Source: a virus
Virus record (IMG/VR): IMGVR_UViG_3300046656_000575
Location: 1 to 28,099 of that record
DNA length: 28,099 nt
Direction: 5' to 3' (one strand)
Of the stretch, positions 1 through 28,099 are shown piece after piece. How positions within the stretch are numbered: position 1 is the first letter of the stretch; each line of letters opens with the position of its first letter. Under the pieces are notes generated by a model, which saw nothing but the letters and a program-made list of their open reading frames with translations, searched no databases and was not told the origin of the DNA. The translations under genes and the position numbers were made by a program.

Positions 1-148
1 GGTGCTGCACGGCACCGTGCGACTGCTCGAGCAGCCGGCGCAGGCACCAGGACTTCCCCCCGCCGCTGTTCGCCTGCACCAAGCAGCGCGTGTCGACCAG
101 CATGGCGAGGCCGGTGTCGATTCCGGGCGCGAGCTGGATCGTCTTCAC
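1..148 (-). CDS. HerA/FtsK-like P-loop ATPase, N-terminal part only (cut by window edge)
   Basis: Only the first 49 codons lie in the window and the rest continues past position 1. The start is a GTG at 148 that overlaps the TGA of the ParB-like gene (GTGA), the junction style used throughout this operon. About 24-34 residues in, the protein reads LVQANSGGGKSW, a Walker A P-loop of the kind found in HerA/DUF87-type ATP-binding proteins, followed by a basic-leucine helix (LRRLLEQ). Proteins of this family are hexameric ATPases or DNA translocases. In a phage early operon the role could be DNA processing or segregation, but that is inference. The Walker B motif and sensor residues cannot be seen here. 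The ATPase call rests on the P-loop, and assignment to the HerA branch is tentative. Confidence 0.7.
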   Translation of the reverse strand, partial: MKTIQLAPGIDTGLAMLVDTRCLVQANSGGGKSWCLRRLLEQSHGAVQH

Positions 149-1809
149 CGCTGCGCCTTCTTCTTCGCGGGCCGCTTCAGCGAACTCGACACCTTCGGCC
201 GGAAGCAGGCGGTGCATCGAGTCTTCGTCGCATCGGCCCAGGCGCAGCCGCTACCGCACGCCGCCTCTTCGGTGCAGCCGCACTTCCGGCAGGTGCCCTT
301 CGTCGGCTTCCCGGCCTTTGCAGACGTCTGCACAGCCGCCTTCGGCTTCTCGACCGGCGCGGCCTCGTTGAGGATCTTCTTCGCATCGATGCCGAAGGCC
401 TGGAGCTGCTTCGTGAACCGCTCGCGGCCCCACTGGTTGGCGACCTGATAACAATCTCCAGCGGCCAGCGCGAAAGCGAGATGCCGGACCAGGTCCTCGG
501 CCGTTTTCCCGATCGGCACATACTGGCTATCCTCCGGCATGACATTAATGGCCCCGGTCAACATCGTCGCCAGGAGCCCAGTCGGTTTGAGCGGCGCCTT
601 TTTCACGGCGGCCGCGAGTGCCGAGAGCATCGCCGGCGTCGCCTTCTTCCACCGTTCGCCGAGGGCCTTTTCCTGCGCTTCGCTCTCCTTGCGCTTGCGC
701 TCCCGCTCGGTATGGCTGTCGCGCTCGGCCTTCACCGGGTCTTCGCCGCTCGCCGTCGCCTTCTCGCGGGCCGCCTGCACCTTCTTCCGGTATTTGATCT
801 CATCGGCCCAGTGCACCGTGCAGCGGTCCCGCTTCCGGCAGATCGCGAAGGCCTCGTGCTGCCCAGGCCCGATCTCGATGACCCCGAGCTCCCCATGCAT
901 GCAGGTCTTCGAGTCGTTCAGGCCGTCGGCGCGCTTCCACATCGCCTCCGACAGGATCTTGTCGCCACTGCGCGCCGCCTGTGGTCGCTGGGTCAGGCGC
1001 ATGATCGGGATGATCTTCTGGCCGAGCTCCTGGGCCCGGCCGACCAGCGCCGCCGTTTCCGGGAACAGCACCGGATCGACCTCGTGGCGATTCGCGCGCA
1101 CGTTCCGGCTGATCCAATGCTCGAGCTCACGGACGCTGACCGCCTTGCGGTGGAAGTAGGGATCCGCGTCGCTCCGATCATCGTCCCCGTCCACCCAGTC
1201 GAATCCACGCTCCCCGATCCACAGGCCATCGCCGTCGGGGTCGATCGCCTTCGCCTGCATCTCCGCGTCCAGGCGCGCCAGCAGGATGGCGTGGCCCGCG
1301 GTGAACCGGTCCTCGAGGAAGAGCCGCTGGGCTTCCGCGGTCAGCTGCAACAGCTTCAGCCGGTCGTAGACGTACTTCACCGACCGGCCGACGCGCGCCG
1401 CGATGCGGGCGACGTCGTAGCCGGGCAGGGCGAGCAGCTTCTGGTAGCCCCCCGCCTCCTCGAGAGCGTGCACGTCCTCGCGGTGATCGTTCTCGCAGAC
1501 CAGGACCTCGAGGAACTCGGCATCATCCATCAGCCGGATGACGGCCGGCACGGTGTCGCGGCCCGCGGCGCGCGCGGCGATGCGGCGCCGGTGGCCGGCG
1601 GCCAGCTCGTAGCGCGAGCCCTTCGGCCGAACCAGTACCGGCGTGATCACCCCCTTCTGCCGGATGCTCTCCGTCAGCTCGAGCATCGAGGCATCGTCGT
1701 AGCGCTGGCGCGGGTTGTCGGGCGATGGGTCAATCAGGTCGAGCGGCAGAGCTGGGTCGAATCGCTCGGTCGTGGGCGCGGCGTCGTACGCCGCGGCAGT
1801 CTCCGTCAT
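145..1809 (-). CDS. ParB/RepB/Spo0J-family protein with C-terminal Cys-rich domain
   Basis: About 554 aa. ATG at 1809 is chosen because the stop of the upstream gene, an AAGGAGG site and the start follow in order; an upstream in-frame extension lacks such a site. Residues about 20-110 form a ParB N-terminal domain: DPSPDNPR, then the nucleotide-binding box AAGHRRRIAAR near residues 70-80, then CENDHRED, matching the ENxxRED element. A helix-turn-helix (VARIAARVGRSVKYVYDRL) follows, as in ParB proteins that recognise parS-like sites. The middle is charged and probably coiled. The last 50 residues carry CRKCGC, CGSGC and CTAC, a probable zinc-binding module not typical of chromosomal ParB. No ParA is visible; the partner may be the overlapping HerA-like ATPase. 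Partition, CTP-dependent DNA clamping, nuclease or transcription roles are all possible. Confidence 0.85.
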   Translation of the reverse strand: MTETAAAYDAAPTTERFDPALPLDLIDPSPDNPRQRYDDASMLELTESIRQKGVITPVLVRPKGSRYELAAGHRRRIAARAAGRDTVPAVIRLMDDAEFLEVLVCENDHREDVHALEEAGGYQKLLALPGYDVARIAARVGRSVKYVYDRLKLLQLTAEAQRLFLEDRFTAGHAILLARLDAEMQAKAIDPDGDGLWIGERGFDWVDGDDDRSDADPYFHRKAVSVRELEHWISRNVRANRHEVDPVLFPETAALVGRAQELGQKIIPIMRLTQRPQAARSGDKILSEAMWKRADGLNDSKTCMHGELGVIEIGPGQHEAFAICRKRDRCTVHWADEIKYRKKVQAAREKATASGEDPVKAERDSHTERERKRKESEAQEKALGERWKKATPAMLSALAAAVKKAPLKPTGLLATMLTGAINVMPEDSQYVPIGKTAEDLVRHLAFALAAGDCYQVANQWGRERFTKQLQAFGIDAKKILNEAAPVEKPKAAVQTSAKAGKPTKGTCRKCGCTEEAACGSGCAWADATKTRCTACFRPKVSSSLKRPAKKKAQR

Positions 1810-1820
1810 GGGTTCCTCCT

Positions 1821-2360
1821 TCACGGGTTCGCTTCCTGGGCCTGATTCACCGCGTCGACGCGCCGAGCCTCGAGCGGGTTCGCCTTGATCCACTTCCGAT
1901 ATTCGTTCTCGCCGCTCCGGTACTTCAGCTTCTCACCCCAGAAGGCGGCGCACCGACGCACCCCCCTCGGGCATTCCATGCAGAACCAGACCACCGTCTC
2001 CCGCCGGCCGGTCAGCGGCGAGACGCATCCCGGGTTGTCCTCGGTCCCCTTGAACTCGCCGAAGGTCAGGCCGACATCGCGGCAGTGCCGGCAGAAGATC
2101 CGCGCCCGCGGCGGGGCGACGGCGTCGGACAGCTCGGCCGGGTCGATCAGGTTGAGCGTCCGGGCGGCGAACCGGCGCAGCATGGGGCTGAGCTCCTTCC
2201 ACTCCGGTCCGCCGAAGGCCTCGCTCTCCGGGTCGCGCGCCATCGAATCCCAGAGAACTGCGGCCCGACGCAGGAGCTCCACGTCGACCCCGGCCGGGTC
2301 CAGCACCTGGGCGATCGGCAGGAGCCCGGGCTGTTCGCGAAGCTCGGTCTCCCCCCTCAC
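1821..2360 (-). CDS. hypothetical early protein with Cys-pair zinc motifs
   Basis: 179 aa. ATG at 2360 overlaps the stop of the replication gene by 4 bases (ATGA). Its own stop lies 11 bases before the ParB-like start and directly abuts that gene's Shine-Dalgarno site, so translation is probably coupled. The central part has a CRHC pair and the C-terminal half has FCMEC followed by another Cys (RRCAAFW), so it may bind zinc. The last 40 residues are Lys/Arg-rich (LKYRSGENEYRKWIK). I recognise no family. Its place between a replication initiator and a ParB-like gene suggests a DNA-linked role, but this is inference from position only. Confidence 0.75.
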   Translation of the reverse strand: MRGETELREQPGLLPIAQVLDPAGVDVELLRRAAVLWDSMARDPESEAFGGPEWKELSPMLRRFAARTLNLIDPAELSDAVAPPRARIFCRHCRDVGLTFGEFKGTEDNPGCVSPLTGRRETVVWFCMECPRGVRRCAAFWGEKLKYRSGENEYRKWIKANPLEARRVDAVNQAQEANP

Positions 2361-3358
2361 GGGCGGACCCCGGTCTCGCGGTTGATATCCCGCATCCGCC
2401 GGCGGGCGCGGTCGGCATCGGTCTCGGGGCGCTTCTCAGCGTTCACCAGGCGGGCGAGGTTCGCGGGCTCGAAGATGATCTGGGGCGCCATGTACTGCCA
2501 GCCCCTCGGGTCGGAGCCGTCCACCGCCCGGGCGTGCTGGTCGTCGATGATCCGCTTGCAGACTTCGGCGTCGTGCTCGAGGTGGGCCCGGTGGAGCCGC
2601 TCGGAGATCTTCCCAGCCAGCGGGAAGGGTCGCCCCGTCCGCTCGGCGAAGTGCGCGAGGATGTCCAGACAGGTCGGACAGCTTCCGTCTCGCCGGCGCG
2701 CCTCCAGCGGCTCGTGGTGGATCGGGATGACGACCGAGTCCTTCGGCCTGTCCGGTTCCTTCGGTTCGCGTGGGGGTGGGCCTTCCCCGACTACGCCCAC
2801 GCCTTCGCATACGTCTTCGCCTACGACTACGAATACGGCCGCCGGATGCTCGCCGTCCGCGCGCGGCGTGTCAGCGGCCTGCGCGCGGCCCGCGCGCATC
2901 GCGCGGGCATTCGGCGGGCATTCCGCGGGCAGATGTTCGGACGTGGGATTTGCAGGAGTTACGGTCAATGGTCGCGAGTCACGCCTGGCGGTGCTGTCTT
3001 CGGGCTCCCCGATCGATGCCAGGACGGCCAGCGGCGGCGCCGGATACTTGCTCTTCGCCCTGGCGCGCTGTCCGAAGTTGAAGAGCTGTAGAAGCCGGTC
3101 GTCCCCCGCTTGGTAGAAGGCGAGAAGCCGGACCGCCGCGAGCTCCTCGAGCCATCGCTCGACGTCCTTTTCGGTCACCGGGTCGGCCGACCGCGGCCGC
3201 GGGAAGCAGGCCGCCAGCACCAGATAGGGCTCCGCGCTGAATCGGCCGTAGTCGTCGGCGACCGCCTTCAGGGCATGCCACAAGACCAGAGCGCCCCATC
3301 CAGTCGCGGCGACGCGCCGTGACCGTATCCACCCCTCGCGCGTGATGCGATTCGGCAT
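2357..3358 (-). CDS. phage replication initiator-like protein (conserved C-terminal phage replication domain)
   Basis: 333 aa. ATG at 3358 has a strong GGAGG site in GGGAGGAAGGGG. The N-terminal 110 residues resemble a winged-helix replisome-organiser domain (WHALKAVADDYGRF, then DVERWLEELAAVRLL and LLQLFNFGQRARAKSKYP). Residues about 115-210 are a low-complexity linker rich in Ala, Pro, Gly and Val. The C-terminal 120 residues contain a CPTC pair and end in GWQYMAPQIIFEPANLARLVN, close to the C-terminal signature of phage replication proteins (Phg_2220_C type). Such proteins bind the phage origin and help load the host helicase; no helicase or loader gene is seen in the window. The linker DNA carries iteron-like repeats (see 2790-2935), as lambda O carries its origin inside its own gene. 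Confidence 0.75.
   Translation of the reverse strand: MPNRITREGWIRSRRVAATGWGALVLWHALKAVADDYGRFSAEPYLVLAACFPRPRSADPVTEKDVERWLEELAAVRLLAFYQAGDDRLLQLFNFGQRARAKSKYPAPPLAVLASIGEPEDSTARRDSRPLTVTPANPTSEHLPAECPPNARAMRAGRAQAADTPRADGEHPAAVFVVVGEDVCEGVGVVGEGPPPREPKEPDRPKDSVVIPIHHEPLEARRRDGSCPTCLDILAHFAERTGRPFPLAGKISERLHRAHLEHDAEVCKRIIDDQHARAVDGSDPRGWQYMAPQIIFEPANLARLVNAEKRPETDADRARRRMRDINRETGVRP
2790..2837. repeat. eight degenerate hexamers (mostly NNTACG/NNTTCG) in replication gene
   Basis: Eight consecutive 6-bp units all end in CG: ACTACG, CCCACG, CCTTCG, CATACG, TCTTCG, CCTACG, ACTACG, AATACG. Six bp is two codons, so part of the regularity may come from the Val/Gly/Glu-rich linker it encodes. It is less GC-rich than the surrounding sequence and sits next to the 11-bp repeats at 2892-2935, so it could be the melting region of an origin. 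Confidence 0.6.
2880..2898. repeat. 19-bp perfect palindrome (9-bp arms) beside the iteron-like repeats
   Basis: The arms TGCGCGCGG and CCGCGCGCA surround a single central C. The second arm runs into the first 11-bp repeat unit. It could be an initiator dimer site or a hairpin at an origin. Alternating GC sequence can form such palindromes by chance in GC-rich DNA. Confidence 0.55.
2892..2935. repeat. four tandem 11-bp iteron-like repeats, candidate phage origin
   Basis: Consecutive 11-bp units read GCGCGCATCGC (2892-2902), GCGGGCATTCG (2903-2913), GCGGGCATTCC (2914-2924) and GCGGGCAGATG (2925-2935). The second and third differ at one base, the first is 8/11 like the second, and the fourth keeps the first seven bases. 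The period is not a multiple of three, so an amino-acid repeat does not explain it. It lies in the linker part of the replication-initiator gene, a typical place for phage initiator-binding sites. Confidence 0.6.
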
Positions 3359-3594
3359 CAGCCCCTTCCTCCCTTGCCGCGAGCCGGCGCGGTGTCGTGC
3401 TCCGCCGGCGGTGATTTGCAGACCGACCGGTGCGCCACGCGCACGGTCAGCGATCGCGTGATGCGGTAGTCGCCCCTCGAGGCCTCGAAGATGACCATGT
3501 CGTAGGTGGGCGCTTCGGGATCGAGCAGGATCCGCTGGCCGGTCTCAGTGCGGCCTGGGTCCACCGCCTTGCCGCAGCCGGGACAGGTGGTCAT
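3358..3594 (-). CDS. small early protein with N-terminal zinc-ribbon-like Cys pair
   Basis: 78 aa. ATG at 3594 is three bases after the TAG of the upstream gene (TAGGCGATG), and its stop shares one base with the replication-gene start (TGATG), so it fits the compact operon. It begins MTTCPGCGKAVDPGR, a CPxCG zinc-ribbon half, with one further Cys near residue 59 (RSVCKS) and a basic tail. The rest reads as a small beta-rich domain (TYDMVIFEASRGDYRITRSLTV). No family is recognised. It may be a small regulator or accessory factor for the replication protein it precedes. Confidence 0.7.
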   Translation of the reverse strand: MTTCPGCGKAVDPGRTETGQRILLDPEAPTYDMVIFEASRGDYRITRSLTVRVAHRSVCKSPPAEHDTAPARGKGGRG

Positions 3595-3597
3595 CGC

Positions 3598-3924
3598 CTA
3601 GAACCCCGCCCAGGTCTCGGCCAGCCTGGCCGTGGCGCGCATCCGATAGAGGACTGCTGCGCGAAGCGCCGCGGGTCCGCCGGCGTCGCGCACCGACCAG
3701 ACGTAGCGGTCCGCCTCGAGCTGGCAGAACCAGCAGACAAGGTCGATTGCCCCGGCCACGACCTTGCGGAACCGCGTGCGCAGCTCCCAGCCGGCGAGGC
3801 GCTCGACGCCGGCGACGCGACGCATGCGCTCGGCCGCGACCAGGACCTGCTCGTGGTTGCGCCCGCAGCACCGGCACCGGGGCAGGGTCACGACGAAGTC
3901 GACCGTCGGATTCGCGCAGGTCAT
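3598..3924 (-). CDS. hypothetical early protein with CxxC pairs
   Basis: 108 aa. ATG at 3924 follows a GGAGG site and overlaps the preceding gene's stop by four bases. Two Cys clusters are visible, CRCC near residue 17 and CWFC near residue 64, spaced as in a four-Cys zinc site. Between them is a basic helix (AAERMRRVAGVERLAGWELRTRFRKV). I do not recognise the family. With its neighbours at 3358 and 1821 it is part of a run of small Cys-rich early proteins, which in phages are often DNA- or RNA-binding or modulators of host factors. Confidence 0.7.
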   Translation of the reverse strand: MTCANPTVDFVVTLPRCRCCGRNHEQVLVAAERMRRVAGVERLAGWELRTRFRKVVAGAIDLVCWFCQLEADRYVWSVRDAGGPAALRAAVLYRMRATARLAETWAGF

Positions 3925-4211
3925 GGCAGGAGCCTCCGCATGGCCGTCTCGAAGACGGCGATCAGCACCTCGAGATAGAGGACGGCGCCCACCGCCATCA
4001 GCGCCGGCACCCAGAGCGGCGTCGACTCGGGGCGCGGCCCGCTCGCGGCGGCGATCGCCTTGTCGATCTCGCTGGGATCGAACTGTCCCCGTATCTCCAC
4101 CGCGACCGTCGGCTCGGGCGTCTCGAGGCTGGTGATGTAGAGCGTGTCGCCAGGCTTGCGCGGCTCCGTTCCCGTCACGTCGTACTCGCCGGTCCCCCAG
4201 ATCAGGCTCAT
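3921..4211 (-). CDS. small single-pass membrane protein of the early operon
   Basis: 96 aa. A longer frame runs upstream, but ATG at 4211 is preferred: it shares one base with the stop of the preceding gene (TGATG), as elsewhere in the operon. The first 65 residues are soluble and acidic (SLIWGTGEYDVTGTEPR, with a beta-rich stretch TLYITSLETPEPTVAVEIRG). Residues about 68-90 form a hydrophobic helix (LWVPALMAVGAVLYLEVLIAVF), followed by a short basic tail (ETAMRRLLP). The tail-anchor-like layout means the soluble domain may face the cytoplasm. Function unknown; superinfection exclusion or host-membrane interaction are guesses without direct support. Confidence 0.65.
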   Translation of the reverse strand: MSLIWGTGEYDVTGTEPRKPGDTLYITSLETPEPTVAVEIRGQFDPSEIDKAIAAASGPRPESTPLWVPALMAVGAVLYLEVLIAVFETAMRRLLP

Positions 4212-4588
4212 CAGCTCGTCTCCGCTCTCACGCCCGGCCCCGGCCACCAGCAGGCACAGCCACCGCGGATCCCCTCGCGGTGAATCAGCCCGGCCGCGAG
4301 CAGCTCGTTCAGCCGCCGCCCGATGCGCTGGCGCCAGGTCTCGGGATCGGCGACGCCGTAGAAGGCGTAGGCATGCAGCCCCAGCTCGCGGGCGGTCTTC
4401 TCGGGATGGCGGCGCACCCAGGCGAGCGCGAGGCGGCGGGCGCGCGTCATCGCCCCGGACGCGAGCGACTCTGCCGCGGCGGCACGGCTGGTGCCGGGGT
4501 CGTCGGCGGTGTAGAGCTGCGTCAGCGGCCGGTCGAAGAGCGGCAGGGCCGATGCCTGCTCGAGCGGGTCCGGGCGCTGGCGGCTCAC
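4211..4588 (-). CDS. putative winged-helix DNA-binding protein
   Basis: 125 aa, using the GTG start at 4588, which overlaps the preceding stop (GTGA) and lies just after a GAGGTG ribosome site inside the repeated junction sequence. After a 50-residue leader (MSRQRPDPLEQASALPLFDR), the segment LALAWVRRHPEKTARELG, then WRQRIGRRLNELLAAGLIHREG, looks like a winged helix-turn-helix: a recognition helix followed by a 'LxxxGLI' strand typical of wHTH folds. It could be an early regulator or a replication accessory. No close family is recognised. A TGATG junction couples it to the membrane protein gene downstream. Confidence 0.65.
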   Translation of the reverse strand: MSRQRPDPLEQASALPLFDRPLTQLYTADDPGTSRAAAAESLASGAMTRARRLALAWVRRHPEKTARELGLHAYAFYGVADPETWRQRIGRRLNELLAAGLIHREGIRGGCACWWPGPGVRAETS

Positions 4589-4602
4589 GCCGGCACCTCG
4601 CG
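4585..4602. repeat. gene-junction repeat, copy 1
   Basis: On the plus strand this reads TCACGCCGGCACCTCGCG, identical at 4989 and 5342. Read on the minus strand it encodes the C-terminal REVPA plus stop of one gene, and holds both the GAGGTG ribosome site and the overlapping GTG start of the next. Copies 1 and 2 also share four bases just before it (CGGC). Confidence 0.9.
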
Positions 4603-4992
4603 CAGCTGGCTGACGACCCAGTCCCGCATCCGACGCCAGCGATGCTCGGGCGTCTCGAAGCAATCCAGCCACTCGTCGTTCTCGTACGCGATCTCACGAA
4701 CCAGCGCGCCCGAGACCTGGAAGGCACCTGCTACCTGTTCCGGGTCTTCCGGATCGAGGCTTCCCATGTCGATGCCGCGCCGGCGGCCGACGGCACCGAG
4801 AGCGCACACCGCCCCGCCCTCTTCCAGCGCGTGAGATATGAGCCGCTTGTCCGGCATCGAGTCGAGCGCGGCCAGCATCTCGCGCAGGAGCGACTGACCA
4901 CGCTTGCCCCGAATCGCTCTGGCGACAGCCCCGCGATAGCAGATCGTCGCCCAGTTGTTGTCACAGTCGTCGGCATACTGGGATCGGCTCAC
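4585..4992 (-). CDS. hypothetical early protein (cassette gene)
   Basis: 135 aa, starting at GTG 4992 inside junction-repeat copy 2 and ending in REVPA inside copy 1. A longer frame exists upstream, but the GTGA overlap and GAGGTG site fix this start. It begins MSRSQYADDCDNNWATICYR and continues with a basic helix (AVARAIRGKRGQSLLREMLAALDSM), then an acidic middle (EDPEQVAGAFQVSGALVREIAYENDEWLDCFETPEHRWRRM, shown here as consecutive helical segments). The composition suggests a soluble all-helical protein. No family is recognised with confidence. Small proteins of this sort are common in the early accessory part of phages of high-GC hosts. Confidence 0.7.
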   Translation of the reverse strand: MSRSQYADDCDNNWATICYRGAVARAIRGKRGQSLLREMLAALDSMPDKRLISHALEEGGAVCALGAVGRRRGIDMGSLDPEDPEQVAGAFQVSGALVREIAYENDEWLDCFETPEHRWRRMRDWVVSQLREVPA

Positions 4993-5006
4993 GCCGGCAC
5001 CTCGCG
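4989..5006. repeat. gene-junction repeat, copy 2
   Basis: Identical 18 bases to the copies at 4585 and 5342. It again carries the REVPA-stop end of the upstream gene, a GAGGTG site and the overlapping GTG start of the downstream gene. Confidence 0.9.
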
Positions 5007-5345
5007 GGCGTGCACCTTGCCGCGGTATGTGTCGATCGCCGCTTCGATGGTCGGGTGCCGCTCGGACTGCTTGCCGTCGCGGCCAGGGCGCGGCCAGAGC
5101 GTGACTTTCACCGCCCCCGGTCCGCCCTGCGATACCTCGACGCGCACACGCTCGTCGTGCGCCCCGATGACGAGAGCGGTCAGGCGGCTGTCGTCGAAGG
5201 TGCATAGAGAGCCCGGGAAGTTCACCGAGGCGGAATATTCCGACCACGTGATCTTGGGGAGGTGATGCAAGCCGGAGCAGTCGTAGGCGCAGCGGGCGGT
5301 GCGCCCCAGGACACGCTCGATGCGGGCTTTCTCGTCGTGGGTCAC
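4989..5345 (-). CDS. hypothetical early protein (cassette gene)
   Basis: 118 aa, starting at GTG 5345 inside junction-repeat copy 3 and ending REVPA inside copy 2. It begins MTHDEKARIERVLGRTARC, continues with a beta-rich middle (ITWSEYSASVNFPG, ALVIGAHDERVRVEVSQG, AVKVTLWPRPGR) and ends with a helix (HPTIEAAIDTYRGKVHA). The pattern of a strand-rich domain with a final amphipathic helix suggests a small compact fold. No family is recognised. Its C-terminus is dictated by the shared junction DNA, so that end may not be functionally constrained. Confidence 0.7.
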   Translation of the reverse strand: MTHDEKARIERVLGRTARCAYDCSGLHHLPKITWSEYSASVNFPGSLCTFDDSRLTALVIGAHDERVRVEVSQGGPGAVKVTLWPRPGRDGKQSERHPTIEAAIDTYRGKVHAREVPA

Positions 5346-5359
5346 GCCGGCACCTCGCG
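5342..5359. repeat. gene-junction repeat, copy 3
   Basis: Third identical 18-base copy. It ends the DUF5131 gene (REVPA, stop) and starts the gene downstream at an overlapping GTG. Copies 1 and 3 also agree for two further bases on the coding side (CGCGCA). Confidence 0.9.
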
Positions 5360-6538
5360 CACGCGGAGGTCCTCGGGCCACTGGGCCGGGTTGCCGCCCT
5401 TGCGATCGAACAGGCTGAATCCGACCGCCGGCACCGCGCAGACTCGCGTCGGCGGGCGCTGCCTGGCGGGCTCGCCGATCAGCGGTGGGACGTAGCCGCG
5501 GCCGTCCTCGAGCAGCCAGTGGTTGACGCGGAACCCGGCGTCGTCCCCCAGGACCCAGCGCCCGACCTGCTTCACGAAGCAGGGCACCGAGGCCGCCTTG
5601 CACTGGCCGACGATGGAGCGAATCCAACCGATGTCGCAGGGCCGCGCGCCTGGGCCGGACTCGCCGCCGGCGATCACCCAGTCGAGCCGGTTCAGCATGT
5701 CGTCCGGGCCGGCGACGTGCCCCGTCAGGCTGTTCCACCACACGCCCGGACCGAATGGTGGCTTCGGCTCCACCATCGTCAGACGTGTCAGGTCGATCGG
5801 CCCGAGCAGCGGCTCCGCGCTGATGAACCGGTGCGCCGCCGGCGTCTGCAGCAGGAGCGGGATGCGCTCGTCGGCCGTCGCCTGGTCCTCGACGCTGACG
5901 CCGATCCACACGTTCGGGAGAGGAGGCTTCGGACTCGCACGGTAGGCCGTCTTATCTCCGAGCACGGCATGTCGATACTTCACCGACAGGTGGTCGATCG
6001 AGGTGAGGTTGTAGGCTCCGGCTCGATGTTCACCACCGTCGGCGGAACGGTTCGCGCAGGCGATCAGTCTTTCGAACGTGAGCGCCGAGGCGTATGCGAG
6101 CATCCGCGCCGGACGCTTGGTCAGCACCAGGAAGGTGTGCCGCTGCGCCAGCTTCATCACTGCGAACACGCGGTCGATAACCTCGTCCGATAGCGACTCG
6201 TGGAACAGGTCGGACATGGAGTTGACGAAGATGCGGAGCGGCTTCCGGCGCCGAAGCGGCCAGTCGAGCGCCTCCGGCACCAGCGCCACCTTGCCGGTCC
6301 AGCGCGGGCCTGCCGGCGTCATCTCGGCGAATCCACCGAACGGCCCCGCGGCTTCGTGCGTGACGTACTCGACCGAGCCGCCGACCGGGAGCACCTGTCT
6401 GTGCGTCACTCTCCGGACGGCGAAGCGGGCCGCATGTCGCTCCGCGTAGCAGTTCCGGCACCCCTCGGAGACACGCGAGCAGCCCCGTACCGGGTTCCAG
6501 GTCGCGTCGCACCACTCGATCTTGCTGAGGCCGCTCAT
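5342..6538 (-). CDS. phage Gp37/Gp68-family protein (DUF5131)
   Basis: 398 aa from ATG at 6538. The N-terminus is diagnostic: KIEWCDATWNPVRGC, then SEGCRNCYAERHAARF, a Cys cluster (CX7CX2C) that resembles a radical-SAM-like metal-cluster site. Later family motifs follow: NSMSDLFHE, FLVLTKRPARM, NVWIGVSVEDQATADERI, FISAEPLLGPIDL, WVIAGGESGPGARPC and CFVKQVGRW. The family is common in phages and mobile elements, and its biochemical role is not established. This copy has an extra segment near residues 155-210 (an Ala/Asn-rich insert before VWIGVSVED) compared with the compact form I recall. It heads the early operon here; its 3' end lies in junction-repeat copy 3. Confidence 0.9.
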   Translation of the reverse strand: MSGLSKIEWCDATWNPVRGCSRVSEGCRNCYAERHAARFAVRRVTHRQVLPVGGSVEYVTHEAAGPFGGFAEMTPAGPRWTGKVALVPEALDWPLRRRKPLRIFVNSMSDLFHESLSDEVIDRVFAVMKLAQRHTFLVLTKRPARMLAYASALTFERLIACANRSADGGEHRAGAYNLTSIDHLSVKYRHAVLGDKTAYRASPKPPLPNVWIGVSVEDQATADERIPLLLQTPAAHRFISAEPLLGPIDLTRLTMVEPKPPFGPGVWWNSLTGHVAGPDDMLNRLDWVIAGGESGPGARPCDIGWIRSIVGQCKAASVPCFVKQVGRWVLGDDAGFRVNHWLLEDGRGYVPPLIGEPARQRPPTRVCAVPAVGFSLFDRKGGNPAQWPEDLRVREVPA

Positions 6539-7155
6539 CGCCGTGCCCCGTCCGGTATGCCGAGGCCGGCGGTGCAGCTCTGCCGCCGGCCTCGGTTTTC
6601 CGGGAGTACGGCGAGCCTGCTTTCGCCCTCCGTGGGCCTCGCCGAACCAGCGCCGAAGGCGGCCCGGGCCGCCCCGACTGACACAACCCGCCAGGCCTTG
6701 CGGAACTCGATGCTGCGGGGATCGCCGTGCCGTGCCGCTCGCGATAGGTGGGGGTCGCCCATGGGGACCGGGCGCGCCGATCTGGAGGTGGCGGGCTGGA
6801 GCTGTACAGGGAAGGCGGCGGCCGGACGACCGGCGGCCCGCAGAAGGCCGCGAAGCCCGGCACGCGCCGGCAGCCGGCCGCCGCCACCCTGGTTACCTGC
6901 TCGGCCTTCGGAGGCCGAATCCGAAGGTCGCAAGTTCGAATCTTGCTGGGCGCACCACCCGGGCCGGGCCACGATCCGGCGGCACATCTTGCAGCCGGGC
7001 GTCGCGGTCCGGAAGTCGGTGGGCTTGCCGCAGCCGGCACAGCGGAAGGGCGAAAGCACGAAGGGCCGCCCCGGTGCGTCGGTGAAGACGCGGGCGGGCT
7101 CTTGCGGAGATCGCCCCGAGGCGGCTTTTCCTGATTTCGTTTCGGGAAGCATCAT
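6535..7155 (-). CDS. possible zinc-ribbon protein reading across the att core (uncertain)
   Basis: About 206 codons from ATG at 7155; a GTG at 7161 is better spaced from a GGAG. The stop overlaps the DUF5131 start by four bases (ATGA). The first 65 codons look protein-like and contain CAGCGKP and CKMCRR, a four-Cys zinc-ribbon pattern. The following residues (AQQDSNLRPSDS) are the antisense reading of the tRNA fragment, a peptide widely seen in spurious translations of tRNA genes. Beyond that the sequence is low-complexity and crosses two perfect inverted repeats, which argues against coding there. If real, integration at the att core would replace its C-terminal part. I consider the N-terminal third plausible and the full length doubtful. 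Confidence 0.35.
   Translation of the reverse strand: MMLPETKSGKAASGRSPQEPARVFTDAPGRPFVLSPFRCAGCGKPTDFRTATPGCKMCRRIVARPGWCAQQDSNLRPSDSASEGRAGNQGGGGRLPARAGLRGLLRAAGRPAAAFPVQLQPATSRSARPVPMGDPHLSRAARHGDPRSIEFRKAWRVVSVGAARAAFGAGSARPTEGESRLAVLPENRGRRQSCTAGLGIPDGARR
6560..6599 (+). terminator. 13-bp perfect hairpin followed by TTTT
   Basis: The arms CCGAGGCCGGCGG (6560-6572) and CCGCCGGCCTCGG (6583-6595) flank a 10-base loop and are followed by TTTT at 6596-6599. This is a Rho-independent-type terminator for plus-strand transcription. It lies 21 bases upstream of the DUF5131 start, where it would stop plus-strand transcripts from running antisense into the rest of the region. On the minus strand it would be a leader hairpin of the early operon. 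Confidence 0.6.
6658..6673. promoter_or_regulatory. 16-bp perfect palindrome, possible operator
   Basis: GGCGGCCCGGGCCGCC is a perfect dyad about 120 bases upstream of the DUF5131 start, in the control region between integrase and early operon. It could be a repressor or integration-factor site. GC-rich composition makes chance palindromes more likely. Confidence 0.3.
6908..6957 (+). other. attP: 3' half of a tRNA-Arg-like gene: probable phage attachment site (attP core)
   Basis: The segment folds as the 3' half of a tRNA. The anticodon stem is TCGGA/TCCGA (6908-6912 with 6920-6924) with a 7-base loop whose middle reads CCG (Arg), followed by an AGGTC variable loop, the T arm GCAAG-TTCGAAT-CTTGC (6930-6946), the acceptor strand TGGGCGC, A73 and an encoded CCA at 6955-6957. 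No D arm or 5' acceptor strand lies upstream, and the usual U33 is G, so identity with the host tRNA probably starts in the anticodon loop near 6915. Tyrosine integrases often use such tRNA 3' ends; the integrase gene is 360 bases away. Phage-like genes on both sides favour attP. Confidence 0.75.
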
Positions 7156-7179
7156 GGTCACCGTCGATCTCCGCAAGAG
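7099..7179. promoter_or_regulatory. 15-bp perfect inverted repeat bracketing a possible start site
   Basis: The arms CTCTTGCGGAGATCG (7099-7113) and CGATCTCCGCAAGAG (7165-7179) are perfect and 51 bases apart. They lie between the att core and the integrase gene. Possible roles are an operator pair for DNA looping, arm-type or excision-factor sites, or an RNA hairpin that encloses the ATG at 7155. Confidence 0.6.
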
Positions 7180-7187
7180 ACGCCGCG

Positions 7188-7217
7188 AAGATGCGCCCGC
7201 TCCCCCGACCTTGTCAA
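7188..7217 (-). promoter_or_regulatory. candidate sigma70-like promoter for the leftward early operon
   Basis: On the minus strand a perfect TTGACA (7217-7212) is followed after 18 bases by CATCTT (7193-7188), a weak -10. Transcription would start near 7181, right before one arm of the 15-bp inverted repeat, a natural operator position. The 144 bases between 7177 and the integrase stop hold no gene that I can see. Confidence 0.4.
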
Positions 7218-7320
7218 GGGGGTCCCCGAAATTAATAGTCGGAATGTTCCTGCCATCAGGGTCAGGCCACCCCCGAAGTCCGGGTCGGGTATTCCCTGGC
7301 CACGGCGCTCGGCCACAGCT

Positions 7321-8184
7321 TCAGCGAGTACCGGGCTCCCTCCCCGGCGGCCCGATGAACCGCACCGAGGCGTTGATGTGCTCCGGCGACAGGTGCGAGT
7401 AGCGCTCCGTCGTCTTGATCGACCGGTGCCCCATCAGCTTCTGCAACACCCGCAGGCTCCCCCCGTTCATCACGTACCAGCTCCCGAAGGTGTGCCGCAG
7501 GGTGTGGAAGGTAACGTCGGACCCGAGCCCGGCGAGCTGACGGGCGCGCTCGAAGGACGACCGGATGTCATGCATCGCGGCGCCGCGCCAGGTGAAGACC
7601 GGGTCGCCAAGCCCGGCGCGCGGCAGGCCGGCCAGGCACTGATGGAGCGCCTCGCTCATGGGGATGTGCCGCCGGCGCATCTTCCCCTTCGTCGTCTTCC
7701 GGGCGAAGGTGATGACGCGCGCCAGGACGTCGACGTGTTCCCCCCGGAGCCCCAGCACCTCGGAGAGCCGGCCCCCGGTGTGCAGCGCCGCGGTGATCAC
7801 CGGCCGCGCATGCGGCAGCGCCGCGAGCTGCAGGCGCGCCGCCTCCTCGGGGGTCAGGTAGCGATCGCGGCCGTCGCCCTCCTTGAACCTCTTCACCGCC
7901 AGCGCCGGGTTCGGCCCCGCTCGATAGCCGCGGCCGGTGCACCACTCGAGGAAGACGCTCAGCGCGGAGGCCTGGCGGTTGAGGGTCGGGCGGGCGATGC
8001 CCTCCGCCAGCCGGGCGCGGAAGAAGCGCTCGATCTCGAGGACGGTGATCTGGTCGATTGGACGATCGCCGAAGTACCGCTCGAGGATGCGCACCTGGGA
8101 CGGCATGGTGCGCTGGTCCTCAGAGTAGAGCTGGTAGTGCAGCAGGAACTCCCCGGCGACCTCCTTGAAGGCCACGCCCGGCAC
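7321..8184 (-). CDS. int: tyrosine recombinase / phage integrase
   Basis: 287 aa from GTG at 8184; no ATG is available between the upstream in-frame stop and residue 27. The N-terminal 100 residues are a SAM-like core-binding domain (LERYFGDRPIDQITVLEIERFF, split here as two helices, then NRQASALSVFLEWC). The catalytic domain contains all expected residues: R139 in HTGGRLSEVLGL, a Lys in the TTKGK turn (166-168), H227 and R230 in FHTLRHTFGSW, H253 in LMGHRS and the nucleophile Y262 in TERYSHL. It would join attP in the tRNA-Arg-like fragment at 6908-6957 to the host tRNA gene. The protein is short and seems to lack a separate arm-binding domain. No excisionase or phage repressor is recognised nearby. 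Confidence 0.93.
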   Translation of the reverse strand: MPGVAFKEVAGEFLLHYQLYSEDQRTMPSQVRILERYFGDRPIDQITVLEIERFFRARLAEGIARPTLNRQASALSVFLEWCTGRGYRAGPNPALAVKRFKEGDGRDRYLTPEEAARLQLAALPHARPVITAALHTGGRLSEVLGLRGEHVDVLARVITFARKTTKGKMRRRHIPMSEALHQCLAGLPRAGLGDPVFTWRGAAMHDIRSSFERARQLAGLGSDVTFHTLRHTFGSWYVMNGGSLRVLQKLMGHRSIKTTERYSHLSPEHINASVRFIGPPGREPGTR

Positions 8185-8209
8185 AGTTATCCCGTCGTGG
8201 GCGGCGAAA

Positions 8210-8229
8210 GCGTAGGCTCCCTACTACGC
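8210..8229. promoter_or_regulatory. 6-bp inverted repeat upstream of integrase
   Basis: GCGTAG and CTACGC are separated by eight bases, 26 bases upstream of the integrase start. It may be an operator, but short repeats like this arise by chance. The surrounding 8185-8449 gap contains no convincing gene; apart from this repeat and the terminator at 8366-8397 I see nothing in it. Confidence 0.25.
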
Positions 8230-8365
8230 CGAAAGCCGCGCCACGCAAGGCTTTTCGTCAGATTGCCATCGCGGCGAACCCATAGAACGCAGGAAAGTCT
8301 AATGCCGGCGGGCGTAATTTCGGACTGTCATGTTCCGACATCGCGGAGTGGGCCGGACGTGCGAA

Positions 8366-8397
8366 GGCCCGGTCCGCGTCGGCGTCGCGGCCGGGCC
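8366..8397 (-). terminator. strong hairpin ending the lysis/structural operon
   Basis: GGCCCGG (8366-8372) pairs with CCGGGCC (8391-8397), and CCGCG (8374-8378) with CGCGG (8386-8390), giving 12 base pairs with one bulged base and a 7-base loop. It lies 52 bases beyond the last minus-strand gene (stop at 8450). There is no run of U, so it may need Rho or act as a transcript-end stabiliser. Confidence 0.5.
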
Positions 8398-8449
8398 CAC
8401 AGCACGCCAGGCGAGGAGGGTCGCGCCGGGCGGTTCGAGATCGCGATCT

Positions 8450-8872
8450 TTACGGCGGCCGCCGTCCCCAGATGAACGAGGCCGCCGGCATGACCTGCCA
8501 GGTGTACGCAGTCGAACAGTCGGCGCCCTCGCAGCGGTTGTCCGGATCGAGGCCGATCGAGACCCCGACCCCGTAACAGGCCCCCCAGCGCTTCCCCTTC
8601 GCCGCCCGGCATTCGTCGAGGGTGGCGATCAGGTCGGAGACGACGTGCTGCTGCTGGCGCTCCTGCTCGAGCGAGCGGCAGATGTAATCCTCCCGGCACC
8701 AGTCCGGGCGCGCAGCGTCCGCCGGCAGACGCGGACCGGGTCCGGCGACCGCGACGCTCAGGATCAACGCCGCGGCCAGCGTCCCCAGCACCGCCACGAG
8801 CAGGACGATGCGCGCGACCTCCCCGCCACCCTCTCGGCGCAGTTCGGCGAGCGTCTGCCCCCAGGCACGCAT
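8450..8872 (-). CDS. lysis-region protein with one N-terminal membrane segment
   Basis: 140 aa. ATG at 8872 shares one base with the preceding stop (TGATG). A longer upstream reading frame is discarded. Residues about 20-45 form a membrane helix (VARIVLLVAVLGTLAAALILSV), after a basic N-terminus, so the rest (about 95 residues) should be outside the cytoplasm. The outer part has a short charged helix (SLEQERQQQHVVSDLIATLDE) and several Cys (WCREDYIC, DECRAAKGKRWGACYG, NRCEGADC), which could form disulfides. The layout of one helix plus a periplasmic coil would suit an inner-membrane spanin, but no partner lipoprotein is visible, so this is only a suggestion. It is the last gene of the late operon. 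Confidence 0.6.
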   Translation of the reverse strand: MRAWGQTLAELRREGGGEVARIVLLVAVLGTLAAALILSVAVAGPGPRLPADAARPDWCREDYICRSLEQERQQQHVVSDLIATLDECRAAKGKRWGACYGVGVSIGLDPDNRCEGADCSTAYTWQVMPAASFIWGRRPP

Positions 8873-9111
8873 CACGACTTCCCCCGCTTCAGCCGGCGAG
8901 CGGCATCGCCGATCAGCTCGTCGCCGTGGCCCTGCAGCGCCGCGCCCCCTCGCTCCGCCGCGGCGTCGATGTCGCGCGATCGCGCCTCCGCGGCCGCCTG
9001 GCGGCGCGCGCCGGCGGCGCCGCGGCGGCGCTGGAGCCATCCATAGACCGCCACGCCCCCGATCGACAGCGCCGAGCCAGCGAGCGTGATCAGCACTCCT
9101 TCGAGGTTCAT
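8872..9111 (-). CDS. small membrane protein of the lysis region
   Basis: 79 aa. ATG at 9111 with a GGAGGTGG site is preferred over a longer form; it overlaps the preceding stop by four bases (ATGA). A hydrophobic segment at residues 5-24 (GVLITLAGSALSIGGVAVYG) is followed by a long Arg/Ala-rich amphipathic helix (WLQRRRGAAGARRQAAAEAR) and a charged tail (ARRLKRGKS). The topology is probably N-out with a cytoplasmic basic tail. It could be a pinholin-, antiholin- or spanin-like accessory of the lysis block. Nothing in the sequence decides which. Confidence 0.6.
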   Translation of the reverse strand: MNLEGVLITLAGSALSIGGVAVYGWLQRRRGAAGARRQAAAEARSRDIDAAAERGGAALQGHGDELIGDAARRLKRGKS

Positions 9112-9512
9112 GAGCCACCTCCTGACGCCGGCGGCGTCACGGCGCGGGTCGGGATGAACCACTTGTCCTCGCCCCAGTCACGGAACTTGCCGGCGATGCC
9201 GCCCCCGAGGAAGCCCGAGAGCGCCGCCACGAGCCATCCCTTCGGGCCTGCGCCGAAGCTCGGAGCGTCGCACCAGTGCATCGCCATCGCGATCACGATT
9301 CCGACGGCGAGGGCGGCGAGGCGCTTCTGCTCCCCCGTGTCGGCGACCTTCAGGCCGACTCGCTGCACCAGCGGAGCGTAGATCCACTCGACTGTCTGCT
9401 GGGAGAAGAGGCAGATCGCGGCCCCGGCCCCGGCGATCTTGCAGACGGTGATGATCAGCGGGAGCACCGCGTCGACGATCGCCCGGCCAGCTCCCAGCAG
9501 GACCTCTTCCAT
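9108..9512 (-). CDS. multi-pass membrane protein, holin candidate
   Basis: 134 aa. ATG at 9512 is preceded by TAGGAGGCTGTC: the upstream gene's stop overlaps the AGGAGG site. There appear to be three hydrophobic segments: residues about 11-36 (IVDAVLPLIITVCKIAGAGA), 65-80 (LAALAVGIVIAMAMHW) and 92-108 (GWLVAALSGFLGGGIAG). Length and topology fit a class I-like holin or a related phage membrane protein. It sits two genes after the endolysin-proximal membrane protein. Two other small membrane proteins (9923 and 9522) are also holin candidates, so which one sets lysis timing cannot be told. Confidence 0.55.
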   Translation of the reverse strand: MEEVLLGAGRAIVDAVLPLIITVCKIAGAGAAICLFSQQTVEWIYAPLVQRVGLKVADTGEQKRLAALAVGIVIAMAMHWCDAPSFGAGPKGWLVAALSGFLGGGIAGKFRDWGEDKWFIPTRAVTPPASGGGS

Positions 9513-9521
9513 GACAGCCTC

Positions 9522-9926
9522 CTACGGTGGCGGCGGGAGTCGTCCCGCGTCGTCGGCGAACGCCGAGTCGAAGAACAGGGAACCCGAGGATGGCGAGGCC
9601 TTGCTGACGGGAGCGCGATCGGCGAAGCATCCGTTGCTGAGGATGACCTCAGCGCCCGGAGGTTCGGGCCAGTGGTTGATCCGGCTCGTCGCCACCATCC
9701 ACCAGATCGACGAGCGCTGCACCTGGCAGTCCTCCTTCTGGCGGTTCTTGATCGACGCCAGGTCTGTCTCGATCGCAGCGACGCGCCGTTCCCCGCCCAC
9801 CAGGAACAGGCCGATCGGGATCGTCCAGCTCAGGGCCCACCCGATCGGGGCCCCGACCGCGAGGATCAGGAAGATCGTCGGCCCCCACTTGTGCACCAGG
9901 CCGCGCAGCGAGAAAGGCCGGCTCAT
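9522..9926 (-). CDS. lysis-region membrane protein
   Basis: 134 aa. ATG at 9926 with AAGGAGGGCAC is chosen over a start 27 bases upstream, and it overlaps the previous stop (ATGA). Residues about 13-50 are hydrophobic and can form two close membrane helices (GPTIFLILAVGAPIGWALSW and IPIGLFLVGG). A short helical stretch follows (ERRVAAIETDLASIKNRQKEDC) and then a Ser/Pro-rich C-terminal half. The coiled segment plus the N-terminal anchor resembles small phage proteins found next to holins. Function is otherwise unknown. Confidence 0.55.
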   Translation of the reverse strand: MSRPFSLRGLVHKWGPTIFLILAVGAPIGWALSWTIPIGLFLVGGERRVAAIETDLASIKNRQKEDCQVQRSSIWWMVATSRINHWPEPPGAEVILSNGCFADRAPVSKASPSSGSLFFDSAFADDAGRLPPPP

Positions 9927-10132
9927 GTGCCCTCCTTGCGACCTCCGAGCCACAGGATCAGGCCGCCGGCGATCACGCCGAGTAGCCCGACCATCCCATC
10001 CACGACCTTGTCGGGAAGTGGCGGCGCGTCGAGCGGCTGCATGACGCGCGCACCGACCACGCCGAGGAGCGCGCCGGCGACGACCAGGGCGAGGATGATC
10101 GCGACCCAGCCGCGGGCGCGGTCGTCGTTCAT
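9923..10132 (-). CDS. small two-helix membrane protein, best holin candidate
   Basis: 69 aa. ATG at 10132 overlaps the endolysin stop by four bases (ATGA), so it is made directly after the endolysin. It has two membrane helices, about residues 9-30 (WVAIILALVVAGALLGVVGA) and 46-62 (GMVGLLGVIAGGLILWLGG), a short charged N-terminus (MNDDRARG) and a basic tail (GRKEGT). This is the classic layout of a small class II holin, which forms holes in the inner membrane to release endolysin. A longer reading of the same frame, running upstream through the endolysin gene, is a shadow. Confidence 0.65.
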   Translation of the reverse strand: MNDDRARGWVAIILALVVAGALLGVVGARVMQPLDAPPLPDKVVDGMVGLLGVIAGGLILWLGGRKEGT

Positions 10133-10656
10133 GCGCGCACCCCGCCTGTCAGCCCGTCGTACAGAGCGCGGACCGCCTTCTTGTAATCGACCGGATCGAT
10201 GCTGTCGCGGGCCGTACCGCTGTTCCAGGCATCGGCGACGTCCTCGACGGTCTCGTCGGAGAAGCGGTCGAACACACGAGCATTGAGGTGCTTGACGACA
10301 TAGTGGCCGGAGACGACGGGGTCGCGCAGCGCCACCGGGTCGCCTTCGTACCCGCGCAGGAGCGCGGTCGGGAACATGATCTGCCACGGTCCCCAGCTGG
10401 AGTGCGCCGCGCAGCCCCAGAGGAAGTCGTGCCGCTCCATCGCCGGCGTGTGGTATTTCCCTTTGTAGCAGTACGACAGCTCGTGCAGGCTCGCGCGCCA
10501 GCGGCCGATGCGCCGCAGCTCGTGCTGCGCGATCGCCCGCAGGATGGCGACTGCATCGATCGTCGGCGGCACGTGTAGGTCGGGCGCGTACATCGCGATC
10601 GCGTTCGCCAGCGACCGCTCGATCTCCAGCTCGATGGTCTGCTCGTCGTCGGTCAT
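10129..10656 (-). CDS. endolysin, lytic transglycosylase/lysozyme-like
   Basis: 175 aa from ATG at 10656, overlapping the previous stop (ATGA). The pattern fits a lysozyme-like transglycosylase fold: a helix with a Glu (RAIAQHELRR, E46, likely catalytic), then CAAHSSWGPWQIMFPTALL, which matches the SLT 'G-x-x-QI-x-P' element, and a C-terminal helical part with SGHYVVKHLNAR and VEDVADAWNSG (compare the 'a..YN.G' end of SLT domains). No signal peptide is seen, so release should depend on a holin. The substrate would be peptidoglycan of the host wall. The next genes downstream are all membrane proteins, supporting a lysis role. Confidence 0.75.
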   Translation of the reverse strand: MTDDEQTIELEIERSLANAIAMYAPDLHVPPTIDAVAILRAIAQHELRRIGRWRASLHELSYCYKGKYHTPAMERHDFLWGCAAHSSWGPWQIMFPTALLRGYEGDPVALRDPVVSGHYVVKHLNARVFDRFSDETVEDVADAWNSGTARDSIDPVDYKKAVRALYDGLTGGVRA

Positions 10657-10925
10657 GCGCCGGTGACCTCCCCACTGGCGACCCTCGCCGCGACCTCGGC
10701 TTCATGGCTCGGGTACGCGAGCGGGTGATAGACCCCGGGCCACTCAACGATCGCCTCGCACAGGTCGACGTCAAGTGTCACCGGCCCAATGAAATCGGTC
10801 TCGCGCACCCTGCAGCGCGCCGCGGCCGAGGCCTCAGTGGTGTAGATCCCCAGGAGCTCCCAGGCCGAGGCCTTCCCCGGTCCGCCATACTCATGGTTAC
10901 GCGCCGCCACCCAGACCTGCGTCAT
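10653..10925 (-). CDS. hypothetical small protein before the endolysin
   Basis: 90 aa. ATG at 10925 overlaps the stop of the secreted protein gene by four bases; a longer upstream frame is not needed. It begins MTQVWVAARNHEYGGPGKA and has a mixed strand-helix pattern (WELLGIYTTEASAAARCRVR, TLDVDLCEAIVEWPG). It has no membrane segment or signal peptide. No family is recognised. Position between tail-fibre and endolysin genes is common for small phage proteins of unknown use. Confidence 0.65.
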   Translation of the reverse strand: MTQVWVAARNHEYGGPGKASAWELLGIYTTEASAAARCRVRETDFIGPVTLDVDLCEAIVEWPGVYHPLAYPSHEAEVAARVASGEVTGA

Positions 10926-11242
10926 GGCGCGCACCCGCACCCGTTCACGTTGCACGCGCACGGGGTCTGCACGTCGTAGACCTCCCCCACTGCCGGCTCC
11001 GGGATCGCGTCGAACGGCAGCACCGTCATCGTCCCGACCTGCCACTCCCCCAGCGCCAGCTCAGTCGCGCAGGCCTGCATCGTCCCGTTGTCGAGCGGAC
11101 ACGCCGGGCTCGTCACCATCCCGCGCAGGACGTACTTCACCGAGTAGGTCACCTGCTCGGGATAGGCGAGCGGCGCCCCGTCGGCTCCGGTCAGCACCGG
11201 CGCCCACGTCAGGAGCCAGAGGAGGACGACGCGGGTTATCAA
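10922..11242 (-). CDS. small secreted Cys-rich protein with TTG start
   Basis: 106 aa. No ATG or GTG gives a sensible start; TTG at 11242 overlaps the stop of the tail-spike gene (TTGA), so translation is likely coupled. The N-terminus MITRVVLLWLLTWAPVLTG is a Sec-type signal peptide (basic Arg, hydrophobic core, small residues near ADGA). The mature part is beta-rich with many Cys (ACPLDNGTMQAC, then CACNVNGCGC at the end), which suggests disulfides formed outside the cytoplasm. It follows a protein that also carries a signal peptide. No family is recognised. Confidence 0.6.
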   Translation of the reverse strand: MITRVVLLWLLTWAPVLTGADGAPLAYPEQVTYSVKYVLRGMVTSPACPLDNGTMQACATELALGEWQVGTMTVLPFDAIPEPAVGEVYDVQTPCACNVNGCGCAP

Positions 11243-13194
11243 TTTGTCGGCCCGTTCGCGATCGTCGCGCTCACGCAGGCCCACCGACCGGTGCCGGCGT
11301 TGTTGTAGCACCAGCAGAGCTCGCGGGTGGCGCCGCCGTTGTCGGGCTTGATCTCCCCGATTGTGCAGGTGTCGGCGACGAGGTCGGACTCGGGCGGGAT
11401 CTGCAGGAGGGTGTCGAACGCGGCGCGGTGCGTCTGGACCGCGGCGACCACGCCAGCGCCAGAGAAGGACCCGCCGGTCCGCACACCCGAGACGCTCAGG
11501 AAGCCGGCCACCGTCTCGTTGTTGATGATGTCGTTGCGCGTGGCGCCGCCCGTGAGCGCGATCTCGCCGCCGTTGAACGCCGCGCGCCAGGTCGCATGAT
11601 CGCTCGCGTCGAGCATGGTCTCGATTCCGGTCAGAGTGCCGGAGGCGCCGGCGAACAGGCGGCATGTCATACCCTGAACCAGGACGCGGCTCTGGAATGA
11701 CGAGGCGACGGCGGTTCCGATCTTCGCGCAGGTGGCGAAGCCGGTCCAGCTCGCAGCGGTCACGTTGACGGTGAAGGTCGGGTTGTGCAGCTCGACGATC
11801 GTGCCGCGGTCCGGGGTCCCGCTGGCCTCCAGGATGTTCAGACCAATGAAGTCGTCACCGTTGTTCTGCAGGATGTTGTTGAAGTCGGCGTTATAGGAAC
11901 GCACCTCGACGCCGAGCATTGACGTCTGCTCCCAATTCCACCCGCGCTGATGGTTGTTGCTGCCCGACAGGCCCTCCCACTTGCAATCGAAGTCCCAGCT
12001 GCGCCCGCCCTTGCCGAGAATGATCGTGTCCCACTGCGACTGGAAGGTGACGTTGCTGAAGACCCAGTCACGGTAGCTGTCGACCCCAAAGCCGTCGGCC
12101 AGGCAGTCCACGCTGCCGAGCACCGCACCGCAGTTGCTATTCTCCACGCGGTTGATCGGGCGCGTCGCCCCGGAGGTCTGGACCTGGGTGCTGATCGGGA
12201 TGTTGCCCGAGATCGTGACGCCGCTGATGGTCGTCCCGGTGACGTCCGTCGCATAAGTGAGCGGGCCGGTCTGAGAGTAGAAGCGTCCCTTCCCTCGGAT
12301 CGACACCCACGCCTTCATCGTGATCCCGGACGTCTCGATCCCGTCGAATTCGATGACATAGGGGTTGGTGATGCTGGCGTCGGTGATGGAGGTGAGCGCC
12401 GCGCCCAACGTGGTAGAGTCGCACCCGGCGTTGCAGACGGTCTTGACCCTGACTCCGACCGCTCCGAGCCGCCCGTAGGTCACGCCGCTGTCCGGGCTCC
12501 ACTGCGGCACGACGCCGGTCAGAAGGAGTCGGTTCTTGTCGACGGTCGCCGTCTTATCTGCGGTCGTCGTCTCCTGCGCCGCGCGGATGTCGCCCTGATA
12601 CCCGAGCTTCGTGCGCAGGAGCGTCCCGGTCGTTCCGTTCGTCGTCGTGGTGCCCTGACAACCGCAGTCGAAGGTCGTCGTCCCGACCGCGACAACCGAT
12701 CCGGAGATCGCGCCGATGGCGCACAGCTTCTTCGCCGCATGGCTGTCGTTGCTGGCCGAGTAGTAGATGGCGATCGCGGTGGCGTTCGCCGGCGGCGCCT
12801 CGTCGGCGAAGTTCACCGTGGTCCGCCGGCTCGTGATAGAAGGCGTGAAGTCCGGCGAGCTCGCAATGCTGATCGTCGAGACCCCGCTCTGGTTCACCCA
12901 GGCCTTGTAGAAGCGGTACTGCCTGGTGTTGAGGCAGGACCCCGAGGTGGCCGATGTCACCATGCCGTTGGGCGGCAGCGTCGGCGCCGCCAGCGTCAGG
13001 TTGTTCGCGCCGTCGATCGTCCCGTCGATGGACCGGAGCCCGGCGCCGAAGCTCTGCAGGACCGAGTAGAGCCAGGACAGCCCCTGCAGCTTGGCCGGCG
13101 TGATCGTGTTCGGACTGGACTGCGCGAACAGCGGCAGCGCCATCGCGAGCAGCACTACCAGCCCCGGGGCCCAGACGGTGCGACGGCTTCTCAT
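11239..13194 (-). CDS. tail spike/fibre-like protein, beta-helix, with signal peptide
   Basis: 651 aa. ATG at 13194 has a GGGGAG site and follows the previous stop; a longer frame is less likely. The N-terminus MRSRRTVWAPGLVVLLAMAL then PLFAQSS is a clear Sec signal peptide, odd for a virion protein. After an N-terminal region (residues about 30-260) with repeats such as SIDGTIDGANNLTLAAP, the middle (about 270-480) has short repeated strand-turn units (ITNPYVIEFDGIETSGITMK, GTTISGVTISGNIPIS, YRDWVFSNVTF), as in right-handed parallel beta-helices of the pectin-lyase fold seen in depolymerase tail spikes. It is Thr/Ser/Asn-rich. The likely role is binding or cutting host surface sugar. Neither catalytic residues nor trimerisation can be proven by eye. 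Confidence 0.7.
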   Translation of the reverse strand: MRSRRTVWAPGLVVLLAMALPLFAQSSPNTITPAKLQGLSWLYSVLQSFGAGLRSIDGTIDGANNLTLAAPTLPPNGMVTSATSGSCLNTRQYRFYKAWVNQSGVSTISIASSPDFTPSITSRRTTVNFADEAPPANATAIAIYYSASNDSHAAKKLCAIGAISGSVVAVGTTTFDCGCQGTTTTNGTTGTLLRTKLGYQGDIRAAQETTTADKTATVDKNRLLLTGVVPQWSPDSGVTYGRLGAVGVRVKTVCNAGCDSTTLGAALTSITDASITNPYVIEFDGIETSGITMKAWVSIRGKGRFYSQTGPLTYATDVTGTTISGVTISGNIPISTQVQTSGATRPINRVENSNCGAVLGSVDCLADGFGVDSYRDWVFSNVTFQSQWDTIILGKGGRSWDFDCKWEGLSGSNNHQRGWNWEQTSMLGVEVRSYNADFNNILQNNGDDFIGLNILEASGTPDRGTIVELHNPTFTVNVTAASWTGFATCAKIGTAVASSFQSRVLVQGMTCRLFAGASGTLTGIETMLDASDHATWRAAFNGGEIALTGGATRNDIINNETVAGFLSVSGVRTGGSFSGAGVVAAVQTHRAAFDTLLQIPPESDLVADTCTIGEIKPDNGGATRELCWCYNNAGTGRWACVSATIANGPTN

Positions 13195-13204
13195 CGGTCT
13201 CCCC

Positions 13205-14065
13205 TCACGCTGCATCGGCGATCCCCTCCGCGCGGAGGGACGCGATATCGATGTCCATGGTTCCGCCCGTGGCGGCGTGCCCAAAATAGAAGCTCAGCTC
13301 GTCGGCCGTCGGGAGGTTGCTCGTGAACGTCTCTTTCAGGACGCCGTTGACGTAGCAGAGCGCCCGGTTACTCGGGTCGTCGGTGAAGATGATCTGGACG
13401 GTGTACCAGGTCCCTGGCGTCGGCTTGGCGAAGGAAGACCCGTTGTTCCGCGAAGAGTCGAACGAGACGAATCGCCAGTTCGTCGCGTCGACGCGCTCGA
13501 GCCAGATACCCTTCGAGTCGGTCGCCGATGGGTCCGCCGGCGCCGACGCCCCGGCCGTCGGCATGACCCGCAGCCCCGCCTTCGTCGCGATGTCGGCCGA
13601 GAGCTTGAAGCGCGCGTTCAGCACGAGCGGCCGCGTCATCGAATTGAACAGGACCGTCCGGCGCGAGAAGACCGACATCCACGACCCGCCGGAAGCCGCG
13701 CCGATGCGCGCCACCGAGAAGGCCGGAGGCGGCACGTTCATCCCGCCCGAGATGTCGAAGAGCGTGTCGTCCGTGTCGGCGAGCGCGACCCAGTTGCCCG
13801 AGAGGGAAGCCTGGAACGTCGGGCTGGCGGCGACGTCGTAGGGCGCGACCACCGGGAAGGACGGGAAGCGGATCTCGGCGCCGTCCCTCGAGAAGGCGAC
13901 CCGGGTGTTGAAGTGGTCGTAGACCGCGATGGCGCTCTCGAGCGACGACAGCCGCGAGTTCAGGTTGGTGAAATCGTCCTGCATCTGGCGGAAGAAGTCC
14001 TGCCCCAGCGGCGACTTGTAGGCGGTCTGGGCATCGACGAACGGAGTAAAGGCCGGCGTCGGCAT
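13205..14065 (-). CDS. tail protein with LamG/concanavalin-like domain
   Basis: 286 aa. ATG at 14065 shares one base with the upstream stop (TAATG). The N-terminal 45 residues hold an amphipathic helix (FRQMQDDFTNLNSRLSSLES), a likely virion-attachment or trimer coil. From about residue 90 the protein is beta-rich, and residues about 215-255 (TWYTVQIIFTDDPSNRALCYVNG) match the strand pattern of LamG/jelly-roll concanavalin-like domains, which often bind sugar. It directly precedes the beta-helix spike gene, so it may be the adaptor or a second receptor-binding part of the tail tip. Confidence 0.65.
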   Translation of the reverse strand: MPTPAFTPFVDAQTAYKSPLGQDFFRQMQDDFTNLNSRLSSLESAIAVYDHFNTRVAFSRDGAEIRFPSFPVVAPYDVAASPTFQASLSGNWVALADTDDTLFDISGGMNVPPPAFSVARIGAASGGSWMSVFSRRTVLFNSMTRPLVLNARFKLSADIATKAGLRVMPTAGASAPADPSATDSKGIWLERVDATNWRFVSFDSSRNNGSSFAKPTPGTWYTVQIIFTDDPSNRALCYVNGVLKETFTSNLPTADELSFYFGHAATGGTMDIDIASLRAEGIADAA

Positions 14066-15732
14066 TACTGCACCTCGTAGGGCGGCGTGCCATCGGAGAA
14101 GCCGGCGACCGGTGTCCCCGCCTGCGCGATGTGCGCATACTCCCGCTGGGCCGTGCTCGCTGAGTCGTAATCTGGGAGCGCTCCGGGCGCGCCAATCCAG
14201 GCCGGCCGAAGGAACCCAGGGTCGAGCACCTTCAGCTCGATCTCGCCCTTCTCCGGGCGCTCGACCCGCTCGACGATCTCGAGGCGCGCGCCGCTGTAGC
14301 CGCGGCCCCCGGTGGTGACGTTCGGGACCTTGGTGTGGGTGAACGCGACGACGTCCCCGATCTCAAGGGCCTTCTTGTGAATCCCGACCAGCAGGTGCAG
14401 GAGCGGCGGCGGCTTCAGGTAGCGGCGCAGGAGCCCAGCCGAGAGCACCTCGCCGACCCGGATCCCGCGGGACGATGTGCGGAGCCCCGAGTCCTCGAGC
14501 TCGATCGTCGCCGTCTCCTTCGTCAGCGTCTGGTCAGCCGTGTCCTCGATGAGGACCGTCCCGGCGGCCTTGCCGGACTCGACATCGAAGTCGAAGCCCA
14601 TCTCGACCCGGTTCAGGTGCAGATCGAAGCCGCGCTCCCACTGCCACGAGTTCACGTCGGCCTCGCCGAGGGTCGGCAGCCCGGCCACCGCGTCGTCCGG
14701 ATAGACCGGCCGGTACAGGCGGAAGGCGAACTTGCCGCTCCCCCGCATGAATGGGTAGCCCCGGAACCGGTACAGCCGCTGCTCGAGGAACTGGAATCCC
14801 CTTATCGGCTGGCGGCTCTCGAACCGGATCGACTGGCCCGGGATCATCCGGTCGCGCTCGTTCGCGAGATAGGTGTCATCGATCAGCGCCGCCGGCACGC
14901 CCAGCCCGGTCGGCATCCCGACGGCCTCCTCGAGCGGGAAGGAACCGTTCGCGAAGTCGCCCGTCAGGCAGGCCCGGATGATGTTGATCGGGTTGCCCTG
15001 GATCACCGTGGTGGCCCATCGGATCGGGTCCCCGGTCAGGTAGCTCTTCGTCAGCGGGCTCTTGAAGTAGATGATCGCGTTTACGACGGCGGCCACCTCG
15101 ACCAGCTCCTCCTGCCCAGGGTAGGAGCCGTGCGTCGATGGCCCGAGAAAGAGCTTCATGCCCTCTTCGACGCCCGGGATGTTGGCGACGGCGGCCGCCT
15201 TGTCGCCCAGGGTGGCCGGCGATGCCAGGAAGTCGCTGTAGCGCTGGAGGCCGCTGGCATCGGCGTTCGTGAACAGGTCCTCGTTCTGGGCCCGCTTCAC
15301 GTCGACCAGGGTGAGCTCGTAAGTCAGCGCGTCCTCGCCGAGCTTGACATCGCTGATCTGGCCGATCGCCACCGGTGCATAGTCGACCTCGTTCATGTCG
15401 ACGTCGCCCTCGTAGAGGGTCACCGTCCGATTGATCAGCGATGGTAGGGTCGGCGAGGCCTTCTCCGTGGCGACCAGGTCGGTGATCTCGCCGCCGGCGT
15501 CGATCAGCCGGAGGCTGCTGATCCGCAGCGTCGCCTTCCCCTGGAGCGGGTTCAGCGTCTGCGCCAGCTCGGTCGGCAGCATCATCAGCATCTTCTTCGT
15601 CGTGCCGGCGGCCTTCACCGGCCCGGTCGAGAAGTGCTTCGTCGTCAGGCCCTCGACGGCGACGTAGTAGACCGGCGCCTGCTGGCGCTCCGCCTTCCTG
15701 GCGGTCCAGGTGGCGTTCGGGTTGTAGGTCAC
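14065..15732 (-). CDS. putative tail hub/baseplate protein
   Basis: 555 aa from GTG at 15732, overlapping the upstream stop (GTGA) and with GGAGG in front. The first 130 residues are beta-rich and read like tail hub proteins (APVYYVAVEGLTTKHFS, TLRISSLRLIDAGGEITDL, TLYEGDVDMNEVDYAPVAIG). The middle carries a longer insert (residues about 200-330), and the C-terminal part ends in strand-rich sequence (IHKKALEIGDVVAFTHTKVP, ARLEIVERVERPEKGEIELK). Position after the tape measure and tip genes and before fibre genes suits a hub or baseplate component. No enzymatic motif is seen. I assign it by position and strand pattern only. Confidence 0.55.
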   Translation of the reverse strand: MTYNPNATWTARKAERQQAPVYYVAVEGLTTKHFSTGPVKAAGTTKKMLMMLPTELAQTLNPLQGKATLRISSLRLIDAGGEITDLVATEKASPTLPSLINRTVTLYEGDVDMNEVDYAPVAIGQISDVKLGEDALTYELTLVDVKRAQNEDLFTNADASGLQRYSDFLASPATLGDKAAAVANIPGVEEGMKLFLGPSTHGSYPGQEELVEVAAVVNAIIYFKSPLTKSYLTGDPIRWATTVIQGNPINIIRACLTGDFANGSFPLEEAVGMPTGLGVPAALIDDTYLANERDRMIPGQSIRFESRQPIRGFQFLEQRLYRFRGYPFMRGSGKFAFRLYRPVYPDDAVAGLPTLGEADVNSWQWERGFDLHLNRVEMGFDFDVESGKAAGTVLIEDTADQTLTKETATIELEDSGLRTSSRGIRVGEVLSAGLLRRYLKPPPLLHLLVGIHKKALEIGDVVAFTHTKVPNVTTGGRGYSGARLEIVERVERPEKGEIELKVLDPGFLRPAWIGAPGALPDYDSASTAQREYAHIAQAGTPVAGFSDGTPPYEVQ

Positions 15733-16829
15733 CCGCGGTCCTCCTCGCAGGAGTGATCGAAGCTGTAGGTGATGCCGGCGCGCTCATCGAAGGGCGGGTC
15801 GGAATCGAGGCTGACCAGCTTCGGGAAGTAGTCGCGGCTCCGGAAGACGTCCCCCGTCACATAGGAGAATTTCAGGTTCGCCAGGCAGGTCGCCTTCGTG
15901 TTGAGGGTGACCGTGTCGACCTGGACGATCTCCTCGCGGTGCCCCTGCGACTGACGGACCCGGTACTTCCTGCCGGCGACGATGCTGCTGGTGTCGGTGA
16001 ACGGGATGTCCTTCTGCCCCGCGGCCGCAGCGCCGGTCATCGCCTTGTCGACGACGTCGGCGCTGTCGAACGCGAAGGCGTACTGGTTCCCCTCCTTCAC
16101 CCATGACCACCAGGCCTCGAGGGCGTCCCAGAAGGCGATGTCCTGGAACCGATCGAGGATGATGCGCAGGCGCCGCCAGCTCGACGGCAGGTTCGTCGCA
16201 TGCACGACGCCCCCGCTACGCGCGATCGTCCGCTCGGTCACCGGCTGGTTGGCGTACCCCGTCAGCGGACCCGGGAAGTCCAGGCTGTTGCCGTTCCAGA
16301 TCAGGCGAGGGTTGGCCATCAGGATCGGCACCTGCAGCGTGTCGACGAGCGGGTCGCCGAAGCCGAAGCGGACCTTGCCGGCGCCGGCGCCGCCCCCGAC
16401 CGAGTTGTCGCGCGTCCAAGTGAAGAGCACCCGGAGCCGATCCCCGGTCGTCGGACCGGACTGAGCGAGCGTCGTCCCGGCGAAGACGTGCACCCCGGTC
16501 GCGGAGAGCACCACCGGAGCGGTGGCCGAGGCGTATAGCTCGATCGGGACCCCGGCGCCGCTGACCCGGAAGAGGCCGAGCGCGAGGCTGATCTTCGGGT
16601 TGGCGACGGTGACATCGACCTGAGCGCGCCAGGCCCCCACGGGCCAGTCGCTCGAGCCGGGCTGGTTCGCCGGGCTGAAGAAGTAGTCGGTCTCGGAGGA
16701 GTCGAAGGGGACGTCGACCTCGGTCTCGCCGGTGTTCTCGACGTACCGCAGGAGGCGGTTGGTGAAGTTCGCTCCGCCAGAGAGATCGCTCGGCGTGTCG
16801 TCCCACGCCCAGACCCAGGGCGCCTGCAC
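15729..16829 (-). CDS. tail tip protein (distal tail-like), uncertain
   Basis: 366 aa from GTG at 16829, two bases after the upstream stop. It begins MQAPWVWAWDDTPSDLSGG and is mostly beta-rich with Gly and Ser. The N-terminal half is a jelly-roll-like stretch (AQVDVTVANPKISLALGLFR, VLSATGVHVFAGTTLAQSGP). The second half has an aromatic segment (FWDALEAWWSWVKEGNQYAF) that resembles the 'plug' of distal tail proteins. Gene order, directly before the hub, supports a tip or distal tail role. The family is not firmly recognised. Confidence 0.5.
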   Translation of the reverse strand: MQAPWVWAWDDTPSDLSGGANFTNRLLRYVENTGETEVDVPFDSSETDYFFSPANQPGSSDWPVGAWRAQVDVTVANPKISLALGLFRVSGAGVPIELYASATAPVVLSATGVHVFAGTTLAQSGPTTGDRLRVLFTWTRDNSVGGGAGAGKVRFGFGDPLVDTLQVPILMANPRLIWNGNSLDFPGPLTGYANQPVTERTIARSGGVVHATNLPSSWRRLRIILDRFQDIAFWDALEAWWSWVKEGNQYAFAFDSADVVDKAMTGAAAAGQKDIPFTDTSSIVAGRKYRVRQSQGHREEIVQVDTVTLNTKATCLANLKFSYVTGDVFRSRDYFPKLVSLDSDPPFDERAGITYSFDHSCEEDRG

Positions 16830-16830
16830 G

Positions 16831-17187
16831 TCAGATCGTCCGCCACGTCGTCCCGTCCCATGAGGAATGCGCCCCGGAGTCCGTGGCGATGTAGATGCAG
16901 GGCGTCGCCGGCGTCGCCGGCCGAGCGGCGGCGGTGCCGAAGAGGACCTGCGCGACGGTCACGACGGCCCGGCGCTCGTCGTCGTCCCAGGAGCTGGTGA
17001 GGCCAGACCCCTCGAACTTCAGCGGCCCGATCCCGAGCTCGTCGGGAGCATCGCGCTCGAGGACCCTGACGGTGGCGCGCGCCGCCTCGGCGCTGGCGCG
17101 GTTGCGGATCGCCGCCTGGGTGGTGTCGCCCGGGCCCGGACCGGTGCCCCCCCCGCCGCCATCGTCCCCCGGGGTCTGGCGCGGCAT
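16831..17187 (-). CDS. small tail-region protein with Gly-rich N-terminus
   Basis: 118 aa. ATG at 17187 has GAGG seven bases upstream. It starts MPRQTPGDDGGGGGTGPGPG, a flexible leader, then a helix (AAIRNRASAEAARATVRVLE) and a strand-rich domain ending ATDSGAHSSWDGTTWRTI. The end resembles the short 'W-dg-t-W' repeat seen in phage tip or fibre parts. It is the first minus-strand gene after the plus-strand insert at 17268-18242; before the insert it probably followed the tape measure directly. Confidence 0.55.
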   Translation of the reverse strand: MPRQTPGDDGGGGGTGPGPGDTTQAAIRNRASAEAARATVRVLERDAPDELGIGPLKFEGSGLTSSWDDDERRAVVTVAQVLFGTAAARPATPATPCIYIATDSGAHSSWDGTTWRTI

Positions 17188-17208
17188 CAGGAGGCCTCGC
17201 CGAGGGGG

Positions 17209-17237
17209 TTGACGCCATCGGCCTTCATGAATACCGT
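17209..17237 (+). promoter_or_regulatory. possible promoter for the moron gene pair
   Basis: TTGACG (17209-17214) is followed after 17 bases by TACCGT (17232-17237), a weak -10. It would start transcription about 25 bases before the ATG at 17268. The -35 is good and the -10 poor, so confidence is modest. Confidence 0.4.
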
Positions 17238-17267
17238 TTGGACCTCCCAACAGGAAGGCAGCGGGAT

Positions 17268-17726
17268 ATGGGCTTCTGGTCGTGGTTCCTTGGACCGAAG
17301 GTCGAGCGGCCAGCCGCTCGCGCGGATCTCAACAGCGCGAGCATCACAATCCCCGCCGAGCTCAAAGGCGACGGGTCGTGCACGCTCGATCTGGTCGGCG
17401 AAAAGCAGTACCAGGAGAATCTGGCCGCCGTCACTGGCGGAAGAACGCGCCGGGGCTGCAACGTTTTGAAGGTGGCTACGCTGATCCTCGAGGATTCGAA
17501 TCCTGCCGATCAGATGGCTGTCAGGGTGGACGTCTTCGGCTCCACGATCGGCTACCTGAACCGCAACAATGCCCGCCTCTACCGGCAACGATTGGCTGCA
17601 ATTGGGCGAGTCCAGAGCGGCTTCACATGCTTCGCGAGAATCATCTGCGGCCCCCAGAGCGGGCACAGCCACATCCGCCTTTATGGCGCCTGGGTCGATA
17701 TCGATCTCAACAGACCGCAAAGCTGA
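17268..17726 (+). CDS. moron: HIRAN-like domain protein
   Basis: 152 aa. ATG at 17268 follows AGGAAGG. It is on the opposite strand to the surrounding tail genes. The N-terminus (MGFWSWFLGPKVERPA) is short and hydrophobic-basic. Residues about 40-125 carry GEKQYQENLAAVTGGR, then LILEDSNPADQMAVRVDVFG and STIGYLNRNNARLYRQRL, a pattern typical of HIRAN-type domains (conserved E-xNPxDxxAV, then G-xxIGYL-xxxxA). HIRAN domains bind DNA ends or ssDNA in helicases such as HLTF, and single-domain versions occur widely in bacteria with unclear roles. The minus-strand frame across this gene and the next, 17187-18251, looks like their shadow. Likely an accessory 'moron' gene expressed from its own promoter, perhaps also in the lysogen. 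Confidence 0.75.
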   Translation: MGFWSWFLGPKVERPAARADLNSASITIPAELKGDGSCTLDLVGEKQYQENLAAVTGGRTRRGCNVLKVATLILEDSNPADQMAVRVDVFGSTIGYLNRNNARLYRQRLAAIGRVQSGFTCFARIICGPQSGHSHIRLYGAWVDIDLNRPQS

Positions 17727-17741
17727 CCCGACTGGAACACC

Positions 17742-17770
17742 TTGCGTGACACGGCGATTCGACGTATAGG
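17742..17770 (+). promoter_or_regulatory. sigma70-like promoter for the secreted moron gene
   Basis: TTGCGT (17742-17747), a 17-base spacer and TATAGG (17765-17770) form a good promoter. Predicted start is near 17777, followed by an AGGAGG site (17779-17784) before the ATG at 17793. This supports independent expression, a hallmark of prophage-expressed morons. Confidence 0.6.
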
Positions 17771-17792
17771 GCATCCATAGGAGGCCCCCGCC

Positions 17793-18242
17793 ATGCGCAT
17801 GACCCGCCCGATATTGCTCGTCATGACGCTGTTGATCCCCGTCTCGGCTATCCCTGCCGCCTGGCCCGAGAAGGGCGTCCGCGCCTACGCCCACATCGAC
17901 CTGATGCGAGCCGCAACCGATTCCGACATCTCGCTTCGTCGTCAGGCAGGCGTGGGGATCCCCATCGACCGCCTCGAGGCTCACAACACCGCCTTCTGGT
18001 GGTACAGATCGCCGGCCTGCCTCCCCCTGGAGATCACGAAGGTCCACGAGGACAGCATCTCGATCGCCGACGGACTTTTCCGCTTTCGTCTCGAGGGCGA
18101 CTGGCAGCTCGTGCTCCATGAGACCGAGAAGGAGTGCCAGGAGGCCCGCCGAGCGGATGACCCGGTGCGGCATGAGCTTGTGAACACGAGCGGCGTCATC
18201 CGCGTTTCCGCCGCTCCGGCGGCCGCGCCCACCACCGAATAG
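17793..18242 (+). CDS. moron: secreted protein of unknown function
   Basis: 149 aa. ATG at 17793 lies 8 bases after AGGAGG. The N-terminus MRMTRPILLVMTLLIPVSAI then PAAWPEKG is a Sec signal peptide with likely cleavage after Ala near residue 22. The mature part has no membrane segment; it contains two Cys (PACLPLEI and KECQEARR) that could form a disulfide, and mixed strands (SISIADGLFRFRLEGDWQLV). It ends five bases before the tape-measure stop at 18248, so the two converge. Secreted morons often change the lysogen's surface (phage exclusion, fitness); that is general knowledge, not shown here. Confidence 0.7.
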   Translation: MRMTRPILLVMTLLIPVSAIPAAWPEKGVRAYAHIDLMRAATDSDISLRRQAGVGIPIDRLEAHNTAFWWYRSPACLPLEITKVHEDSISIADGLFRFRLEGDWQLVLHETEKECQEARRADDPVRHELVNTSGVIRVSAAPAAAPTTE

Positions 18243-18247
18243 TCCCC

Positions 18248-20155
18248 TCACACCAGCACCTGGCTCGCCAGGAGCCGGTATCCACGCCGCTCCACTAGGG
18301 TGTTGATATCCGCGAGCACCTCCGCAGCTTCCGCCATCCGGTCACGCCGCGGGACGATCGTCGCGTTCAAGGCGAAGGTGGGCGAGGGCGCCACCCCAGC
18401 CGAAGCCAGAGAATCCGCTGATAGACCGCCAGCGCCGATCGCGCCGCCAGCCACGGAAGGTGATGCGAATTGAACCGGAGCGAATGCGTGCGAGGATTCC
18501 GCGATCAGGCCGTTGCCAGTCAGAACACCGCCGCCGCCAGCAGCCGGCCCCGTGACGGCCGGCCCACCCCTGCCGATGCCGCCGATCGCATTGAGCAGGG
18601 CGCGCATGATCAGGATTCGGGCGATCGCGCTCAGAAGGTCCCGCAGCAGCTGACGGAAGAACTGGCCCCAAGCGATGCGAGCTCCGAGCGCCGTGTCAAT
18701 CAGCGCGTCCCCGAACTGCAGCGTTGCATCGACCAGGTTGTTCTGGATCGCATCCCCGATCTCGTCCGTCAACGATCGGATGTGTATGAAGCGCGGCTCG
18801 GCTTGCGCGAAGCTATCCGACCAGGTGGGCAGCTGCTCGGTGATCTGGGTGATCGCCGCGAGGGCCGCATCCCACTGTTCCGGCGAGATCAGCCCCTTCG
18901 AGGCGAGGTCCTGCAGTAGCTTCAGGGCGTTGTCGACGCCGAGCGCGCTGGTCTCGAAGTCGTTCATCGTGGGGATGCCGAGAGATTTCATCAGCTCGGC
19001 GAGCTGTTCGACCTCGGTCTTCGCCGCCGCGGCCCCCGTTCCGACGTTGTGGATGGCTGGCGGCACCTGGGTCTTGCCGTTCCCCTTCCCCAGCCCGGAG
19101 ATGATGTTCTCGATCTTCGCGGCGACGACGTCCGCGGCGTCACCGGCCTCGCCGAACGCGCCCTTGATGTCCCCAAGGCGCGTCATCCACTGCCCGGCCC
19201 ACTTCGCCAGGTCGATCGAATCCTTGTCGGTCCAGCCGAACGCCTTCTTCACCAGCGCCGGCGCATCGTCCGCCAGGCTCGCGAGCCCGACCGCCACCTG
19301 CCCGATCGACAGGCCCATCGAAATAATCCTGAACTCGAACGAGGTGACCTCGGCGGCGATCTTGACGAAGCCGAGGGCCGCGCGCGAAAGGACCGTCACC
19401 AGCGTCTGGAATGCGTCGCTGTGATCGGCGACGAACCCCGTGGCCTCCTTCAGGATGACCGACACGGCCTCGAGGACCCCGCGGAAGGCCTCGTTTTCGA
19501 CGACGGCGCGACCGGTCTCCTGCATCAGGTTGTCGTAATCGTTCGCGATCCGCTGAATCGCGCCCGAGAACGTCTTCCCCGTGATGGCGGCGGATCCTCC
19601 CATCTTGTCGTTGATCTGACCGATGACCTGGGCGAAGCGGTCACCCTTCGATGCCGTAGCATCGAAGTCGGTGGCGATGCCCTGTAGACGGCCGCTTCCC
19701 TTGACTAGGACGTTGACCATCTGGGTCGCGGCGCTCTGGACGTCCTGGCCGGTCGCCGCGGCGTAATCGAGCGCGGCCTTCGTCGCGTCCTCGAGTGCAT
19801 TACCGGTCAGCTGCCCCAGTTGCGCGAAGGTGGCGACGACGCCAGAGATCGTCTCGTCGCCGACCGTCGTGACGTTTTCCAGCGTCGAAATGAACTCGTT
19901 AAGGCGGGCGCGCACGGGCGCGGTGTTCTGACCGACGGAAGCGAGGGCCGTGGCCAGACGGACGTCGGCCTTCTCCTGCTCGGCCGCCGCCATCGTGACC
20001 TTGGCCATGACGGCGCCGATGGCCGCCAGCGCAGCCGTCGACGCCGCAGCCAGGATCGGGAGCGACGTCAGGTTCTTGCCGAGGCTGGCGAGCGCCTTGT
20101 CGGCCTCGTTCTTGGCCTTGATGATGATGCTGACGTTGCGCTCAGTGCCGGCCAC
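18248..20155 (-). CDS. tail tape measure protein
   Basis: 635 aa from GTG at 20155. N-terminal coiled region (SIIIKAKNEADKALASLGKN), then Ala/Gly-rich hydrophobic helices (PILAAASTAALAAIGAVMAK; GFVKIAAEVTSF), then long helices. It ends with a Gly-rich region and VLADINTLVERRGYRLLASQ. The body (FAQLGQLTGNALEDATKAAL, ATQMVNVLVKGSGRLQGIA) is typical of phage tape-measure proteins of the lambda/HK97 kind. At about 0.15 nm per residue this gives a tail near 95 nm, short for a siphovirus. No muralytic domain is visible. It overlaps the end of the chaperone-like gene at 20142 by 14 bases. Confidence 0.88.
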   Translation of the reverse strand: MAGTERNVSIIIKAKNEADKALASLGKNLTSLPILAAASTAALAAIGAVMAKVTMAAAEQEKADVRLATALASVGQNTAPVRARLNEFISTLENVTTVGDETISGVVATFAQLGQLTGNALEDATKAALDYAAATGQDVQSAATQMVNVLVKGSGRLQGIATDFDATASKGDRFAQVIGQINDKMGGSAAITGKTFSGAIQRIANDYDNLMQETGRAVVENEAFRGVLEAVSVILKEATGFVADHSDAFQTLVTVLSRAALGFVKIAAEVTSFEFRIISMGLSIGQVAVGLASLADDAPALVKKAFGWTDKDSIDLAKWAGQWMTRLGDIKGAFGEAGDAADVVAAKIENIISGLGKGNGKTQVPPAIHNVGTGAAAAKTEVEQLAELMKSLGIPTMNDFETSALGVDNALKLLQDLASKGLISPEQWDAALAAITQITEQLPTWSDSFAQAEPRFIHIRSLTDEIGDAIQNNLVDATLQFGDALIDTALGARIAWGQFFRQLLRDLLSAIARILIMRALLNAIGGIGRGGPAVTGPAAGGGGVLTGNGLIAESSHAFAPVQFASPSVAGGAIGAGGLSADSLASAGVAPSPTFALNATIVPRRDRMAEAAEVLADINTLVERRGYRLLASQVLV

Positions 20156-20318
20156 GGTTCGCCTTTCGCTGCGCGTCGCGCATCAGCTTCTGCTCCAGCT
20201 GGACCCCCCAGTTGTGGGCCCAGAGGTCAATCGAGAACGCCTTGAAGTCGTCCCTCTCGCCAACCACTTCCGAGGGTCTCACCCCGTAACGGCGGGCGAT
20301 GGAGTCGATCTGTTCCAT
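20142..20318 (-). CDS. second tail-assembly-chaperone-like gene, perhaps a frameshift product
   Basis: 58 aa from ATG at 20318 to the TGA at 20142: MEQIDSIARRYGVRPSEVVG, then RDDFKAFSIDLWAHNWGVQL and EQKLMRDAQRKANRGRH. The 'GvRPSEv...fkafsiDlwa' pattern is typical of the short second half of phage tail assembly chaperones (gpGT-like). It lies between the first chaperone (20336) and the tape measure, the expected place. Its own ribosome site is poor (AGGA only two bases from ATG), and it lies in the -1 frame relative to the first chaperone, open back to the TTA at that gene's stop region. It may therefore be made as a C-terminal extension by frameshift. Confidence 0.75.
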   Translation of the reverse strand: MEQIDSIARRYGVRPSEVVGERDDFKAFSIDLWAHNWGVQLEQKLMRDAQRKANRGRH

Positions 20319-20335
20319 CGTCCTGCGGTTGGCGA

Positions 20336-20755
20336 CTAAGGGCGGACGGAATCCCCGGATTGCTTCGTGAACCCGGAGAGCTCGACGATCGCGTTGAAGA
20401 TGGTGAACAGGTCATCGATGGGCAGGTCAGACACGACGGGTCCGGCGGCCGGATCCTCTCCGAATCGCGGCTGCACGCAGCCGGCGGCGACCACCTTCTC
20501 GATTACCGGCAGGCGCTCCTGCATCTTCTCGCCGGTCACGAAGTCCTTCTTCGCCTGGGCATCACTCCCGGAGGCCTGGAGCTCCCTGGCATCCTCGGAA
20601 AGCGATGCCACATCCATCAGCTGCCCCAACATGCCGGTCAGCCCACGGAAACCCAGCGAGCGCACGAGCACCGTGCCTAGACTGATCTCGACGCGCCGCC
20701 GGCGCGCGCCGATCACCTCTTCTCCGGTCAGAAGCCCCGCCTTCTCCTCCGCCAT
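20336..20755 (-). CDS. tail assembly chaperone (gpG-like)
   Basis: 139 aa. ATG at 20755 follows AGGAGGAAG. The protein is helical with an acidic and basic mix: VEISLGTVLVRSLGFRGLTG near residue 25, SEDARELQASGSDAQAKKDF in the middle, and DLFTIFNAIVELSGFTKQSG near the C-terminus. Size, position between tail tube and tape measure and the short following frame match gpG of the gpG/gpGT pair, which binds tape measure and recruits tail tube protein. It ends CGC CCT TAG; the sequence CCCTTAG could let the ribosome slip by one base into the downstream frame. Confidence 0.7.
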   Translation of the reverse strand: MAEEKAGLLTGEEVIGARRRRVEISLGTVLVRSLGFRGLTGMLGQLMDVASLSEDARELQASGSDAQAKKDFVTGEKMQERLPVIEKVVAAGCVQPRFGEDPAAGPVVSDLPIDDLFTIFNAIVELSGFTKQSGDSVRP

Positions 20756-20785
20756 GTCTTCCTCCTGCGCCGCCGAGGCGCTCTG

Positions 20786-21760
20786 TTAGCCGATCGCCGA
20801 CTCGCCGTTGACGACCACGAGGGTCAGCAGCTCCCCCGAGGTCGGTTTCAGAGCCTTGAAGGGGATCTCGGCCTTCACGATGCCGGGCCCCTTGACGATG
20901 AACGGGTTGCCGGTGACCAGGCACTTGAGCGCGGTCAGGTCCATCCGGTAGTTGCCGGCGCCAAGGACCGGTCCGGTGTGCAACCACTCGAGCTTGAAGA
21001 GCGTCCCGGCGTCGAGCTTCGACCAGTCGGCCTGCAGCGCATCGACAGTCACCGTGCCGGTGATCAGCCGCCGGGTGTCGGACGCGATCGGCTCGTCGAT
21101 GTTCTTCGAGCCCATGACACGCTTCTCGAGGTCGAGCGCCCCGTCGAAGTTGATCTCGACCGCATCCACCTTCCGGACGACGTCGTCGAACTCGATGCTG
21201 GCCTGGTGGCCGGCGACGTAGGTGGCGTTCGACGGGAAGGTCGGCGAGACGGCGGCGATGATGCTGGCGTCCTTGCCCGCCCCCTCGAACTCGATCTGCA
21301 TGTTGCGGTCGGGCGCCCCGGAGAACTTCGCCGAGTTCAGCTTGTAGCCGACCGCGCGCAGCTGCGGCGTGCTGCCGGCGTCGACGTCGCGGTTGATGTG
21401 GAGCGACAGCCCCTTGCCGGTCATCGGCGTGTCCTTCACGACGAAGGTGTGGGTGTTCCGCACTCCGGGCTCGGTGGCGACGCTCGAACCGCTCGCATCC
21501 CCGAAGAGGTGCTCGAACAGCCGGAGCATCCCCTGGTAGTTCGCTTCGACGGCGAAAGGCCCCTTCACCCCGAAGAGAGCGTCATACATGTTGCCCTCGC
21601 GCTCGTCGCGGTCACGGACGACCTGCCTGGCCTGGCGGTCACGGATGGTCTCGACGCTCTCGGAGACGAGCTCGGCGAACTTCGCCGCGGCGACACCGGT
21701 GCCCCAGGTGGTCTCCTGGTCCCAGCCGACGTAGGAATTGCGTCCGAATCCCTGGGGCAT
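20786..21760 (-). CDS. major tail (tube) protein
   Basis: 324 aa. ATG at 21760 has GGGAGGTAGG upstream. It begins MPQGFGRNSYVGWDQETTWG, very like the first segment of phage tail tube proteins ('g.ksyvg.g.EttyGt.v.a'), then beta-rich sequence with FAVEANYQGMLRLFEHLFG, HTFVVKDTPMTGKGLSLHIN, and AGHQASIEFDDVVRKVDAVE. The C-terminal part is strand-rich too (LKCLVTGNPFIVKGPGIVKA). It polymerises into the tail tube around the tape measure. Length is at the upper end for the family, perhaps with an added domain. Position directly before the chaperone genes agrees. Confidence 0.85.
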   Translation of the reverse strand: MPQGFGRNSYVGWDQETTWGTGVAAAKFAELVSESVETIRDRQARQVVRDRDEREGNMYDALFGVKGPFAVEANYQGMLRLFEHLFGDASGSSVATEPGVRNTHTFVVKDTPMTGKGLSLHINRDVDAGSTPQLRAVGYKLNSAKFSGAPDRNMQIEFEGAGKDASIIAAVSPTFPSNATYVAGHQASIEFDDVVRKVDAVEINFDGALDLEKRVMGSKNIDEPIASDTRRLITGTVTVDALQADWSKLDAGTLFKLEWLHTGPVLGAGNYRMDLTALKCLVTGNPFIVKGPGIVKAEIPFKALKPTSGELLTLVVVNGESAIG

Positions 21761-21763
21761 GGC

Positions 21764-21961
21764 CTACCTCCCTCGCCGCGCGCGCGGCTCCTCGTGCGTG
21801 GCTTCGACGGGCGGCGCCGGCGTGGCGGCCTCCCAGTGCTGCGGCCGCTGCTCGAGCAGCGCCTCCGCGGTCACCTGCGGAACCTCCAGCTCCTGCCCCT
21901 CGCTGACCTCGCCGGCGCCCTCGACGTGAACCGTCCCCATGCCCAGGTAGCGGAGCTTCAT
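21764..21961 (-). CDS. small head-tail region protein
   Basis: 65 aa. ATG at 21961 overlaps the preceding stop by four bases. It begins MKLRYLGMGTVHVEGAGEVS and continues GQELEVPQVTAEALLEQRPQ, a pattern seen in short phage proteins ('v.G....G.vv.vp...A..Ll....'), with a charged tail (THEEPRARRGR). Short genes of this kind frequently lie between neck and tail tube genes. No specific role is known. Confidence 0.65.
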   Translation of the reverse strand: MKLRYLGMGTVHVEGAGEVSEGQELEVPQVTAEALLEQRPQHWEAATPAPPVEATHEEPRARRGR

Positions 21962-22395
21962 GCGTTCCCCCTGTCGTGGCGGTACTCGACCTCGACGAAG
22001 ATTTCCGCCCGGTGCACGCGGGCGGTGACCGCCTGAATCGTCTTGTCCGAGAAGTAGCCGGTCACCCGGGCCCCGTTGTCCCCCATGGCCAGACCACCGA
22101 GGGTCGGGTCAACGTCGATCGCGTCCTTCAGCGCCTTGTAGAGCGGCCAGAAGAGGCGCGTCGGGTTGTCCCCCCTCACGATCGACAGGAAGAAGAACCC
22201 CGCCTTCGGGCTGACGCGGGCCGTCGACTCCTGCTGGTTCCGTTCTCCGGCGTCGCCCAGGTAGGCCGCCGGCGGGTTGTCCTCCTGGAGCCAGTCCTTC
22301 CCGACGTCATTGAGTAACCCCGTCGACAGGTAGCCAGCGAGGACGCTCTTCGCGATCAGAGCGTCGGCGATGGCGACCAGGGCGGGGTTCGGCAT
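21958..22395 (-). CDS. tail terminator / tail completion protein
   Basis: 145 aa from ATG at 22395. It begins MPNPALVAIADALIAKSVLA and continues with mixed helices and strands, including KAGFFFLSIVRGDNPTRLFW, LYKALKDAIDVDPTLGG and IQAVTARVHRAEIFVEVEYR. A helix, then strands with the final 'aeif.eVeYr' strand, is the usual layout of phage tail terminator (gpU-like) proteins, which cap the tail tube and join it to the head. The position after the gp10-like neck gene and before the tail tube fits. Exact family not confirmed. Confidence 0.65.
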   Translation of the reverse strand: MPNPALVAIADALIAKSVLAGYLSTGLLNDVGKDWLQEDNPPAAYLGDAGERNQQESTARVSPKAGFFFLSIVRGDNPTRLFWPLYKALKDAIDVDPTLGGLAMGDNGARVTGYFSDKTIQAVTARVHRAEIFVEVEYRHDRGNA

Positions 22396-22402
22396 CAGCC
22401 CC

Positions 22403-22882
22403 TCACTTCACCACTGCGGTGACGGAGAACGTCTCGCTCGGTGTCGACCCGGAGATATTCCAGGCGGCGCGCACCTGGCTGACGTAGACCTCGCAGGTGG
22501 CGACATACTTCGCGGATGTGACGACCGCGACCTCGTTGACGATGTCGCGCTGCGAGGCGGCGGCCGTCCCCGGCGCCGTGGCCCCCGCCTTCATCACGTT
22601 CTGGCAGGCCAGCTGATACCAGTTGGTGCCGTTGTCGACGCTCCCCTCGATCCAGACCTCGAACGGGTTGACGGTCCCTGAGCCCGCGGTGACGTTGACC
22701 AGGACGGTGATGAACCGATAACCGCCGACCTCGGTCAGCGATCCCTGACCCGCGGCGACCTGGGCGCCGGACGCCTTCAGTACGATCGTGTCGGCCGCGG
22801 ACGCCGGCGGCGCCGCCAGGCTGGCGAGCGCGAGCAGCAGGGCGGCCGAGGAGAGACGGCGCAGTCGGGTCGGGGTTGTCAT
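22403..22882 (-). CDS. signal-peptide-bearing protein within the neck gene cluster
   Basis: 159 aa. ATG at 22882 with GGAGGAAAG upstream overlaps the gp10-like stop (ATGA). The N-terminus (MTTPTRLRRLSSAALLLALA, then SLAAPPASA) is a textbook Sec signal peptide with cleavage at ASA/ADT. The mature 130 residues are beta-rich: YRFITVLVNVTAGSGTVNPF, VWIEGSVDNGTNWYQLACQN, AKYVATCEVYVSQVRAAWNI, reminiscent of phage structural jelly-roll-like domains (compare the putative decoration protein at 26870). Two Cys may pair. A neck or tail gene with an export signal is unusual. It may be a virion protein that borrowed a signal, or a secreted protein that entered this cluster. Confidence 0.7.
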   Translation of the reverse strand: MTTPTRLRRLSSAALLLALASLAAPPASAADTIVLKASGAQVAAGQGSLTEVGGYRFITVLVNVTAGSGTVNPFEVWIEGSVDNGTNWYQLACQNVMKAGATAPGTAAASQRDIVNEVAVVTSAKYVATCEVYVSQVRAAWNISGSTPSETFSVTAVVK

Positions 22883-23274
22883 GACTTTCCTCCGTGCTGC
22901 AGGACGGGTGGGATGCCGACGATTTCGACGACCTGGTCCTCGGTGGCGGCCAGCGCCGGCGCGAGGAACGGGAAGGCCCGGCTGTGCACCGTCCCGAACT
23001 CGAGGAAGTGGGCGAACCAGGCGCGCCGGCGGGATGGCCCGATGCGCGCCGAGAAGTCAGTGAGCGAGCTGACATCGACGTTGAACCCCATCGCCGCGCG
23101 GACCCTGGCGCTGTGGGTCTCTTCGCGGGCCGTCTCGGTCACCAGCGTCGCGGCCTGCTTCAGCCGGTCGCGGAGCCCCTGCTTGAACTCATGCTGCAGC
23201 TCGGAGAAGAACCCCGCCGCCTCCTCGAAGCCGGCGGCCTCGACGAAGAACCCGCCCGCTGCCTGGGGCCTCAT
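22879..23274 (-). CDS. HK97 gp10-like head-tail joining protein
   Basis: 131 aa. ATG at 23274 overlaps the connector stop (ATGA); a far longer frame upstream is a shadow. Near the middle it has LKQAATLVTETAREETHSAR, followed by RIGPSRRRAWFAHFLEFGTV, then HSRAFPFLAPALAATEDQVV. The 'a.flEfGt....ApPFl.PAl' pattern is the hallmark of HK97 gp10-family neck proteins. The protein takes part in joining head to tail. Length is close to the family's usual 110-150 aa. Confidence in the family is good. Confidence 0.85.
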   Translation of the reverse strand: MRPQAAGGFFVEAAGFEEAAGFFSELQHEFKQGLRDRLKQAATLVTETAREETHSARVRAAMGFNVDVSSLTDFSARIGPSRRRAWFAHFLEFGTVHSRAFPFLAPALAATEDQVVEIVGIPPVLQHGGKS

Positions 23275-24236
23275 GCGGCCTCCAGCAGATAGGGCGCGAG
23301 CCTCGTATCGCGCATCTCGATCAGCTGCTGAGGTCGCATGTAGGTGATCTGGCCGTCGCCCAGAACCTGCGACAGCAGGTGCCCGGTCTGGGCGAGGTTG
23401 ATGCGCGAGACGACCGCCTCGGTGGCCAGTCCAACGACCATCTCCGGGACCGAGGCGAAGCCCGCAACGTAGATGACCCGGAAGCGCTTTTTCCCTTCGT
23501 TCCAGATGCCGCAGTGCGCGACCAGGTCGAGCCGGCCACGACCGAGGAACCGCGGCTGGGATCGGAGCCCAGCCAGAACGTAGCTGCTGCGCGGTACGAC
23601 GGTGCGCGACTCGGTGACGCCGCCGGCTCCGTCGTCCAGGTATTGGACGGACTCGACCGAGGTGAGCGAGACCAGCGGGCCAGCCGTCAGCATCAGGCTC
23701 CGGGTGCAGGAGCCATCCAGGTACTCGGTGTACGTCTGTTCGATGAAGGTGCGCCCGAGCAGGTCCTGGTACTCCTCGGAGACCTCGGAGATCACGACGT
23801 TGATCAGGCTGTCGAGCGGGTGCGAGTCCCCGGGCTGAATGTCCACCGGTGGGTTGGTGCCGGGCTTCTTCAGCCCCATGCGCATGCGGACACGGTCGAG
23901 CGACGTCAGGAGCGTGGTCGAGGTCGAGATCCCCGCCGCGACGATGATGTCGTAGTCGGTGATCCGATCGTCGGTGGTCGGCGGTCCCGGGTTGGTCAGG
24001 GTCAGGGTGAACTGGCCCAGGCGCGAGAGGATGACCGTGACCAGCACCCACCCGGTCACCCCGGGATAATTCGAGAGGGTCACCGCGGCGAGCTCGGGCG
24101 CAGACGCAGCGAGGCGGTCGGGGCCTAGCAGCGACTTCGAGACGTTCGCTGCCTGGCCCGCGACATAGGCCCCGTTGATGTCCCGGACGGGGTGGAAGAA
24201 CTGGAACGCCACCCCCATCTGCGCCGCGTACAGCAT
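23271..24236 (-). CDS. head-tail connector (gp6-like) with extra N-terminal domain
   Basis: 321 aa from ATG at 24236. Residues about 1-125 are beta-rich (GVAFQFFHPVRDINGAYVAG, GVTGWVLVTVILSRLGQFTL), an Ig-like or tail-associated add-on. From about residue 125 a typical gp6-like connector follows: TSLDRVRMRMGLKKPG, LDSLINVVISEVSEEYQDLL, GRTFIEQTYTEYLDGS, then SLTSVESVQYLDDG, RFRVIYVAGFASVPEMVVG and a final helix. The connector forms a ring under the portal. The usual gp6-like protein is about 100-200 aa, so this one is longer because of the N-terminal addition. Confidence 0.75.
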   Translation of the reverse strand: MLYAAQMGVAFQFFHPVRDINGAYVAGQAANVSKSLLGPDRLAASAPELAAVTLSNYPGVTGWVLVTVILSRLGQFTLTLTNPGPPTTDDRITDYDIIVAAGISTSTTLLTSLDRVRMRMGLKKPGTNPPVDIQPGDSHPLDSLINVVISEVSEEYQDLLGRTFIEQTYTEYLDGSCTRSLMLTAGPLVSLTSVESVQYLDDGAGGVTESRTVVPRSSYVLAGLRSQPRFLGRGRLDLVAHCGIWNEGKKRFRVIYVAGFASVPEMVVGLATEAVVSRINLAQTGHLLSQVLGDGQITYMRPQQLIEMRDTRLAPYLLEAA

Positions 24237-24242
24237 CGGGCC

Positions 24243-24596
24243 TTACTCCTCGAGGTGCGCCTGGCAGAACTTCTTCCCGGCCACGGGTGCGCGCAGGCAG
24301 CGGTTCCCCTTCGCGGTGGAGCCCGCGCAGGTGTCGGAGTCGTCGTCCGCCTCGGGCTTCTCGGCGGGCGGCTTGATGGCCTTCTCGACCTTCCCCTTCT
24401 TCGTTGGCGGCAGCAGTTCCTCGGGCGGCTTGTCGAAGAGCTCGCCGTCGACCTGCGCGTCCTTCGGAGCCTCGGTGCCGATGCCGTGCTCGATCAGCCG
24501 CTGGCCCTGGCGCTCCGAGCACTTGATGGTCATGCCTGGCTTGAACTCGAAACCGGTGCCGCCCATCCCTCCGGCGGGACCGAGCTTGATGTTCAT
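24243..24596 (-). CDS. small protein with C-terminal Cys/His zinc motif, after the capsid gene
   Basis: 117 aa. ATG at 24596 has AGGAGGAACGC upstream. The N-terminus (MNIKLGPAGGMGGTGFEFKP) and following IKCSERQGQRLIEHGIGTEA are like small phage proteins next to the capsid gene. A Lys/Pro/Glu-rich linker follows (PPTKKGKVEKAIKPPAEKPE). The end reads CAGSTAKGNRCLRAP, then GKKFCQAHLEE: a CX8CX9CX2H zinc motif like DUF5763 domains. The mix suggests a nucleic-acid- or protein-binding accessory. Whether it is in the virion cannot be told. Confidence 0.65.
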   Translation of the reverse strand: MNIKLGPAGGMGGTGFEFKPGMTIKCSERQGQRLIEHGIGTEAPKDAQVDGELFDKPPEELLPPTKKGKVEKAIKPPAEKPEADDDSDTCAGSTAKGNRCLRAPVAGKKFCQAHLEE

Positions 24597-24630
24597 GCGT
24601 TCCTCCTATGTGCCGAGACGTGAAAGGGCA

Positions 24631-24654
24631 GGACGGGGCCCGAAGGCCCCGCCC
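24631..24654 (-). terminator. UUCG-loop hairpin after the capsid gene
   Basis: On the minus strand CGGGGCC and GGCCCCG enclose TTCG, giving a very stable tetraloop hairpin 11 bases after the capsid stop. No clear U run follows. It probably dampens read-through or stabilises the capsid mRNA's 3' end, so that capsid is made in larger amounts than downstream proteins. Confidence 0.5.
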
Positions 24655-24664
24655 CGCCCGGGTC

Positions 24665-26041
24665 TTACGCGAGGTTGTGCGAGAGGAGACGCAGCGACCG
24701 GCCGGCGCCGCCGATCATGTCGCTGTCCCAGCGCTCGAACATCACGAAGCCGGTCTGGAAGTACTCGGCGTAGCGCTCGTTCAGCCGCACCAGGACCGGG
24801 TTCAGGGCGCGTCGGATGACGAAGTGGTTGAAGTCACCGAAGACGATGCTCTCGTTGTCCTCGACGACCGTGGCGTCCATGTCCTGGTTGATGACGACCG
24901 GACGGTTGTAGATCGTGGCGACCGACCCGACCGCGTCAGTGGCCGGGCGGAAGATCGGACGACCGTTGGAGTCGACGATCTTCTCGACGACCTTGAGGAT
25001 GTCGTCGTGCATCATGAAGGCGACCTTGGGCCCGTTGCGGTAGGCCGGGTCGACGGCGTGGTACAGGTTGACGATGTCGCCGAAGGCGATAGCCGTCGCC
25101 GACGCCGCCTTGAGCTCGGTGGTGTCCGCCAGGATGGCGGTGATGAGCCCGCGCGGCTTCGAGGAACCGTCGGCCTTGGTGCCGTCGAAGTTCATCCCGC
25201 GCCCCATGCGCTCGCCGAGGACGCGAGCCAGCCAGCTCTCCGGGGCGAAGGCGCTGTCCTGCATCAGCTGGTTCGGGGTCAGCACGATGTCGGAGGTGTA
25301 GAGGAAGGCCTGCATCACCACGGCGGCCGCGGTGGGGTCGACGTTGGTCGCGGCCGCGGAGAGCTCGGCCAGGAGGTGCGCCTTGTTCGCGGTGTCGTTC
25401 AGGGTCGGGAACGGCATGTCCGCCCCGGTGTCGGTGTTCACGAACCTGGCGGCCTGGGCGATTCCCGAGAAGTCCTTCAGGGCGACGTCGAGCTCGCGCA
25501 TGAAGTCTTCGGCGACGGTCGCGTTGGCCGCGGCGGTGAGGGCGCGCTGCTCGGCCCCGGACCCGAAGACGAAATTGCGTCGTCCCGGGAGAACGTAGCA
25601 CTGGCCCATCTGTCGGGCCTGCGCCGGGACCAGGGCGCGCTGCTGGGCCAGGAGGTCGCGGGTCTCCGAATCCCAGTCCCCGGGAGCCTGCGTGATGAAC
25701 GACCGGAAGGCACGGCGTGCGGAGTCCCTCTCGGGCGTGGCCCCGGCTGCGGCGCCGGATCCGGCTGGCGTGCCGCCGCGGCCTGCCTCGCGGGTGTCCA
25801 GCTGGTCGAGCTGGGCCTGGCGCTCGTCGTGGCGATGCTGGCGCTCGACCGCGGCCTCGAGGCCGGCGATCTCCTTCCGCCGGCCCTCGAACTCGGCGTC
25901 CATCTTCTCCCAGGACGCCTTCTCGTCGGCCGACATGTCCCGGACCGCACCCTTGTCGTCGGTGAGGCCGGAGAGGATCGCGCCCATCTGGGTCCAGAGG
26001 GCGAGGTTCTGTCGCTTGAGCTGGAGGATTTTCTGCAGCAT
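24665..26041 (-). CDS. HK97-type major capsid protein
   Basis: 458 aa from ATG at 26041. The first 95 residues form a helical delta (scaffold-like) domain with coiled-coil composition (EKMDAEFEGRRKEIAGLEAA, VERQHRHDERQAQLDQLDTR), removed by the protease in HK97-like phages. A Gly/Ala linker follows. From about residue 120 the capsid fold appears: RRAFRSFITQAPGDWDSETR, FVNTDTGADMPFPTLNDTAN, TSDIVLTPNQLMQDSAFAPE, VLGERMGRGMNFDGTKADGS, KPRGLITAILADTTELKAAS, LYHAVDPAYRNGPKVAFMMH, IYNRPVVINQDMDATVVEDN, and a C-terminal RYAEYFQTGFVMFERWDSDM typical of the family. The preceding protease gene completes the module. Confidence 0.93.
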   Translation of the reverse strand: MLQKILQLKRQNLALWTQMGAILSGLTDDKGAVRDMSADEKASWEKMDAEFEGRRKEIAGLEAAVERQHRHDERQAQLDQLDTREAGRGGTPAGSGAAAGATPERDSARRAFRSFITQAPGDWDSETRDLLAQQRALVPAQARQMGQCYVLPGRRNFVFGSGAEQRALTAAANATVAEDFMRELDVALKDFSGIAQAARFVNTDTGADMPFPTLNDTANKAHLLAELSAAATNVDPTAAAVVMQAFLYTSDIVLTPNQLMQDSAFAPESWLARVLGERMGRGMNFDGTKADGSSKPRGLITAILADTTELKAASATAIAFGDIVNLYHAVDPAYRNGPKVAFMMHDDILKVVEKIVDSNGRPIFRPATDAVGSVATIYNRPVVINQDMDATVVEDNESIVFGDFNHFVIRRALNPVLVRLNERYAEYFQTGFVMFERWDSDMIGGAGRSLRLLSHNLA

Positions 26042-26043
26042 GG

Positions 26044-26055
26044 CGGAGATCTCCG
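26044..26055. promoter_or_regulatory. 12-bp perfect palindrome over the capsid ribosome site
   Basis: CGGAGATCTCCG lies directly before the capsid ATG and includes its GGAG site. It could bind a regulator or fold to limit translation. It shares GCGGAGATC with the inverted repeat near 7105. The rest of the 26042-26204 gap holds nothing I can identify. Confidence 0.3.
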
Positions 26056-26204
26056 TGATGAACCGTCAGGTGACAGCTCATCGCGAGACTCCGCCGCGAT
26101 GGGTGGCTGGTCACTCCCTTGCGCGCCGCTCGGGCCCCCGGTGAATCTCCGCCACCGTGAGCACCCTCGCGACTCTGCGCGCGCGGGGTGTTTAACTGCT
26201 CAGC

Positions 26205-26825
26205 TCAGGACGTCAGTGCCTTCAGGCGCAGCGTCCGCTTCAACGATTCGAGTTTTACCACGGCCGGCTGCGCCTGTCGAGAGTTTGGAAAACCGGCCGG
26301 GCCTGCCGCGCGCGTCGACTCCCACGCCTTCATCGATCGCATCGCAATATCCGTCTGCGGGTACGCCGGGAAAGTCACGCCCGGGCTGACCTCGACCAGG
26401 GTGCACTTCGTCAGCGTCCGGATCTTGGAGCCGTCCGCCTCGGTCGCCCACTCGTCGGCCTCGGTGTAGAACCCGAACGAGCAGCCGGTCACGTCGCCCC
26501 GCTTCAGGCTGACCAGGCGGTCGCGGAACCAGGTGGTATCCGGCGGCGTGTTCTTGAACGCCAGGCCGGTGTCGTCCTCGGACAGCTCGAGCGTGCCGGC
26601 GGCCAGGCGGCCGAGCACCAGATCGTTCTCGTGGTTCCAGAGCGCCCGGATGTCGTGGGTCTTGATCGTCTCGGCGAAGGCGCCGGGCGCGATCTTCTCG
26701 CGGAACCCACCGAGGTCGTCGCTCAGCTGGTTGAACACGGCGACGTGCCCCTCGAGCGTCGGGGCCTTCTCGTCGCCGGCGACGCGGAGCTGCATCCTGA
26801 AGTGGCGCTTCTCGAGATTCTTCAT
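26205..26825 (-). CDS. HK97-family prohead protease
   Basis: 206 aa. ATG at 26825 has a GGAG site eight bases upstream; a start at 26846 lacks one. Family motifs: LEGHVAVFNQLSDDLGGFRE at residues about 24-43, KIAPGAFAETI, then RALWNHENDLVLGR with the catalytic His (H65), and DVTGCSFGFYTEADEW with the catalytic Ser (S116). The C-terminus is basic (ESLKRTLRLKA). It cleaves the capsid delta domain during maturation. The gene lies directly before the capsid gene with a 160-base gap between. Confidence 0.9.
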   Translation of the reverse strand: MKNLEKRHFRMQLRVAGDEKAPTLEGHVAVFNQLSDDLGGFREKIAPGAFAETIKTHDIRALWNHENDLVLGRLAAGTLELSEDDTGLAFKNTPPDTTWFRDRLVSLKRGDVTGCSFGFYTEADEWATEADGSKIRTLTKCTLVEVSPGVTFPAYPQTDIAMRSMKAWESTRAAGPAGFPNSRQAQPAVVKLESLKRTLRLKALTS

Positions 26826-26869
26826 CGTCGTCTCCTGTCCTTCCATTGGCCCGCCGGCGACCGGGACGG

Positions 26870-27298
26870 CTACGGCCCGACCACGGATACACCGGCGACT
26901 GCGGCGTCCTGCGTCGCCGGGATCGCCCTCGCATTGTAGAGCACGTACACAGCGGAGAGCGTCGCGTTCTGCGTCGCTCGGCTTACGACCAGCCGCGCGT
27001 ATCGCTTCGTGCCGCGCGCGACGTCGATGTAGAACACCTTGTCGTCGTCGGTGTCTGCAATCGCCTGCGAGGTTCCAGCGACGTCCGCCGCGTCGGAGAG
27101 GCCCGAGTCGTTGCCGGATTGCGCCTTGATCGATGTGACGGCGCCGCCGACGATCGCACCCATGTGGACCGCGATCAGAAGGCCGTTGAACCCGGCGCAG
27201 TCGATGATGGTCCCGTTGATGACGCTGGTCCCGGCCGCGCCCGCGGTGGGCGTGACTGCGCTCAACACCTTGCTGCTCTTGATCAGGGCTGGTCTCAT
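26870..27298 (-). CDS. putative head decoration/stabilising protein
   Basis: 142 aa. ATG at 27298 has the best ribosome site in the window (AAGGAGGTGA, six bases away), which suggests abundant product. It begins MRPALIKSSKVLSAVTPTAG and is beta-rich: INGTIIDCAGFNGLLIAVHM, AIVGGAVTSIKAQSGNDSG, VFYIDVARGTKRYARLVVSR, ATLSAVYVLYNARAIPATQD. The 'iDc.gf.gl..av..G...' pattern is common in small phage head or tail structural proteins located between the head-morphogenesis gene and the protease. High expression and position make a decoration protein likely; this is not proven. Confidence 0.6.
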   Translation of the reverse strand: MRPALIKSSKVLSAVTPTAGAAGTSVINGTIIDCAGFNGLLIAVHMGAIVGGAVTSIKAQSGNDSGLSDAADVAGTSQAIADTDDDKVFYIDVARGTKRYARLVVSRATQNATLSAVYVLYNARAIPATQDAAVAGVSVVGP

Positions 27299-27317
27299 CT
27301 GTCACCTCCTTTTAAGG

Positions 27318-28099
27318 TCAATCCGCGACGATGTCGCACTCGCACGCGCCGTGCAGGGGCGGGTGCCCGATGTTGTCTGACGGCTTCATCGGCCCGTCGC
27401 TGTCCGGGCCGCCCTGCACGTCCTGGCCGGCATTGACGAAGTTCTTGTCGACGCCGGCGACCTTGCCATCGAGCGTCTGGCAGAAGTCGCAGGCGCCCGG
27501 GTTGGCGACCCAGCGGTAGACCGTCAGCCCCGCGACCAGGTAGAGCGTCTTCGCCGCCCCGCCCATAAACTGGACCGACTCGTTGAGGGCGATCTTCCCG
27601 GACCGCTTCTGCCCCCACTCGTCGAGCCGCGTCTGAATGGCCTCGGCCGCCGCCTCCTCGCCCTCCGCCTCGAACGCATCGAGCAGCGCCAGCAGCTGCA
27701 GGCGCCCCTCGGAGGCCTCGCGGATTCCGAACCTGCGCGTGTAGTCGACGGCGAACTTCTCGAGCTCGGGCGGCATCCCCTCTGACTCGTCGCTCCCCAG
27801 CTCCTGCGCGATCGCGCCATCGATGAGCCCGGCATAGGCCACCATGACCGGCTGCATCTTCCCGGCCGCCCAGGTGTCGTGCGTCGCGTAGAAGGTGTCG
27901 ATCGCGCGCCGCATCGCCGGGAAGGAGCGGCGCGCCCGGGCGTCGCCGCCCAGGTGCTGCTTCAGGTCCTTCTCGATGGCCCCGATCTCCCGCTTGACGA
28001 TCATGGCGGCGCGGTCTTCGATCACCGGCAGATGGGCCTTACGGATCTTCCTGCGCAGCCGCAGCTTCGCGGCGCGCTGCTCGGCCGTCGGCGCCGCGG
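27318..28099 (-). CDS. head morphogenesis (Mu gpF-like) protein, 5' end beyond window
   Basis: A GTG at 28025 is the first in-frame start visible, but the frame stays open from there to the window end and reads TAEQRAAKLRLRRKIRKAHL, a plausible helical continuation, so the gene probably starts outside. The visible part is helical (AAMIVKREIGAIEKDLKQHL, KFAVDYTRRFGIREASEGRL) and ends in ACDFCQTLDGKVAGVDKNFV, then HPPLHGACECDIVAD. The CxxC...HPPLHxxCxC ending is the gpF-like (phage head morphogenesis, minor head) signature with a likely zinc site. It usually follows the portal gene, which should lie to the right. Confidence 0.8.
   Translation of the reverse strand, partial: AAPTAEQRAAKLRLRRKIRKAHLPVIEDRAAMIVKREIGAIEKDLKQHLGGDARARRSFPAMRRAIDTFYATHDTWAAGKMQPVMVAYAGLIDGAIAQELGSDESEGMPPELEKFAVDYTRRFGIREASEGRLQLLALLDAFEAEGEEAAAEAIQTRLDEWGQKRSGKIALNESVQFMGGAAKTLYLVAGLTVYRWVANPGACDFCQTLDGKVAGVDKNFVNAGQDVQGGPDSDGPMKPSDNIGHPPLHGACECDIVAD

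What the first reader, a model, noticed from the sequence alone, without database searches (positions are those of the whole stretch)
2790..2935. Candidate phage origin inside the replication-initiator gene
Four tandem 11-bp units (2892-2935), a 19-bp palindrome (2880-2898) and eight TACG/TTCG-type hexamers (2790-2837) sit in the linker-coding part of the replication gene. An 11-bp period cannot come from an amino-acid repeat. Lambda O and related initiators carry their iterons in the same place, so this may be the origin.
Basis: partly seen in the sequence, partly recalled or inferred. Interest (0 to 1): 0.65.

Follow-up and report, generated by a model that had tools for sequence, protein, structure and literature searches.

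The report
Phage replication origin inside initiator gene
A soil phage appears to carry its DNA-replication start site inside the gene for its own replication-starter protein, as a row of 11-base repeats followed by a row of 6-base repeats, and about three quarters of the distant relatives examined show the same two-row layout with different repeat sequences.

Summary
On the coding (-) strand of the 333-aa gene (2357-3358) lie clear 11-bp units (2888-2931), a degenerate GC-rich stretch in the same register, and eight 6-bp units (2790-2837). In this gene alone the 11-bp array is only modestly unlikely (p 0.006-0.025 in synonymous-codon shuffles). The family settles it. The closest full-length relative (73% aa identity) has six clear 11-bp units at the colinear place. 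In 36 independent clusters of initiators, 10/11-bp periodicity exceeds the synonymous null in 21, against 2 of 179 other genes from the same contigs. The peak lies in the linker in 33 of 36 and is followed by the hexamer array in 27 (10 expected). Identical hexamers are read in different frames (GAATCC as ESES or NPNP), and the window's hexamers use the otherwise rare codon GTA (5 of 8 Val, against 1.9%). So selection acts on DNA. The arrays sit in a predicted disordered linker after a winged-helix-like N-domain, the layout of lambda O and pSK41 Rep. Best reading: initiator-binding iterons plus a repeated, purine-rich opening or loading element. The palindrome looks incidental. GC skew is uninformative. 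No binding or replication test exists.

The parts
2357..3358 (-). replication-initiation gene, 333 aa
   Evidence: ORF; PHROG 2149/5810/1408 'replication initiation protein' over residues 1-130, E to 5.6e-12; no Pfam family
3008..3358 (-). part coding for the N-terminal winged-helix-like domain (aa 1-117)
   Evidence: most blocks pLDDT 80-98 (the first about 56), helix-strand order of a winged helix; fold matches are winged-helix proteins, pSK41-type Rep N-domains among the top rows, Z 7-7.9
2672..3007 (-). part coding for the linker (aa 118-229), mostly predicted disordered; contains the whole origin-like segment
   Evidence: pLDDT under 50 at aa 123-131, 133-193, 195-197, 201-216
2888..2931 (-). 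array of four clear 11-bp units (2921-2931, 2910-2920, 2899-2909, 2888-2898), consensus on coding strand TGNCCGCSSAA; proposed initiator-binding iterons
   Evidence: colinear with six clear units in the relative G002
2838..2887 (-). continuation of the 11-bp register, degenerate and GC-rich; the place of units 5-6 of G002
   Evidence: distance from first unit to first hexamer is 94 nt in both phages; whether these act as sites is unknown
2790..2837 (-). array of eight 6-bp units (G[AT]ANNC on coding strand); proposed strand-opening or helicase-loading element
   Evidence: 5 of 8 Val codons GTA against 10 of 525 elsewhere, P 1.3e-7
2880..2898 (.). 19-bp palindrome with one-base centre, overlapping unit 4; probably incidental
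2372..2671 (-). part coding for the helical C-terminal domain (aa 230-329), conserved in G002; weak Pfam Phg_2220_C hit in G002 only

Best explanation
The segment is the replication origin of this temperate phage, built into the linker-coding part of its initiator gene. Proposed steps: (1) the N-terminal winged-helix domain of the encoded protein binds the contiguous 11-bp units, about one helical turn each, so that monomers stack on one face of the DNA; (2) the stacked complex strains or opens the adjacent hexamer array, whose purine-rich strand is then held single-stranded by the initiator or by a helicase-loading factor; (3) the C-terminal domain brings in the host replicative helicase or primase. 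Shown here: both arrays, their selection at DNA level, their fixed order and place across a diverse initiator family, and their position in a predicted disordered linker between two folded domains. Inferred: binding, opening and loading.
For: Relative G002 has six clear units colinear with the window's. Across 36 independent clusters, periodicity at lag 10/11 beats synonymous-codon shuffles in 21 (Fisher 3e-22), against 2 of 179 other genes on the same contigs (odds ratio 124, p 1.8e-17); lags 8, 13, 16 and 17 show nothing, lag 14 little, lag 7 a weak excess. Peak in the linker in 33 of 36 (16.7 expected), followed within 120 nt by the best lag-6 window in 27 (10.3 expected). The same hexamer is read in different frames: GAATCC as ES (L046) or NP (L067); within single genes SRSR then ESES (L044), ESES then GVGV (L051), ETET then GDGD (L069). 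Rare GTA codons in the window's hexamers. PHROG 'replication initiation' hits. [quoted passage not shown] pSK41 Rep boxes lie centrally in rep, bound by a winged-helix N-domain, with the origin-encoded linker dispensable (PMC5703833).
Against: No binding, footprint, minireplicon or marker-frequency data. In the window's own gene the 11-bp signal alone is modest. Hexamer arrays are not consistently AT-rich (19 of 33 above gene mean), unlike the lambda opening region; they are purine-rich on the coding strand in 27 of 33. GC skew shows no turn here. About 40% of clusters give no significant 10/11-bp signal, some having other spacings. Fold match to RepA_N-type initiators is under Z 8, and winged helices are common.
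Confidence: 0.78

Rival explanations
1. The arrays are initiator-binding sites used for autoregulation or copy control (an operator or titration site), while the true origin lies elsewhere.
For: Iterons in known replicons also act in control (general knowledge); site is inside the gene of its presumed binder. Not excluded by any search.
Against: Placement in mid-gene rather than at the promoter in nearly all relatives, and the constant second, hexamer array, resemble origins more than operators. No isolated extra copies of the unit stand out in the window.
Confidence: 0.12
2. Neutral low-complexity: slippage and GC-rich composition in a disordered linker produce repeats without function.
For: Linker is predicted disordered; palindromes of this length are expected from composition; the 11-bp signal in the window gene alone is only p 0.006-0.025.
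Against: 2 of 179 control genes against 21 of 36 initiators; specific periods and order; reading-frame independence of hexamers; enrichment of a codon used for 1.9% of Val elsewhere. Controls were not matched for disordered linkers.
Confidence: 0.05
3. The repeats are a centromere-like site (parS) for the ParB encoded two genes downstream (145-1893).
For: A ParB-domain gene lies next to the region and in G002 and G007.
Against: Only 4 of 30 records of the initiator family hold a ParB_N match (some are fragments), while arrays are family-wide; G007 keeps ParB but has an unrelated Rep with no comparable array.
Confidence: 0.04
4. The hexamers reflect a protein-level dipeptide repeat (V-x/E-x) useful to the linker, not a DNA element.
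For: Period 6 equals two codons and the window array is in frame; lag-6 excess over synonymous shuffles is weak or absent in many members by simple autocorrelation.
Against: Same hexamer in different frames between and within genes; rare GTA/GAA codons; G[AT]ANNC run never reached in 1000 synonymous shuffles in window or G002.
Confidence: 0.06

Closest known systems
Lambdoid phage origin inside gene O
   Same: Direct-repeat iterons in the middle of the initiator gene, after the DNA-binding N-domain; iteron number varies between relatives (4 in lambda, 6 in Stx phages; PMC7466680)
   Different: Units here are 10/11 bp and contiguous, against longer lambda iterons (about 18-19 bp, own knowledge); the neighbouring element is a purine-rich 6-bp array, not an AT-rich tract; no Phage_rep_O match in Pfam
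RepA_N-type theta plasmid origins (pSK41 Rep)
   Same: Winged-helix N-domain, origin boxes centrally in rep, linker-coding DNA is the origin, separate C-domain (PMC5703833); pSK41-type N-domain structures (4pql, 4pt7, 5kbj; identification as such from own knowledge) among the fold matches at Z 7-7.9
   Different: No RepA_N Pfam match; no 6-bp array described for pSK41 in the passages read
Iteron-plasmid DUE with repeated 13-mers bound as single strand by Rep (TrfA, RK2)
   Same: A second repeat array next to the iterons; all copies needed and bound strand-specifically by a winged-helix Rep (PMC4081077)
   Different: 13-mers lie in an AT-rich DUE; the 6-mers here are inside the rep gene and not consistently AT-rich
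DnaA-trio / DnaD recognition element of oriC
   Same: Short, strand-specific motifs read as single-stranded DNA at the opening site (PMC10201434)
   Different: Chromosomal, DnaA-dependent; no sequence link shown here

Membership tests
Phage initiators of PHROG 2149 / 5810 / 1408 | profile match of the N-terminal domain | tested here: met
   E 5.6e-12, 1.9e-10, 3e-8 over residues 1-130
Initiator-gene-internal iteron origin (works like lambda/pSK41) | direct repeats in the linker-coding part of the initiator gene, kept at DNA level | tested here: met
Initiator-gene-internal iteron origin (works like lambda/pSK41) | the encoded protein binds the repeats | not testable with these tools
   needs EMSA or footprint
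Initiator-gene-internal iteron origin (works like lambda/pSK41) | segment supports replication | not testable with these tools
   needs minireplicon or marker frequency; GC skew uninformative
Lambda O family | Phage_rep_O domain (Pfam) | tested here: not met
   no Pfam family at E 0.01
Lambda O family | AT-rich tract next to iterons | tested here: inconclusive
   hexamer block 44% AT against 30% for the window gene, but the richest 48-nt stretch is just upstream of the iterons (46%); family-wide only 19 of 33 above gene mean
RepA_N plasmid initiators | RepA_N Pfam domain | tested here: not met
   no Pfam match
RepA_N plasmid initiators | RepA_N-like winged-helix fold of the N-domain | tested here: inconclusive
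   4pql Z 7.9, 4pt7 Z 7.4, 5kbj Z 7.0, among many winged-helix proteins of like score

The most novel reading that the evidence does not exclude
Phages of many bacterial phyla share an undescribed origin architecture in which a 10/11-bp, one-unit-per-helical-turn initiator array is coupled to a purine-rich, not AT-rich, 5-7-bp (mostly 6-bp) repeat array that serves as a strand-specific single-stranded opening and helicase-loading platform. The unit sequence drifts between lineages while period, order and place in the linker stay fixed.
Probability: 0.35. Interest if true: 0.75.

Novelty: new variant of a known kind. Interest (0 to 1): 0.55.

Why it matters
It would give a sequence-readable origin for a broad, experimentally untouched group of temperate phages and prophages: relatives found here come from Nitrospira, Clostridia, Verrucomicrobia, Lentisphaeria, Alicyclobacillaceae and others. 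It offers a natural series in which initiator DNA-binding domain and binding-site sequence have changed together while spacing stayed fixed. The second, hexamer array, kept across reading frames, makes a testable candidate for how a non-AT-rich origin opens.

Tried and rejected
Single-sequence scans for relatives in viral and genome contigs found none; a route through the capsid gene found G002, and the two-sequence and then 30-sequence alignments opened the family. blastn against annotated phages and tblastn against plasmids found nothing; tblastn against phages gave only five weak, N-domain hits. The doubled-unit DNA pattern finds only G002. My first view that G002 had a 22-bp insertion was wrong: the blocks are colinear, 94 nt in both. 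Palindrome as a conserved element: rejected. AT-rich opening element as a family rule: not supported. GC skew as an origin test: uninformative in the fragment and in G002. ParB site: unlikely. Foldseek found no confident structural match (E above 0.08). The literature searches found precedents but no description of this two-array layout; the library is open-access only and the Weigel and Seitz 2006 review was not read, so prior description cannot be excluded.

Full report
What is there. The window is a 28,099-bp linear IMG/VR record. On its minus strand, 2357-3358 encodes a 333-aa protein whose first 130 residues match three PHROG families called 'replication initiation protein' (E down to 5.6e-12) and no Pfam family. 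AlphaFold2 on a 30-sequence alignment gives a confident winged-helix-like domain up to about residue 117 (the first few residues excepted), a linker mostly under pLDDT 50 from 123 to 216, and a helical domain at 230-329. Gene nucleotide k is window 3359-k. The first clear 11-bp unit starts at gene nt 428 and the first hexamer at nt 522, so both arrays lie wholly in the linker.

Chance. Codons were permuted among synonymous positions within the gene, which keeps protein and codon usage. The window's 11-bp periodicity is reached in 0.6% (30-nt window and six lags), 1.5% (24-nt window, lags 10/11) or 2.5% (TRF score) of shuffles. For the relative G002 the figures are 1.4%, 1.0% and 0 of 1000. The run of seven G[AT]ANNC hexamers out of eight was never reached in 1000 shuffles, nor was G002's six of eight. 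In the hexamer array 5 of 8 Val codons are GTA; elsewhere in the window's genes it is 10 of 525 (P 1.3e-7), and 3 of 3 Glu codons are GAA (P 0.003). The 19-bp palindrome is real but 0.43 such are expected per window, and G002's palindrome is at another place.

Closest relative. A capsid-gene search led to IMGVR_UViG_3300046791_000574 (G002, 37,680 bp with a 127-bp direct terminal repeat), whose Rep is 73% identical. It reads TGCCCGCCGAA TGCCCGCCCAA TGACCGCCGAA TGTCCGCGCCA TGCCCGCCCAA TGACCGCGGCC and then GC-rich units, with 94 nt from first unit to first hexamer, exactly as in the window; units 5-6, clear in G002, are degenerate in the window. Over the ten clear units of both phages T1, G2, C5, G6 and C7 are invariant. 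Successive units are read in frames 1, 0, 2, so no amino-acid repeat can produce them.

The family. The conserved ADDYGRF motif of the N-domain brought in 40 viral and 17 genomic loci, from Nitrospira, Clostridia, Verrucomicrobiales, Lentisphaeria, Alicyclobacillaceae, Magnetococcales and others. Tandem Repeats Finder shows 10- or 11-bp arrays followed at once by arrays of about 6 bp in most of them, with different unit sequences: CAACTCGCCG then GAAACC; GTCAAATGACC then AGACGG; AGCAGATGAT then GAATCC. In 36 clusters (one gene each, clustered at 60% identity) the lag-10/11 signal passes p<0.05 in 21, Fisher 3e-22. Lags 8, 13, 16 and 17 show nothing, lag 14 is not significant (Fisher 0.099), and lag 7 has a weak excess (Fisher 0.014), in line with a few members that have 7-bp units. 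The best window lies in the linker in 33 of 36 (16.7 expected) and is followed within 120 nt by the best lag-6 window in 27 (10.3 expected). Of 179 other genes on the same contigs only 2 pass. In the Clostridial branch an HNH nuclease domain sits between N-domain and linker (Pfam hit in L068; similar sequence in its cluster mates), and the arrays follow it, 280-375 nt further on.

DNA, not protein. The same hexamer is read in different frames: GAATCC as ES repeats in L046 and NP repeats in L067; within one gene AGTCGG as SR then ES (L044), CGGAGT as ES then GV (L051), CGGAGA as ET then GD (L069); other members use 5- or 7-bp units (L055/L056, L070). By plain autocorrelation alone, lag 6 is significant in only part of the family, because the null keeps the protein repeat; frame-switching is the stronger argument. 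The arrays are purine-rich on the coding strand in 27 of 33, but AT-richer than the gene in only 19 of 33, and no fixed AT-rich flank appears.

Mechanism. Established precedents: lambdoid origins lie in the middle of O, with iterons beside an AT-rich tract (PMC7466680); pSK41 Rep binds boxes inside its own gene through a winged-helix N-domain and the origin-coded linker is dispensable (PMC5703833); winged-helix plasmid Reps bind repeated 13-mers of the opening element as single strands (PMC4081077); DnaD reads a strand-specific single-stranded element in oriC (PMC10201434). By analogy I infer that the N-domain binds the 11-mers one per helical turn and that the hexamer array is the opening or loading element. 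The first inference is likely; the second is a guess at perhaps 40%.

Limits. No experiment. Control genes were not matched for disordered linkers. TRF-based call-outs of hexamers are partly selected on repeat score. Some loci are fragments. Novelty is judged against an open-access library only.

Noticed in passing
window 6903-6959: 3' half of a tRNA gene including CCA (..GGTCGCAAGTTCGAATCTTGCTGGGCGCACCA) beside the integrase gene 7321-8184, conserved in G002 and, on the other strand, in G007: probable attP core.
   Followed up: partly
L033 2351-3640 (-), G007: Same ParB-to-integrase synteny as the window but a different initiator protein without a comparable array: the replication module appears to be exchanged between these phages.
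   Followed up: partly
L063, L068, L072/L090, L074, L081-L086: Clostridial family members carry what looks like an HNH nuclease domain inserted between the initiator's N-domain and the repeat arrays (Pfam hit shown for L068).
   Followed up: partly
G002 ends (L034 start, L035 end): 127-bp direct terminal repeat, capsid gene straddling the ends: a complete, circularly read genome of about 37.55 kb.
   Followed up: yes
window 5342-6538 (-): DUF5131 (PF07505, E 3.5e-79; PHROG 2045, unknown function) between rep and integrase.
   Followed up: no
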